NCBI RefSeq assembly: GCF_003337735.1
Contig: NZ_QPJY01000002.1
Span: forward strand, 745,617-809,616
Source: Thioalbus denitrificans
GTDB lineage: Bacteria > Pseudomonadota > Gammaproteobacteria > DSM-26407
Length of the DNA: 64,000 nucleotides
Direction of reading: 5' to 3'
Part shown: one piece after another, positions 1 to 64,000 of the stretch
Position numbering within the stretch: position 1 is the stretch's first letter
How the letters are laid out: each line of letters opens with the position of its first letter
The notes under the pieces: generated by a model
The model's input: the letters and a program-made list of their open reading frames with translations, nothing else
Told to the model about the DNA's origin: nothing
Database searches by the model: none
Program-made: the position numbers and the translations under genes

Positions 1-250
1 CTTAATCTCCATCCTCATCTCCGCATTTCAGTTTTCACCGCCAAGGCGCGAAGAACGCCAAGAGTTTTCCGTGTTCCGTGTTCCGTGTTCCGTGTTCCGT
101 GTTCCGTGTTCCGTGTTCCGTGTTCCGTGTTCCGTGTTCCGTGAGTGCGTGAATGCGTGAGTGCGTGAGTGCGTGAGTGCGTGAGTGCGTGAATGGTGCC
201 CTTCACCCTTCACCTTTATCCATTCACCTTTATCCCTTCACCCTTCACAT
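1..250. repeat. Three back-to-back short-period tandem repeat blocks downstream of icmF
   Basis: Positions 33-65 hold an imperfect CGCCAAG/GCGAAG repeat. It is followed by 11 perfect copies of the 7-mer TTCCGTG (67-143), six copies of the 8-mer GAGTGCGT with two GAATGCGT variants (143-190), and seven 7-mers of the CCTTCAC/CTTTATC type (200-248). The last unit contains the stop codon of icmF (TGA read on the minus strand, 245-247). The open frames across the block are periodic by-products with low-complexity translations and are not called as genes. No other gene is seen in this stretch; the window edge may truncate the element. Confidence 0.9.
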
Positions 251-3200
251 GTTCCGCCGGTACTGCCCGCCCACTTCGAACAGGGCGCGGGTGATCTGGC
301 CCAGGGAGCAGCAGCGCACGGCGTCCATCAGCACGCCGAAAAGGTTTTCGTTGTTCACGGCGGCCTGCTGCAGGCGCTCCAGCATGGGTCCCGAGGCCCC
401 GGCGTGGCGCGACTGGAATTCGGCCAGGCGGCGGATCTGGCTCTCCTTCTCCTCCTCGGTGGAACGGGCCAGCTCGATGGTCTGCGGAGCCTCCTCCGGG
501 TTCTCCTTGAGGAAGGTGTTGACGCCGACGATGGGCAGGCGGCCGTCATGCTTGAGGGTCTCGTAGTGGAGCGACTCCTCCTGGATCCTGCCGCGCTGGT
601 AGCCGGTCTCCATGGCCCCCAGGACGCCGCCGCGCTCGGCGATGCGCTCGAACTCCTTCAGCACCGCCTCCTCCACCAGGTCGGTCAGCTCCTCGATGAT
701 GAAGCTGCCCTGGTTGGGGTTCTGGTTCTGGGCCAGCCCCCATTCGCGGTTGATGATCAGCTGTATCGCCAGCGCCCGGCGCACCGAATCCTCGGTGGGT
801 GTGGTGACGGCCTCGTCGTGGGCGTTGGTGTGCAGGCTGTTGCAGTTGTCGTAGACGGCGATGAGCGCCTGGAGGGTGGTGCGGATGTCGTTGAAGTCCA
901 TCTCCTGGGCATGCAGGGAGCGGCCGCTGGTCTGGATGTGGTACTTCAGCTTCTGGGCGCGTTCGTTGGCGCCGTACTTCTCGCGCATGGCCACCGCCCA
1001 GATGCGCCGCGCCACCCGGCCCAGCACGGAGTACTCCGGGTCCATGCCGTTGGAGAAGAAGAACGACAGGTTGGGGGCGAAATCGTCGATGTTCATGCCC
1101 CGGGCCAGGTACGCCTCCACGTAGGTGAAGCCGTTGGCCAGGGTGAAGGCGAGCTGGGTGATGGGATTCGCGCCCGCCTCGGCGATGTGGTAGCCGGAGA
1201 TGGAGACGGAGTAGAAGTTGCGCACCCGGTGGTGGACGAACCACTCCTGGATGTCGGCCATCATCCGCAGGGCGAACTCGGTGGAGAAGATGCAGGTGTT
1301 CTGGCCCTGGTCCTCCTTGAGGATGTCCGCCTGCACCGTCCCGCGCACGGTCTCCAGGGTCCACTCGCGGATCTTCTCCGCCTCGTCGTCGGTGGCCGGC
1401 CGGCCGTTGTCGCGCTCGAATTTCGCCAGCTGCTGGTCGATGGCGGTGTTGAAGAACATGGCCAGGATGGTGGGCGCCGGGCCGTTGATGGTCATGGAGA
1501 CCGAGGTCATCGGATCGGTGAGATCGAAACCGTCGTAGAGGGCCTTCATGTCATCCAGGGTGGCGATGGAGACCCCCGAGTTGCCCACCTTGCCGTAGAT
1601 GTCCGGCCGCCGGTCGGGATCGAAGCCGTACAGGGTCACCGAGTCGAAGGCGGTGGAGAGCCGCTTGGCCTCGGAGTGGCGCGACAGGTACTTGAAGCGG
1701 CGGTTGGTACGGAAGGCGTCGCCCTCCCCGGCGAACATGCGGGTGGGGTCCTCGTCGGCGCGCTTGAAGGCGAACACGCCGGCGGTATAGGGGAAGCTGC
1801 CCGGCAGGTTCTCCAGCAGCAGCCAGCGCAGCAGCTCGCCGTGATCGTCCCAGCGCGGCAGCACCACCTTCGGCAGCCGGGTGCCGGAGAGGGTGGTGGT
1901 GGTCAGGGGGATGTGCAGCTCGCGATCCCGGATGCGCACCACGTATTCATCCCCGGAATAGCTCTCGCGCACCTTCGGCCACTGCTCCAGCAGCCGCAGG
2001 GAACGGGGCTCCAGCGCCTGCTCCCGGCCCGTGGCCAGGCGCGCCAGGGCGGCCGGATCGCCCGCCTGCTCCGCCTCCAGCATGGCCGCGGCGGCCCGGA
2101 GCTGCTGACGTTCGCGGGCCAGCCGCGCCTGCGCCCGCGCATGATCGCGGTAGCCGCGCGACACCGCGGCGATTTCCGCCAGGTAGCGGGCGCGGGCGGT
2201 GGGCACGATCTCGGCCCGGCCGGTGGAGTGGCGGGTATTTACGGTCGGGCCGCCGATCTCCCACTCCGCCAGCCCCTTCTCCCGCAGGCTCAGCGCCAGC
2301 CCCTGGTAGAGCGCGGTGACGCCGTCATCGTTGAAGTGGGAGGCGGTGGTGCCGTACACCGGCATCGCCTCGGCCGGCTCGCCGAAGCGCTCGTGGTTGC
2401 GCTGGTACTGCTTGCGCACGTCACGCAGGGCATCCTCGCCGCCCTTGCGATCGAACTTGTTGATGGCCACCAGGTCGGCGAAATCGAGCATGTCGATCTT
2501 CTCCAGCTGGCTGGCGGCGCCGAACTCGGGAGTCATGACGTAGAGCGACAGGTCCACGAGGGGCACGATGCCCGCGTCGCCCTGGCCGATGCCGGGCGTC
2601 TCCACGATGACGAGGTCGAATCCTCCCGCCTTGCAGGCGTCCACCACCCCGGGCAGGCAGGCGGGCACCTCGCTGGCCGCGGAGCGGGTGGCCAGGGAGC
2701 GCAGGTAGACCGCGCCGCCGCCGATGGCGTTCATGCGGATACGGTCCCCCAGCAGGGCGCCGCCGCTCTTGCGCCGGCTCGGGTCCACGGCGATGACCGC
2801 AATGCGCAGCCGATCCTGCTGGTCGAGGCGGATGCGGCGGATGAGCTCATCGGTCAGGGAGGACTTGCCCGCGCCGCCGGTGCCGGTAATGCCGAGCACC
2901 GGCACCCGGCGCCGGGCAGCCCGCTCCCGCAGGTCCGTGCGCAGCGGCCCGGGGGCGGTCCCGGACTCGAGCAGGGTGATGAGCCGGGCCAGCCCGCGCC
3001 AGCCGTCCGCGTCAAGCCGATCGAGATCCACCCCGGTGTCGCGGGTGAGGTCCGACCCGGCCCGGGCGAGCATGTCGTGGATCATCCCCTGCAGTCCCAG
3101 GTGCTGGCCGTCCTCCGGCGAGTAGATGCGTGCGACCCCGTACTCGTGCAGGGCCCGGATCTCCTCCGGGACGATCACCCCGCCGCCGCCCCCGAAGACC

Positions 3201-3583
3201 CGGATGTGACCGGCATTGCGCTCACGCAGCTTGTCCACCATGTAGCGGAAGTACTCCACGTGGCCCCCCTGGTAGGAGCTCACGGCGATGGCATGGGCGT
3301 CCTCCTGGACGGCCGCGTCCACCACCTCCTCCACCGAGCGGTTGTGGCCGAGGTGGATGACTTCCGCGCCCCCGGCCTGGAGTATCCGGCGCATGATGTT
3401 GATGGAGGCGTCGTGTCCATCGAACAGGCTCGCGGCCGTCACGAACCGCAGCGGTCCGGGCGGAGCCTGGTGGCCGGTTTCCGCACTCGCCCGCGGGCGC
3501 ACATCGTCTGGCATCTTTCCCTCCGCGCCGTGGTCCGCCTCCGGCAGGATTCCACGGTCCGAGTTCGTGTTCAGTCCCTTCAT
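245..3583 (-). CDS. icmF: Fused isobutyryl-CoA mutase IcmF (B12 domain, G-protein chaperone and mutase in one chain)
   Basis: This is a cytoplasmic adenosylcobalamin enzyme interconverting isobutyryl-CoA and n-butyryl-CoA. About 1112 residues from the ATG at 3583; a GTG at 3601 would add six. Domain order is N-terminal cobalamin-binding ([11 protein letters not shown] with the lower axial His near residue 57), a MeaB-like GTPase (P-loop [12 protein letters not shown] near 231-243 and NKFD near 375) and a C-terminal mutase domain from about residue 550. The active-site stretch FPYTAGVF followed by [10 protein letters not shown] is characteristic of IcmF rather than methylmalonyl-CoA mutase. 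A LiuR-like palindrome lies about 105 bp upstream, tying it to branched-chain acyl-CoA catabolism. Closely related isovaleryl/pivalyl-CoA mutase activity cannot be excluded from sequence. Confidence 0.93.
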
Positions 3584-3686
3584 TTCCCATGCCCCGCCCA
3601 CAGATCCGGCCCCGCGCGGTGAGGGGGTGGACTGTCACCCGGGCGGAGCCGGCAACGGAGCGTCCCGGTAGAGAAATGAAGCTACA

Positions 3687-3708
3687 TAACGTTTACGTAA
3701 ACGTCAAT
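3687..3708. promoter_or_regulatory. Predicted LiuR operator upstream of icmF
   Basis: A perfect palindrome ACGTTTACGTAAACGT (3689-3704) is followed by CAA. On the minus strand it reads TTGACG (a -35-like hexamer) running into the palindrome, so a bound regulator would cover the icmF promoter. The same core recurs at four other places in this window. The assignment to LiuR is inferred from the shared motif and the liuR gene at 22287. Confidence 0.75.
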
Positions 3709-4118
3709 ACAGGCTGCTGTCGACACCGACAGGGATGCCCCGTGGGAGACCCTGGACCACGCCGGCGCACCTGCCCGCCCTCCCCGCCGTGCCGGCGGGT
3801 CATTCCATAAACCAAGGCAACAGGTTGCCGCATGTTCAATCAGAATGCGCTTATGGACTTGAAATGGCGGGCCGAGACCGGTATGGTAAAAAAGATGTTT
3901 ATTTACAGAAACATGACAGCAGCGCCCTATGCAGGCGATGCACCCCGGCATTACGCAGTCCCCGCCTTCAGTCGCACTCGCCCACCCTCATGGGCAGGAC
4001 GCGGCCGTCCCCGCTGAGTCCCCGGGATGAACAATCCCATGCCCGTGGCGCCACAGGCCGCACGGCACTCAAGACAACCAGAAAGCGCACCCGGGTGCGC
4101 TCATGGACAGAATTCATT
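3709..4118 (+). promoter_or_regulatory. ectABC upstream region with a candidate promoter
   Basis: No credible gene lies between icmF and ectA. A sigma70-like pair is visible: TTGAAA (3859-3864), a 17-bp spacer and TATGGT (3882-3887), leaving a leader of about 225 nt before the ectA ATG. Ectoine operons are known to be osmotically induced, but no specific operator was recognised here. The short open frames in this gap have no recognisable protein family. Confidence 0.4.
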
Positions 4119-4643
4119 ATGGAGAAACAGACAAGCGAACGCCGCACCACCCCCGTGAGCACCGCATTCCGCAAGCCGGTGCTCGGAGACGGCGCCGCGG
4201 TCTGCGAACTGATTCGCAACTGCCCGCCGCTCGATGTGAACTCCTGCTACTGCTACTTCCTGCTGTGCAGCCACTTCGCCGGCACCAGCGTGGTGGCGGA
4301 GTCCGGTGACGCCATCACCGGCTTCATCTCCGCCTACCTGGAGCCCTCCGCTCCGGACACCGTCTTTGTCTGGCAGGTGGCCGTGGCCGAGTCGCAGCGC
4401 GGCACCGGGCTGGCCGGGCGGATGCTTGACGCCATCATGGCGCGAACGGAATGTGCCGGCGTGCGCTGGCTGGAGACCACCGTCTCCCCGTCCAACCGCG
4501 CCTCGCGCCGGCTCTTCGAACGGTTCGCCGAGCGCCATGGAGCCCGGTTGGAGGAACTCCCCTTCCTGGAGGCCGCACACTTCGGCGACAGCGGCCATGA
4601 AGCGGAGCCCCTGCTGCGCATCGGGCCGCTGGGAGGCGCCTGA
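4119..4643 (+). CDS. ectA: L-2,4-diaminobutyrate acetyltransferase EctA
   Basis: Second enzyme of ectoine synthesis: acetyl-CoA plus L-2,4-diaminobutyrate gives N-gamma-acetyldiaminobutyrate. 174 residues from the ATG at 4119, the normal EctA length; the longer upstream open frame has no EctA similarity. It is a GNAT fold with the acetyl-CoA loop AESQRGTGLAGRML, and the EctA N-terminal signature NCPPLDVNSCYCYFLLCSHF region is present near residues 34-53. First gene of ectABC; about 150 bp separates it from ectB. No ectR, ectD or dedicated aspartokinase is in the window. Confidence 0.96.
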   Translation: MEKQTSERRTTPVSTAFRKPVLGDGAAVCELIRNCPPLDVNSCYCYFLLCSHFAGTSVVAESGDAITGFISAYLEPSAPDTVFVWQVAVAESQRGTGLAGRMLDAIMARTECAGVRWLETTVSPSNRASRRLFERFAERHGARLEELPFLEAAHFGDSGHEAEPLLRIGPLGGA

Positions 4644-4793
4644 TCACCCTTACCAGAACCTGGCCGAATGATGCCGAACCGGGCCACGGCGCCGCGCGCC
4701 CCATACCCGGCTCCCGTCACCCTGACAGGCTCTGGCGTTCGACTCGCAACCATCGTCAACGAATCGATATCAACCAGACCGAGAGACCAAATC

Positions 4794-6071
4794 ATGCGTA
4801 TCTTTGAACAGCTGGAATCCGAAGTCCGCGGCTACGTGCGGTCCTTCCCCGCCATTTTCGACACTGCCAAGGGCTCCTTTCTCTACGACGACCAGGGCAA
4901 CAAGTACATCGACTTCTTCGCCGGCGCCGGGACCCTGAACTACGGGCACAACAACCCCGCCTTCAACCGGGCCCTGATCGAATACCTGGAGCGTGACGGC
5001 ATCGTGCACGGCCTGGACAAGGCCACGGTGGCGAAGAAGAACTTCCTGCAGAAGTTCTACGACACCATCCTCGCGCCCCGCAATCTCGAGTACAAGGTGC
5101 AGTTCACCGGCCCCACCGGCACCAACGCGGTGGAGACCGCGCTGAAGCTGGCGCGGATGGTGAAGCGCCGCTCCACCGTGATCTCCTTCACCAACGGCTA
5201 TCACGGCCTGACCATGGGCTCGCTGGCGGTGACCGGCAACAACTTCTACCGCGACGAGTTCTTCGGCGTGCGCAGCAACACCGCCTTCATGCCCTATGAC
5301 GGCTACTTCGGCAAGGACGTGAACACCATCGACTACCTGCGCCGGTTCCTGACCGACGGCAGCAGCGGCGTGGACCTGCCCGCGGCCTTCATCGTCGAGA
5401 CGGTCCAGGGCGAGGGCGGCGTGAACGTGGCCAGCGACGAGTGGCTCCAGGGCCTGGAGGCGCTGAGCCGGGAGCTCGACATCCTGCTCATCATCGACGA
5501 TATCCAGGTGGGCAACGGCCGCACCGGCACCTTCTTCAGCTTCGAGCGCGCCGGCATCAAGCCCGACATGGTGACCCTGTCCAAGTCGGTGGGCGGTGGA
5601 CTGCCCCTGGCCCTGCTGCTCATGCGCCCCGACCTGGACCAGTGGAAGCCGGGCGAGCACACGGGCACCTTCCGCGGCAACAATCTCGCCTTCGTGGCCG
5701 CCACCGAGGCGCTGGCCTACTGGGAGAACGACGATCTCTCCGAGGCGGTCAGGTACAAGGGCGCGATCATGAAGGAGGAACTGGATCGCATCGCCGCCAA
5801 GTTCCCCGACCTGGAGTCCGAGGTCCGCGGCGTGGGCATGGTCTGGGGCCTGGAGCTTCCGCGCACCGGCTTCGCCGGCGAGCTCTCCAAGGAGTGCTTC
5901 GAGAACGGCATGGTGATCGAGACCGCGGGCGCCGACGACCAGGTGCTGAAGTTCCTCCCGGCACTGACCATCGAGGAGGAGACCCTGCGGGAGGGTTTCG
6001 GAATCATCGAAAAGGCAATCGACACCCTGCTGACCCGCAAGCAGGCCCTGCGCAGTGGAGCGGTACGATGA
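4794..6071 (+). CDS. ectB: Diaminobutyrate-2-oxoglutarate transaminase EctB
   Basis: First enzyme of ectoine synthesis: PLP-dependent transamination of L-aspartate-4-semialdehyde with glutamate to L-2,4-diaminobutyrate. 425 residues from the ATG at 4794, matching the family; the in-frame extension to 4668 is not EctB-like. It is a class III aminotransferase with PLP lysine K264 in LSKSVGGGLPL and the preceding Asp motif in LLIIDDIQVGNGRTG. Its stop overlaps the ectC start in an ATGA, so ectB and ectC are translationally coupled. Confidence 0.97.
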   Translation: MRIFEQLESEVRGYVRSFPAIFDTAKGSFLYDDQGNKYIDFFAGAGTLNYGHNNPAFNRALIEYLERDGIVHGLDKATVAKKNFLQKFYDTILAPRNLEYKVQFTGPTGTNAVETALKLARMVKRRSTVISFTNGYHGLTMGSLAVTGNNFYRDEFFGVRSNTAFMPYDGYFGKDVNTIDYLRRFLTDGSSGVDLPAAFIVETVQGEGGVNVASDEWLQGLEALSRELDILLIIDDIQVGNGRTGTFFSFERAGIKPDMVTLSKSVGGGLPLALLLMRPDLDQWKPGEHTGTFRGNNLAFVAATEALAYWENDDLSEAVRYKGAIMKEELDRIAAKFPDLESEVRGVGMVWGLELPRTGFAGELSKECFENGMVIETAGADDQVLKFLPALTIEEETLREGFGIIEKAIDTLLTRKQALRSGAVR

Positions 6072-6466
6072 TAGTCAAGCAGCTGAGCGAGATTGTCGGA
6101 ACCGAAAACGACGTCAAGGCCGAGAACGGCAACTGGGCGAGCCGGCGCTTCCTGCTGAAGAAGGACGGGATGGGGTTTTCGTTCCACGACACCACCATCT
6201 TCGCCGGGACCGAGACCTACATCTGGTACAAGTACCACCTCGAGGCGGTCTACTGCGTGGCCGGCGAGGGCGAGATCGAGGACCTGGAGACCGGCATCAC
6301 CCACCCCATCTCCGACGGCACCATGTACGCCCTCAACGGCAACGAGCGCCACTACCTGCGCGCCCGCAAGGACATGCGCCTGATCTGTGTGTTCAATCCG
6401 CCGCTGACGGGCGCCGAGGTGCACGACGAGGATGGCGCCTATCCGCTGCTGAGCGACAGCGCCTGA
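6068..6466 (+). CDS. ectC: L-ectoine synthase EctC
   Basis: Final step: cyclising dehydration of N-gamma-acetyldiaminobutyrate to the compatible solute ectoine. 132 residues, normal for this small cupin. The cupin core is visible in KYHLEAVYCVAGEGEIED and in the downstream NGNERHYLRA stretch, which carries metal/substrate-binding residues. ATG overlaps the ectB stop. A strong GC-rich hairpin follows at 6473. No ectoine hydroxylase follows, so only ectoine, not hydroxyectoine, is predicted from this locus. Confidence 0.97.
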   Translation: MIVKQLSEIVGTENDVKAENGNWASRRFLLKKDGMGFSFHDTTIFAGTETYIWYKYHLEAVYCVAGEGEIEDLETGITHPISDGTMYALNGNERHYLRARKDMRLICVFNPPLTGAEVHDEDGAYPLLSDSA

Positions 6467-6472
6467 GACACC

Positions 6473-6501
6473 GTCCCGCCCCGGGCACCCCGGGGCGGGA
6501 C
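6473..6501 (+). terminator. GC-rich hairpin after ectC
   Basis: A perfect 13-bp stem, GTCCCGCCCCGGG (6473-6485) with CCCGGGGCGGGAC (6489-6501), has a 3-nt loop and starts seven bases after the ectC stop. There is no run of T afterwards, so it could be a Rho-independent terminator with a weak tail or an mRNA-stabilising stem. The remaining gap to 6852 shows no gene. Confidence 0.6.
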
Positions 6502-6852
6502 ACCTTCATCGCCACACCGGCAACCGGGGTGGAACGCCCGGCCCCGTCCCGGGCGCTCGATCCTCCGGACCGCCACCGCGCCCCCCTACCCGTCCGCCGG
6601 AACCCTTCCTCCACCCTGTCGCAGCCGGCAGGCTCCTCCGGCACCGACGACCGCCCGCCGCCCCCGGGTGCGTGTCCGGACCAATCCGGGGCCCGGCCTG
6701 CCATGCCCACCGGCGAACAACCCGGCTGCGCGCGCCACCGTGCCCGATTGCTGGAAGCGCCTTTCAGCTTCGTTTCATATTTCCCGGGTAAGCTTGCCTC
6801 CAACCGCCGCACGCCGCGGTGCGCCCTTCTCCCGGAAACCAAGGAAACCGTC

Positions 6853-7407
6853 ATGAACCTGCGTAACTCGGAAGATCGTTATGGCGCCGTTGCCCAGCTT
6901 CTGCACTGGGGCATGCTGATCCTGTTCATCGCGCTCTACCTCATCGCCGAGTCTATGGAAGAAATGCCCAAGGGCCCGGACAAGCTCGAACTCATCGGCC
7001 TGCACAAGTCACTCGGCGTCACCGCCCTGCTGCTGGTACTGGCCCGGGTCGGCTGGCGCTTCATGAGCCCCCCGCCCGCCACTGCCGCCGACTTGAACCC
7101 GATGCAGCAGAAGGTGGCGGGCGCCCTGCACATCCTTCTGTACATCTGCATGTTCGCCATGCCCCTCACCGGCTACGTGATGTCCATGGCCGGTGGTCAC
7201 CCCATCGAGGTGTTCGGCCTCTTCTCCCTGCCCGACCTGGTCGGCCAGAGCCACGACCTGAAGGAGTTCGCCGAGGATTCACACAAGGCCATCTGGGTCA
7301 TCATCATGGTCCTGGTGGGCCTGCACGCGGCGGCCGCCCTGTTCCACCACTTCGTGGCCAAGGACAGCATACTGCGGCGCATGCTCCCCGGCGGCGCCAG
7401 CGCCTGA
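6853..7407 (+). CDS. Cytochrome b561 (CybB-type membrane dihaem protein)
   Basis: An inner-membrane b-type cytochrome of the prokaryotic b561 family, thought to oxidise quinol or relay electrons from superoxide in the membrane. 184 residues with four predicted membrane segments near 15-33, 55-72, 93-115 and 142-165. Candidate haem-ligand histidines are in AQLLHWGML, LHKSLGV, AGALHILLY and VGLHAAAALFHHF. It stands alone between ectC and the BtuF-like gene and is followed by a 15-bp GC hairpin. The physiological partner is not evident. Confidence 0.9.
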   Translation: MNLRNSEDRYGAVAQLLHWGMLILFIALYLIAESMEEMPKGPDKLELIGLHKSLGVTALLLVLARVGWRFMSPPPATAADLNPMQQKVAGALHILLYICMFAMPLTGYVMSMAGGHPIEVFGLFSLPDLVGQSHDLKEFAEDSHKAIWVIIMVLVGLHAAAALFHHFVAKDSILRRMLPGGASA

Positions 7408-7414
7408 TCCCTCC

Positions 7415-7450
7415 GCGGGCCGCCCGCCACCCCCCTGGCGGGCGGCCCGC
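7415..7450 (+). terminator. Hairpin after the cytochrome b561 gene
   Basis: A perfect 15-bp stem formed by GCGGGCCGCCCGCCA (7415-7429) and its complement (7436-7450), with a 6-nt loop, begins eight bases after the stop. It lacks a T tract. A smaller hairpin follows at 7499-7518 (GGAGACCCG with CGGGTCTCC). Confidence 0.5.
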
Positions 7451-7559
7451 ATCCGGGCAGCCACCGAGGCATCCGCCAGGATCCCGCGGTGGTTCCCTGG
7501 AGACCCGCTCGGGTCTCCGCTTCGCTGTGACACGGTTTGCCACGGACGGCGGTATGATG

Positions 7560-7591
7560 AGTCCTCCAGCCTGTGCCGGAGGACTTTTTTT
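7560..7591 (+). promoter_or_regulatory. Terminator-like hairpin that overlaps the ribosome-binding site of the BtuF-like gene
   Basis: AGTCCTCC (7560-7567) pairs with GGAGGACT (7578-7585) and is followed by seven T residues (7585-7591). It has the form of an intrinsic terminator, but its right arm is also the best Shine-Dalgarno (GGAGG, 7578-7582) for a TTG start at 7590. It may end the upstream transcript, attenuate the downstream gene, or mask its ribosome-binding site. No cobalamin-riboswitch B12 box was recognised upstream. Confidence 0.5.
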
Positions 7592-8402
7592 GGCCACCCC
7601 CACCGATGCACTGGGGATCGCCCATCCACCCGCCGCGGGCGAGGTGCGCATCGTCTCCCTGGTCCCGAGCCTCACCGAGCTGCTGTTCGACCTGGGGCTG
7701 GGCGGGCAGGTGGTGGGCCGCACCCGCTATTGCGTTCATCCCCAGCCGGCGGTTGAAGCGGTTCCCGCCGTCGGCGGCACCAAGAAGGTCAACCGCTCCC
7801 GCCTGCTCGAACTGCGCCCCAGCCACCTGCTGGTGAACGTGGACGAAAACCCGCGGGAACTGGTGGAGTCCCTGGCCGGCTCGATCCCCCATGTCATCGT
7901 CACCCACCCCAACGCCCCGGGCGACAACCCCGCGCTCTACCGGCTGCTCGGTCACATCTTCCACCGCGAACCGGCGGCGGAGGCGCTGTGCGAACGCTTC
8001 GACGCCGCCCTGGAGCGGTTGCGCGGGGTTGCCATGGATCTTCCGCCGCGGCGGGTCCTCTACCTCATCTGGAAGGCGCCCTGGATGACCGTCTCCCGGG
8101 ATACCTATATCGCCCGCACCCTGGCGCTGGTGGGATGGGAAACCCTGGGTGATGATCCGGCCAGCCGTTATCCGGTGGTGGAACTGGACGCGCGCCTGCT
8201 GGCCGCAGCCGAACTGGTGCTGTTCGCCAGCGAACCCTACGCCTTCGGCGAGCGGGACCTGGAGGAGTTCCGGGCCGACCACCCGCTGTGCGGCGCCCGC
8301 CTGCTGCGGCTCGATGCGGAGATGGTTTCCTGGTACGGCAGCCGCGCCATCCGCGGTCTCGACTACCTGGCGGAGCTCGCGCGAAGGGTGGCGGAGGCAT
8401 GA
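7590..8402 (+). CDS. BtuF-like helical-backbone metal/cobalamin receptor without signal peptide
   Basis: The family consists of type III periplasmic binding proteins (BtuF/FecB fold) that bind cobalamin or metal chelates. The fold is recognised from the N-terminal RIVSLVPSLTELLFDLGLG, the GGTKKVN segment and the C-terminal half (Y-x-A-R-T-L-ALVGWETLG). About 270 residues. No signal peptide is visible from any start, so it is predicted to be cytoplasmic, which is unusual for this fold. Start is uncertain: TTG 7590 has a GGAGG at the right spacing, with ATG 7554/7557 upstream and GTG 7644 just before the conserved domain as alternatives. The next gene overlaps it by ATGA, suggesting a two-gene unit. 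Confidence 0.8.
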   Translation: MATPTDALGIAHPPAAGEVRIVSLVPSLTELLFDLGLGGQVVGRTRYCVHPQPAVEAVPAVGGTKKVNRSRLLELRPSHLLVNVDENPRELVESLAGSIPHVIVTHPNAPGDNPALYRLLGHIFHREPAAEALCERFDAALERLRGVAMDLPPRRVLYLIWKAPWMTVSRDTYIARTLALVGWETLGDDPASRYPVVELDARLLAAAELVLFASEPYAFGERDLEEFRADHPLCGARLLRLDAEMVSWYGSRAIRGLDYLAELARRVAEA

Positions 8403-9127
8403 GCGGCCTGGCTCGGGTCTTCGTGGACGCCGGGCGGCTCGGCTACGGGCTGCAGGCCCTGCTGTCGTCCGCATGCCTCCCTGAAGGGTGCGAGGAGGCG
8501 GGGGGATTCAGCCACCTGTGGCTGGTGTGCAATACCGGCGCCCGGGTGCAGCGGCGCTGGCTCGCGGGCCGCGATCCCGAATCCCTGGCGTCGGCCGGCG
8601 CGGATCCGGCTCCCGGCTCCTGCGGCCCCCTGGATGACTTCTGCCGGGCCGAACTCGGCGGCTTGCTGGGGGACCGCGGGCACCGTTTTCTGTACCCGCG
8701 GGCGGCGGAAGAGCCGCAGGCGTCCCTGGTCGCAATCCTGGGGGCCGCCGGCCTGCACCGGCCCTCGCCCCTGATGCAGGCGCTGCACCGGCGCTTCGGC
8801 AGCTGGTGGGCCGTACGTGCGCTCATCGCGGTGGATGCCGGCGCCGGGGCGATGATTCCCGACACCGTGGCCGAACCGCTCGGTGCGGACCCCTGCCCGG
8901 GCTGTGCTCGTCCCTGCACCCGCGCCTGCCCGGCCGGCGCGGTCGGCCCGGGGGGCTGGGACTGGAGACGCTGCACGACCTACCGGCTGGAGGCCGGATC
9001 CGCCTGTACGCGGGATTGCCCGGCACGGGTCGCCTGCCCCGTGGGCGCGGCGTTCCGCTACCCGGTCGAGGTCAGGGCCTATCACTACGGTGTCTCGCGG
9101 CGGTTCCTGGAGGGGTGGAGGGACTGA
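8399..9127 (+). CDS. Cysteine-rich Fe-S protein resembling the C-terminal ferredoxin part of QueG
   Basis: 242 residues. The C-terminal third has CPGCARPCTRACPAGAV, then RRCTTYRLEAG and CTRDCPARVACPVG, an arrangement resembling the two [4Fe-4S] segments of epoxyqueuosine reductase QueG, which also binds cobalamin. The spacing of the first cluster (C-x2-C-x3-C-x3-CP) is not the classical ferredoxin spacing. The N-terminal two thirds are not recognised. It is translationally coupled to the BtuF-like gene, so a B12-linked redox or corrinoid-handling role is possible. Function is unknown. Confidence 0.6.
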   Translation: MSGLARVFVDAGRLGYGLQALLSSACLPEGCEEAGGFSHLWLVCNTGARVQRRWLAGRDPESLASAGADPAPGSCGPLDDFCRAELGGLLGDRGHRFLYPRAAEEPQASLVAILGAAGLHRPSPLMQALHRRFGSWWAVRALIAVDAGAGAMIPDTVAEPLGADPCPGCARPCTRACPAGAVGPGGWDWRRCTTYRLEAGSACTRDCPARVACPVGAAFRYPVEVRAYHYGVSRRFLEGWRD

Positions 9128-9420
9128 TTCACCACGGAGGCGCGGAGTTCACGGAGGGGCTGGTTTGGGAGGCGGTCCATGCGGTGCGCGCGGCGCACCC
9201 TACGGCTGGACCGCCCGCCCCCTTCCCGGCGCGCGGCGTAGAGTGCGCCGTGCGCACCAAAGGCGCCGGCGGTATGCGCCGGCAGGATGCAGGTTATCCC
9301 CAACACCGGGTTTCGTTACGGCAGCAGGACCGGCCCCGTCGGACCAGGACAAACTTCGTGCCCTTCGTGCCTTCGTGGTGAAGGATTTTTCTGGTGTAGG
9401 ATTTTCGTGGTGAAGGATTC
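9128..9420. repeat. Inverted periodic repeat with diverged arms (CACGGAG / CACGAAG type)
   Basis: The left arm starts at the base after the upstream stop codon (9128-9158, TTCACCACGGAGGCGCGGAG onward). The right arm (about 9353-9383) reads on the other strand TTCACCACGAAGGCACGAAG onward. The arms share the TTCACCACG end but have switched from CGGAG to CGAAG units. A further degenerate right-arm fragment lies at 9384-9420. The spacer of about 195 bp contains no recognisable gene, although short open frames cross it. Confidence 0.8.
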
Positions 9421-9480
9421 TTGTGCCGAACAGGACGGGACTGACCGGTCCGGACTCTCCGGACCGGTCACGCAGCCCGC

Positions 9481-11274
9481 TCAGTCGCCGGCGCGCACGG
9501 CCACGTAGCTGCCGGGGGCATCCTCCAGCACCGCCAAGCCCTTGCCGGGCTCACGGGCCTCCACCTCGCCCGCGGCGAACTCGCCCACCCAGCCGTCCCA
9601 GTCGCTCCACCAGGAGCCGTCGTGCCGCTCGGCGCCCTCGAGCCAGGCGTCGGACTCCTCCGGCAGCTCCGTGCCGGTCCAGTAACCGTACTTGTTGGCC
9701 ACCGGGGGATTGATGACGCCGGCGATGTGGCCGGAGGCGCCCAGCACGAACCGGACCGGGCCGGAGAAGAGCCGGGTGCCGCGGTAGGTGGCCTGCCAGG
9801 GGGCGATATGGTCCTCGCGGGTGGAGAGGAAGTAGACCGGCACCTGGACCCGTCCCAGGTCGATGCGGCTGCCGGCCAGCTTCAGCGCGCCCGGCTCCTT
9901 CAGCAGGTTCTCCTGGTACATCTTGCGCAGGTAGAAGCTGTGCATCCGCGCCGGCATGCGGGTGGAATCGGAGTTCCAGTACAGGAGGTCGAAGGGGAAG
10001 GGTTCCTTGCCCAGCAGGTAGTTGTTGATGGCGAACGACCAGATGAGGTCATTGGCCCGCAGCATGTTGAAGGTGGTGGCCATGGCGCGGCCGTCCAGAT
10101 AGCCTGCCGCGTCCATGCGCTCCTCCAGGGCCACCAGCTGATCCTCGTCGATGAACACGCCCAGCTCGCCCGGGTCGGAGAAATCGAGCATGGTGGTGAG
10201 GAAGGTGGCGCTGGCGATGCGCTTGCTGCGGCGGGCCGCCAGCCAGGCCAGGGTCGAGGCCAGCAGGGTGCCGCCCAGGCAGTAGCCCACGGCGTTCACC
10301 TGGCGCTCGCCGGTCGCCTTCTCGATGGCGTCCAGGGCCGCCAGGGGACCCTCGGTGAGGTAGTCGTCGAAGTTCTTTTCCGCCAGCCGGGCATCCGGGT
10401 TGACCCAGGAGATGACGAACACCGTGTGCCCCTGGGCGACGGCCCAGCGGATGAAGGAGTTCTTCTCCCGCAGGTCGAGGATATAGAACTTGTTGATCCA
10501 CGGCGGCACGATGAGCAGGGGGCGCTTGCGCACCTTTTCCGTGGTGGGGGTGTACTGGAGCAGCTGCATGAGCTCGTTCTGGAACACCACCTTGCCCGGG
10601 GTCACGGCGATGTTCTGGCCCAGGGTGAAGGCCTCGAGATCGGTCATGCGGGTGCGCAGCTGGCCGTCCTGCAGATCGTTGAGCAGGTGCTCCATGCCCC
10701 GCACCAGGTTGCCGCCGTTGCTCTCGAGGGTCGTGCGCAGGACTTCCGGGTTCGTAGCCAGGAAGTTGGTGGGCGCGAGGGCGTCGAGGAACTGGCGGGT
10801 GAAGAAATCGACCTTCCGGGCGGTCTGGGGTTCGAGCCCCTCGGCGCCGCGGACCACCGCCAGCATCCACTTGGCGGTGAGCAGGTAGGCCTGCTTGATG
10901 AAGTCGAACAGCGGGTTGTCCTGCCAGGCCTCGTCCTTGAACCGGCGATCGTCGCGGGCCGGCTGGATCACCGACTCGGAACTTGCGCCGAGCATGCGCA
11001 TGCCGGCCTGCTGCCAGAGGCTGAAGGCGTCCTGCCAGAAGCTCACCTGGGTCCCCGCCAGCGCGGCGGGATTGGCGGCCAGGCTCATGGCCAGCTGGGA
11101 AAAGGCCCGCCCCAGCCCCAGGCTGTCGTCCATGGGCAGGGTCTTGCGCTGCTGCAGCTGCTGGCTCAGCCACTTGCCGTAGAACTGCTGGCTCAGCAGC
11201 GACATGCGCATCAGGTTCTGGGACAACTCGATGGGATTGGGCGCGCTCTGGGCACCGGCCGTCTGCTCGCTCAT
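9481..11274 (-). CDS. phaC: Class I poly(3-hydroxyalkanoate) synthase
   Basis: Polymerises (R)-3-hydroxyacyl-CoA into PHA storage granules. 597 residues from the ATG at 11274 (GGAG about 11 bases upstream), the usual class I length; the upstream extension to 11367 is not PhaC-like. The lipase-like box GYCLGG carries the catalytic Cys (about C332), the Asp is in STREDHIAPW and the His in LGASGHIAGVINPP. The N-terminal PhaC domain precedes the alpha/beta-hydrolase core. No phaA, phaB or phasin is adjacent; the thiolase at 24474 could supply precursor. It converges on the QueG-like gene and lies downstream of nosL on the same strand. Confidence 0.96.
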   Translation of the reverse strand: MSEQTAGAQSAPNPIELSQNLMRMSLLSQQFYGKWLSQQLQQRKTLPMDDSLGLGRAFSQLAMSLAANPAALAGTQVSFWQDAFSLWQQAGMRMLGASSESVIQPARDDRRFKDEAWQDNPLFDFIKQAYLLTAKWMLAVVRGAEGLEPQTARKVDFFTRQFLDALAPTNFLATNPEVLRTTLESNGGNLVRGMEHLLNDLQDGQLRTRMTDLEAFTLGQNIAVTPGKVVFQNELMQLLQYTPTTEKVRKRPLLIVPPWINKFYILDLREKNSFIRWAVAQGHTVFVISWVNPDARLAEKNFDDYLTEGPLAALDAIEKATGERQVNAVGYCLGGTLLASTLAWLAARRSKRIASATFLTTMLDFSDPGELGVFIDEDQLVALEERMDAAGYLDGRAMATTFNMLRANDLIWSFAINNYLLGKEPFPFDLLYWNSDSTRMPARMHSFYLRKMYQENLLKEPGALKLAGSRIDLGRVQVPVYFLSTREDHIAPWQATYRGTRLFSGPVRFVLGASGHIAGVINPPVANKYGYWTGTELPEESDAWLEGAERHDGSWWSDWDGWVGEFAAGEVEAREPGKGLAVLEDAPGSYVAVRAGD

Positions 11275-11460
11275 GGATCTGGTATCTCCGCTGGGTTCCG
11301 GCACTTCTTGGCCTGTGTGCCGGGACGCTTCGGAGGCGTGCCCGGCCATTATTGTGCTATGCAGCATTCTAGTATGAACGGCGCACGAATGCGAGCCGGA
11401 ATGGGGGCTTACGGAGAACCTGCAGACCCCCGGCCCGGGACCGTGGGCAGCGCGGACGGT

Positions 11461-12051
11461 CTATTCGAGACCGGACCGGGACGGTGGCGACGCGGGCCGG
11501 TCAGCCCCGCCCTCCCCCGCTTGCCCCTCCCCGTAGCCGAGGTGTCCGACCAGCTCCAGGGTGATCTGGTCGAAGGCGAGGATCTGTCCGCCGAACCGGC
11601 GGGCGAAAACCTCGGCGTCCTCCCGCTCGCGGAAAGAGGCCAGGGTGGGACCCATGGCCCCACGCAGGGGATGGCCGGCCACGTACCATGCCCTGCGTGC
11701 ATCCACCAGGGGGGCATCCAGCGGAAGATCCCAGCGTCCACCCGCCATGTCATGGACATACACCTCGCGCACCACCGCACCCGCCTCGGGCTGCAACAGG
11801 TAGGCGAAAAGATCCCGGGTGGAGCAGAACTTGAGCGCCCGTGGCTGCCCATCGGCAATGACCTCTCCCATCGGTCCGGGGAAACGGGCGAGTATCATGC
11901 CGCAGACGTGACACTCATCCCCGGCCTCGATGGGCCGGGGCCCGCCCGGAGCCCGGCTATCGACCTGCGGGTCGCACGCCGTCAGCAGGAACACCCCCAC
12001 CAGGGCCCCGAGGACCCGTCGGCGTCGTGCAGCAAGCGGTGTTGCCCGCAT
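11461..12051 (-). CDS. nosL: NosL copper-binding lipoprotein
   Basis: Outer-membrane-facing periplasmic lipoprotein that delivers Cu(I) for assembly of the Cu sites of N2O reductase. 196 residues from the ATG at 12051, five bases downstream of the nosY stop; the longer open frame is a shadow of nosY. It has a signal peptide with lipobox LTAC, and the Cu-ligand motif ECHVCGM follows shortly after. Last gene of nosRZDFYL. The C-terminal tail after residue ~170 is Gly/Pro-rich and probably disordered. Confidence 0.95.
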   Translation of the reverse strand: MRATPLAARRRRVLGALVGVFLLTACDPQVDSRAPGGPRPIEAGDECHVCGMILARFPGPMGEVIADGQPRALKFCSTRDLFAYLLQPEAGAVVREVYVHDMAGGRWDLPLDAPLVDARRAWYVAGHPLRGAMGPTLASFREREDAEVFARRFGGQILAFDQITLELVGHLGYGEGQAGEGGADRPASPPSRSGLE

Positions 12052-12055
12052 CCTC

Positions 12056-12886
12056 TCAGAGCTCCCGTCCCTGGAACCGCCACAGGGCCAGTCCGAAGGG
12101 GACGGCCACCCAAAGTCCCAGCACCAGCAGCAGCCGGGCGGGCGTGAAGGTCCCCTCGACAACGATGGATGCGAGCCCCGCATAGGTTTTCACCGGCTCG
12201 AATCCCCCCAGGTTGGCGAGCCGGAACACGTCGGTGGGATTGAGCAGCAGCAGGTAGGGAAAGACCGATTTGCCCACCGCCCCTCCGGTTGCCACCAGCC
12301 CACCCAGCAGGAGGAGATCGAACACCAGCACGAAGAGGAACCAGACCACCAGCGCCGCGCCCGCCGCCCGGGACTTCTCATCCACGGTGACACTGATGAG
12401 GTGGGCGATTGCCACGAAGGCGAGCCCCAGTAGGGTGGCCGAGAGAATGAAATAGGCGAATGAGAACAGCAGCTGCAGGTTCGCACTCTCACGCGCCACC
12501 AGGGTCACCAGAACACCGGCGCTGCCGAAACCGACAGCGGTCGAGACGGCGAGGATCAGGCCGTGACCGAGCAGCTTGCCGGTCAGCAGCTGGGAGCGGG
12601 AGAGCGGATAGGAGAGAAGCAGATCCAGTGTCCCGCGCTCCCGCTCACCCACCACCGTGTCGTAGGCGAGCAGCAGGGCGATGAGCGGGATCAGGAATAC
12701 CGCCAGGCTCGCGAGACTGACCAGCGTGGTGGCCAGGGAGGTGACACCCACGAAGCCGGATGCGGCTGAGCCGAAGTAGGCCAGGCCCACGGCCAGCAGG
12801 GCGAACACGACGGTGATGGCCAGCACCCAGCGGTTGCGCAACCCGTCGTGGAACTCCTTGCCGGCGACGATCAGGATGCTGTGCAT
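12056..12886 (-). CDS. nosY: NosY, ABC-2-type membrane permease of the Nos maturation complex
   Basis: Inner-membrane subunit that with NosF and NosD forms the ABC machine (NosDFY) required for CuZ assembly in NosZ. 276 residues with six predicted membrane helices, the first near residues 20-45. The cytoplasmic stretch GERERGTLDLLLSYPLSR is typical of ABC-2 permeases of this type. The start overlaps the end of nosF by 16 bp. Confidence 0.95.
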   Translation of the reverse strand: MHSILIVAGKEFHDGLRNRWVLAITVVFALLAVGLAYFGSAASGFVGVTSLATTLVSLASLAVFLIPLIALLLAYDTVVGERERGTLDLLLSYPLSRSQLLTGKLLGHGLILAVSTAVGFGSAGVLVTLVARESANLQLLFSFAYFILSATLLGLAFVAIAHLISVTVDEKSRAAGAALVVWFLFVLVFDLLLLGGLVATGGAVGKSVFPYLLLLNPTDVFRLANLGGFEPVKTYAGLASIVVEGTFTPARLLLVLGLWVAVPFGLALWRFQGREL

Positions 12887-13809
12887 GGGGCCTCCGCCGG
12901 ACGAGTCGACGGGCCGAAGTGATCGTAGAGCATCTCCAGCGACGGCGGCTCCACCGCCACGTCACGGATTCCATCGACCGCGAGCAGGACGCGCAGAACG
13001 TCCAGCTTGGCCGCGCCGGGGACCCTGAGCTCCAGCTCCGTGGCGCTTCTGCGGTGCACCACCGCCCCCCGCTCGATCACCCTATCCACCCGTTTTTCGT
13101 CGGCCCAGTCGCCCCCGGCCCGGATGGTCACGCCCAGGCCCGCCCGCCGTCCCAGCTCTTCCAGGTTTCCGGACACCAGCAGCCGGCCCGCGCCGATGAT
13201 GGCGGCCCGGTCGATGTGCCGCTCGATGCCGGCGAGGACATGGGAGGAGAGCATTACCGTCGCCCCCCGCCGCCGCAATTCGTCAAGCATGGAATAGACA
13301 TCTCGGGTGGCGTCGGGGTCGAGGCCCGCCGTGGGCTCGTCGAGCAGCAGCAGGGCGGGTTCTCCCAGCAGCGCCTGGGCCAGCCCGAGGCGCTGGCGCA
13401 TTCCGTTCGAATAGCCCTTCACGGGCCGGTCGGCCGCCTGGGCCAAGCCCAGGCGCTCGAGCAGCGGTTCCGATGCACCGCGGCCGATCCCCTTCAGGCG
13501 GGCGAAGTAGCGCAACACTTCCCGCCCCGTCAGTTCGCCGTAGAAGACCACGCTCTCCGGCAGGTAGCCGAGCCGGTGCCGAAGCCGGCGCACGTCCCTG
13601 CCGCAGGGATCGCGTCCCAGCACCTCCACCCTCCCCGAATCGGGCCGGGTGAGCCCCAGCACCAGTTTCATGATGGTGGTCTTGCCCGCTCCGTTGTGAC
13701 CCAGCAGGCCCAGGACCTCGCCCTCGCGGGCGGAAAGACTCACCCCGTCCAGGGCCTGGACCCGGCCGTAACGCTTGTGGAGGTTCTCCAGTTTGACGGG
13801 GACTGGCAT
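12871..13809 (-). CDS. nosF: NosF, ATPase of the Nos maturation ABC complex
   Basis: Cytoplasmic ATPase that powers NosDFY. 312 residues. Walker A is GHNGAGKTTIMKL, the ABC signature is in GYSNGMRQRLGLAQALL, Walker B is LLLLDEPTAGLDP, and the switch His follows in MLSSHVLAG. The start codon lies one base from the nosD stop, and the gene overlaps nosY, consistent with one transcript. Confidence 0.95.
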   Translation of the reverse strand: MPVPVKLENLHKRYGRVQALDGVSLSAREGEVLGLLGHNGAGKTTIMKLVLGLTRPDSGRVEVLGRDPCGRDVRRLRHRLGYLPESVVFYGELTGREVLRYFARLKGIGRGASEPLLERLGLAQAADRPVKGYSNGMRQRLGLAQALLGEPALLLLDEPTAGLDPDATRDVYSMLDELRRRGATVMLSSHVLAGIERHIDRAAIIGAGRLLVSGNLEELGRRAGLGVTIRAGGDWADEKRVDRVIERGAVVHRRSATELELRVPGAAKLDVLRVLLAVDGIRDVAVEPPSLEMLYDHFGPSTRPAEAPCTAS

Positions 13810-13810
13810 C

Positions 13811-15157
13811 TCAATGCTCCGGTAGTCCGGCCGGCATCATCAGCGGATGACTGTCTCGAACCCCCGGCGAACGGAATACCGGAAACTCCCGCTGCACCCA
13901 GCGCAGGGCCTGCACCGCGGGGCTGTTCATGAGCAGTCGCGCCAGGGGGTATTTCCACAGCAGCTTGTCCACGGCGTCGTTGGGCTCGTAGTGGCGGTCA
14001 CCCACCCCGTCGGCGTCGAGATCCCAGCCGAGATAGTCGCTCCAGAAGTTGCCGTGCCCCTCGTGGGACCACTCCTGCTCGCGGCTGGCCACGTACTTGA
14101 CCTGGACGCGGTTGTTGACAAAGTCGTTGCCGTACAGGTGATTGTCCTCCGATCCGGCGGTGAGGTGGATGCCGATGTCGCCATCGGCGAAACGGTTGTT
14201 CCGGATCTCGTTGTAGAGGGAGTTGTAGATGAAGATGCCCTTGCCCTCGGCCCCGGGCACGTCGGATCCCCCGGTGATGTAGGCCTGTCCCCGGGCCACG
14301 CTCTGCACCCGGTTCCCGGCGATCTCGCTGTAGGTGATGAAGTTCATCAGGATGCCGTAGTTGGTGTCGCCCTCGGAGCGGTTGCCCGTGACCGTCAGGG
14401 AACGGGACTGCATCAGCGCGTAGCCCGTGCGCGTCTCCCAGGTCAGGTTGTCGCGCACGGTATTGTCGTGGGAGTACATGTAGTGGATGCCGTAGCGCAG
14501 GTGATGGATGCGGTTGCGCTCCAGTATGCAGTCGGCGCTGTTGTCGATGTAGATGCCGTCGCGGGCCTCCCATATCTCGTTTCCCTCGACCCGGCTGTCG
14601 CGGGTATTGAAGAGGTGGATCCCGTTGCCGCGATCCTGGGAGCGCAGCTCCGGCTCCCCCTGGATGCGGTTGCCGCGCACAAGCACGCCGGGCGCGCCAT
14701 CCACCCAGATGCCGAACAGGGAGCGCGCGAGCGTATTGTCCAGGATGCGCGCCCCCGCACCGGCCCGCTCCACGAAGACACCCGCGTCCATGGCGGTCAG
14801 ATCGATGCCCGAGCGCCGAATCTCCAGGCCGCGCAGGGTGACTTCCGGCGCCGCGATGGTCACCACCCGGCCCCGGCGGTCGCCGTCGAGCACGGCGCCC
14901 GGACGGCCCTCCAGCACCAGCGGCCGGTCAACCCTGAGATTGACCGTGAAGGTGCCCGGGTCCAGCAGCACCGTATCGCCCGGCGCAGCGTCCTGCAGGG
15001 CCGCCTCCAGCGCCGCCGCGTCCCCGCCGGGTATCACCCACTGCGCCGCCGGCAGGCTCCCGGCGAGACAGGCCAGCAACGGGGCGAGGCAGAGCCGGCG
15101 CCAACCGCCCACGGCGGGCCGGCTGGGGGTCATATCGGATGCGGGCCGCAACGTCAC
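13811..15157 (-). CDS. nosD: NosD, periplasmic beta-helix protein for CuZ assembly
   Basis: Periplasmic partner of NosF/NosY that presents copper and sulfide to apo-NosZ. 448 residues from a GTG at 15157 with GGAGG ten bases upstream inside the nosZ end; an ATG at 15133 is the alternative. It has a Sec-type signal (LCLAPLLACLAGSLPAA) followed by a right-handed parallel beta-helix (CASH domains), seen as repeated N-x-I/G-N-R units such as VEGNEIWEARDGIYID. It sits directly downstream of nosZ. Confidence 0.95.
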   Translation of the reverse strand: MTLRPASDMTPSRPAVGGWRRLCLAPLLACLAGSLPAAQWVIPGGDAAALEAALQDAAPGDTVLLDPGTFTVNLRVDRPLVLEGRPGAVLDGDRRGRVVTIAAPEVTLRGLEIRRSGIDLTAMDAGVFVERAGAGARILDNTLARSLFGIWVDGAPGVLVRGNRIQGEPELRSQDRGNGIHLFNTRDSRVEGNEIWEARDGIYIDNSADCILERNRIHHLRYGIHYMYSHDNTVRDNLTWETRTGYALMQSRSLTVTGNRSEGDTNYGILMNFITYSEIAGNRVQSVARGQAYITGGSDVPGAEGKGIFIYNSLYNEIRNNRFADGDIGIHLTAGSEDNHLYGNDFVNNRVQVKYVASREQEWSHEGHGNFWSDYLGWDLDADGVGDRHYEPNDAVDKLLWKYPLARLLMNSPAVQALRWVQREFPVFRSPGVRDSHPLMMPAGLPEH

Positions 15158-15162
15158 GCCCC

Positions 15163-17034
15163 TCAGACCTCCACCAGCATGCGGCCACGCATCTCCATGT
15201 GCAGGGCGTGGCAGAACCAGGTGCAGTAGTACCAGTGCACCCCGGGCTTGTCGGCAACGAAGGTGACCGAGGAGGTCTGCTGCGGCCCGATCTCCATGTT
15301 GACGCCGTGATTGGTGAGGCAGAAGCCGTGGGTCAGGTCCTCCACCTGGTCGACGTTGGTGACCACCACGGTCACCTCGTCGCCCTTGCGCACCCTGAAC
15401 TCCGTGAGGCCGTAGACCGGCGCGACGGTGGTCATGTAGACGCGGACCCGGTTGCCGTCGCGGATCACCTTGTTGTCGCGGGTGGGCTCGATCCCGTCGC
15501 GCGCGGCCATGGCCACGGTCTCAGCGAAGTAGGGATCGTCGCGCCGCCAGCGGCGCAGGGGACGCACCATGCTGCGGTGGACCAGGACGGCGTCGTGGGG
15601 TTCCACGTAGGCGGGCCCGTCGTGGACCAGTTCCATGGTCTCGCCAGAGATGTCGATGAGCTGATCGTTCTCCGGGTGCAGGGGGCCAGTGGCCAGGAAG
15701 CGGTCCTTGGAGAACTTGTTCAGCGACACGAGCCACTTGCCGTCGGCGTCCCGGGTCTCGCCGAGGGTGGTGTGGTTGTGGCCGGGCTGGTAGTGGACGT
15801 CCAGTTTCTGGCGGATATAGTCCACCGGCTCCCCGTTGTAGGCGCGGATGGCGTCGGCGATGTTCCACTTCACGATCTGGCTGTCGATGAACAGGGTGGT
15901 GTAGGCGTTGCCGCGGCCGTCATAGGCGGTGTGGAGCGGGCCGAGGCCCAGCTCGGGCTCCGCCACCACCACGTCCCGGGGCTCCTTCAGCTTGCCCGCG
16001 AACCACTCGTCCACCCGGTCGATATCGATGAGCGTGCAGGTGGGCGAAAGCTTGCCGTTGGCGCAGAAGTACTTCCCGTCCGGCGAGGTGTTCAGGCCGT
16101 GGGGGCTTTTCGGGGTGGGAACGTACAGGGTCAGATCGGAGCCGTGGCGGCCGTCCACCACCGGCACCTCGGAATCCCCGATAGTGGTGTAGTTGCCCGC
16201 CTTCACCGCCGCCTCGATCCGCTCGGTATTGAAGATGACCACCCAGTCGCGCTCGTTGCGCATCATCTCCGCCAGGACCGTCCCGCCTTCCGAGTTGTAG
16301 CAGCAGGAGGCGGCATAGCGGCCATAGTAGTCGGCGTCGGTATTGTCCAGGTTGCCGTCCACCTGGACCTGCCAGGCGATCTCCATGGTCTCGCCGTCGA
16401 TGGCCGTGAACAGGGTGCCGTACTTCTCGGGATTTTCCAGGTCGCGCCCGTCATTGGGCTGGGGCACCCGGAACTCGGCGTTCACGAAGATGTAGCCGGT
16501 CTTCGGCACCCGCTGCACCCGCAGGCCGTGCAGCGCGGTGACGTTCGGGATGGTGACGATCCGGTCGGTGCGCATGATGTCGCAGCGGATGCGCGCCACC
16601 CGGGTGTTGGCCTTGTCCTGGATGTAGATGTAGCGCCCGTCGTAATGGCCGTCGATCTGGCTCATGTGGGGGTGGTGGGCATCGCCGTTGAGGGGGAAAT
16701 TCTCCCCCAGCACCCGCCGGCTCTCGTTGGTGATGCCCCAGCCGATGGCGCCGTCGAAGTTGAACACCGGGATGCGGTTCAGCTCGCGCATGGACGGAAT
16801 CCCGTAGATGCGCAGCTCCCCGGTCTGTCCACCGCTCCAGAATCCGTAGTACTCGTCCAGTTCGCCCGGCGCCACGTGGGTTTTGGGAGCCCCCTCCGTC
16901 TCCGCCCGGACATCCGCCACCGTCCGGAACAGGCTGCTCGCATAGCCGACCCCGGCGGCACCCGCAACCGCAGCACCGGCGCCCAGGAAGGTGCGTCGGG
17001 TGAAACCGACTCGATCTTTCTTGTCCTGTGACAT
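15163..17034 (-). CDS. nosZ: Nitrous-oxide reductase NosZ, Tat-exported (clade I type)
   Basis: Periplasmic homodimeric copper enzyme reducing N2O to N2, the last denitrification step. 623 residues. The twin-arginine signal FTRRTFLGAG (residues 11-20) places it with clade I. The N-terminal seven-bladed beta-propeller supplies the His ligands of CuZ (for example QIDGHYDGRY). The C-terminal cupredoxin domain has the CuA ligands in CTWFCHALHMEM (C604, C608, H612, M615). It lies between nosR and nosD on the same strand. Confidence 0.98.
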   Translation of the reverse strand: MSQDKKDRVGFTRRTFLGAGAAVAGAAGVGYASSLFRTVADVRAETEGAPKTHVAPGELDEYYGFWSGGQTGELRIYGIPSMRELNRIPVFNFDGAIGWGITNESRRVLGENFPLNGDAHHPHMSQIDGHYDGRYIYIQDKANTRVARIRCDIMRTDRIVTIPNVTALHGLRVQRVPKTGYIFVNAEFRVPQPNDGRDLENPEKYGTLFTAIDGETMEIAWQVQVDGNLDNTDADYYGRYAASCCYNSEGGTVLAEMMRNERDWVVIFNTERIEAAVKAGNYTTIGDSEVPVVDGRHGSDLTLYVPTPKSPHGLNTSPDGKYFCANGKLSPTCTLIDIDRVDEWFAGKLKEPRDVVVAEPELGLGPLHTAYDGRGNAYTTLFIDSQIVKWNIADAIRAYNGEPVDYIRQKLDVHYQPGHNHTTLGETRDADGKWLVSLNKFSKDRFLATGPLHPENDQLIDISGETMELVHDGPAYVEPHDAVLVHRSMVRPLRRWRRDDPYFAETVAMAARDGIEPTRDNKVIRDGNRVRVYMTTVAPVYGLTEFRVRKGDEVTVVVTNVDQVEDLTHGFCLTNHGVNMEIGPQQTSSVTFVADKPGVHWYYCTWFCHALHMEMRGRMLVEV

Positions 17035-17113
17035 GACAGTCCCCTCCTCGTTCAGTTCAGTGCGCCGGTCGACGGCCCGTTGCTCGCCGGCATCCCCGGT
17101 TCCAATGATGGCC

Positions 17114-19339
17114 TTACGAGGATTCCTTCCCCATCGTCACGGGGCGGACGCCCCCCAGCGCCGCCTCCATGCGCTCCGCTGCCGCCCGGGCCTCCGGGGC
17201 CTTTTCCCGCCGCTTGCGCCGCTCCACCATGGGCGGACACTTGTGCGCATCCCAGTAGGTGACCTGGCAGTCGAGACAGTAGTGGCATTCGTTGACGTTG
17301 ATGCGGCCGATGGGATCGATGGCCTGAATTTCGCACTCGTTGGCACACACCTGGCAGGGCCGGCCGCACTCCTTGTGGCGCTTCAGCCAGTCGAAAATGC
17401 GCAGGCGCGCAGGCACCGCCAGCGCCGCCCCCAGCGGGCATAGATACTTGCAGTAGAACTTGCAGTTGAAGGCGGAGATGAGCACCAGCGCCAGGGCGTA
17501 GGCGATGTAGGTCCACTCCCGCTGGAAGCGCAGGGTCACGGCGGTCTTGAACGGCTCCACCTCGGCATAGACCTCGGCGGTGGCCAGGGACTGCAGGGAG
17601 ATCCCGAACAGCCCCAGGAGAATGAGGTACTTCACCGCCCACAGGCGCTCGTGGACCGCGGCCGGCAGCTTGAGCTGAGGCACATGGAGCCGCTGGGCCG
17701 CCATGTTAGCCAGCTTCTGCATGGCACCGAAGGGGCACAGCCACCCGCAGTAGACCCCGCGCCCCCAGAGCAGCAGCGTGGCGGCCACGTAGGTCCAGAG
17801 GATGAATAGGACGGGGTCGGTGAGAAACGTCTCCCAGCGGAACTCGCCCCGCAGCGCGTTCACGAAGGTGAAGGTGTTCACCACCGAGAGCTGGCCCCGG
17901 AAGAGCCAGCCGATGACCAGCAGGGTCAGCAGCAGGAACCCCGTGCGCAGGACGACGAGCAGCCGCGCGCGACGCGCCAGCGCGTCCTGGAAGATCAGGA
18001 TCAGGGTCAGGCCGGCGAGAAGCACGCCCAGGATGGCGATGTCGAGCGCCCGATCCGCCCAGATGGACTGCCAGATCCCGGCCTCCGGTGCGGGCCCGGC
18101 CGGGGCGGGCCGCACGATATACGCCTCCGGCGTTTCATACTCGGCAGTGAAGGTGGTGAACACGCTCTCCAGCGCGCCCACCTGGCGTCGCACCAGCAGC
18201 TCCAGCTGCCAGGGCCGGCCCGGGTCGAAGTCGTAACCCTCGCGGATGATGAAAATCTCCTTCTCTCCGAATTCCGGCATTCCTTCCAGCTCGGGGTCCA
18301 TAAGGCGCTGGTAGTCGGTATCCCGAAACAGGATGGTCTGATCCCCCTGCACCACCTGGATGCGGTCGAAGATGCCGCCGCGGACATAGCCGGAGCCCTT
18401 GAAGGAGTAGATCCCGTTGGCCATCAATGCGATGGCGTGTCCACCCTCCCCGAGATCCGCCATGAGCCGCTCATACTCCCGCTGGCCCAGCAGGTTGCGC
18501 CCCACCATGGGCGGATTGAGATAGGTGTAGTAGAGGTCGATGAACGTCCCGCAGGGCTCACCCGGCAGGCACTCCGGCTGACCTGTGGAGATGCCGCGTC
18601 CCTCGCCCGCCGTCCCCCCGAAGGCCGCCTCCACCTCCTCGCGCTCGATCAGCAATCGGCGGATGGACCCGTCCCCGGTCAGCTGCACCCAGTCGGCGGG
18701 CTGGTACAGTTCCTCCCGGACCCGTGCCTGGACCGCGGCGGTGTCGGCTCCGGTCTCGAGAATTCCACGCTCCTCGGCCACGCGCCGAGCCGCGCGCATG
18801 ATGCTGCGGTTGACCACCTTCACCGTGACCGTGGCGCCGGAGATCGCATCGAGGCTGACGCTGCCTTCCGCCTCCCTTCCGCCCACCTCGATGCGATCGG
18901 TGATTGACTTCCCCACGTGCTGGCGGGTGAAGTCGAACAGGCGCTGCTCCGGGATGCCCACCAGCAGGATGGGTTCATGGTGTTCGATGACCTCGGCGCC
19001 GGTAATCCTGCCCTCCAGGTCGATTCCGACCAGCACATTGACCGGCTTGCCCGAGTAGGCGGGTATCGGGGCGATGTCCTGGGTACGCAGTACGTACCCC
19101 ACGATCGCTCCGTTCCGGTAAACCGGCGCCGCGGGCGCTTCACCCTCCACAGGACCAAACCGGTCGGCATCGGGAAAGAACTGTCGGACCTGGGGGTATC
19201 GGGCTTCGATCCCCGAAGCGGGAAGTGCCGCGAAGAGGCAGGACGGCGGGAGGATGAACAACAGGCCCCAAATGATGACACCGCGAATGATGCGGCTCGG
19301 TTTCTCCCGGTCAGGCAATTTCAGGTGCCCTGAATACAT
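17114..19339 (-). CDS. nosR: NosR, membrane flavo-iron-sulfur protein for N2O reduction
   Basis: Needed for electron supply to NosZ and for nos expression. 741 residues: N-terminal signal (about 1-40), a periplasmic FMN-binding domain with covalent-FMN motif SGATVT near residue 165, membrane helices in about 415-630 with CX3CP motifs CGWLCPFGAM and CKYLCPLGAAL, and a C-terminal cytoplasmic ferredoxin-like part with cysteines in CGRPCQVCANEC and CHYCLDC (from about 658). First gene of the nos operon, with an 80-bp gap to nosZ. No clear Shine-Dalgarno or FNR/NNR box was found upstream. Confidence 0.97.
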   Translation of the reverse strand: MYSGHLKLPDREKPSRIIRGVIIWGLLFILPPSCLFAALPASGIEARYPQVRQFFPDADRFGPVEGEAPAAPVYRNGAIVGYVLRTQDIAPIPAYSGKPVNVLVGIDLEGRITGAEVIEHHEPILLVGIPEQRLFDFTRQHVGKSITDRIEVGGREAEGSVSLDAISGATVTVKVVNRSIMRAARRVAEERGILETGADTAAVQARVREELYQPADWVQLTGDGSIRRLLIEREEVEAAFGGTAGEGRGISTGQPECLPGEPCGTFIDLYYTYLNPPMVGRNLLGQREYERLMADLGEGGHAIALMANGIYSFKGSGYVRGGIFDRIQVVQGDQTILFRDTDYQRLMDPELEGMPEFGEKEIFIIREGYDFDPGRPWQLELLVRRQVGALESVFTTFTAEYETPEAYIVRPAPAGPAPEAGIWQSIWADRALDIAILGVLLAGLTLILIFQDALARRARLLVVLRTGFLLLTLLVIGWLFRGQLSVVNTFTFVNALRGEFRWETFLTDPVLFILWTYVAATLLLWGRGVYCGWLCPFGAMQKLANMAAQRLHVPQLKLPAAVHERLWAVKYLILLGLFGISLQSLATAEVYAEVEPFKTAVTLRFQREWTYIAYALALVLISAFNCKFYCKYLCPLGAALAVPARLRIFDWLKRHKECGRPCQVCANECEIQAIDPIGRINVNECHYCLDCQVTYWDAHKCPPMVERRKRREKAPEARAAAERMEAALGGVRPVTMGKESS

Positions 19340-19643
19340 AGCCGACGGCTGCTGAAAAGACCGTGCTGGACGTTGCCGGATATCTGAAAAACTGCAGACG
19401 GCGGCTTTTCAGAGCCAGAAAACCCTTTTCGGGTGCAAGCCTTCGCGCCCTCTACAAGTCTAGGCCGGGATCATCGTCTCAGCGAGGTGGCGGGATGAAA
19501 ATAGGACAGCGCATGGTAGCGCGATTTACCGTCCGGAGCAGGGACCTGATCCGGGTGGAGACTGCCGTACTGTTGGGACGGGCAGCCGCTGGAACGATGC
19601 GTTCCGGCGCGGTCAGCGGCCGAACAGTTCGTCTCCTGGTAGT
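19340..19643. other. Gap upstream of nosR with no convincing gene
   Basis: Open frames here have no recognisable family. A loose inverted pair, GGCTGCTGAAAAG near 19347 and CTTTTCAGAGCC near 19403, lies just upstream of nosR and may be regulatory. I saw no TTGAT-N4-ATCAA box of the FNR family. Confidence 0.4.
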
Positions 19644-19904
19644 TCAGACCACGGGGTGTGTCTCGACAAAGTGCTTCAGTACCAGCTTGAGCCGCAGGAC
19701 CCGGTCCCGATCCCCCCGGGACTCGGCCAGCTCGATGTCCTCGACGATGATGCGGCTGATCCGGGGCACCCCCTTCTCCGTATGCACGAGGTAGTTGCCC
19801 AGCTCCATTGCCACCATCTCCGGGACATGCTCATGCTCGGCGATGGCATCCACCTCCTCTTCGGTCAGGTCGCACAGTCCCAGGCAGTCTTCAAAGGTCA
19901 ACAT
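19644..19904 (-). CDS. Conserved-looking 86-residue acidic protein of unknown function upstream of nosR
   Basis: Start chosen at the ATG at 19904 because GGGGAG lies seven bases upstream. The acidic soluble protein begins MLTFEDCLGLCDLTEEEVDA and contains EHEHVPEMVAMELGNYLVH, with two Cys in the first 20 residues. I recall similar small proteins in sulfur-oxidising and denitrifying proteobacteria without an assigned function. It is on the same strand as nosR but separated by about 300 bp, so co-transcription is uncertain. Confidence 0.65.
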   Translation of the reverse strand: MLTFEDCLGLCDLTEEEVDAIAEHEHVPEMVAMELGNYLVHTEKGVPRISRIIVEDIELAESRGDRDRVLRLKLVLKHFVETHPVV

Positions 19905-20115
19905 TGTTATCTCCCCGTCTGTCATTCCCGTCGGCGGAACGGGTAGCTAGGCGTCATTGATATCCGAGCCATCAAATTAGAATCTAGGACGATTCGTGTG
20001 GGATAGGCAACTGGAGGACTATGGATTCGTTCTGGTAGGAGACAGCTATTGCCAGGACACCTTTCCCCGGCAGCGCTCCACCGGCCTCCCTCACCTTCGG
20101 ACCTGCACGCCGGTC

Positions 20116-20733
20116 TCAGCGGGAGGCGATGCCGTTCAGCAGGATATCCATCACCTGCACCGAATAACTCTCAGGGTCATCGGCGTAAGCGACCCCGGAC
20201 AGGGCCCGCATCACCGTTCGGGACTGGAAGAAGTGGACATTGGCGGCAACCATCAGGCTCGCGATGAGGACCGGGTCGACGTCGGTGCGCAGTTCACTGC
20301 GTGACTGCCCTTCCCGGATAACCTCCACCAGCCGGGTGAAGCCGTCGCCCAGCACCCGCTCGGTGAGTTCCTGGCCCCGGCGCAGGTCGCTCTCCAGCAC
20401 TTCACGGATGATGAGCCTCGAGACCCCCTCGTTGGCCAGGATGTTCTGCAGGTGTTCCCGGGAGATGCCGCGCAGCCGGGCCTCGTAGCCGTCGCGCTCC
20501 CCGGCATAGTCGTCCAGCAGTGCCTCGAAGCGGGACACGGCACTGCGCAGGACCGCCAGGTAGAGGGTGTCCTTGGAGCTGAAATGGTGGAAGACGTTGG
20601 CCTTGGATACCCCTGCCCGCTCCGCCACCTCGCGTACGGAAACCCCCGCAAAACCCTTGGCGGCGAAGAGTTCGGCGGCGGCGGCGAGGATGGTCTCGCG
20701 CCCGGCGGGAGAGGGACTGGCGGCTGCGGACAT
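20116..20733 (-). CDS. TetR/AcrR-family transcriptional regulator
   Basis: 205 residues from the ATG at 20733; a GTG at 20748 is possible. The N-terminal TetR helix-turn-helix is clear (RETILAAAAELFAAKGF, VREVAERAGVSKANVFHHF), followed by a variable ligand-binding domain. The architecture resembles regulators of fatty-acid or membrane-lipid genes, but no target is evident. It is separated from both neighbours by repeat-bearing gaps. Confidence 0.9.
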   Translation of the reverse strand: MSAAASPSPAGRETILAAAAELFAAKGFAGVSVREVAERAGVSKANVFHHFSSKDTLYLAVLRSAVSRFEALLDDYAGERDGYEARLRGISREHLQNILANEGVSRLIIREVLESDLRRGQELTERVLGDGFTRLVEVIREGQSRSELRTDVDPVLIASLMVAANVHFFQSRTVMRALSGVAYADDPESYSVQVMDILLNGIASR

Positions 20734-20833
20734 CAGGGAGAGCTCCACGATCGGAACAACGGAAACCCCGGCATGATACCACCCTCCCCGGCGACGGGTG
20801 GCGGCAGTACCGCGGCCATGTGTCCGAGGTGCG

Positions 20834-21052
20834 GGTTTATCCGCAGATTACGCGGATGACGCAGATTCGCCCGCCTGGATTCGGCGAGGCCCGTTGAGAA
20901 CCCGTTACCGTGCACGCGGGAATTCTGCCCGGCCGGTAACCGCGGATTGGCGTTGATTTTCGTTGATTCGTCCGATGCGCTGGAGTCCCTCCTGCCATGA
21001 GGGGCCTCCGGACCCCTGCCCAGGGCCTGGCGTAAGTCTGCGGTTGATTCAG
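20834..21052. repeat. Periodic repeat arms: one GCAGATTAC half-element and one ACCGC..GTTGATT element
   Basis: A single arm TTTATCCGCAGATTACGCGG onward (20836-20868) has no matching right arm nearby. A second element follows, with left arm AACCGCGGATTGGCGTTGAT onward (20938-20971) and a short right arm AAGTCTGCGGTTGATT (about 21034-21049). The rest of the 20734-21096 gap contains no recognisable gene. Confidence 0.75.
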
Positions 21053-21096
21053 AAAAACTGAGTCATGGGCGTCTCTGCCGAGTGCTCCTGGAGACC

Positions 21097-22122
21097 CTAT
21101 TCAACCCGGACGAAGCGGTAGACGCCGTCGCCGCCCGCCGCCCGGACCAGGCGGCCCTCGGCGTGGAGATAGTTGAGGTGGGCGATGGCCTCGCCCATGG
21201 CGAACATGAGCTGGTGGAGATCCAACTGGCGCGGGAAGAGGCGCTCCAGCAGGCCACAGGCGCTCACCGGCTCGCCGCAGGCCGCCAGCACCTGCTCGAG
21301 ACGTTCGTCGTGGTGGGCGGCGTACTCGTCCAGGCGGGTATGGAGGCCGCGAAACACCCGGCCGTGGGAAGGCAGCACCAGGGTCTCCCCGGGCAGTTCA
21401 CGGAACGACTCCAGGGAATCCATGAACTGCCGCAGGGGGTTGGCCTCGGGCTCGAAGTGCCAGACGCTCACATTGGTGGAGATGCGGGGCAGAACCTGGT
21501 CGCCGGAGATGAGTACGCCGAGTTCCGGACAGTACAGCGTCAGGTGCTCCGGGGCATGGCCCCGGCAGACCCGCAGCAGCCACTCCCGACCGTCGATCCC
21601 GATCCGATCGCCCGCCTGCAGCCGGATGTAGCCCCCGGGCAGACCGCGCACGCCGCGGGCATAGGTGTTGCCCCGGGCGACGAAGGCGGCTTCCCGCTCC
21701 GAATCCAGGCCGTGCCGGGCGAAGAAGCGCGCCAGCTCCGCCCGGTTCCCGGGCCCCAGGTCGTTGCGCGCCAGGCTGGCGGTCAGGTATTCGGCCTGGG
21801 ACATGTACAGGGGGGCACCGAAGCGCTCCGTCAGCCAGTCGGCCAGCCCCACATGGTCCGGATGGAAGTGGGTGACGATGACCCGTTTCAGCGGCCGCCC
21901 TTCCATCACCGAATCGAACAGCGCCTCCCAGTGGGCCATCACCTCCCCGCCGCCGATGCCGGTATCGACCAGGGTCCACCCGTCGCCGTCGCGCAGCAGC
22001 CACAGGTTGATGTGGTCCAGCACGAAGGGAAGCGGCATGCGGACCCAGTACACACCGGGAGCCACTTCCAGTACGCCGCCGTGCTCGGGCGTTGTCGCAA
22101 AGGGGTAATCGATGGACGGCAT
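21097..22122 (-). CDS. MBL-fold metallo-hydrolase divergent from liuR
   Basis: 341 residues. It is a metallo-beta-lactamase-fold hydrolase with the Zn motif THFHPDHVG (about 82-90), further ligands in GHAPEHL and ISGDQVL, and the terminal His in LPSHGRVF. The C-terminal ~90 residues look like the winged-helix extension found in LACTB2-type proteins. It is transcribed divergently from liuR across a LiuR-like palindrome, suggesting a role linked to branched-chain acyl-CoA metabolism, perhaps a thioester hydrolase. The substrate is not known. Confidence 0.88.
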   Translation of the reverse strand: MPSIDYPFATTPEHGGVLEVAPGVYWVRMPLPFVLDHINLWLLRDGDGWTLVDTGIGGGEVMAHWEALFDSVMEGRPLKRVIVTHFHPDHVGLADWLTERFGAPLYMSQAEYLTASLARNDLGPGNRAELARFFARHGLDSEREAAFVARGNTYARGVRGLPGGYIRLQAGDRIGIDGREWLLRVCRGHAPEHLTLYCPELGVLISGDQVLPRISTNVSVWHFEPEANPLRQFMDSLESFRELPGETLVLPSHGRVFRGLHTRLDEYAAHHDERLEQVLAACGEPVSACGLLERLFPRQLDLHQLMFAMGEAIAHLNYLHAEGRLVRAAGGDGVYRFVRVE

Positions 22123-22170
22123 GACCCTGAATCCCTGCTCCGCTGGGTGGGTCAGGAACCATATCCGGGA

Positions 22171-22186
22171 TTTACGTTTACGTAAA
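22171..22186. promoter_or_regulatory. Predicted LiuR operator between the MBL gene and liuR
   Basis: TTTACGTTTACGTAAA, 100 bp upstream of liuR and 49 bp upstream of the divergent MBL gene. On the minus strand TTTACG followed by 17 bp and TATGGT gives a promoter-like pair for the MBL gene. It is the least symmetric of the five sites, and its position implies autoregulation. Confidence 0.7.
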
Positions 22187-22286
22187 GAGGAAGTAGTCTT
22201 GGAGTGCCCGCCTGCGAAGCGGATGCAAACGGCAAGGCGACGGGCAGGTAAAAATAATGATTGTCGGGGTCAATCACAACAAAATC

Positions 22287-22706
22287 ATGGAAAAAACCAC
22301 CTATACCATTACCGAACTGGCCAAGGAGTTCGACGTCACCACCCGGGCCATCCGCTTCTACGAGGACCAGGGTCTGCTCACGCCGCTGCGCGAGGGCCGC
22401 CGGCGAGTGTACCGCAAACGGGACCGCGTGCGGCTGAAGCTGATACTGCGCGGCAAGCGCCTGGGCTTCAGTCTGGGCGAGATCAAGGAGCTGTTCGATC
22501 TCTACGACAACGCCCCGAGCGAGATACCGCAGCTGCAGCGCTTCATCAACATCCTCGGCGAGCGCAAGGATATCCTGGAGCAGCAGAAACAGGACATCGA
22601 GGTGGTGCTGCAGGAGATCACCGCCGTGGAGCGCCAGTGCCGCGACCTGCTCAGTGAAAAGGAGAAGGCGTCGGCCGCCCGCCACCGCAAGACCGCCAAG
22701 GCCTGA
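22287..22706 (+). CDS. liuR: MerR-family regulator LiuR of branched-chain amino acid degradation
   Basis: 139 residues from the ATG at 22287; the open frame extends ten codons upstream without family similarity. The N-terminal MerR winged helix is clear (YTITELAKEFDVTTRAIRFY, then EDQGLLTPLREGRRRVY), followed by the dimerisation coiled coil near 85-125. LiuR is known in proteobacteria to control liu genes in response to an acyl-CoA such as isovaleryl-CoA. Here it is flanked by its predicted operators (22171 and 22916). Confidence 0.92.
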   Translation: MEKTTYTITELAKEFDVTTRAIRFYEDQGLLTPLREGRRRVYRKRDRVRLKLILRGKRLGFSLGEIKELFDLYDNAPSEIPQLQRFINILGERKDILEQQKQDIEVVLQEITAVERQCRDLLSEKEKASAARHRKTAKA

Positions 22707-22915
22707 ACCGCGGACGGGCAGGCAGCGGCCGCCCCGACATGGCACCGGGCGCGGCTCCATGACCGTCGACGCCTGCGGATGAGACCGCCCGGCCCGGGGG
22801 TCCGGGACGCCATCGGGAACCGCCCCGGAAGCACCGGCCAGACACCTCTCCCCCCACATCCCGCGCAAGCGCAACACCGGACCCGCAAGCCGCGGGGAAT
22901 CTCCCTCCCCTTGTA

Positions 22916-22942
22916 TTGACGTTTACGTAAACGTCATATAAT
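22916..22942 (+). promoter_or_regulatory. liuA promoter with a perfect 18-bp LiuR-like palindrome in the spacer
   Basis: TTGACG (-35, 22916-22921) and TATAAT (-10, 22937-22942) are both near-consensus and 15 bp apart. The palindrome GACGTTTACGTAAACGTC (22918-22935) overlaps the -35 and fills the spacer. This is the clearest site in the window. A regulator bound here could block or, as for other MerR proteins acting on a non-optimal spacer, remodel the promoter. Confidence 0.85.
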
Positions 22943-22996
22943 TTTAGCGGAAATGGTGGCACCGCCACGCCCACCCGGTCGAGAAGAGAGAGTGAC

Positions 22997-24163
22997 ATGA
23001 TCCAGTACCCCAGCCTCAACTTCGGTCTTGGCGAGACGGCGGACATGCTGCGTGACGCGGTGCAGTCCTTCGCCACCGAGGAGATCGCCCCGCGCGCCGC
23101 GGACATCGATCGCGCCAACGAGTTTCCCGCCGATCTCTGGCGCAAGCTCGGCGACATGGGCCTGCTGGGCGTGACCGTGGAGGAGGAGTACGGCGGCAGT
23201 GCCATGGGCTACCTGGCCCATATCGTCGCCATGGAGGAGATCAGCCGGGCCTCGGCCTCGGTGGGGCTGTCCTACGGCGCCCACTCCAACCTCTGCGTGA
23301 ACCAGATCCGCCGCAACGGCACGGACGATCAGAAAGCCCGTTACCTGCCGGGGCTGGTCACCGGCGAGCTCGTGGGCGCATTGGCCATGAGCGAGCCGGG
23401 CGCCGGATCGGACGTGGTGGGGATGCGCCTGCGGGCGGAGAGAAAGGGCGATCGCTTCGTGCTCAACGGCAACAAGATGTGGATCACCAACGGCCCCGAC
23501 GCCGACGTGCTGGTGGTCTACGCCAAGACCGACCCCGAGGCCGGGCCGCGGGGCATCACCGCGTTCCTGGTCGAAAAGGGGTTCCCGGGCTTCTCCACCG
23601 CGCAGAAGCTGGACAAGCTCGGCATGCGCGGCTCGAACACCTGCGAGCTGGTATTCGAGGATTGCGAGGTTCCGGAGGGGAACGTCCTCGGGGAGCTGAA
23701 CAAGGGCGTGCGGGTGCTCATGTCGGGACTCGACTACGAGCGGGCCGTGCTGGCGGGAGGTCCGCTCGGGATCATGCAGTCCTGCATGGACACGGTGCTG
23801 CCCTACCTGCACGAGCGGGAGCAGTTCGGCCAGGCCATCGGCACCTTCCAGCTGATGCAGGGCAAGCTCGCCGACATGTACACCACCCTGAACGCCTGCC
23901 GCGCCTACGTCTACGCCGTGGGCGCCGCCTGCGACCGCGGCGAGACCACCCGCAAGGACGCCGCCGGGGCCATCCTCTACTCCGCCGAGAAGGCCACCTG
24001 GATGGCCCTGGAGGCGATCCAGTGCCTCGGCGGCAACGGCTACATCAACGAGTATCCCACCGGCCGCCTGCTGCGGGACGCCAAGCTCTACGAGATCGGC
24101 GCCGGCACCTCCGAGATCCGCCGCATGCTCATCGGCCGCGAACTGTTCAACGAAACGGCCTGA
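22997..24163 (+). CDS. liuA: Isovaleryl-CoA dehydrogenase
   Basis: Oxidises isovaleryl-CoA to 3-methylcrotonyl-CoA, passing electrons to ETF. 388 residues. The catalytic Glu is in [15 protein letters not shown], the position typical of isovaleryl-CoA dehydrogenases, and the usual late Glu position is AGTSEIRR instead. FAD-binding segments [10 protein letters not shown] and [10 protein letters not shown] are present. First gene of the catabolic cluster, 55 bp downstream of the LiuR-type promoter. Confidence 0.95.
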
Positions 24164-24202
24164 GGGATTTTCCCCGGTCGGGAGGTTAACGTGTAAAAAA
24201 TC

Positions 24203-24445
24203 TCACCACGAAGGCACGAAGGACACGAAGAAAAGAACCTGACAAACCGCAGATTGACGGTGATTTACGTTTATTGTGCCGACCTTGCCGGGAAGGCACT
24301 GCCGGAGGGGAACAACTCGCCGGCTCCAGCCGGTAACTCCGGCAAACAGCACTCGATGCCTGACCTGAAATCAACGTCAATCAACGCCAATCTGCGGTTG
24401 ATAGTTTTTAAGTCTTTCTTCGTGTCCTTCGTGCCTTCGTGGTGA
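24203..24445. repeat. Nested inverted periodic repeats between liuA and the thiolase gene
   Basis: The outer arms are perfect complements over 31 bases (24203-24233 and 24415-24445; TCACCACGAAGGCACGAAGG onward). Inside lies a second pair of another subfamily: AACCGCAGATTGACGGTGAT onward (24245-24275) and its partner ending AATCTGCGGTT (24368-24402). The right outer arm ends 28 bases before the thiolase start. Confidence 0.92.
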
Positions 24446-24473
24446 AAAGTTTTAGAACCGGACAAGGAGCGGA

Positions 24474-25661
24474 ATGATGCAGAACGACCCGGTGGTGATT
24501 GTCGGCTACGCCCGCACGCCCATGGGCGGCTTCCAGGGCGAGCTGGCGCCGCTGACGGCGCCCGATCTCGGGGCCGCGTCCATCCGCGCCGCGGTGGAGC
24601 GCGCGGGGATCCAGCCCGGCGCGGTGGACGAGGTGATCATGGGCTGCGTGCTGCCGGCCGGCATGGGCCAGGCGCCCGCGCGGCAGGCGAGCCTGGGCGC
24701 CGGCCTGCCGCTGGGCACCGGCTGCACCACGGTCAACAAGATGTGCGGCTCGGGGATGAAGGCGGCCATGCTGGCCCACGACCTGCTGCTCGCCGGCAGC
24801 GCCGCGGTGATGGTGGCCGGCGGCATGGAGAGCATGAGCAACGCCCCCTACCTGCTGCCCAAGGCCCGGGCCGGGCTGCGCATGGGCCACGGCGAGGTGA
24901 AGGATCACATGTTCCTCGACGGACTCGAGGACGCCTACGACAAGGGCCGGCTGATGGGCACCTTCGCCGAGGAGTGCGCCGACAAGTACGGCTTCACCCG
25001 CGAGCAGCAGGACAACTTCGCCATCACCTCCCTGAAGCGGGCCCAGCAGGCCATCGAGGACGGCAGCTTCGAGCGTGAGATCACCCCGGTGACGCTGGCC
25101 ACCCGCCAGGGCGAGGTGGTGATGGAGCGGGACGAGCAGCCCTTCAAGGCGCGCATCGAGAAGATCCCCACCCTGCGGCCGGCCTTCCGCAGGGACGGCA
25201 CGGTCACCGCCGCCAACTCCAGCTCCATCTCCGACGGCGGCGCGGCGCTGGTGCTGATGCGCCAGTCCGAGGCGGAGCGCCGCGGCCTGGCCCCGCTGGC
25301 GCGCATCCTCGGTCACGCCACCCACGCCCAGGAGCCGGCCTGGTTCACCACCGCCCCGGTGTTCGCCATGGGCAAGCTGCTCGAACGCACCGGCTGGAGC
25401 CCCGCCGAGGTGGATCTCTACGAGGTGAACGAGGCCTTCGCCGTGGTCACCATGGCCGCCATGGAGGAGCTCGCCCTCCCCCACGACAAGGTCAACGTCC
25501 ACGGCGGCGCCTGCGCCCTGGGCCACCCCATCGGCGCCAGCGGCGCCCGCATCATGGTCACCCTGCTGGCGGCCCTGGAAAAGTACGACCTGAAGCGCGG
25601 CATGGCCAGCCTCTGCATCGGCGGCGGCGAAGCCACCGCCATCGCCATCGAGCGGTTTTGA
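24474..25661 (+). CDS. Acetyl-CoA acetyltransferase-type thiolase
   Basis: Cleaves or forms acetoacetyl-CoA with acetyl-CoA. 395 residues; AGGAG precedes ATG 24474, and ATG 24477 is equally possible. The nucleophilic Cys is in NKMCGSGMKA, His in NEAFAV, and the C-terminal GGACALGHPIGASGARI contains the second Cys/His pair. In the leucine pathway it would process acetoacetyl-CoA made from acetoacetate; it could also feed PHA synthesis. No acetoacetate:CoA transferase or ligase gene is in the window. Confidence 0.92.
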   Translation: MMQNDPVVIVGYARTPMGGFQGELAPLTAPDLGAASIRAAVERAGIQPGAVDEVIMGCVLPAGMGQAPARQASLGAGLPLGTGCTTVNKMCGSGMKAAMLAHDLLLAGSAAVMVAGGMESMSNAPYLLPKARAGLRMGHGEVKDHMFLDGLEDAYDKGRLMGTFAEECADKYGFTREQQDNFAITSLKRAQQAIEDGSFEREITPVTLATRQGEVVMERDEQPFKARIEKIPTLRPAFRRDGTVTAANSSSISDGGAALVLMRQSEAERRGLAPLARILGHATHAQEPAWFTTAPVFAMGKLLERTGWSPAEVDLYEVNEAFAVVTMAAMEELALPHDKVNVHGGACALGHPIGASGARIMVTLLAALEKYDLKRGMASLCIGGGEATAIAIERF

Positions 25662-25676
25662 CCGGAGAACCCAATG

Positions 25677-25852
25677 AACCGCAGATTTGCGTGGATTGGC
25701 GTTGACTGGATTTCGAAGACCCGTGCGTTCCCGTAGCGACAACCGGGACGCCCCGTGCACTGTGTCAGGTTTTCAGTCCCTTCCGCATCGATTGCACTAC
25801 GCTCATGCGGACAGAGGACATTCACGTAAATCAACGTCAATCTGCGGTTAAT
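25677..25852. repeat. Inverted periodic repeat between thiolase and acyl-CoA dehydrogenase
   Basis: Left arm 25677-25715 (AACCGCAGATTTGCGTGGAT onward) begins 16 bases after the thiolase stop. Right arm 25821-25852 (TTCACGTAAATCAACGTCAA onward, ending CTGCGGTTAAT) ends 20 bases before the next start. The spacer has no gene. Confidence 0.88.
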
Positions 25853-25871
25853 CGATACAGGAAATCCGAAA

Positions 25872-27008
25872 ATGATCCTGACCGAAGAGCAGCGGATGAT
25901 CCGGGACATGGCGCGGGAGTTCGCGCGGGACCGGCTGGCGCCCTTCGCGCCGGAGTGGGACCGCACGGGCGAGTTCCCGGCCGGGGCGCTGCGGGAGATG
26001 GGTGAGCTCGGGTTCATGGGCATGGTCGTGCCGCCGGAGTGGGACGGGGCCGGGGCCGATTTCGTCTCCCTGGCCCTGGCGCTGGAAGAGATCGCCGCCG
26101 GCGACGGGGCCTGCTCCACCATCGTCAGCGTGCAGAACTCGGTGGTCTGCGGCCCGCTGCTGAAGTTCGGCAGCGAGGAGCAGAAGGCACGCTTCCTGCG
26201 TCCGCTCGCCCGCGGCGAGCAGCTCGGCTGCTTCTGCCTCACCGAGCCCCAGGCGGGCTCCGACGCCGCCGCGCTGCGCACCCGGGCCGTGCGCGACGGC
26301 GACCACTACGTCCTCAACGGGGTGAAGCAGTTCATCACCTCCGGGAAGCATGCGGACGTGGCCATCGCCTTCGCCGTCACCGACCCGGCCGCCGGCAAGA
26401 AGGGCATCAGCGCCTTCGTGATCCCCACCGACACCCCCGGCTACCAGGTGGCGCGGGTGGAGGAGAAGAGCGGCCAGCACGCCTCCGACACCTGCCAGGT
26501 GATTTTCGAGGACCTGCGCCTGCCAGGCGCACTGCGCCTCGGCGCGGAAGGCCAGGGCTACCGCATCGCGCTCGCCAACCTGGAGAGCGGCCGCATCGGC
26601 ATCGCCGCCCAGTCGGTGGGCATGGCCCGCGCGGCCCTGGAGGCGGCGCTCACCTACGCCCGCGAGCGGGAGGCCTTCGGGCGGCCCATCATCGGGCACC
26701 AGGCCGTGGCCTTCCGCCTCGCGGACATGGCCACCCGCATCGAGGCGGCCCGGCAGCTGGTGCTGCACGCCGCGGCGCTGCGCGATGCCGGCGCGCCCTG
26801 CCTCAAGGAGGCCTCCATGGCCAAGCTGTTCGCCTCGGAGATGGCCGAGCAGGTCTGCTCCGCCGCCATCCAGGTGCACGGCGGCTACGGCTACCTGCGC
26901 GACTTCCCCGTGGAGCGCATCTGGCGCGACGTGCGCGTGACCCAGATCTACGAAGGCACCAGCGACGTCCAGCGCCTGGTCATCGCCCGTGCTTTGGCGG
27001 ACGAGTGA
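25872..27008 (+). CDS. Acyl-CoA dehydrogenase, short/branched-chain type
   Basis: 378 residues. It is a FAD flavoprotein with [10 protein letters not shown] and [10 protein letters not shown] binding segments and the catalytic Glu at the late position in [10 protein letters not shown], unlike liuA. This is the class of butyryl-, isobutyryl- and 2-methylbutyryl-CoA dehydrogenases. Given icmF and the liu context, isobutyryl- or 2-methylbutyryl-CoA is a plausible substrate, but sequence alone does not decide. Confidence 0.9.
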
Positions 27009-27019
27009 GTTAAAACCAG

Positions 27020-27179
27020 TTAACCGCAGATTTGCATTATTAACACTGATTTTTCAGGGACGAAGCGATCAGCATACAGGAGGCGCCTGCTCTGGCTGCA
27101 GGCGATGCCAAGCGTTCTGCCCAGGCCATCCGGGGAATCAACGTCAATCAACGTCAATCAACGTCAATCTGCGGTTAAT
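27020..27179. repeat. Inverted periodic repeat before liuB, with three exact 10-bp units in the right arm
   Basis: Left arm 27020-27054 (TTAACCGCAGATTTGCATTA onward) starts 12 bases after the stop. The right arm 27136-27179 contains three exact AATCAACGTC units, then AATCTGCGGTTAAT, and ends 17 bases before liuB. Confidence 0.9.
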
Positions 27180-27196
27180 AAAAAAGGTCATCATCA

Positions 27197-28804
27197 ATGA
27201 CAGTTCTGCAGAGCAAGGTGGATACCCGCTCGGAGGCGTTCCGGGGCAACGCGGCGGCGATGGAGGCGCTAGTGGCGGACCTGCGCGCGAAGGTGGCGCA
27301 GGTGAAGCTCGGCGGCGGGGAGCGGGCGCGGGAGAAGCACCTGGCCCGGGGCAAGCTGCTGCCCCATGAGCGGGTGCGGCGGCTGCTGGACGTGGGGTCG
27401 CCGTTCCTGGAGCTCTCCCAGCTCGCCGCCTGGGACATGTACGGCAACGAGGTGCCCGGCGCGGGCATCATCACCGGCGTGGGCCGCATCATGGGCCGCG
27501 AGTGCATGGTGGTGGCCAACGACGCCACGGTGAAGGGCGGCACCTACTACCCCATGACCGCCAAGAAGCACCTGCGCGCCCAGGCCATCGCCGAGGCCTG
27601 CCGCCTGCCCTGCATCTACCTGGTGGACTCGGGGGGAGCCTACCTGCCGTTGCAGGACGAGGTGTTCCCCGACCGCGACCACTTCGGGCGCATCTTCTTC
27701 AACCAGGCCAACCTCTCCGCCCAGGGCATTCCCCAGGTGGCGGTGGTGATGGGCTCCTGCACCGCCGGCGGCGCCTACGTGCCGGCCATGTCCGACGAGA
27801 GTGTCATCGTGAAGGGCCAGGGCACCATCTTCCTCGGCGGCCCGCCGCTGGTGAAGGCGGCCACCGGCGAGGTGGTGACCGCGGAGGAACTGGGCGGGGC
27901 CGATGTCCATGCGAAGGTCTCCGGCGTGACCGATCACTACGCCCTGAACGATCTCCACGCGCTGGAGCTGACCCGCGGCATCGTCAGCCACTTCAACACC
28001 GTCAAGGCCCCGCAGATCGACCTGCGCGAGCCGGTGGCGCCGAACTACGACCCGCGGGAGATCTACGGCGTGGTGCCCGCCGACCCGCGCAAGCCCTACG
28101 ACGCCCGCGAGATCATCGCGCGCATCGTCGACGGCAGCGAGCTCGACGAGTTCAAGCCTCTCTACGGAGCCACCCTGGTCACCGGTTTCGCCCGCATCCA
28201 CGGCTACCCGGTCGGCATCGTGGCCAACAACGGCATCCTGTTTTCCGAGTCGGCGCTCAAGGGCGCCCACTTCATCGAGCTGTGCAGCCAGCGCGGCATC
28301 CCGCTGGTGTTCCTGCAGAACATCACCGGCTTCATGGTGGGGCGCAAGTACGAGGCCGGTGGCATCGCCAAGGACGGGGCGAAGATGGTCACCGCCGTGT
28401 CCGCCACCCGGGTGCCCAAGTTCACGGTCATCGTCGGCGGCAGCTTCGGCGCCGGCAACTACGGCATGTGCGGCCGCGCCTACGATCCCCGCTTCCTGTG
28501 GATGTGGCCCAACGCCCGCATCTCGGTGATGGGCGGCGACCAGGCCGCCAACGTGCTCGCCCAGGTGCGCCGGGACAGCATGGAAGCGCGCGGAGAGCAG
28601 TGGTCGCCCGAGGACGAGGAGTCCTTCAAGGCGCCGATCCGGGCCCGGTACGAAACCCAGGGCCATCCCTACTACGCCAGCGCGAGGCTCTGGGACGACG
28701 GCATCATCGACCCCGCCGAGACCCGCACCGTCCTGGCCCTGGGCCTGTCCGCCGCCCTCAACGCCCCCATCGAGCCGACCCGCTTCGGCGTGTTCCGGAT
28801 GTAG
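27197..28804 (+). CDS. liuB: 3-Methylcrotonyl-CoA carboxylase beta subunit (carboxyltransferase)
   Basis: Transfers the carboxyl group from biotin on LiuD to 3-methylcrotonyl-CoA, giving 3-methylglutaconyl-CoA. 535 residues, normal for MccB. Two carboxyltransferase lobes are visible: the N-lobe with [12 protein letters not shown] and [13 protein letters not shown], and the C-lobe with [11 protein letters not shown] and [20 protein letters not shown]. It acts with the biotin-carrying subunit at 29966; liuC lies between them. Confidence 0.96.
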
Positions 28805-28835
28805 CGTGCACGCACGTCCGGGGACGTTTATCAAC

Positions 28836-29020
28836 TGTCCGCAGATTACGCGGATTACGCAGATTGTTATCGGAAAACCCGAATGGATGCACCGGCAAGG
28901 AGTCACCTGAGACGTCAAGGGCCATGTCCGCGTCGGACGACCACGGGATCCTGATTTCCACCGGACAGGTCCAAACGGTACAAAACAGAATCTGCGTAAT
29001 CCGCGTAATCTGCGGATAAT
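28836..29020. repeat. Inverted GCAGATTAC-type periodic repeat between liuB and liuC
   Basis: Left arm 28836-28868 and right arm 28984-29020 are complementary without mismatch over about 28 bases (TCCGCAGATTACGCGGATTA onward). The right arm ends 24 bases before the liuC ATG. The spacer of 115 bp has no gene. Confidence 0.92.
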
Positions 29021-29043
29021 CAGAAACGAAGTGAGGGGTGGAG

Positions 29044-29832
29044 ATGAGCGAAGAGACGGTGAAGGTGGCGGTGGAGAAGGGGGTGGCGTCGGTGACGCTG
29101 AACCGCCCGGCGGTGCACAACGCCTTCGACGACGCCCTCATCGCCCGGCTCACCGAGGCGCTGCGCGAGGTCGGGGAGGATCCCGGGGTGCGGGTGGTGG
29201 TGCTGCGCGGGGCCGGCAAGAGCTTCTCCGCCGGGGCGGATCTCAACTGGATGCAGCGCATGGCCGGCTACTCGCGCACCCAGAACCTGGCCGATGCCAT
29301 GGGGCTGGCGCAGCTGCTGCACACGCTGGACACCCTCCCCCGCCCCACCATCGCGGCCGTCCACGGCGCGGCCTTCGGCGGCGGCGTGGGACTGGTGGCC
29401 GCCTGCGACATCGCCGTGGCCGCCGAAACGGCCGCCTTCAGCCTGTCGGAGGTCCGCCTCGGCCTCATCCCCGCGGTCATCAGCCCCTATGTGGTGGCGG
29501 CCATCGGCGCACGCCAGGCGCGGCGCTACTTTCTCACCGCCGAGCGGTTCGACGCCGGGGAGGCGCGGCGCTTGGGGCTGGTGCACGAGGTGACGACGCC
29601 GGAGGCGCTGGAGGCGCGGGTGACGGCCATCGCCACGGAGCTCCTGCGCGGCGGCCCGGGGGCCATCGGCGCGGCCAAGAACCTGGTGGCCGCCGTGGCC
29701 GGCCGGCCGGTGGACACGGCGCTCATGGCGGACACCGCCCGGCGCATCGCCGACATCCGTGCCGGCGAGGAGGCGCGCGAGGGGGTGGGCGCGTTCCTGG
29801 AGAAGCGGAAACCACGGTGGTTCCCGGAGTGA
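29044..29832 (+). CDS. liuC: Methylglutaconyl-CoA hydratase (enoyl-CoA hydratase family)
   Basis: Hydrates 3-methylglutaconyl-CoA to HMG-CoA. 262 residues from the ATG at 29044, with GAGGGG five bases upstream; a GTG at 29038 is less likely. Crotonase-fold oxyanion-hole motifs are SFSAGADLNWMQ and HGAAFGGGVGLVAACD. The second catalytic Glu region is in SEVRLGLIPAVISPY. The assignment rests on family and on position between the two methylcrotonyl-CoA carboxylase genes. Confidence 0.93.
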   Translation: MSEETVKVAVEKGVASVTLNRPAVHNAFDDALIARLTEALREVGEDPGVRVVVLRGAGKSFSAGADLNWMQRMAGYSRTQNLADAMGLAQLLHTLDTLPRPTIAAVHGAAFGGGVGLVAACDIAVAAETAAFSLSEVRLGLIPAVISPYVVAAIGARQARRYFLTAERFDAGEARRLGLVHEVTTPEALEARVTAIATELLRGGPGAIGAAKNLVAAVAGRPVDTALMADTARRIADIRAGEEAREGVGAFLEKRKPRWFPE

Positions 29833-29965
29833 ATCGCGGCAGGCGCCGGTGCCCTCCGCGGCGCGCATATCCGCTCCACCGGTATATCCCGGGGATCGCA
29901 GCAGGGGTGATGAGATCGGCCGTACGCCACCGACAGGCACGAGTCCACAGCCACAGGGACACCCA

Positions 29966-31970
<2,005 letters not shown>

Positions 31971-31984
<14 letters not shown>

Positions 31985-32870
31985 ACGGGTGCGCATCGTC
32001 GAGGTGGGGCCGCGGGACGGCCTGCAGAACGAGCCCGGGGCGGTCCCGGTCGCGGTCCGGGTGGAGCTGGTGGACCGTCTCAGCGCGGCCGGTCTGCCGG
32101 CGGTGGAGGCGGGCAGCTTCGTCTCACCCCGGTGGGTGCCGCAGATGGCCGACACCGACCGGGTGCTGGCGGGCATCACCCGCCGGCCCGGCACCGCCTA
32201 CCCGGTGCTGGTGCCCAACGCCCGGGGGCTGGAGGCGGCGCTGGCGGCCGGAGCGGAGGAGATTGCCGTTTTCGCGGCCGCCTCCGAGACTTTCTCGCGC
32301 AAGAACATCAACTGCTCCATCGCCGAGAGCCTGGAGCGCTTCGCGCCGGTGTGTGACACGGCCAGGCAGCGGGGGCTGCGGGTCCGCGGCTATGTCTCCT
32401 GCGTGCTCGGCTGTCCCTACGAGGGTTACGTGGACCCCGCCGTCGTGGCCCGGGTGGCCGCCGACCTGGCGCAGCTCGGCTGCTACGAGATCTCCCTCGG
32501 GGACACCATCGGCGTGGGCACGCCGCTGCGGGCCCGGCAGATGGTGGAGGCGGTGGCGCAGCGGGTGCCACTGGAACGGCTGGCGGTCCATTTCCACGAC
32601 ACCTACGGCCAGGCGCTCGCCAACCTGTTCGCCGTGCTCGAGCTCGGGGTTTCGGTCATCGACAGTTCGGTGGGTGGGCTCGGCGGCTGTCCCTATGCCC
32701 GGGGTGCCTCCGGCAACGTGGCCACCGAGGACGTGGTCTACATGCTCGACGGACTCGGCATCGCCACGGGCGTGGACCTGGGCGCGGTGGTGGCGACCGC
32801 CCGCTTCATCAGCGGTCACCTCGACCGCCCGCCCGCCTCCCGCGTGGCCCGCGCCTGGCGCACGGAGTGA
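31971..32870 (+). CDS. liuE: Hydroxymethylglutaryl-CoA lyase
   Basis: Splits HMG-CoA into acetyl-CoA and acetoacetate, ending the leucine pathway. 299 residues. It is a DRE-TIM barrel with [12 protein letters not shown] at the N-terminus, [10 protein letters not shown], the divalent-metal HFHDTYGQ, and the signature loop [19 protein letters not shown] carrying the active-site Cys. Last liu gene of the run. Confidence 0.96.
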
Positions 32871-33081
32871 AGGCACCCCGCAGCTGCCACGGAACATTCA
32901 CACCCTCCCCTCCCGGTAGTGCTACAGTTAGTGTGCCATTGATCACCGGCAACCGGTGACTGGCAACCCGACATTTCGCAGTTGGGCGGCTGCAGGCATT
33001 GCACGACCGGGGGTCTCCCTGAATCCGTCGACGGGCCACAGTCCGCCTGGCCACAGATAGCCAACAGCGGGAGCCGCGTCC

Positions 33082-33660
33082 ATGGCGACCCTGCGAAGCC
33101 CGGTTTGCGCCTGCCTGTGCGCCCTGCTGCTGCCCGTTGCGGCCGGCGCCGGGCAGGCCATCGCACCCGAGGGAGGTACGACGATGACCTTCACGCTCTC
33201 TTCCACCGCTTTTACCCACGGAGAGGCGATCCCGGTCCGCTATACCTGCGACGGCGAGGATGTCTCCCCGCCCCTGGCCTGGTCGGATCTGCCCGAGGGA
33301 ACGGCCAGCCTGGTGCTCATCGTGGACGACCCGGACGCCCCCGATCCGAAGGCGCCGCGGATGACCTGGGTTCACTGGCTGATCTACAACCTCTCCACCC
33401 GCCTGACGGAACTGCCGGAGGCCGTCGACGAGGAGACCCTGCCCAACCACACCGGCCAGGGGCTCAACGACTGGAAGCGCACCGGCTACGGCGGACCCTG
33501 CCCGCCAGTGGGACGCCACCGCTATTTCCACAAGCTCTACGCCCTGGACGTCACCCTGCCCGATCTCGGCACCCCCACCAAGACCAAGCTGGAGGGCGCC
33601 ATGCAGGGCCACATCCTCGGCAAGGCCGAGCTCATGGGCACTTACGAAAAATCACGGTAG
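33082..33660 (+). CDS. YbhB/YbcL-type phosphatidylethanolamine-binding protein
   Basis: 192 residues from ATG 33082 with a plausible signal peptide (VCACLCALLLPVAAGAG). A second ATG at 33184, preceded by GGGAGG, would give the bare 158-residue domain found in cytoplasmic homologues. The PEBP core is clear: DGEDVSPPLAWSDLP, VDDPDAPDP, WVHWLIYN, and GYGGPCPPVGRHRYFHKLYALD. Bacterial members have no firmly established function. Two compartments from one gene are possible. Confidence 0.88.
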   Translation: MATLRSPVCACLCALLLPVAAGAGQAIAPEGGTTMTFTLSSTAFTHGEAIPVRYTCDGEDVSPPLAWSDLPEGTASLVLIVDDPDAPDPKAPRMTWVHWLIYNLSTRLTELPEAVDEETLPNHTGQGLNDWKRTGYGGPCPPVGRHRYFHKLYALDVTLPDLGTPTKTKLEGAMQGHILGKAELMGTYEKSR

Positions 33661-33667
33661 AACTTTT

Positions 33668-33854
33668 TTTATCCGCAGATTACGCAGATTACGCAGATTT
33701 ATCTGTTTGCCAGTTGACGGGATCGCGTGAAAATCCTGACCACTGCGTCGATGAAACTGCCTATGGCATTCGCCGAATTGGCGCGTGGTATTGTCGACGG
33801 GACGCTTCCCCGCCTTTCAGGTTAATCTGCGTAATCTGCGTAATCTGCGGATAT
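33668..33854. repeat. Inverted GCAGATTAC-type periodic repeat after the PEBP gene
   Basis: Left arm 33668-33705 (TTTATCCGCAGATTACGCAG onward, three units) begins eight bases after the stop. Right arm 33822-33854 carries three AATCTGCGT-type units ending TGCGGATAT. The remainder of the 33661-33977 gap has no gene. Confidence 0.9.
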
Positions 33855-33977
33855 AACAAAGTGCATCAGCGGAAGCCGATACATGCACAATGCTTCCGGT
33901 TGTGTGGATTCCCGAGTGGTCCGGGTGTAGAATTTTGCGGTGCAATAATCTGTCTTGTTCACCGCAGGAATCGAACC

Positions 33978-34559
33978 ATGCCGCTGCCCTCCCCGCCCAG
34001 CCCGCGCAAGCTCGCCCACACCCGCACCGTCACCTGCCGCGGCTACGAGCGGGAGGACGGGCTGTGGGATATCGAGGGACACCTGGTGGACACCAAGCCC
34101 TTCTCCTTCCCCAACCGGGATCGGGGCGGGCGCATCAACGCCGGGGAGGCGATCCACGAGATGTGGGTGCGGCTCACCATCGATCTCGACCTGCATGTCC
34201 ATGACGCGGTGGCGGTGACGGATGCCTCCCCCTACCGGATCTGCCCCGAGGCGACGGCGACCTTCCAGCGCATCGTGGGACTGCGCATCGGCCCGGGCTG
34301 GAACCGCAAGGTCAAGGAGCGGCTCGGCGGCGCCGAGGGCTGCACCCACGTCACCGAGCTCCTGGGCCCGCTCGCCACCACCGCCTACCAGACCCTCTGG
34401 CCCGCCCGGGAAAAGCGCGAGGAGGGCAGCAAGGTGCGCGGCAACCGGAAGGCCATCCTCGACACCTGCCACGCCCTGCGCAGCGACGGCCCCGTGGTCA
34501 AGCTCCACTGGCCCGAGCTCTACCGCCCCTCCGGGGAGCCCGACCAGGCCGCTTCCTGA
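33978..34559 (+). CDS. DUF2889 family protein of unknown function
   Basis: 193 residues. Recognised as DUF2889 from HTRTVTCRGYEREDGLWDIE near the N-terminus, LVDTKPF, EAIHEMWVRLTID, and GCTHVTELLGPLATTAYQT. It is a soluble protein with no signal peptide. I recall members lying near acyl-CoA metabolism genes in beta- and gammaproteobacteria; here it follows the liu genes and is bracketed by two repeat elements. The biochemical role is unknown. Confidence 0.85.
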   Translation: MPLPSPPSPRKLAHTRTVTCRGYEREDGLWDIEGHLVDTKPFSFPNRDRGGRINAGEAIHEMWVRLTIDLDLHVHDAVAVTDASPYRICPEATATFQRIVGLRIGPGWNRKVKERLGGAEGCTHVTELLGPLATTAYQTLWPAREKREEGSKVRGNRKAILDTCHALRSDGPVVKLHWPELYRPSGEPDQAAS

Positions 34560-34562
34560 TTG

Positions 34563-34763
34563 TTTATCCGCAGATTACGCGGATTACGCAGATTCTTTTT
34601 CCGGCAACCTGAGACCTTCGTGCAACTTTCCGGGTGTCCGGCTCACGGGGAGTTGTCCCCGATACAACCCTTCCAGGAAGGCTGGTGGCTGTGGCCTGGC
34701 GTGCTTGATCACGGTCAGAGTTTTGCCGCTCTTTCGGTCTAATCAGCGTAATCTGCGGATAAA
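34563..34763. repeat. Inverted GCAGATTAC-type periodic repeat between two convergent genes
   Basis: Left arm 34563-34595 (TTTATCCGCAGATTACGCGG onward) begins four bases after the DUF2889 stop. Right arm 34738-34763 (TCTAATCAGCGTAATCTGCG onward) ends 17 bases from the stop of the convergent acyl-CoA dehydrogenase gene. Confidence 0.9.
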
Positions 34764-34780
34764 TCCATAACTGTCTGAGC

Positions 34781-36568
<1,788 letters not shown>

Positions 36569-36618
36569 GGGCATCTCCTTGTGCGGCCGTGTCGCATTGC
36601 ATCAGGCCCGATTTTCCA

Positions 36619-36640
36619 TTACGTTTACGTTAACGTCAAT
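36619..36640. promoter_or_regulatory. Predicted LiuR operator between the acyl-CoA dehydrogenase and the thioesterase pseudogene
   Basis: TTACGTTTACGTTAACGTCA, 50 bp upstream of the minus-strand start and 75 bp upstream of the plus-strand start. On the minus strand TTGACG is followed 17 bp later by GAAAAT, a weak promoter pair. Central dinucleotide differs from the 22916 site (TTAA rather than GTAA), as in the etf site. Confidence 0.72.
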
Positions 36641-36714
36641 GTAGCAAGCCCGACGCCTCACCCGGTCGCCGCCACCCGGGTGTCCGAACGCAAACCCCCG
36701 GAGAAAGGTGCCCC

Positions 36715-37406
36715 ATGAGCGTGGAAGACGGGATGAACGCGGCGACCTTCCAGCGCATCATCGACGAGGCGCTGCCCTTCGCCAGCGACATGGAGATGGA
36801 GGTGGTGCACCTGTCCCCGGGCAACATCACCCTGCGCATGCCCTGCCGCGACAACGCCCTGCGCCCGGGCGGCACCATCTCCGGACCGGCGATGATGGGG
36901 CTCGCCGATACCGCCATGTACGGGCTTTGGTGTACTGTTTCACCCTTGGCGGCGCTTTCAGCGAGTCTCTGGCTGGTCAGATGCAAGGCGCGCTCGCGCA
37001 GGAATGGCAGGTCCCTTTCAAGAGAGCGCAACGCCGCAGATGTCCGGCCAGCGGCTCGCCCGAAGGGAGCCCCCCAGGAACGCCAATGCTGCGTTGCAGT
37101 CCTTGCCAAGGGCGCGCCATTGCCTGCGGACTGCGCCTTGCCTTGGCGTTCCTGGGGGGCTCTGAAAGCACCGTCAAGGGTGAAACAGTACACCAGTTGA
37201 GCCGACTGCCCGACGCCGCGGGCGCCGTCACCACCAGCCTGACCATCAACTTCCTGCAGAAACCCGCGGCCGTGGACCTGCTCGCCGAGGGCCAGGTGCT
37301 CAAGCTCGGCCGCCGCCTGGCGGTGATGGAGGTGAGCCTCTACTCCGTGGGCCGCCCCGACCCCGTCGCCCACGTCACCGGCACCTACGCGCTGCCGCCT
37401 TCCTGA
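36715..37406 (+). pseudogene. PaaI-type hotdog thioesterase gene split by an insertion
   Basis: The N-terminal part (36715-36927, about 71 codons, ending GLADTAMYGL) and C-terminal part (from about 37197; AVTTSLTINFLQKPAAVDLL, then LKLGRRLAVMEVSLYSVG) together give one hotdog-fold acyl-CoA thioesterase of about 141 residues. They are separated by a 268-bp element and now lie in different frames; the upstream frame stops at TGA 37198-37200. Ribosome-binding site and operator are intact, so the break looks recent. Residual function from the fragments is unlikely. Confidence 0.9.
36928..37195. mobile_element. MITE-like 268-bp insertion with long terminal inverted repeats
   Basis: The ends are inverted copies of about 33 bp, beginning TGGTGTACTGTTTCACCCTT on both strands with two mismatches. 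Inside is a second perfect inverted repeat of 20 bp (37067-37086 and 37143-37162, GAGCCCCCCAGGAACGCCAA). It is too short for a transposase and has no coding capacity beyond low-quality frames. No clear target duplication could be read. It interrupts the hotdog thioesterase gene. No second copy was noticed in this window. Confidence 0.88.
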
Positions 37407-37433
37407 TCCACACGTGTACACGGAACACTTTCA

Positions 37434-37470
37434 ACCGCAGATTGACGTTAATTCACGTTAATCTGCGGTC
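37434..37470. repeat. Compact hairpin form of the ACCGCAGATTGACG repeat
   Basis: ACCGCAGATTGACGTTAA and TTCACGTTAATCTGCGGT are adjacent, so this element has essentially no spacer and would fold as one hairpin. It lies between the thioesterase pseudogene and the convergent DUF1127 gene. Confidence 0.88.
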
Positions 37471-37480
37471 AAATGAACAA

Positions 37481-37708
37481 TCACCCCCGCCAGAACGGCT
37501 TGCGGGCCTCCTGCTCGGCGTCGACACGGCTGAGGCCGATGTCGCGCAGGAGATAATCGTCGAGGCGGGCCAGCTGGCGGCGCTGGCGGGCGCGCTGGTT
37601 CCATTCCAGCAGCAGGACGATCCCCCGATGCAGGACTCGCGTGGCGGATTCCGCCGCGCCCGACCACCACCCCCGGCGGGACTGCATTTCCAGGACTCGA
37701 ACGTTCAT
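37481..37708 (-). CDS. Small DUF1127 (YjiS-like) protein
   Basis: 75 residues with the C-terminal DUF1127 signature around RQRRQLARLDDYLLRDIGLSR. Members are short Arg-rich proteins, some involved in RNA turnover and phosphate or stress responses in alphaproteobacteria; the role here is unknown. It is divergent from the LysR gene. The N-terminal 30 residues are not conserved. Confidence 0.85.
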   Translation of the reverse strand: MNVRVLEMQSRRGWWSGAAESATRVLHRGIVLLLEWNQRARQRRQLARLDDYLLRDIGLSRVDAEQEARKPFWRG

Positions 37709-37879
37709 GGCGTCTACCTCGCTGTGTCCGTGTTGCGTTCGAGGCCTACGCTAGGGCGGCACGCCCGATCCGATCCAATCGTTTTTCAGGAACCCACCCT
37801 TCAGGAATCGTGATTGCCGCTTCCGCGATTCCTGTGCCATATTCCGGACTGTCCCCTCTTTCCGACCGGTCAGGCAGCC

Positions 37880-38791
37880 ATGGATTTCCATCACCTGCGG
37901 ACGTTCGTTGCGGTGGCCGAGGAAGGCAATCTCACCCGCGCCTCCGAACGGCTGTTCACCAGCCAACCCGCCATCAGCGCCCATATCAAGGCGCTCGAGG
38001 AGGAGCTCGGCGTTACGCTGTTCGAACGGACCCCCAGGGGGATGGTGCTCACCCGCGGCGGGGAGCGGCTGCTGGCGCAGGCGCGGGACGCGCTGGACGC
38101 CCTGGGGCGGGTGAGCCAGACGGCGCGCTCCATCCAGGGCAAGGTGCTCGGCACCGCCCGCATCGGTCTCAACACCGACTCACGCTACCTGCGCGTCCCC
38201 GAGCTCCACGGCGGCCTGGCCGGGGAACATCCCGACCTGGTCCTGGAGCTGATCCAGAACATCTCCGGCTGCATCGTGGAGGACATCCGCGGCGGCAGGC
38301 TGGAGGCCGGATTTTTCTTCGGTTTGCCCGCCGCCGGCGACATCACCACGCTGAAGCTGCGGGAGGCCCGCCTGCGCATCGCGGCGCCCGCCGCCTGGCG
38401 CGACCGCGTGCTGGACGCCGACTGGGAGGCACTGGCCACACTGCCCTGGATCTTCCCCACCGAGCAGTGTCCCTACATCGACCTGATGCGATCCCTGTTT
38501 CCCGCCGGGGGACCGCAGCCCTGCAAGGTGGTGGTGGCTTCCGGGGAATCGGCCATGAACACTCTCGTCCGCTCCGGCGCCGGGCTCACCCTCATCCGCG
38601 AAGACGAGGCGGACGAGGGGCTGGCCGACGGCAGCCTCCTGTTGCTGGAAGGGCACGTCTACACGCTCCCGCTGTGCTTCGGCTACCCCGCCCGCCGTGC
38701 CGGCGATCCCCTGACCCGCGCCCTGGTGGATGCCGTCCGCACCACCTGGAACCTGGAGGCGGACGTGCCGGCCGCCACCGATGCGGTTTGA
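37880..38791 (+). CDS. LysR-family transcriptional regulator
   Basis: 303 residues from ATG 37880; the upstream extension is non-homologous. N-terminal helix-turn-helix MDFHHLRTFVAVAEEGNLTR and SERLFTSQPAISAHIKALEE, then the LysR substrate-binding domain from about residue 90. Its target is not evident; the divergent DUF1127 gene is the nearest candidate. A repeat element follows 11 bases after the stop. Confidence 0.93.
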   Translation: MDFHHLRTFVAVAEEGNLTRASERLFTSQPAISAHIKALEEELGVTLFERTPRGMVLTRGGERLLAQARDALDALGRVSQTARSIQGKVLGTARIGLNTDSRYLRVPELHGGLAGEHPDLVLELIQNISGCIVEDIRGGRLEAGFFFGLPAAGDITTLKLREARLRIAAPAAWRDRVLDADWEALATLPWIFPTEQCPYIDLMRSLFPAGGPQPCKVVVASGESAMNTLVRSGAGLTLIREDEADEGLADGSLLLLEGHVYTLPLCFGYPARRAGDPLTRALVDAVRTTWNLEADVPAATDAV

Positions 38792-38801
38792 GCCTTCTTT
38801 A

Positions 38802-38978
38802 TTAACCGCAGATTGACGTCGATTGACGTGGATTATTCCCGGACCTGATGGTTCGATCCGGGCATCTGATCGCCACTTGAAAACTGGATCCCTCGCTCTC
38901 TCCGTTCACGGCAGCGATATGAGAAGGCTTCAGATTTGGTTCAACAATCAACGCAAATCAACGTCAATCTGCGGTTAA
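38802..38978. repeat. Inverted ACCGCAGATTGACG-type periodic repeat between two convergent genes
   Basis: Left arm 38802-38838 (TTAACCGCAGATTGACGTCG onward) and right arm 38945-38978 (CAATCAACGCAAATCAACGT onward). They lie 11 and 15 bases from the flanking stop codons. Confidence 0.9.
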
Positions 38979-38992
38979 CCAGTCCCTTCCCC

Positions 38993-39862
38993 TTACTGGG
39001 CGAGACTCTCGAGGCGTGGGATGGGGTCGGCGGGCGCGTAGCGGCCGCGTTCGTCGCGGGCGAGGCCGGAGAGGGCGATCTCCGGGTCGTGGGTGTAGAA
39101 GATCCGGCCGCCGCGCTCCTGGAGCTCTGCGAACAGCGCCTGCTTCTCGTCGATGACCCGTTCGGGGAAGCGGTCGTAGCCCATGGTCACGGGCAGGTGG
39201 ACCCAGGGGGTGCCGGGGACGAGGTCGGCGGCGAACACCACCGGGCCGGCGGGCATGTCGATTTCGGTGAGCAGCATGCCGGGCGTGTGGCCGTCGCTGG
39301 TGCGGAAACGGAATCCCGGTCCCAGGGTTTCGGTGCCCTCCCCGCTCACCACCTCCAGGCGCCCGCTCGCGGCGAGCAGCCCGGCGAGTTCGGGGATGAA
39401 GGAGGCCCGATCGCGGGGATGGGGCGCCAGCGCCCGCTCCCAGGCCCGCGCGCCCACCACGTAGGTGGCGTTGGGAAAGAGCAGCCGGTGCGGCTCCCCC
39501 TCCGCCCACGGCGCCAGCAGGCCGCCGGCATGGTCGAAGTGCAGGTGGGAGAGCACCACCGCGTCGATCCCGTCGTGGGTAAGGCCGGCTTCGGCCAGCG
39601 AGTCGAGCAGCACGTGCCGGGCCTCGATCACGCCGTAGCGCTCCCGCAGCCGCGGCTCGAAGAAGGCCCCGATGCCGGTCTCCAGCAGGATGTTGCGCCC
39701 CCCCTCCCGCACCAGCAGCGCGCGGCAGGCCAGCTCCACCCGGTTCTCCCCGTCCGGGGCGTACCAGCGGCTCCACTGCCCCCGCGCCGCGTTGCCGAAC
39801 ATCGCCCCGCCGTCGAGCCGCTGCCGGTTCCCTTCCAGTGATGTCAACGTGCGCTGGTTCAT
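38993..39862 (-). CDS. MBL-fold metallo-hydrolase
   Basis: 289 residues. The Zn motif is [11 protein letters not shown], with additional ligands in [17 protein letters not shown] and the terminal YTHDPE. The family includes quorum-quenching lactonases and thioesterase-like hydrolases of unknown substrate. It is bracketed by two repeat elements of different subfamilies and oriented toward the LysR gene. Confidence 0.88.
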
Positions 39863-39876
39863 TGATCAGTTTTGAT

Positions 39877-40084
39877 TTGTCCGCAGATTACGCAGATTAC
39901 GCAGATTATTTTGATACTTTGAACTGCCGGGTAAGGTTCACCTGACGTTCTTCCGCTTCACGAGCACCATTCAATACGGCTGTTTCCAGGCAGGTCACCT
40001 CACGCAGATGATTTCAATGCACCCTGGCCCTATCTGAAGTCAATCTGTGTAATCTGCGTAATCTGCGTAATCTGCGGATAATAA
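39877..40084. repeat. Inverted GCAGATTAC-type periodic repeat between the ETF-QO and MBL genes
   Basis: Left arm 39877-39914 has three units (GTCCGCAGATTACGCAGATT onward). Right arm 40040-40084 has four AATCTG(C/T)GT units and ends GCGGATAATAA, six bases before the ETF-QO stop. The arms differ in copy number. Confidence 0.9.
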
Positions 40085-40090
40085 TCACCC

Positions 40091-41743
40091 TCACATGTTC
40101 GGGTAGTTGGGGCCGCTGCCGCCCTCGGGGACGGTCCAGAGGATGTTCTGGGTGGGGTCCTTGATGTCGCAGGTCTTGCAGTGGACGCAGTTGGCGGCGT
40201 TGATCTGCAGCCGGGGGCCGCTCTCATCGTCCACGATTTCGTAGACGCCGGCCGGGCAGTAGCGCTGCTCCGGCGCACCGTACTCGGCCAGGTTGACCCG
40301 GATGGCCGCCTCCGGGTCCCGGAGCCGGAGGTGATCCGGCTGGGACTCCTCGTGGGCGGTGTTGGCCAGGTAGACCGAGGAGAGGCGATCGAAGGTGAGG
40401 ACCCCGTCGGGTTTCGGGTATTCGATGACGGGCATCCCGGCGGCGCGCCTCAGCCGGGCATGATCCGCGCCGTGGTGGCGCAGGGTCCAGGGGGCGCGGC
40501 CACGGAACAGCCAGGTATCCAGGGCGCTGTAGGCGATGCCGCCCCACAGCCCCCAGCGGAAGGCGGGGCGGATGTTGCGCACCCGGTTCAGCTCCTCCCA
40601 GACCCAGGTTCCGCGCAGACGTTCGGGATAGTCCCCGATCTCGGCGCCGCCGCCGGCGTCGCCGCAAAGCGCGTCGAACAGCGCCTCGGCGGCCACCATG
40701 CCCGATTTCATCGCCGTGTGGATGCCCTTGATCTTGGCCACATTGAGAAAGCCGGCGCCGTCCCCCGCCAGCGCCCCGCCCGGGAAGGCGAGCTTCGGAA
40801 TCGACTGCAGCCCGCCTTCCGACAGCGCGCGGGCGCCGTAGCTGACGCGGCGCCCGCCGGCGAAGGTGTCGCGGATGGCCGGGTGGGTCTTGAACCGCTG
40901 GAACTCCTCGAAGGGGCTGAGGTGGGGATTCTCGTAGTCGAGCCCCACCACGAACCCCACCGCCACCAGGTTCTCCTCCAGGTGATAGAGGAAGGAGCCG
41001 CCGTAGGTGCGGATGTCGAGGGGCCAGCCGACGGTGTGGATCACGGTGCCGGGCCGGTGGCGCTCCGGAGCCACTTCCCACAATTCCTTGATGCCGATGC
41101 CGTAGGTCTGGGGCCCAGCGTCCTCGCGAAGGCCGAACCGCGCCTCCAGCTCGCGGGTCAGTGAGCCGCGGCAACCCTCCGCGAACAGTGTCTGCCGGGC
41201 ATGCAGCTCCACGCCCGGCTGGAAGTTGGGACCGGGCTCGCCGTCACGGGTGCGCCCCATGTCGCCGGTGGCCACCCCGCGCACGCTGCCGTCACCGGCG
41301 TAGAGCACCTCGGCCGCGGCGAAGCCGGGAAAGATCTCCACCCCCAGCGCCTCGGCCTGCTCCGCCAGCCAGCGGCACAAGTTGCCGAGACTGATGATAT
41401 AGTTGCCGCGATTGTGCATCTGCGGCGGGGTGGGCAGGCGTACGGCCCGCTCCCGGGTCAGGTAGAGGAAGCTGTCGTGCCCGGCCGGGGTGTTCAGCGG
41501 CGCGCCGCGCTCGCGCCAGTCGGGCAGCAGCTCGTCGAGCGCCCGCGGCTCCAGCACCGCGCCGGAGAGGATATGGGCACCGACCTCGGAACCCTTCTCG
41601 AGGATGCAGACCGAGAGCGCGCTCTCCTGCTCCGCAGCCAGCTGGCGCAGCCGGATCGCGGCGGCCAGGCCGGCGGGACCGGCGCCCACGATCACCACGT
41701 CGAACTCCATCACGTCCCGCTCCACGCACTCCTCCTCTGCCAC
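40091..41743 (-). CDS. Electron-transfer flavoprotein:ubiquinone oxidoreductase
   Basis: Membrane-associated flavo-Fe-S enzyme that passes electrons from reduced ETF to the quinone pool. 550 residues from a GTG at 41743, which keeps the N-terminal extension usual in the family; an ATG at 41710 is possible. FAD motif is VVIVGAGPAGLAAAIRL; the C-terminal [4Fe-4S] ligands include CVHCKTCDIKDP. Divergent from etfBA across a LiuR-like promoter, so donor and acceptor are likely co-regulated with the acyl-CoA dehydrogenases. Confidence 0.96.
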   Translation of the reverse strand: MAEEECVERDVMEFDVVIVGAGPAGLAAAIRLRQLAAEQESALSVCILEKGSEVGAHILSGAVLEPRALDELLPDWRERGAPLNTPAGHDSFLYLTRERAVRLPTPPQMHNRGNYIISLGNLCRWLAEQAEALGVEIFPGFAAAEVLYAGDGSVRGVATGDMGRTRDGEPGPNFQPGVELHARQTLFAEGCRGSLTRELEARFGLREDAGPQTYGIGIKELWEVAPERHRPGTVIHTVGWPLDIRTYGGSFLYHLEENLVAVGFVVGLDYENPHLSPFEEFQRFKTHPAIRDTFAGGRRVSYGARALSEGGLQSIPKLAFPGGALAGDGAGFLNVAKIKGIHTAMKSGMVAAEALFDALCGDAGGGAEIGDYPERLRGTWVWEELNRVRNIRPAFRWGLWGGIAYSALDTWLFRGRAPWTLRHHGADHARLRRAAGMPVIEYPKPDGVLTFDRLSSVYLANTAHEESQPDHLRLRDPEAAIRVNLAEYGAPEQRYCPAGVYEIVDDESGPRLQINAANCVHCKTCDIKDPTQNILWTVPEGGSGPNYPNM

Positions 41744-41778
41744 TGGCCGGCGGCCGAAACGCCGGACCCGGCGCTTGA

Positions 41779-41806
41779 TTGACGTTTACGTTAACGTCAT
41801 TATACT
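41779..41806 (+). promoter_or_regulatory. etfBA promoter with a LiuR-like palindrome in the spacer
   Basis: TTGACG (-35, 41779-41784), a 16-bp spacer and TATACT (-10, 41801-41806). The palindrome GACGTTTACGTTAACGTC spans 41781-41798. The geometry repeats that of the liuA promoter at 22916. The divergent ETF-QO gene starts 36 bp to the left. Confidence 0.8.
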
Positions 41807-41911
41807 GGCCAACACCTGCTGTCAATGCAACCTGACGGGGCCCGGCCAGGGACTGCGCCGGCAACACTCCCTGCGGCACCCCCGCCCCCTATGCCAGAGC
41901 GAGCCCGCAGC

Positions 41912-42661
41912 ATGAAAATACTCGTCCCAGTCAAGCGCGTGGTGGACTACAACGTCAAGGTCCGGGTGAAAGCGGACCAGAGCGGCGTGGAGACCGCCAA
42001 CGTCAAGATGTCCATGAATCCCTTCGACGAGATCGCCGTCGAGGAGGCGGTGCGCCTGAAGGAGGCCGGCAAGGCCGGGGAGGTCATCGTCGCCTCCCTC
42101 GGACCGGCCCAGTGCCAGGAGACCCTGCGCACGGCCATGGCCCTGGGCGCCGATCGCGGCCTGCTGGTGGAAACCGACGCCGAGCTCCAGCCCCTGGCGG
42201 TGGCCAAGCTGCTGAAGACGCTGGTGGAGCGGGAGCAGCCCGGGCTGGTCATTCTCGGCAAGCAGGCCATCGATGACGACAGCAACCAGACCGGGCAGAT
42301 GCTGGCCGCCCTCCTCGGCTGGCCCCAGGGCACCTTCGCCTCCGGGGTCGCCCTCGGCGAGAACGGCGTGGAGGTCACCCGCGAGGTGGACGGCGGCCTC
42401 GAGACCCTGGCGCTCGACCTGCCGGCGGTCATCACCACCGATCTGCGCCTGAACGAGCCCCGCTACGCCAAGCTGCCGGAGATCATGAAGGCCAAGCGCA
42501 AGCCCCTCGATCGCCTGACGCCCGATGAGCTGGGCGTGGACATCGCCCCCCGCCTCGCCACCCTGAAGGTGGCCGAGCCGCCGAAGCGCCAGGGCGGAAC
42601 CAGGGTGGCCAGCGTCGCCGAGCTGGTGGACAAGCTGCGCAACGAAGCGAAGGTGATCTGA
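41912..42661 (+). CDS. etfB: Electron-transfer flavoprotein beta subunit
   Basis: Small ETF subunit, which binds AMP and contacts the dehydrogenases. 249 residues from ATG 41912 ([20 protein letters not shown]), the family length; the upstream extension is not homologous. The ETF-beta signature region is in [20 protein letters not shown]. etfA follows after two bases. Confidence 0.97.
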
Positions 42662-42663
42662 TC

Positions 42664-43605
42664 ATGCGTGCCCTCGTCATCGCCGAACACGACAACCGGG
42701 TCCTCCGGCCCTCCACCCTGAATACGATCACCGCCGCCCGCCGCGTGTGCGGGGAGGTGACGGTGCTCGTCGCCGGGCGCGACTGCGGCGCCCTGGCCGA
42801 GTCCGCCGCCGCCGTGACGGGCGTCAGCCGCGTCCTGGTGGCGGACGCCCCGCACCTGGACCATCCCCTGGCGGAGGACCTGGCGGCCGTGACCGTCGCC
42901 GCGGCCGGGGGTCACACCCACCTGCTCGCCCCGGCCACCACCTTCGGCAAGAACTTCCTGCCCCGGGTCGCGGCGCTGCTGGACGTGGCGCAGATCTCCG
43001 AGGTGGTGTCCATCGAGTCTCCCGACACCTTCGTGCGTCCCATCTATGCCGGCAACGCCCTGGCCACCGTCCGCTCGGACGACCCGGTGAAGGTCATGAC
43101 CGTGCGCACCACCGCCTTCGACCCGGCGCCGGCCAGCGGCGGCAGCGCACCCCTGGAGTACCTGGAGGTACCGCCGGCGGCGGGCGTCTCCCGCTACGTC
43201 CGCCAGGAGCTGACCGTCTCCGGGCGCCCGGAGCTGACCAGCGCCCGGGTCGTGGTCTCCGGCGGGCGCGGCATGGGCAGCGGGGAGAATTTCCGGCTCC
43301 TGGAGTCGCTGGCCGACCACCTCAACGCCGCCATCGGCGCCTCGCGGGCGGCAGTGGACGCCGGCTTCGTGCCCAACGACTGCCAGGTGGGCCAGACCGG
43401 CAAGGTGGTGGCCCCGGAACTCTACATCGCGGTGGGCATCTCCGGCGCCATCCAGCATCTGGCCGGCATGAAGGACAGCAAGGTGATCGTCGCCATCAAC
43501 AAGGACGAGGAGGCGCCCATCTTCCAGGTGGCCGACTACGGGCTGGTAGCCGATCTGTTCCAGGCCCTGCCGGAGCTCGATGCGGCGCTGGCCGGCGACG
43601 GCTGA
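42664..43605 (+). CDS. etfA: Electron-transfer flavoprotein alpha subunit
   Basis: Large ETF subunit carrying FAD, the electron acceptor for the acyl-CoA dehydrogenases of this window. 313 residues. C-terminal FAD-binding signature includes [20 protein letters not shown] and [20 protein letters not shown]. Paired with etfB in a two-gene operon. Confidence 0.97.
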
Positions 43606-43772
43606 CCCCTGGCGGCCGCCGATGGGGCGGGGAGCGGCGGCTCTGCACGCAGGGTCACTTCGTGATGGTGGCCCTGGACGAGGCCGGCAGGCCGACGCCT
43701 GTCCCAGGGCTGGGGTAGCGGCACCTGGTGCCGGGTTTGGCAAACCACCAGGCAGTACGAAAAAATAAATAA

Positions 43773-43809
43773 TTTAGCGGTTGCTAATATTAGTTATTAC
43801 TGATAGTCT
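43773..43809 (+). promoter_or_regulatory. AT-rich promoter region of the sulfur-globule-like gene
   Basis: The sequence from about 43760 to 43810 is sharply AT-rich against the surrounding GC-rich DNA. TTGCTA (43781-43786) with TAGTCT (43804-43809) at 17 bp is one possible promoter pair. This suggests a strongly expressed gene. Confidence 0.35.
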
Positions 43810-43858
43810 CTCTTCCCAGTTGCACACCAAACCGACAGACAACAACTGGAGATAGACC

Positions 43859-44176
43859 ATGAACAAGCTGACCAAGGCCATCGCCATCGCCGCCGTCCTG
43901 GGCGCCTCTTCCCTGACCGCCACCTCCGCCAGCGCCTGGTGGGGCGGCAACCCGTTCTTCGGCAACGGCAACGGTTACGGCGACGGCGACTTCTCCTTCA
44001 GCATGCGTGGCAACGCCCGCGGCAACGGCTACGGCTACAACAACCCCTACTACGGCTACGCCCCCTACGGTTATGCCCCGTACGGCGCCGCCCCTTACGG
44101 TGCCGCCCCTTACGGCGCTCCCTACGGCGCCCCGGTCGCTGTGGCCCCGCAGGCCCCGCAGGCCGAAACCAAGTAA
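43859..44176 (+). CDS. Sulfur-globule-protein-like secreted Gly/Tyr/Asn-rich protein
   Basis: 105 residues. Sec signal ends near SASA (residues 1-25), and the mature protein starts [20 protein letters not shown], very like the envelope proteins of intracellular sulfur globules in purple sulfur bacteria. This is followed by Tyr-Gly-Tyr repeats ([13 protein letters not shown]) and a Pro/Ala tail. Such proteins coat periplasmic S0 deposits. It is a single-gene unit with its own AT-rich promoter and a strong terminator, consistent with an abundant structural protein. No sulfur-oxidation genes are in the window. Confidence 0.75.
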
Positions 44177-44202
44177 GACCCGTACCGGTCCATCCGGTAG
44201 CG

Positions 44203-44233
44203 AAAGGGGGTGGCTTCGGCCACCCCCTTTTTT
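44203..44233 (+). terminator. Intrinsic terminator of the sulfur-globule-like gene
   Basis: A perfect 12-bp stem AAAGGGGGTGGC (44203-44214) with loop TTCG and complement 44219-44230, followed by a T run to 44233. It is the best intrinsic terminator in the window, 26 bases after the stop codon. Confidence 0.95.
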
Positions 44234-44241
44234 GTTTGTCA

Positions 44242-44466
44242 GACAGGATTTACAGGATTAACTGGATTAACTGGATTTCCGAGAGTGTCAGGTTTTAAAT
44301 TTCACGTTCTTTCGAAGAACTCAGGCTTTACCCAAAGATATTCGAAGCCGGTCCTCGCCCATTCCGATGCCGGGACGGGGGTCCATCCGGCCACCCAGAC
44401 CTTATGGCCTGCCACATAAAGTCTCGCGCACAACATCATGTTAATACTGTAAATCCTGTCTATTCA
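44242..44466. repeat. Inverted GACAGGATT-type periodic repeat
   Basis: The left arm 44242-44277 has four 9-bp units (ACAGGATTT, ACAGGATTA, then CTGGATTAA variants). The right arm 44439-44466 ends AATCCTGTCTATTC. It fills the gap between the sulfur-globule terminator and the convergent CoA-transferase gene. No gene is seen in the spacer. Confidence 0.88.
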
Positions 44467-44480
44467 TCTTTCCACTCCGT

Positions 44481-45341
44481 CTATTCCCGAAACCCGACCA
44501 AGGGCAGATCCCGCTCCACCGCCCAGGCCTGCCAGGACTCGGCGTCACGGGCCCTGAACGCCTGCTCCAGCCCCTCCCGGGTCAGCTCCGCCAGCCCCAG
44601 CTGTGCCTGCAGGCGGGCCCGGAAATGGGGCTCCAGCGCCGCCACCGCCACCCAGCCGGTGCGCGCGGCATAGAGGCCGTATTCAGGCAGCGCGCCCGCC
44701 AGCAGCCCGCCGGCCGCGGTGAGCCCGAAGCGGAAGGGATCGCCGAACCCGGCCACCGCCTCGGACAGCGGCACCTCCGCGTACCCGCCCGCGCCGGTGT
44801 TCGTCCGGCCCAGCAGCAGGGCCAGCGCCGCGGTCACCGCGGTGGCGGCACCCGCCAGGTCCGCCAGCAGGGTGCGCGGCAGGTGCGGCGGTGTGAGCAG
44901 GCCTTCGACGGCCTGGTAGGTGAGATCGTGTCCCGCCTCGTCGGCACGGGATCCGGCGTAGCCGATGACCGCCACCCAGCACAGCCGCGGAAAACGCGCG
45001 GCCACGGCGCCCGGGGTCAGCTGCAGGCGCGCCAGCGCCGCCGGACGGCTGGCGGTGATGAGCAGGTCCGCCTCCGTCAGCAGCTCCTCCAGCTGCAGCC
45101 ACCCGCCCTCGGCCTTCAGGTCCAGGGTCAGCAGCGCCTGTCCGCTCAGCAGCGCCTCGTACCAGGCGCGGCTGTAGCTCTCCAGGGGATCCCCCGCCGG
45201 CGGCTCCACCTTGATCACCTCCGCCCCGAGCGCCTGCAGGCGCCGGGCCGCCACCGGGCCGGGCACGTTCACCGCGAGATTGATCACCCGCACGCCCGCC
45301 AGGGGACGCAGCGCCTCGCCACCATTCGTCAGCAGTTCCAT
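44481..45341 (-). CDS. Short CaiB/BaiF-type CoA-transferase or alpha-methylacyl-CoA racemase-like protein
   Basis: 286 residues, against about 360-400 for most family members. The N-terminal class III CoA-transferase core is clear: PLAGVRVINLAVNVPGPVAA, LGAEVIKVEPPAGDP, then an atypical GHDLTYQAVEGLL in place of the usual active-site Asp-containing region. It ends soon after the AFRARDAESWQAWA segment, so the C-terminal ~80 residues are missing or the protein belongs to a short subfamily. A racemase for branched-chain acyl-CoA would fit the neighbourhood. Confidence 0.8.
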   Translation of the reverse strand: MELLTNGGEALRPLAGVRVINLAVNVPGPVAARRLQALGAEVIKVEPPAGDPLESYSRAWYEALLSGQALLTLDLKAEGGWLQLEELLTEADLLITASRPAALARLQLTPGAVAARFPRLCWVAVIGYAGSRADEAGHDLTYQAVEGLLTPPHLPRTLLADLAGAATAVTAALALLLGRTNTGAGGYAEVPLSEAVAGFGDPFRFGLTAAGGLLAGALPEYGLYAARTGWVAVAALEPHFRARLQAQLGLAELTREGLEQAFRARDAESWQAWAVERDLPLVGFRE

Positions 45342-45467
45342 GTGGACTCCCGTGTTTGAGATTTGTCAGGACGCGACCTGCACTTCCCTTGGTATAGTTG
45401 GGCGCCGGGCAGCCAGTCGACCAGCCTCCGCCCGGCGACTTCAGGCATCGATCATACCGGGACTCCC

Positions 45468-47222
45468 ATGGCGTCTTCCGACAAGGAACAGGAACCCACC
45501 CCGGGCCGCTGGCTGGCAGGCCAGCGCCACCTCGCCGGCACGGCCCTGAACCTGGCCGTGGGACTCGGCCTCGTCGGCGGGCTGCTCCTCATCTGGCAGG
45601 CCCACCTGCTGGCGCGGGTGGTGAACGGAGTGGTGGTGGACAGGGCGCCGCTGGAGACGCTCTGGCCCTTGCTGCTGGCCCTGCCGGCGATCTTCCTGCT
45701 GCGGGCGGCCATCGCCTGGAGTGCCGAGCAGGTCTCCTTCACCGCCGCGGCCCGGGTGAAGGTGGCCCTGCGGGATCGGCTCTATCGCCACCTGCAGGCC
45801 CTCGGCCCCGCCTATCTCTCCGGCGAGCGCAGCGGCGAGCTCACCAACCTGGTGGCCGACGGGGTGGAGAAGCTGGAGGCCTACTACGCCCGCTTCCTGC
45901 CCCACATGGCCCTCACCGCCCTGGTGCCGCTGGCCATCCTCGCCTTCGTCTTTCCGCTGGACTGGATCTCGGGCCTGGTGATGCTGGGCACCGCGCCGCT
46001 CATCCCCCTGTTCATGATCCTGATCGGCAAGGGCGCCGAGCGGCTCAACCAGCGCCAGTGGCGGCAGCTGGCGCGCATGAGCGCCCACTTCCTCGATGTC
46101 ATCCAGGGCCTCACCACCCTCAAGCTGTTCAACGCCAGCCGCCGCGAGGCGGAGGTCATCGCCGCGGTCTCCGAGGCCCACCGCCGCAGTACCATGAGCG
46201 TGCTGCGGGTCGCCTTCCTCTCCGCCCTGGTGCTGGAGTTCTTCTCCACGGTGAGCATCGCCGTGGTGGCGGTGCTCATCGGCTTCCGCCTGCTGTGGGG
46301 GGAGATGGCATTCCTCCACGGCTTCTTCGTGCTGCTGCTGGCGCCGGAGTTCTACCTCCCGCTGCGCACCCTCGGCACCCACTACCATGCGCGCATGGAA
46401 GCCATCGCGGCGGCCGAACGGCTGGTGGAGGTGCTGGAGACCCCGCTCCCGCCGGCGCCCGGGGCGCCCCTGGCGCTGCCCCCGGAACGCCCACTGGGGG
46501 TGCGCTACGAGGGCGTGGGGTTCGCCTACCCCGGCGGCCGGACCGCGCTGGAGGCGGTGGATCTGGACCTGGCCCCCGGCGAGCGGGTGGCCCTGGTGGG
46601 CCCGAGCGGGGCCGGCAAGAGCACGGTGGTGAACCTGCTGCTCGGCTTCCTGCGCCCGGACGCGGGGCGGATTCTCGTCAACGGCGTCGACCTGGCCGGG
46701 CTGGAACGGGAGGCCTGGCTGCGGGAGGTGGCGTTCGTGCCCCAACGGCCGCGGGTCTTCCACGGCACGCTGCTCGACAACATCCGCCTGGGCCGGCCGG
46801 ACGCCGATCCGGCGGCCGTGCGGGAGGCCGCCCGCCTGGCGCGGGCCGGGGAGTTCATCGACCGGCTGCCCCAGGGCTACGCGACCCCCGTGGGCGAGGG
46901 GGGGCAGGGACTGTCCGGTGGCCAGATCCAGCGCCTAGCGCTGGCGCGGGCCTTTCTCAAGGATGCCCCGCTGGTGGTGCTGGACGAGCCCACCGCGAGC
47001 CTCGACCCGGACAGCGAGGCGCTGGTGCAGGCGGCCATCGAGCGGCTGGCGGTGGGCCGCACCCTGCTGGTGGTGGCCCACCGCCTGGCCACCGTGCGCG
47101 GCGCCGACCGCATCGTGGTCCTGGACGGCGGCCGGGTGGTGGAGAGCGGCGCCCACCGGGAGCTCATGGCCGCTGGCGGCCTCTACCGGCGCATGGTGAC
47201 CGCCTACGGGGGGACGGCATGA
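45468..47222 (+). CDS. cydD: CydD, ABC exporter subunit for thiols (CydDC)
   Basis: Inner-membrane half-transporter that with CydC exports cysteine/glutathione to the periplasm and is needed for cytochrome bd and c assembly. 584 residues from ATG 45468. Six membrane helices occupy about 25-310, with the CydD-typical SGLVMLGTAPLIPLFMILIG. Walker A is GPSGAGKSTVVN, the signature LSGGQIQRLALARAFL, and Walker B VVLDEPTASLD. No cydAB genes are in the window. ATGA overlap with cydC. Confidence 0.94.
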   Translation: MASSDKEQEPTPGRWLAGQRHLAGTALNLAVGLGLVGGLLLIWQAHLLARVVNGVVVDRAPLETLWPLLLALPAIFLLRAAIAWSAEQVSFTAAARVKVALRDRLYRHLQALGPAYLSGERSGELTNLVADGVEKLEAYYARFLPHMALTALVPLAILAFVFPLDWISGLVMLGTAPLIPLFMILIGKGAERLNQRQWRQLARMSAHFLDVIQGLTTLKLFNASRREAEVIAAVSEAHRRSTMSVLRVAFLSALVLEFFSTVSIAVVAVLIGFRLLWGEMAFLHGFFVLLLAPEFYLPLRTLGTHYHARMEAIAAAERLVEVLETPLPPAPGAPLALPPERPLGVRYEGVGFAYPGGRTALEAVDLDLAPGERVALVGPSGAGKSTVVNLLLGFLRPDAGRILVNGVDLAGLEREAWLREVAFVPQRPRVFHGTLLDNIRLGRPDADPAAVREAARLARAGEFIDRLPQGYATPVGEGGQGLSGGQIQRLALARAFLKDAPLVVLDEPTASLDPDSEALVQAAIERLAVGRTLLVVAHRLATVRGADRIVVLDGGRVVESGAHRELMAAGGLYRRMVTAYGGTA

Positions 47223-48949
47223 AAACGGTGCTGCGCCTGGGCCGCCTGATCGGCCCCTACTGGAAATGGATGCTCCTCGGGGTGCTCGTCTCCTTCGTCA
47301 CCCTGCTGGCCAACGTCGGCCTGATGACCCTCTCGGGCTGGTTCATCGCCGCCATGGCCCTGGCCGGACTGGCGGGCGCGAGCATGAACTACTTCTCCCC
47401 CGCCGCCACCATCCGCGCCTTCGCCATCGTCCGCACCGTGGGGCGCTACGCCGAGCGGCTGGTGACCCACGAGGCCACCTTCCGGGTCCTGGCCCGGCTG
47501 CGGGTGTGGTTCTACGAGCACCTGGAGCCCCTGGCCCCGGCACGGCTGCAGTCATTCCGCAGCGGGGACCTGCTGAGCCGCATCCGCGCCGACATCGACA
47601 CCCTCGACAACCTCTACCTGCGCATCCTGGTGCCGGTGGCGGTGGGCGCCCTGGGGCTGGCGGCGGCGGGCATCTTCCTGTGGCGCTACGAACCGCGGCT
47701 GGCCCTGGCCAACCTGGCGCTGCTGCTGGCGGCGGGGGTGGCGGTCCCGTGGCTGGTGACCCGGCTGGGCCGCGAGCCCGGGGAGACCCAGGTGCGGACC
47801 GGAGCCGAGCTGCGCGCCGCGGCGGTGGACGGACTGCAGGGGCTGGCGGAGCTGACCGTGTTCGGCGCCGCCGGCGCCCAGGCGGAGCGCCTGGACGGGC
47901 TGAGCCGGGAGCTGACCGCGGCCCAGGCGCGCATGAGCCGCCTGTCCGGGCTCTCCCAGGCGGCGCTGGGTCTGTGCGCCAACCTGGCCATGTGGCTGGT
48001 GGCCCTCATCGCCGTCCCCCTGGTGGGGAGCGGGACGCTGCAGCCGCCCGAGCTCGCCATGCTGGTGCTGTTCGCCCTGGCCAGCTTCGAGGCGGTCATG
48101 CCCCTGCCCCAGGCGTTCCAGATGCTGGGCCAGACGCTGGCCGCCGCCCGGCGCATCTTCGAGATCGTCGACGCCCGGCCCCAGGTGGCGGAGCCGGGGG
48201 GGCCGGCGCCGATCCCGGCCCACCACGGCCTGGAGCTGGCGGGCGTGGAGATGCGCTACGGGTCCGATTCTCCGCCGGCCCTCAGCGGCCTCGACCTGGA
48301 CCTGCCCCCGGGCCGGCGGGTGGCGGTGGTAGGCGCCACCGGCTCGGGCAAGAGCACCCTGGTCAACCTCCTGCTGCGCTTCTGGGACTACCAGGCGGGC
48401 AGCATCCGGTTCGGCGGCCACGACCTGCGCGCCTACCCCGGCGAGGCGCTGCGCCGCCATTTCGCCGTGGTCTCCCAGGGCACCCACCTGTTCACCACCA
48501 CCCTGCGGGAGAACCTGCGGGTGGCCGCCCCGGCGGCCTCCGACGGCGCCATGGAGGCGGCCCTGGAGACGGCCCAGCTGCTGGAGTTCGCCCGCACCCG
48601 GGCCGAGGGACTCGACACCTGGGTGGGCGAGGCGGGGCTGACTCTCTCCGGCGGCCAGGCGCGGCGCGTGGCCATTGCCCGGGCGCTGCTCAAGGACGCC
48701 CCCGTCCTGCTCCTGGACGAGCCCACCGAGGGTCTGGACGCCCCCACCGAGCAGGCCCTCATGGAAGCCCTCTACCGTCTCATGGAGGGCCGCAGCGTGC
48801 TCCTCATCACCCACCGCCTGGTGGGCCTGGAGCGGATGGACGAGATCCTCGTCCTCGACCGCGGCCGGGTGATTGAACGGGGCACCCACGCCGGATTGCT
48901 CGCCGCCGGCGGCGTCTACGCCGGCATGCACGCGCGGCTGGGGGAGTGA
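47219..48949 (+). CDS. cydC: CydC, ABC exporter subunit for thiols (CydDC)
   Basis: Partner of CydD. 576 residues. It starts MKTVLRLGRLIGPYWKWMLL and has the CydC-typical ATIRAFAIVRTVGRYAERLVTHEATF in the membrane domain. Walker A is GATGSGKSTLVN, the signature LSGGQARRVAIARALL and Walker B VLLLDEPTEGLD. The gene overlaps the cydD stop by four bases. Confidence 0.94.
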   Translation: MKTVLRLGRLIGPYWKWMLLGVLVSFVTLLANVGLMTLSGWFIAAMALAGLAGASMNYFSPAATIRAFAIVRTVGRYAERLVTHEATFRVLARLRVWFYEHLEPLAPARLQSFRSGDLLSRIRADIDTLDNLYLRILVPVAVGALGLAAAGIFLWRYEPRLALANLALLLAAGVAVPWLVTRLGREPGETQVRTGAELRAAAVDGLQGLAELTVFGAAGAQAERLDGLSRELTAAQARMSRLSGLSQAALGLCANLAMWLVALIAVPLVGSGTLQPPELAMLVLFALASFEAVMPLPQAFQMLGQTLAAARRIFEIVDARPQVAEPGGPAPIPAHHGLELAGVEMRYGSDSPPALSGLDLDLPPGRRVAVVGATGSGKSTLVNLLLRFWDYQAGSIRFGGHDLRAYPGEALRRHFAVVSQGTHLFTTTLRENLRVAAPAASDGAMEAALETAQLLEFARTRAEGLDTWVGEAGLTLSGGQARRVAIARALLKDAPVLLLDEPTEGLDAPTEQALMEALYRLMEGRSVLLITHRLVGLERMDEILVLDRGRVIERGTHAGLLAAGGVYAGMHARLGE

Positions 48950-48966
48950 GTCAAACCCAATAATCC

Positions 48967-49002
48967 AATAGACAGGATTCACAGGATTGACGGGATTTAT
49001 CC
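48967..49002. repeat. Single left arm of the GACAGGATT-type repeat
   Basis: AATAGACAGGATTCACAGGA onward, three units, beginning 17 bases after the cydC stop. The nearest matching inverted arm (AATCCTGTCTATT, 49934-49946) is on the far side of the lysE gene, so the pair brackets that gene. Confidence 0.85.
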
Positions 49003-49032
49003 GGTACGGCGCAAGCCCCCGCCCGTCGGGAC

Positions 49033-49641
49033 TCACCCGGCGCCCAGCGCCGATGACAGCTCCGCCGCCAGCAGATAGAGGCCGGTTCCGGCCAGGGTAG
49101 CCGAGAACAGCATTCCCTGGACCCTCATCGACCGCCGGGATGCGAGAACCCGACCCGCTACGCGCCCCAGCGCCAGCCAGCCGATGTTCGCCGTGATGTT
49201 GATCGCCATGAACCAGGCCATGAAGAGGGGAAAGCCATGCCCGGTCCTGTCCGGGAATTGGGCGAGAACCGCCGCAACCATCAGATAGAATTTCACGTTC
49301 AGCATGTTGAGCAGGAAGCCTGCCGTGAATCCCGGGCACTGCTCCGGTCTCTCCATACGCTCGACCGTAGCTCGGTAGAGCCTGAACGCGAGGTAGAAGA
49401 TATAGGCGAGTCCGGCCAGGCGGATCGAACGATGCAAAAGCTCGTGCCGGAGTAGCATTTCATACAACCCGTACCCGGAAAAGCCTACGATCAGCAGCGC
49501 CGAACTGAGGATTCCCCCGTAGAACCGCAGGGCGCCCCGGAGCCCGAATAGCGAGGCGGAACCCGCCAGCGCGAGATTGGCCGGTCCCGGACTGAAGGCG
49601 AGCGGCGCCATCAGGCCAACGAACAATATGAACGCATCCAT
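49033..49641 (-). CDS. LysE/RhtB-family amino-acid exporter
   Basis: 202 residues from ATG 49641, with GGAGG ten bases upstream; a TTG at 49662 would add seven residues. Six predicted membrane helices begin MDAFILFVGLMAPLAFSPGP, with the family motif SPGPANLALAG. LysE-type exporters remove amino acids such as threonine, homoserine or lysine; the substrate here is not predicted. Codon use is a little less GC-biased than its neighbours, and it lies between two inverted repeat arms. Confidence 0.9.
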   Translation of the reverse strand: MDAFILFVGLMAPLAFSPGPANLALAGSASLFGLRGALRFYGGILSSALLIVGFSGYGLYEMLLRHELLHRSIRLAGLAYIFYLAFRLYRATVERMERPEQCPGFTAGFLLNMLNVKFYLMVAAVLAQFPDRTGHGFPLFMAWFMAINITANIGWLALGRVAGRVLASRRSMRVQGMLFSATLAGTGLYLLAAELSSALGAG

Positions 49642-49710
49642 GTCCGCACCAGCCTCCGACAAGTGTCTGGAAAGCGATCCCAGACGGGCAGGATGAAAAA
49701 AACCGGAATC

Positions 49711-49946
49711 TATCCGCAGATTGCGCGGCAGATGAAGACGATTCTCGTGCGGATTGGGAGAGCCTGACTTGAAAGCAGGACCGGGTTCCCGGCAATGCGA
49801 CTCAGTGGCGCCGTTCCTCGCACGCCTCTTCGCTCCGCAGTGACAGCAATTGGCATGGGCCTGTCCGCGGGCAGGGACAATCTGCGCGATCGGCGTAATC
49901 TGCGGATAACAGGTCCTGTCCTTTCATCCTGAAAATCCTGTCTATT
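49711..49946. repeat. GCAGATTAC-type inverted repeat followed by a GACAGGATT-type right arm
   Basis: Left arm 49711-49737 (TATCCGCAGATTGCGCGGCA onward) and right arm 49878-49909 (ending AATCTGCGGATAA) form a degenerate pair. Directly after comes a right arm of the other subfamily (CATCCTGAAAATCCTGTCTA region, 49926-49946) whose partner is at 48967. The gap 49642-49959 has no gene. Confidence 0.82.
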
Positions 49947-49959
49947 CCGATCCTTGCAG

Positions 49960-50745
49960 TCACTCCACGTGGGCCCGCGTCCCCGGCGCCTCGGTGAACT
50001 CCCGCGAGGTGAGCGCGGCGCGGAGGTAGTCGCGGTTGAGGCGGGCGATGAAGCGCACCGGGATGCCCTCGGGGCAGGCGGCGCCGCACTCGTAGTGGTT
50101 GCTGCAGGCGCCGAATCCCTCCCGGTCCATGGCCTCCACCAGGGCGATGGCCCGATGGATGCGCTCGGGCTGCCCCTGGGGCAGGAGGCTGAAGTGGGTG
50201 ATCTTGGCGGCCACGAACAGCATCGCCGAGGCGTTGGGACAGGCGGCCACGCAGGCGCCGCAGCCAAGGCAGGCGGCCGCGTCCAGCGCCGTCTCCGCGT
50301 CCTCCTTCGCCACCAGGTGGGTGTTGGCGTCGGGGGCGGAACCCGTGTTCACCGATGCGTAGCCGCCCGTCTGCAGCACCCGGTCCAGCGCGCCGCGGTC
50401 CACCACCAGGTCGCGGATGACCGGAAACGCCCGTGCCCGGAACGGCTCCACGGTGATCTCGGCCCCGTCCGGGAAGTGGCGCAGGTAGAGCTGGCAGGTG
50501 GTGGTCTCCGGGACCGGTCCGTGGGGAATCCCGTCGATGACCAGCGAGCAGGCCCCGCAGATCCCTTCGCGGCAGTCGGAGTCGAAGGCGATGGGCTCCT
50601 CCCCCCGCGCCACGAGCGTCTCGTTGAGCACGTCCAGCATCTCCAGGAAGGACATGTCCGGACTCAGGTCCGCCACCGGGTAGGTCTCGAACCGCCCCGG
50701 CGTGGCGGGCCCCGCCTGGCGCCAGATGTGGAGGATGACGTTCAT
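49960..50745 (-). CDS. sdhB: Succinate dehydrogenase/fumarate reductase iron-sulfur subunit
   Basis: Electron-transfer subunit between flavin and quinone. 261 residues. The [2Fe-2S] ligands are in CREGICGACSLVIDG, [4Fe-4S] in CLGCGACVAACPNA, and the third cluster in CGAACPEGIPV. Sequence style matches the type B enzymes of Bacteroidetes and epsilonproteobacteria. Its start codon has no Shine-Dalgarno: the bases upstream are a run of ATTAACC repeats beginning eight bases away. Confidence 0.93.
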   Translation of the reverse strand: MNVILHIWRQAGPATPGRFETYPVADLSPDMSFLEMLDVLNETLVARGEEPIAFDSDCREGICGACSLVIDGIPHGPVPETTTCQLYLRHFPDGAEITVEPFRARAFPVIRDLVVDRGALDRVLQTGGYASVNTGSAPDANTHLVAKEDAETALDAAACLGCGACVAACPNASAMLFVAAKITHFSLLPQGQPERIHRAIALVEAMDREGFGACSNHYECGAACPEGIPVRFIARLNRDYLRAALTSREFTEAPGTRAHVE

Positions 50746-50753
50746 TGGGCGTT

Positions 50754-50892
50754 GGTTAATGGTTAATGGTTAATGGTTAATGGTTAATGGTTAATGGTTA
50801 ATGGTTAATAAACAGTGTAACCGCCTGTACGGCAACGAATACCTTTATCCTTTATCCTTTATCCTTTATCCCTTATCCCTTATCCCTTATCC
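50754..50892. repeat. GGTTAAT x8 / CCTTTAT x7 inverted tandem repeat between sdhA and sdhB
   Basis: Eight exact copies of GGTTAAT (50754-50809), a 32-bp spacer containing GTAACCGCCTGT (50817-50828), then four CCTTTAT and three CCCTTAT units (50842-50890). The arms are only partly complementary (GGTTAAT against GGATAAA). The same spacer motif recurs at 60085 with only two left units. Confidence 0.95.
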
Positions 50893-50966
50893 AGAAACGC
50901 CCTGCCGTCGCGTGATGCCACAGCCAACATGCTTGAGTAATACATAAAACCTAATACCCAATACCT

Positions 50967-52891
<1,925 letters not shown>

Positions 52892-52895
<4 letters not shown>

Positions 52896-53587
52896 CCGGC
52901 GCCTCCCGGCGCGCCACCCACCCACCCGGCCGCCACGGCCAGGGGGATGGTGGCGAAGGCCGCCACGATGATCAGCGCCAGCAGTCCCGAGAACAGGCAC
53001 AGCAGCGTTTCATAGCTCTCGTGGTTGAAGCCCAGGGTCTGGAACAGGCTGCCGATGGCATGGCGCAGGTGCAGTCCGAGCAGGGCGAGGCCCGCCAGGT
53101 AGAGAAGCACCAGCCAGAACTGGCCGAAGGCGTGGATGACGCGGCCGTAGACATCGGCGCGCCCGCTGGGATCAACGGCCCGGAAGGCCTCCGGCTCCAC
53201 CACGCCCAGGGTGAGGTGCAGCAGGTGAAAGGCGAGGAAGGCGAGCACCAGCCCTCCGCTCAGGATCATGGTCCGGGAGGCGTAGCCGGCCTCGCGGAGC
53301 TGGCGGCGCCGGTAGCCCGCGGGCCGGGCCTCCCGGTTCTCCAGCGCCAGCCGCACGGCGATGGTCACGTGGACGGTGAACAGCAGCAGCAGCCCGATGC
53401 GGAACAGCCACAGCAGCGGGTGGCCCTGCAGCCAGTGGGCGTAGGCGTTGAGCGCGTCCCGCCCCTGGAACAGGGTGAGGTTGCCGAGGGCGTGGCCGGC
53501 CAGGAAGGCCACCAGCAGCAGCCCGCTCAGTGCGGTCATCAGTTTGCGGCCGATGGAGGTGCCGAAGAGCCGGACGAGGCGGTTCAT
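52892..53587 (-). CDS. sdhC: Succinate dehydrogenase cytochrome b subunit (type B, five helices)
   Basis: Single membrane anchor carrying two haems and the quinone site. 231 residues from ATG 53587 ([20 protein letters not shown]); the upstream extension is not homologous. Five membrane helices with haem-ligand His candidates in [36 protein letters not shown] and LHLRHAIGS. Operon order sdhCAB with no separate sdhD supports type B. Confidence 0.9.
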
Positions 53588-53888
53588 TCCCGCGCCCCGT
53601 CGAACCCGGGAGACGACTGTCCCACCCGGGGCGCACGCCGCCCGGGCGCCGGCGCGCAACGACACCGCGACCACACCGCGCGGCCTGGCCCCGGCTGCCC
53701 TCTCCTTCTTGTTCTGTGCGCCTTGGCGCCTTGGCGTTGAATCATCGGATTGCGCTGAAAGTCCGGCTCCGCTGCCCCGGCAGGAGATGGGCACGTCTTG
53801 ATTCTGGTAGCTGCTTCCGCCGCCGTCAAAGCCGCGCGGCGGATGATCGGTTATCATCGTTTCCCTCCGATTCTTGACCACCGGCTCC
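53588..53888. other. Intergenic region with a lone CCTTGGCG repeat arm
   Basis: An arm 53705-53741 contains CGCCTTGGCGCCTTGGCG, related to the imperfect block at 33-65 but with no visible partner here. No gene is recognised. The divergent promoters of sdhC and the ABC exporter must lie in this interval. Confidence 0.55.
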
Positions 53889-54773
53889 ATGGACGCCCTG
53901 ATCGAAGTCAGAAATCTGGTACGGCACTACCGCGGCGTCAAGGCCGTGGACGGAGTGAGCTTCGACCTGCGCCGCGGCAGCTGCTTCGGCCTGCTCGGTC
54001 CCAACGGCGCCGGCAAGACCACCACCGTGGAGATGCTCGAGGGCATCAACCGGCCCGACTCAGGCAGCATCCACTACAAGGGCGAGCCCCTCGGGCGGCG
54101 CTTCCGCGAGGAAGCCGGCATCATGTTCCAGTCCACCGCCCTGCAGGAATTCATCACCGTGCGCGAGACCCTGCAGCTGTTCGCCAGTCTCTACCCGCGC
54201 ACCCTGCCGCTGGAGGAGCTGGTGGCGACCTGCCGGCTGGGCGAGTTTCTCGACCGCGACGCCCGCCGGCTCTCCGGCGGACAGCGCCAGCGCCTGCTGC
54301 TGGCCATCGCCCTGGTCAACGACCCCGAGGTGGTCTTCCTGGACGAGCCCACCACCGGGCTCGATCCCCAGGCCCGGCGCAACCTGTGGGACCTGATGGA
54401 GGCCATCCGGGCGCGGGGCAAGACCATCCTGCTCACCACCCACTACATGGAGGAGGCCTATATCCTCTGCGACGAGATCGCCATCATGGATCACGGGCGG
54501 ATCATCGCCCAGGGCACGCCCCGGCAGCTGCTGGCCACCCACTTCAACGATGTCATTCTGCAGCTGCCGGAGGCGGACCTGGGCCCGGCCGGAGCCGTGC
54601 TGCCGGAGGCGAGGCTGGTCCGCAACGGGGTGGTCGAGATCGCCACCGCCGACGTGAGCGGCACGGTCCGCGGCCTGCTCGAGGCGGGCGCGGCGCTGGA
54701 GCGGCTGCGCATCCGCGACCGCACCCTGGAGGACCTGTTCCTGGAGCTCACCGGCCGCGAGCTGCGCGCCTGA
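53889..54773 (+). CDS. ABC exporter ATP-binding protein
   Basis: 294 residues from ATG 53889; an in-frame TTG at 53874 is less likely. Walker A is GPNGAGKTTTVE, Q-loop region MFQSTALQEF, signature LSGGQRQRLLLAIAL, Walker B VVFLDEPTTGLDP, and switch His LTTHYMEEA. It belongs to the CcmA/DrrA-like class that pairs with ABC-2 permeases. The permease gene follows after 33 bp. Cargo is unknown; lipid, polysaccharide or antibiotic efflux are known roles. Confidence 0.93.
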   Translation: MDALIEVRNLVRHYRGVKAVDGVSFDLRRGSCFGLLGPNGAGKTTTVEMLEGINRPDSGSIHYKGEPLGRRFREEAGIMFQSTALQEFITVRETLQLFASLYPRTLPLEELVATCRLGEFLDRDARRLSGGQRQRLLLAIALVNDPEVVFLDEPTTGLDPQARRNLWDLMEAIRARGKTILLTTHYMEEAYILCDEIAIMDHGRIIAQGTPRQLLATHFNDVILQLPEADLGPAGAVLPEARLVRNGVVEIATADVSGTVRGLLEAGAALERLRIRDRTLEDLFLELTGRELRA

Positions 54774-54806
54774 GCCACCCACACCCCACGGATATCGACC
54801 GCCGCC

Positions 54807-55829
54807 ATGTCCATCGAACTCGCCCTGCGCCGCTTCCGCGCCGTGCTCTCGGCCCGCAACAAGGAGTTCATGCGCGACCGCACCGCACTGGGCTGGAGCT
54901 TCCTGTTCCCGGTGCTGGTGGTGGCCGGCTTCGCCTTCGCCTTCTCCGGCGAGCCGCCGGCCGAGTACAAGGTGGGGGTCATCGGCGCCGTGCCGGCAGC
55001 CGGGGCCCCCGCCTTCTACGCCACCCGCCACATCGACTTCATCCCCATGCCGGCGCCGGCGGGCGCGGTGACCAAGGTGGAGCGCCACCAGCTGGACATG
55101 CTGGTGGACCCGGCCACCCGCAGCTACTGGATCAACGACAGCTCCCCCAAGGGCTACCTGCTGGAGCGCATCCTGCGGGGCAGCGGCGGCGGCGACTACC
55201 GCAAGCAGACGGTCAGCGGCCGGGCGGTGCGCTACGTGGACTGGGTCATCCCCGGCATCCTGGCGATGAACATGATGTTCGGCGCCCTCTACGGGGTGGG
55301 CTACGTCATCGTCCGCTACCGCAAGAACGGCGTGCTCAAGCGGCTCAAGGCGACCCCCCTGAACGCGGTGGAGTTCCTCGCCGCCCAGCTCGCCTCGCGG
55401 CTGTGGCTGCTGTTGACGGTGGCCACGCTGGTCTACGCCGGCACCGACCTGTTCATCGGCTTCACCATGAACGGCCGCTATCTCGACCTGGCGGTGGTCT
55501 TCCTGCTGGGCGCCACCAGCCTGCTCGGACTGGGACTGGTCATCGCCGCGCGCATCAGCAACGAGGAGGTGGCCGACGGCCTGGTGAGCTTCATCGGCTG
55601 GCCGATGATGTTCCTCTCCGGGGTCTGGTTCTCCCTGGAGGGGCTGCACCCGTGGCTGCAGCAGCTGGCGCTGGCCCTGCCCCTGACCCACTTCATCAAT
55701 GCCGCCCGCGCCATCATGATCGACGGCGCGGGCCTGGCGGAGGTGGCCCCGGACCTGGCGGTGCTCGGCGCCATGAGCATCGCCTTCCTGGCGCTCGGCG
55801 CCTGGCTGTTCCGCTGGGAGCAGGCATGA
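54807..55829 (+). CDS. ABC-2-type transport permease
   Basis: 340 residues. One N-terminal helix near 30-47, a periplasmic loop to about 140, then five helices from about 145 onward, as in ABC-2 exporters. Conserved features are YRKNGVLKRLKATPLNAVEF and the FLSGVWFSLEGLHPWLQ region. It works with the preceding ATPase, and its stop overlaps the next gene by four bases. Confidence 0.92.
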   Translation: MSIELALRRFRAVLSARNKEFMRDRTALGWSFLFPVLVVAGFAFAFSGEPPAEYKVGVIGAVPAAGAPAFYATRHIDFIPMPAPAGAVTKVERHQLDMLVDPATRSYWINDSSPKGYLLERILRGSGGGDYRKQTVSGRAVRYVDWVIPGILAMNMMFGALYGVGYVIVRYRKNGVLKRLKATPLNAVEFLAAQLASRLWLLLTVATLVYAGTDLFIGFTMNGRYLDLAVVFLLGATSLLGLGLVIAARISNEEVADGLVSFIGWPMMFLSGVWFSLEGLHPWLQQLALALPLTHFINAARAIMIDGAGLAEVAPDLAVLGAMSIAFLALGAWLFRWEQA

Positions 55830-56323
55830 AGGACAACGAACGACTGGTGTCGCTGATCCGGTCCTTCCGGCCGGACAGCCTGCTCCTGGCGGGCGAGCGG
55901 GCCGAGGGGCTGTTCGCCGATTATCTCGCCGACCATCCGGGCTGCCGTGTCCTGCACCTGCCGCTGGAGGGGCTGCCCGGGAGCCTGGCCGACCACGGGC
56001 GCTACGACCTGGCCTTCGTCTCCGGCTGCCTGGAGCACCTCGACCCCATCCGCGCCGGGGAGGTGATCGCAGCCCTGCGCGATGTGCACGCCCGGCGCCT
56101 GCTGGTGGCGGTGCCCGTGGGCGGGGACCGCCCGGGACACCGCAGCCACTGGGAGATGGCCGACCTGCTGGCCTACGGCCTGGTGCAGGTGGGCGAGTAC
56201 CGGCGCGGGGACGGGATGGTGCACCTGTACGGCTTCGACATCGCCACCTACAAGGTGACGCCGGACTGGCTCAACAGCCGCTACTGGGCCAACCCGGAGC
56301 TGTGGGACCGCTACTGGTGGTGA
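55826..56323 (+). CDS. DUF6231-like protein of unknown function
   Basis: 165 residues, resembling a small gammaproteobacterial family (DUF6231). The layout VSLIRSFRPDSLLLAG, then RVLHLPLEG, YDLAFVSGCLEHLDP and LLVAVPVG resembles a minimal Rossmann methyltransferase-like fold, but the SAM-binding glycine motif is not evident. The C-terminus is aromatic and conserved-looking (WLNSRYWANPELWDRYWW). Coupled to the permease gene by ATGA. Confidence 0.7.
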   Translation: MKDNERLVSLIRSFRPDSLLLAGERAEGLFADYLADHPGCRVLHLPLEGLPGSLADHGRYDLAFVSGCLEHLDPIRAGEVIAALRDVHARRLLVAVPVGGDRPGHRSHWEMADLLAYGLVQVGEYRRGDGMVHLYGFDIATYKVTPDWLNSRYWANPELWDRYWW

Positions 56324-56330
56324 GGCCGGC

Positions 56331-56621
56331 ATGAGCGGCGGGTTCGTTTCCCGTTTCTTCGACCGGGAGACGGTGCCGGACGGCAAGTTCCGCCGCCAGA
56401 CCGTGGACCGCGTGGCGGAACAGCTGGCGGGTAGCGGCGGCTGGCTGGCGCTGGTGGACGATGCCGCCACCCCGATGCAGCTGGCGGTGACGGGACGACG
56501 CTTCGAGCGCCCGGCTCAGTTGTGCAGGAATACCCCGAACCCGAAGTGGAACGTGGGGTCGGTGGAGCGTTCACCGGGCCGCGGCCAGAGCCAGAGGCGC
56601 TCCGCGGCGACCACCGGATAG
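56331..56621 (+). CDS. Small unrecognised protein converging into the slp gene
   Basis: 96-residue frame starting MSGGFVSRFFDRETVPDGKF, seven bases after the DUF6231 stop. The first ~62 residues look like a real soluble protein; the rest (from about 56516) is antisense to the slp lipoprotein and is low-complexity Arg/Ser-rich. The natural stop may have been lost or the end eroded. Not assigned to a family. Confidence 0.5.
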   Translation: MSGGFVSRFFDRETVPDGKFRRQTVDRVAEQLAGSGGWLALVDDAATPMQLAVTGRRFERPAQLCRNTPNPKWNVGSVERSPGRGQSQRRSAATTG

Positions 56622-57007
56622 AGATAGCGGCTCTGGCCCACCTGCCCCGACTCCAGCCCGTCGAGCCGGCCGCGGACGCTCAACTGCCGTCCCGCCGCGA
56701 AATCGACGCTCTCCAGGTACTCGGGCCAGTAGACCAGGAACCGTCCCTGGGCGGGCGCGGCGATGTCGGGGCGCTGACTCCGGTTCAGCGGATAGCCCAG
56801 CAGCTCCAGGCGGGTGCCGTTGCGGAGGTTGGTGGTGGCGACGATGACTCCACCCCAGATCACCGCGGCGCCCCGCTTCGCATCCATGTCCGGCACCACC
56901 GTGGCGGGTGTCAGGGCCGGGTCCGTGCCGACGGTGTCGAACTGCGGCCCGGCCGCGCAACCGGCCAGCAACGCCGCCGCGAGCGGCAATACGTGCAAGA
57001 GTCTCAT
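56516..57007 (-). CDS. Slp-family outer-membrane lipoprotein
   Basis: 163 residues with lipobox LLAGC. It has the Slp core GAAVIWGGVIVATTNLRNGTR, then LGYPLNRSQRPD, GRFLVYWPEYLE and SVRGRLDG. Slp proteins are starvation-induced outer-membrane lipoproteins of poorly known function. It is the second of a tandem pair, 12 bases downstream of the other copy. Confidence 0.92.
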   Translation of the reverse strand: MRLLHVLPLAAALLAGCAAGPQFDTVGTDPALTPATVVPDMDAKRGAAVIWGGVIVATTNLRNGTRLELLGYPLNRSQRPDIAAPAQGRFLVYWPEYLESVDFAAGRQLSVRGRLDGLESGQVGQSRYLYPVVAAERLWLWPRPGERSTDPTFHFGFGVFLHN

Positions 57008-57019
57008 CCGTTCTGCTCC

Positions 57020-57550
57020 TCACCACCCGTAGGGATAGCGTCGCCAGGGATACCAGGGGTCGTACCAGTAGGGATGGGGGGCGTACTCGCGGTAGACCAC
57101 CTCCGGGCGCGGCGGCCACAGCTTCCAGCGCGCCACCTTCACCACCGGGAAGCGGTAGGGATAGGCGCCGATGGCGCGGCTCACGGACGGACCCAGGGCG
57201 CCGACCACCGTGATCTCCCGTCCGTTGCTGACGATGGCGGGATCCAGGAAGCCGTCGAACAGGGCCAGGAAACGCCCATCGCTCCGATCCTCGTCCCGGG
57301 GTCTGCCGCCGCTGTCCAGCTCCCGGGACACCACTTCCACCCGGGTCTCCCCGCTCAGGTTCTCGACCCGCGCCACCGTGCCGCCCCAGCGGACCGTGCG
57401 CCCCACATGCTGTTCCGGCGCCGCCCGGGCTTCCCCGGGCGTCACCGCGTCGACCGGACCGGCCAGCTCGGCCGGGGGCGCCGTGGCACAGCCGGCCACG
57501 ACCACCAGCAGCATCAACCATCCCGCATGCCCCAGGCCACGGGTTTTCAT
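57020..57550 (-). CDS. Slp-family outer-membrane lipoprotein, second copy
   Basis: 176 residues with lipobox VVAGC. Slp core VRWGGTVARVENLSGETRVE, RELDSGGRP, GRFLALFDGFLDP, TVVGALG. It ends in a Tyr/Pro/Trp-rich tail (HPYWYDPWYPW) absent from the other copy. The two share the fold but are clearly diverged, so an old duplication. Confidence 0.9.
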   Translation of the reverse strand: MKTRGLGHAGWLMLLVVVAGCATAPPAELAGPVDAVTPGEARAAPEQHVGRTVRWGGTVARVENLSGETRVEVVSRELDSGGRPRDEDRSDGRFLALFDGFLDPAIVSNGREITVVGALGPSVSRAIGAYPYRFPVVKVARWKLWPPRPEVVYREYAPHPYWYDPWYPWRRYPYGW

Positions 57551-57719
57551 ATACTCTCCTCCCGGCGCGCCTGGATTGCCCTATCGCACTTCACGCCGGT
57601 GTACTCTTCGTGTATTTAGTGTAGTGCGCCGCCTTGGAGTTTCATCCGCCCCGGCCGCCCCGCGGGCCGCCGGCCCGGTCGTGATTGCAGGCGCGCCGTG
57701 CTCTTCGGAGAGGAACGTC

Positions 57720-57926
57720 ATGTCCGACGACAGCCAAGAGAACCTGTCCCTGCACATCATGGAGCTGCGGCAGGAGCACCGCGACCTGGACCAGGCCATC
57801 GAGCGCCTCTCCCAGGACCCCGGCGTCGACCAGCTGCAGCTGCGGCGGCTGAAGAAGCGCCGGCTCATGCTCAAGGATGCGATCACCCGACTCGAGAGCC
57901 GGCTCATACCGGACCTCGACGCCTGA
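57720..57926 (+). CDS. YdcH/DUF465-family small coiled-coil protein
   Basis: 68 residues from ATG 57720. The DUF465 signature is HIMELRQEHRDLDQAIERL followed by QLQLRRLKKRRLMLKDAI, forming two helices. GGAGAGGAACG upstream is the ribosome-binding region. Function unknown; such proteins are common as single small genes in proteobacteria. Confidence 0.9.
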   Translation: MSDDSQENLSLHIMELRQEHRDLDQAIERLSQDPGVDQLQLRRLKKRRLMLKDAITRLESRLIPDLDA

Positions 57927-58110
57927 GTCACCGGCGCCGGTCCGGGCCCGGAAATCGGTACGGATGTTGATACCCGTCAAGAACTTCCCGTCGCGCTGAC
58001 ATTAGAATGTCGCAGTGCACCGCAAACCGGAGTCCGGCCAGGATGGACCCGCGCGAGCGGATGCGGGATCCTGCGACGTCCGACCCGCCGTTGCGGACGG
58101 GAGAACCTGA

Positions 58111-58332
58111 ATGAAACTGTGTGAGAACTGCAAGGAAAAGCTTCCCTACCTGATTGCCTATGTGGCGTTCCTGGCCGCATTCCTTTCCTTCCTCACCGGG
58201 GTGCTGACCGGCTGGAACCCGGTCACCATGGGCGTCATCTTCCTGCTCGGCTGCGGCCTCGGCGTACTGCATGTGACCTACGGTTCATGCCGGCTGTGCC
58301 GCAGGTTCGGCCACCAGGGCCACGCCCACTGA
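58111..58332 (+). CDS. Small two-helix membrane protein with cysteine pairs at both ends
   Basis: 73 residues. Begins MKLCENCKEK (CxxC), has two membrane helices (about 13-33 and 38-58) with a short loop, and ends CRLCRRFGHQGHAH (CxxC plus His). Both cysteine pairs would face the same side, compatible with metal or redox binding. Not assigned to a family. GGGAG lies close upstream. Confidence 0.65.
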   Translation: MKLCENCKEKLPYLIAYVAFLAAFLSFLTGVLTGWNPVTMGVIFLLGCGLGVLHVTYGSCRLCRRFGHQGHAH

Positions 58333-58352
58333 GGCATCCCGGCCGCGCGGGT

Positions 58353-58544
58353 TCAGACGCTCGCAATCAGCAGCAGCACGAACAGCACCACCGCCACGAG
58401 AGGCAGGATCACGGCCTTCCAGTCCCGCTCCCCGGCCTGGCGGCTGCGCTCCATCGCCGCCCGGATTCCCGGGCGGAACCAGAGCAGAACGAGCACCGCC
58501 GCCACGCCCAGCAGAATCTTTTCCCAGGTAGCCATCGGATCCAT
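58353..58544 (-). CDS. Small two-helix membrane protein of unknown function
   Basis: 63 residues from ATG 58544, chosen because GGGAGA lies directly upstream. Helices at about 8-24 and 44-62 flank a basic/acidic loop (MERSRQAGERDWK). Convergent with the previous small gene. No family recognised, but good start signals and composition support a real gene. Confidence 0.65.
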   Translation of the reverse strand: MDPMATWEKILLGVAAVLVLLWFRPGIRAAMERSRQAGERDWKAVILPLVAVVLFVLLLIASV

Positions 58545-58592
58545 GCTTTCTCCCTGACATTGCGCAGTTGAAGTCAAATCCGGCCATGGCCG

Positions 58593-58732
58593 GTTGAACC
58601 ACGGGGATACGGAGGGCACGGAGGAGAAGGATGCCGGAGATTTTACCGCGTTCCGCCTTGACTGTTGCGGCCAGCAGGCTGCAACCAACCCGCAGGTCTT
58701 CTCCGTGAGCTCCGTGTCTCCGTGGTGAAATC
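58593..58732. repeat. Inverted CACGGAG-type periodic repeat upstream of lrgA
   Basis: Left arm 58593-58630 (GTTGAACCACGGGGATACGG onward) and right arm 58697-58732 (TCTTCTCCGTGAGCTCCGTG onward, ending CTCCGTGGTGAAATC). Same subfamily as the left arm at 9128. The remaining gap 58733-58852 holds the lrgAB upstream region without a recognised motif. Confidence 0.88.
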
Positions 58733-58852
58733 AAAACGGCCCATTCAGACTCGCAGGACCGAGCATCAGGTGCCGCCGACGACCGTGCACGGCGTGACGC
58801 CGGACACGGCATCCGGCACAATCGGTACCTCGCAACCGCGCGGAGATTGGCC

Positions 58853-59209
58853 ATGCTCGCCGCTCTCACCCTCCTGCTCCTGTGCCAGCTCGCCGGCGAG
58901 GTCATCGCCCAGCTGAGCGGCCTGCCGCTGCCGGGACCCGTCATCGGCATGGTGCTCCTGTTCATCGGACTGGTCATTCGCGGAGAGGTTCCGGCCGCCC
59001 TGGACCGGGCCGCGCGGGGCCTGCTCGATCATCTCTCGCTGCTGTTCGTTCCGGCCGGCGTGGGCGTGGTGCTGCACCTGACCCGGGTCGGCGACGAGTG
59101 GCTGCCACTCTCCGCCGCGCTGGTGCTGAGCACCCTGCTGGCCATCGTCGTCACCGGCTGGGTCATGCAGCGACTCGGCCGTCCCGCCGCGGATGAGCCG
59201 AAGCCGTGA
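58853..59209 (+). CDS. LrgA/CidA-family holin-like membrane protein
   Basis: 118 residues, four predicted membrane helices. Family features: LLLLCQLAGEVIAQL, the conserved LPLPGPVIGMVLLF, and LLFVPAGVGVV. CidA/LrgA proteins control murein hydrolase export and, in some bacteria, pyruvate or glycolate transport together with LrgB. Coupled to the next gene by overlap. Confidence 0.92.
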   Translation: MLAALTLLLLCQLAGEVIAQLSGLPLPGPVIGMVLLFIGLVIRGEVPAALDRAARGLLDHLSLLFVPAGVGVVLHLTRVGDEWLPLSAALVLSTLLAIVVTGWVMQRLGRPAADEPKP

Positions 59210-59928
59210 AGCGCGAGTTGCAGGAAATCTGGGTCTATCTCGCCGCCAATCCCCTGCTGTGGCTGACCGTCACCCTGGTGGCCTACCAGGCGGGGCTGTG
59301 GCTCTACCGACGGCTCGGCTGCCGGCCCGTGGCCAACCCGGTGCTCCTGGCCATCATCCTCATAGGCGCCCTGCTCTTCGCCACCGGCGGCAGCTACGAC
59401 GACTACTTCGCCGGCGCCCAGTTCGTCCACTTCCTGCTCGGGCCCGCCACCGTGGCGCTGGCCATCCCCCTCTACCGGCAGTTTCACCGGGTCCGGCGGG
59501 CGGCGCTGCCGCTGGCGCTGGCCATCCTGGCCGGTTCCCTCTCCGCGGCGCTCAGCGCCATGGGGCTGGCCTGGCTGCTCGGCGCCTCCTGGCAGAGCGT
59601 GATCTCCCTGGCGCCCAAGTCGGTCACCACGCCGGTGGCCATGGGCATCGCGGAGAAGCTCGGGGGACTGCCCTCGCTGACGGCCGTGCTGGTCATCCTG
59701 ACCGGCATCATCGGCGCCTCCCTCGGCCCCTGGGTGCTGCGGCTGGCCCGGGTGCGGGATCCCCGCGCCCGGGGCCTGGGCCTGGGCGTGGCGGCCCACG
59801 GCATCGGCACGGCCCAGGCATTCCAGGCCGGCGAGGTCACCGGCGCCTTCTCCAGTCTGGCCATGGGCCTCAACGCCCTGGCCACGGCCATCCTACTGCC
59901 GCTGCTGTTCCGGTGGGCGGGGTGGTGA
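59206..59928 (+). CDS. LrgB/CidB-family membrane protein
   Basis: 240 residues from a GTG at 59206 overlapping the lrgA stop. Multi-helix membrane protein with the LrgB signature ISLAPKSVTTPVAMGIAEKL and AAHGIGTAQAF. Forms a two-gene operon with the LrgA-type gene. Could act in metabolite transport or envelope homeostasis. Confidence 0.93.
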   Translation: MKRELQEIWVYLAANPLLWLTVTLVAYQAGLWLYRRLGCRPVANPVLLAIILIGALLFATGGSYDDYFAGAQFVHFLLGPATVALAIPLYRQFHRVRRAALPLALAILAGSLSAALSAMGLAWLLGASWQSVISLAPKSVTTPVAMGIAEKLGGLPSLTAVLVILTGIIGASLGPWVLRLARVRDPRARGLGLGVAAHGIGTAQAFQAGEVTGAFSSLAMGLNALATAILLPLLFRWAGW

Positions 59929-59944
59929 CCAGTGACCAGGAATC

Positions 59945-60023
59945 GTAGGATGGGCAAAGCGCAGCGTGCCCATCACCTCCGCGCGTCGATGGGCACGTCG
60001 CTCCGCTCCTTTGCCCATCCTAC
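59945..60023. repeat. Compact REP-like hairpin (GTAGGATGGGC family)
   Basis: Left arm GTAGGATGGGCAAAGCGCAG onward (59945-59974) and right arm 59988-60023 ending TTTGCCCATCCTAC, with a bulge. Sequences of this form are widespread intergenic hairpins in gammaproteobacteria. It is different in design from the periodic repeats. Confidence 0.85.
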
Positions 60024-60070
60024 GCCCACTGTTCCGGTGGGCAGGATGGTAGTCGGACAAGGGTCAAGAG

Positions 60071-60137
60071 GGTTAATGGTTAATGTAACCGCCTGTGTGG
60101 AAACAAAATACCCTTATCCCTTATCCATTATCCCTTC
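60071..60137. repeat. Short form of the GGTTAAT / CCCTTAT inverted repeat
   Basis: Two GGTTAAT units (60071-60084), then GTAACCGCCTGT (60085-60096), and CCCTTAT-type units from 60110. The last unit contains the dcd stop codon. It shares its spacer motif with 50754-50892, which has eight left units. Confidence 0.9.
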
Positions 60138-60702
60138 ACGCCACCGGCAGGGTGACGCCGCGCTGGCCCTGGTACTTGCCGCCGCGATCGAGGTAGGAGG
60201 TCTCGCATACCTCGTCGGACTCGAAGAAGAGCATCTGGGCCACGCCCTCGTTGGCGTAGATCTTGGCGGGCAACGGCGTGGTGTTGGAGAACTCGAGGGT
60301 GACGTGCCCCTCCCACTCCGGCTCCAGCGGGGTGACGTTGACGATGATGCCGCAGCGGGCATAGGTGGACTTGCCCAGGCAGATGGTGAGCACGCTGCGT
60401 GGAATGCGGAAGTACTCCACCGTGCGGGCCAGGGCGAAGGAGTTGGGGGGAATGATGCAGACGTCGGACTTGACGTCCACGAAGCTGTTGGCGTCGAAGT
60501 TCTTGGGGTCGACGATGGCCGAGTTGATGTTGGTGAAGATCTTGAATTCGTCGGCGCAGCGCACGTCGTAGCCATAGCTGGAGGTGCCGTAGGAGACGAT
60601 GCGGCCGCCTTCGTTCTCGCGCACCTGGCGCGGTTCGAACGGCTCGATCATTCCGTGCTGCTCCGCCATGCGGCGGATCCACTTGTCCGATTTGATGCTC
60701 AA
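60136..60702 (-). CDS. dcd: dCTP deaminase
   Basis: Converts dCTP to dUTP for dTMP synthesis. 188 residues from the TTG at 60702: a GGGGGGGAG lies five bases upstream of this codon, while the GTG at 60708 is too close to it, and [13 protein letters not shown] is the usual family start. Catalytic region [20 protein letters not shown] with the conserved Glu in [14 protein letters not shown]. The stop lies inside a repeat unit. Confidence 0.96.
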
Positions 60703-60788
60703 TGCCACTCCCCCCCGGCGCGCCCAAACGACATCAGGCGGGTCGATGCCCGCCTGATGCCGGATTATACGCAGATGCCCGGAACGGA

Positions 60789-61880
60789 TCAGTTGTTCTG
60801 GATCACGATGCTCGGGAACTTGGCCGCGTAGTCCTTGGCCTGGATGGAGAGCTTCGCGGCCACCCGGCGCGCGATCTCGCGGTAGATCTCGGAGATGCGG
60901 CTGTCGGGCTCGACCACGACCGTGGGCTTGCCGCTGTCGGCCTCCTCGCGGATGCGGATGTCGAGCGGCAGCTCGCCCAGCAGGGTCACGCCGTACTGCT
61001 CGGCCATGCGCTTGCCGCCGCCCTCGCCGAAGATGTGCTCCTCGTGGCCGCAGTTGCTGCAGATGTGGATGCTCATGTTCTCGATCACGCCGAGCACGGG
61101 CACCTCGACCTTCTGGAACATCTTCAGACCCTTGCGCGCGTCCAGCAGGGCGATGTCCTGGGGCGTGGTGACGATCACCGCGCCGGAGACCGGCACCTTC
61201 TGGGCCAGGGTCAGCTGGGTGTCGCCGGTGCCCGGGGGCAGATCCACCACCAGGTAGTCGAGATCGCTCCAGTTGGTGTCGTTGAGCAGTTGCTCCAGGG
61301 CCTGGGTGACCATGGGGCCGCGCCAGATCATCGGGGTCTCCTCGTCGATGAGGAAGCCGATGGACATGGCCTCCAGGCCATGGGAGACGATGGGATTCAG
61401 GCTCTGGCCGTCCGGGGACTCGGGCTTGGCGTGCACGCCCAGCATGCGCGGCTGGCTGGGGCCGTAGATGTCGGCGTCCAGGATGCCCACCTTGGCGCCC
61501 TCGGCGGTGAGTGCCAGTGCCAGGTTGACGGCGGTGGTGGACTTGCCCACGCCGCCCTTGCCGGAGGCCACGGCGATGATGTTCTTGATGCCCTTGATGG
61601 GCTTGAGGCCCTTCTGCACGGCATGGGAGGTCACCTTGGTGCTCACCTCGACGGCCACCGCCTCCACGCCGTCGATACCCTTGATCTGCGCCTCCACATC
61701 GGCGGCGAGCTGGCCGCGGTAGCCGGCGTTGGGGAAGCCGAGCTCCACCTGCACCGTCACCTTGCCGCCGTCCACCTGGATATCCTTCACCGCGTGGGCG
61801 GAGACCAGGTCCTTCTCCAGGTACGGATCCACGTATGCCTTCAGTGCGGTTTCCACCTGCTCGCGGGTGATTTCTGCCAT
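60789..61880 (-). CDS. apbC: Mrp/ApbC-family Fe-S cluster carrier ATPase
   Basis: P-loop scaffold/carrier for [4Fe-4S] clusters. 363 residues. An N-terminal MIP18-like domain (about 1-90) is followed by the ATPase with deviant Walker [16 protein letters not shown] and the cluster-binding CSNCG (CxxC) in [17 protein letters not shown]. Divergent from metG, a conserved gammaproteobacterial arrangement. Confidence 0.95.
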
Positions 61881-62233
61881 TTACGCCTCCTCGCTGCCTT
61901 CGCCCCGGCTCGGGGCGAACATTAGAAATGGGAATACTTCTAATTTACTCGAATGGCCGCGGAGTTTACCACGTCCGCCCGGCCGGGAGTACTGCTATTT
62001 CTCAATAAACCCTGCTGAAATAAGTGTTTAGCACCGCCTCCCGCGCACTTGCCGGCTCCCGTGGCCGCGCCGGCCCGGGAGCCTTCGCCCCCGTCGCGGC
62101 CAGGGCTCCGACCGGGCCACACCGTGCATCGGGCGCCGTGATACTGATATATTTGTCCTTTTGATGCATTTCCAACCCCCGGGAGCTCCACATCCACCGG
62201 GGAATGCCGTTTTCCATCTATTCCGTGACCGAC
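61881..62233. promoter_or_regulatory. apbC-metG divergent intergenic region with an inverted repeat
   Basis: No gene is recognised. ATTAGAA (61921-61927) and TTCTAAT (61938-61944) form a perfect inverted pair with a 10-nt spacer, 41-64 bp upstream of apbC. The stretch 62000-62035 is AT-rich and may hold a promoter. Confidence 0.45.
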
Positions 62234-64000
62234 ATGCCCGAGAAGAAACGCCGAATCCTCGTCACCAGCGCCCTGCCCTACGCCAACGGCTCCATCCACC
62301 TCGGCCACCTGGTGGAGTACATCCAGACCGACATCTGGGTGCGCTTCCAGAAGAGCCGCGGCCATCACTGCGTCTATGTCTGCGCGGACGACGCCCATGG
62401 CACTCCCATCATGCTGCGGGCGGAGCAGGAGGGAATCACGCCCGAGGCGCTGATCGAACGGGTGGAGGCGGAGCATCAGGCGGATTTCTCGGAGTTCCTG
62501 GTGGGTTTCGACAACTACTACTCCACCCACTCGCCGGAGAACCAGCACTACGCCAACCTCATCTACACCCGGCTGCGCGACGCCGGCCACATCGCCACGC
62601 GGACCATCACCCAGGCCTTCGACCCCGTCAAGGAGATGTTTCTCCCCGACCGGTTCATCAAGGGTGAGTGCCCCCGCTGCGGCACCCCGGACCAGTACGG
62701 CGACAGCTGCGAGTCCTGCGGCGCCACCTACGCCCCCACCGATCTGAAGAATCCCCGCTCGGCCATCTCCGGCGCGGTCCCGGTGGAAAAGGAGTCGCTG
62801 CACTACTTCTTCCGGCTCGGGGACTTCGAGCCCTTCCTGCGCAGCTGGGTCGCCGAGCACATCCAGCCCCAGATGCAGAACAAGCTGGGCGAATGGTTCG
62901 AGACCGGGCTGCAGGACTGGGACATCTCCCGCGACGCCCCCTACTGGGGCTTCGAGATCCCCGATGCGCCGGGCAAGTTCTTCTATGTCTGGCTGGACGC
63001 GCCCATCGGCTACATGGCCAGCTTCCAGAACTACTGCGACCGCACCGGGGAGTCCTTCGACGACTACTGGGGCCGGGAGTCCGGCGCCGAGCTGTACCAT
63101 TTCATCGGCAAGGACATCGCCTACTTCCACACCCTGTTCTGGCCGGCGGAACTGCACGGAGCGGGCTTCCGCACGCCCTCGGCGGTGTTCTGCCACGGCT
63201 TCCTCACCGTCAACGGCCAGAAGATGTCCAAGTCGCGCGGCACCTTCATCATGGCCCGCACCTACCTCAGGCACCTGCGCCCCGAATACCTGCGCTACTA
63301 CTTCGCCACCAAGCTCGGCTCCGGCATCGAGGACCTCGACCTGAACCTGGAGGACTTCCGCCAGCGGGTCAACTCGGACCTGGTGGGCAAGGTGGTGAAC
63401 ATCGCCAGCCGCTGCGCCGGCTTCATCCACAAGCTGTTCGAGGGCAGGCTGGCCGCCACGCTGCCCGACCCCCACACCTACGGCGAGTTCGTGGCCGCCG
63501 GCGAGTCCATCGCCGAAGCCTACGAGGCGCGTGAGTTCAGCCGCGCCATGCGCGAGGTGATGCAGCTGGCGGATCGGGCCAACCAGTACATCGACGAGCA
63601 GAAGCCCTGGGTGATGGCCAAGGACCCGCTGCGCGCACCGGAGGTACAGGCGGTCTGCACCCAGGGGCTCAACCTGTTCCGCGTCCTGGCCACCTGGCTG
63701 GCCCCGGTGCTGCCGCAGATGTGCGAGGACGCCCGCGCCTTCCTCAACGTGGAGACCCTGGACTGGCACGCCGTGGCCGGGGGCCCCCTGGTCGACCACC
63801 GCATCGAGCCCTTCAAGCCGCTCATGCAGCGGGTGGAGCCGGCCCAGCTGGAGGCGGTGGTGGAAGAGTCCCGCGAGCACCTGCGGGCCACCGCCGGGCA
63901 GGCGGAGGCAGAGCCCGCGGCCCCGCCCTCGCCGCTGGAGGAGAACCCCATCGCCGCGGAGATCGGCATCGATGAGTTCGCGAAGATCGATCTCCGGGTG
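62234..64000 (+). CDS. metG: Methionyl-tRNA synthetase, 5' part
   Basis: Charges tRNA-Met. The gene runs off the window end: 589 codons are present of about 680. Class I signature HLGH (22-25) with preceding ALPYANG; zinc knuckle [18 protein letters not shown] (about 146-163); KMSKS at 330-334; anticodon-binding helical domain from about 390. The last visible residues ([13 protein letters not shown]) begin the C-terminal tRNA-binding/dimerisation domain, so this is the long form. Confidence 0.97.

Follow-up and report, generated by a model that had tools for sequence, protein, structure and literature searches.

Word-armed palindromes of Thioalbus denitrificans and their relation to GxxExxY genes, which encode predicted nucleases

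REPIN/RAYT systems are among the closest described counterparts of the sequence analysed here: short inverted-repeat units occupy intergenic gaps, and several types coexist in a genome, each near its own enzyme gene (PMC3116915, in part). A double palindrome of Thioalbus denitrificans and its relatives share with these systems intergenic inverted units of several types per genome, each tied to a nearby enzyme gene and carrying no cargo (PMC3116915, in part). However, the enzyme here is a predicted PD-(D/E)XK nuclease whereas that of REPIN/RAYT is a Y1 tyrosine transposase, and the arms here are iterated 7-mers that are identical in many phyla whereas REPIN/RAYT uses tagged REP hairpins. In PD-(D/E)XK homing endonucleases such as I-Ssp6803I, a small nuclease is likewise encoded within a DNA unit that it possibly spreads (PMC3943268, in part), but the units described here have inverted, iterated arms at each end, and many copies are gene-less. 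MITEs of DDE insertion sequences are also gene-less units with terminal inverted repeats, and such repeats are common to the gene-less elements here and to a gene-bearing copy at 721.7 kb of contig C1; unlike in MITEs, no target-site duplication was found and the enzyme encoded by the matching gene does not belong to the DDE transposases. The genes in question are members of the GxxExxY family (TIGR04256/PF13366), whose models as listed give neither a function nor flanking repeats. A literature search found nothing linking GxxExxY or PF13366 to repeats, and a passage naming GxxExxY was incidental.

With a probability of about 0.6, the focal sequence is read here as a non-autonomous palindromic mobile element, of which the autonomous form in each word family carries a GxxExxY gene, the cognate nuclease mobilising the palindromes. 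What the analysis shows is the arms, copies with unrelated flanks, presence and absence at an orthologous site, the gene within matching arms, covariation of protein and arm, and clustering around the cognate gene.

The focal double palindrome and its repeat families

The window, i.e., the whole stretch of 64,000 nucleotides that was analysed, contains the focal element, which occupies most of the space separating an acyl-CoA dehydrogenase gene from a thiolase gene. Its features are as follows.

22997-24163, plus strand: acyl-CoA dehydrogenase gene, upstream context
24203-24233, plus strand: outer left arm, with CACGAAG three times; its exact reverse complement is 24415-24445
24234-24244, no strand: left linker from outer to inner arm, differing among elements
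24245-24275, plus strand: inner left arm, CGCAGAT/GTTGATT-type words, an arm type also found un-nested elsewhere
24276-24368, no strand: centre, differing among elements, with GC-rich hairpins; homologous centres occur only in some copies
24369-24399, minus strand: inner right arm, pairing with 24245-24275
24415-24445, minus strand: outer right arm, three CACGAAG words
24474-25661, plus strand: thiolase gene, downstream context

The initial annotation described outer arms that match over all 31 bases and enclose an inner pair. Direct reading confirmed both: the outer left arm, TCACCACGAAGGCACGAAGGACACGAAGAAA, pairs with the right arm at 31 of 31 positions (40 nt at 93% when extended into the flanks), and the inner arms, also compared over 31 nt, show 87% complementarity, which is perfect in the initial 12. 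Within the window, CACGAAGGNCACGAAG occurs five times with up to two mismatches (0.10 expected) and ACCGCAGATTGACG 14 times with up to three mismatches (6.6 expected).

In the home genome (4.14 Mb, 21 contigs), 149 matches were found with a 291-nt query, 172 with the outer word pair, 91 with the inner word and 319 with a third word, ACAGGATT; reversed-pattern controls gave 0, 2 and 0 matches for the outer, inner and third words, respectively. The nesting and clustering counts are based on 100 of the 172 outer-pair places and 100 of the 319 third-word places. Among these listed matches, in the 85 stretches analysed, a CACGAAG pair surrounds a CGCAGAT pair in 42 cases and an ACAGGAT pair in two, with no case of the reverse nesting of either kind, and 17 CACGAAG pairs and 29 CGCAGAT pairs are un-nested. 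The double palindrome is therefore a repeat species and a chance palindrome is ruled out. Relatives with only the outer or only the inner element, which had been proposed as a check, are thus both present among the matches listed. That nesting arose by entry of one element into another is supported by the occurrence of both families alone and nested in a fixed order, but entry at the focal locus is not required, because the nested pair is now copied as a single unit (see below) and this locus need not be the original site. Another type of nesting consists of a CGCCAAG element and a GxxExxY remnant within CGCAGAT arms. Outside genes, 56 inverted outer pairs were found, the focal pair lying between two genes.

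Perfect arms had also been taken to imply recent origin or gene conversion, which is mostly not borne out. Over the outer 29 nt of 42 composite elements, the two arms of one element have an identity of 0.934, and arms of different elements one of 0.919. The expected excess within elements is thus small and real (1 of 5000 permutations as high), but the outer arms are near-invariant genome-wide, so that a perfect arm pair needs no special correction and arm perfection is mostly a matter of word constraint. An element's own partner arm is its best match in only 16 of the 42 composites, the 56 nt next to the outer arms are 0.690 identical within and 0.657 between elements, and the linkers of composite elements match within an element no better than by chance. 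A hairpin maintained by full-length pairing was rejected, as the linkers mismatch within elements. In addition, the outer arms do not match perfectly over 31 nt in every genome, since in one of the same genus (G001) the left arm of the focal orthologue has one extra 9-nt unit. The focal element occupies the same site in G001 (flanks 96.3% identical) and is thus not very recent. A local event, in which one element recently entered another at the focal site and the arms are under correction, would draw on the occurrence of both elements alone and on the weak within-element excess of arm identity; it is quite unlikely, as the composite is widespread and moves as a unit and the focal copy is common to the same-genus genome.

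GxxExxY genes between matching arms

At 721.7 kb of contig C1, an outer-type pair spanning 561 nt, its two arms identical at 29 of 29 positions, encloses a GxxExxY gene (TIGR04256, 145.6 bits with a cut-off of 35; PF13366, 143.5 bits). PF13366 has five matches in the home genome (three genes and two truncated), all five inside inverted arms, the words being CACGAAG, ACAGGAT, CGCAGAT, CGCCAAG, and CGCCAAG nested in CGCAGAT. The paired palindromic repeats in intergenic gaps, together with seven Y1_Tnp genes in the genome, might point to REPINs mobilised by Y1 tyrosine transposases (RAYTs) or to MITEs of a DDE insertion sequence. This is very improbable, since none of the seven Y1_Tnp genes lies between arms and only one has arm words within 1.5 kb, compared with five of five for GxxExxY, and no excess of target-site duplications was found at 56 elements (k of 2 to 8, offsets of -2 to 2). 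RAYT as the partner enzyme was rejected for the same count of 0 of 7.

TIGR04256 is carried by 34 of 229 genomes in a class-wide sample and by 65 of 398 in a phylum-wide sample. Sixty GxxExxY loci from the home genome and both samples were tested, leaving out of the arm tests an orthologue (L322), a duplicate (L332), L317 and two loci with short flanks. Inverted flanking arms scored above all 200 shuffles at 47 of the 60 loci, the other 13 failing the arm test; at L316, the inverted repeat scored was one other than its CGCCAAG arms. In a rerun, 48 of 59 loci passed, compared with 0 of 52 displaced flanks and 1 of 56 upstream segments. A mismatched-pair control, in which 2 of 34 loci pass the 99% level, is inflated because arms are related between loci, and shuffles and displaced flanks were therefore used instead. 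Of 44 arms, 28 had a three-fold iteration of a 7-mer that exceeded every one of 200 shuffles, with spacings mostly of 8-10. Word arms exceeded all shuffles at three of eight loci on plasmid records (Bacteroides, Bernardetia and Gemmatirosa) and not at the other five; at all five loci on viral contigs some inverted repeat did so, with similar words at L421 and AT-rich or other types at the rest. GxxExxY genes have the orientation of both neighbours in 41 of 56 cases and oppose both in three (simple ORF caller), and they sit in sense within gene runs, e.g., atpE-atpF and fabD-fabG.

An exact CACGAAG 28-mer was found in 108 stretches with titles from at least twelve phylum-level groups, although titles of MAGs may reflect binning errors; isolates include Methylobacter tundripaludum, Geothermobacter hydrogeniphilus and Magnetospirillum sp. 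Only four of the 108 stretches have a GxxExxY gene near them (three other genomes and the orthologue). CACGAAG arms enclose the gene in two MAGs, one of Methylobacter and one alphaproteobacterial, and stand next to it in a third, which is labelled Nitrosovibrio. In the class-wide sample, the triple CACGAAG word is present in four of 229 genomes, all of which are among the 34 TIGR04256 carriers.

GxxExxY, of 123 residues, is a predicted nuclease of the PD-(D/E)XK fold, as judged from its conserved residues and its AlphaFold2 model (pLDDT 95.1 with eight sequences; 50.7 with three). Across the 60 loci, E26, E76 and Y94 are conserved in 60, K78 and Q90 in 59, and D66 in 58; these residues form the presumed catalytic set, in which D66, E76 and K78 correspond to the D ... 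ExK motif. The closest solved fold relative of the model is SSO0001, a Cas4 protein (Z 9.8, rmsd 4.4, 100 aligned), and archaeal Hjc is among tied rows at Z of about 7 (Z 7.0, rmsd 3.4, 86 aligned); the top-ranking structures are PD-(D/E)XK enzymes. Foldseek against the PDB gave no match at E <= 0.001, the sequence search found no solved structures, PADLOC gave only weak Cas4 matches, and in PHROGs L226 had no match and L424 had weak matches.

Protein identity correlates with arm similarity (Mantel r 0.556 over 49 loci, 0 of 5000 permutations as high), and the same holds in the gammaproteobacterial subset (r 0.507, 28 loci) and the phylum-wide subset (r 0.758, 21 loci; each 0 of 5000). For 21 of the 49 loci, the word agrees with that of the locus encoding the closest protein, with 4.6 expected. 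Common descent of proteins and arms could be part of the source of this covariation, which constitutes a natural data set on change of DNA specificity in a nuclease of about 120 residues.

Elements also cluster by word. Among the matches listed, the 100 kb on either side of the CACGAAG gene contain 12 outer-armed elements (3.4 expected) and no inner-only elements; around the CGCAGAT gene, the same distance takes in four outer-armed and 12 inner-only elements (1.6 expected). The association gives a Fisher value of 6.6e-5 for these listed matches when elements are treated as independent, an assumption that local copying breaks; the inner-only set consisted of 34 elements marked by hand. ACAGGAT elements, again among the matches listed, number 13 near the ACAGGAT gene (2.9 expected) and one near the CACGAAG gene, and 12 are also within 100 kb of the CGCAGAT gene, the two gene regions overlapping because the genes are 23 kb apart.

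Copying, exchange and the mobility reading

Eight pairs of elements have arms, linkers and centre in common and unrelated flanks, both orientations occurring; in four of the eight, the members are 3-5 kb apart. For comparison with G001, 21 of 56 loci were usable, and these are biased towards presence because they were chosen for matching the element: centres are the same at 14, inverted at two, replaced at three, reduced to 57 nt at one and unclear at one. Exchange between arms thus happens, as the two inverted and three replaced centres among the 21 comparable loci demonstrate. At one replaced locus, the arms enclosed by the outer pair are of the CGCAGAT type in one of the two genomes and of the ACAGGAT type in the other. 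No empty orthologous site was found for the focal element, one close relative carrying the element; site L202 was rejected as an empty site because the home genome also has a copy there. In the atpE-atpF gap of methanotrophs, CACGAAG arms enclose the gene in three Methylobacter genomes (at L224 and L378, and as a broken copy at L379). In other methanotroph genomes, this gap is occupied by CGCAGAT palindromes, by arms of the CACGAAA type or by a remnant, or it is bare and about 20 nt long, as in another Methylobacter genome. At L379 (G617), the GxxExxY gene is broken by another inverted-repeat insert.

These results can be accommodated as follows. The outer ends are inverted arms of three 7-nt CACGAAG words with a CGCAGAT palindrome inside, and the whole travels as a unit. 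In each word family, the autonomous form would be a single GxxExxY gene between the same arms. The cognate nuclease would most probably bind the iterated words at both ends and cut there, possibly on a hairpin or cruciform, after which repair or replication would copy the unit into a new gap or swap the interior between arm-bearing sites. By a logic like that of REPIN/RAYT applied to an unrelated enzyme, GxxExxY may mobilise the palindromes; we infer that it does so by binding and cutting their arms, which would drive copying.

A possible but doubtful alternative is that GxxExxY is a homing-type passenger which settled in pre-existing palindromes, arm cuts leading to repair that copies the gene or interior, with short palindromes having spread otherwise. 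This would suit the centres replaced or inverted between retained flanks at the comparable loci, as well as the target duplications sought and not found, and compact homing enzymes with the PD-(D/E)XK fold have been described as a class (PMC3943268, in part). However, entire units with arms stand at unrelated flanks, elements are concentrated around the cognate gene, and homing confined to pre-existing arms would create no new arm-bearing sites.

Several observations count against the mobilisation reading. Neither the 13 of 60 loci that fail the arm test nor the scarcity of the gene near the 28-mer stretches favours it, and the same applies to the lack of target-site duplication at the 56 elements. 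To our knowledge, no lone PD-(D/E)XK nuclease transposes DNA. Elements also change slowly relative to flanking genes, which is not predicted for a selfish element: in 14 same-centre elements, including the focal one, 70 substitutions occur in 4237 positions, compared with 375 in 10364 in the flanks (mostly coding), the rate being lower in 13 of 14 loci. Such conservation, as well as a very stable single-strand fold of the focal element (z = -12.2 as DNA and -12.6 as RNA; 0 of 200 shuffles as stable), might suggest a structural RNA or DNA signal under selection, such as a terminator, mRNA stabiliser or nucleoid site. This explanation has very little probability, because the gene context of elements is near random (24 tandem, 16 convergent and 16 divergent by a simple ORF caller), centres differ or invert between relatives, and Rfam gave no match anywhere in the window.

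In a broader form, for which the odds appear even, GxxExxY genes would define an undescribed superfamily of bacterial mobile elements in many phyla, in which a lone small PD-(D/E)XK nuclease recognises three-word arms by a word-protein code that co-evolves, and the gene-less palindromes, nested composites included, would depend on these enzymes. Under the mobile-element reading, a widespread family to which the libraries used assign no function would have one that can be tested, and an origin is proposed for the intergenic repeats of CTTCGTG, ATCTGCG, AATCCTG, CTTGGCG and CTCTGTG type words in many bacteria. If the proposed movement is true, it would represent a new class of bacterial mobile DNA and a new kind of enzyme, working without target duplication.

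Other palindromic sequences

Further palindromes of the same word families lie in the window.

9354-9382, minus strand: lone CACGAAG arm (remnant)
25677-25849, no strand: un-nested CGCAGAT-type palindrome, gap after the thiolase gene, same gene run as the focal element
27022-27176, no strand: un-nested CGCAGAT-type palindrome, further gap in the same gene run
37434-37469, no strand: minimal CGCAGAT-type palindrome of about 36 nt
38804-38976, no strand: un-nested CGCAGAT-type palindrome
44242-44460, no strand: ACAGGAT-type palindrome (third word family)

The abundance of inner-type palindromes fits the start of the window about 11 kb from the CGCAGAT gene. ACAGGAT-type arm words in opposite orientations, about 950 nt apart, are present at 48972-48997 and 49925-49941, and CGCCAAG-type words on the minus strand at 53714-53736 may be a lone arm of the fourth word family. 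Half palindromes of the CGCAGAT type cluster at 20840-21045, where G001 differs in sequence. Outside the window, at about 732.5-732.8 kb of contig C1 (L113, 2472-2830), lies a palindromic element of another kind, whose ends resemble CTAGTGTACTG...TCACTCTTGGAGG and which probably belongs to a separate MITE-like family; the corresponding gap is much shorter in the same-genus genome.
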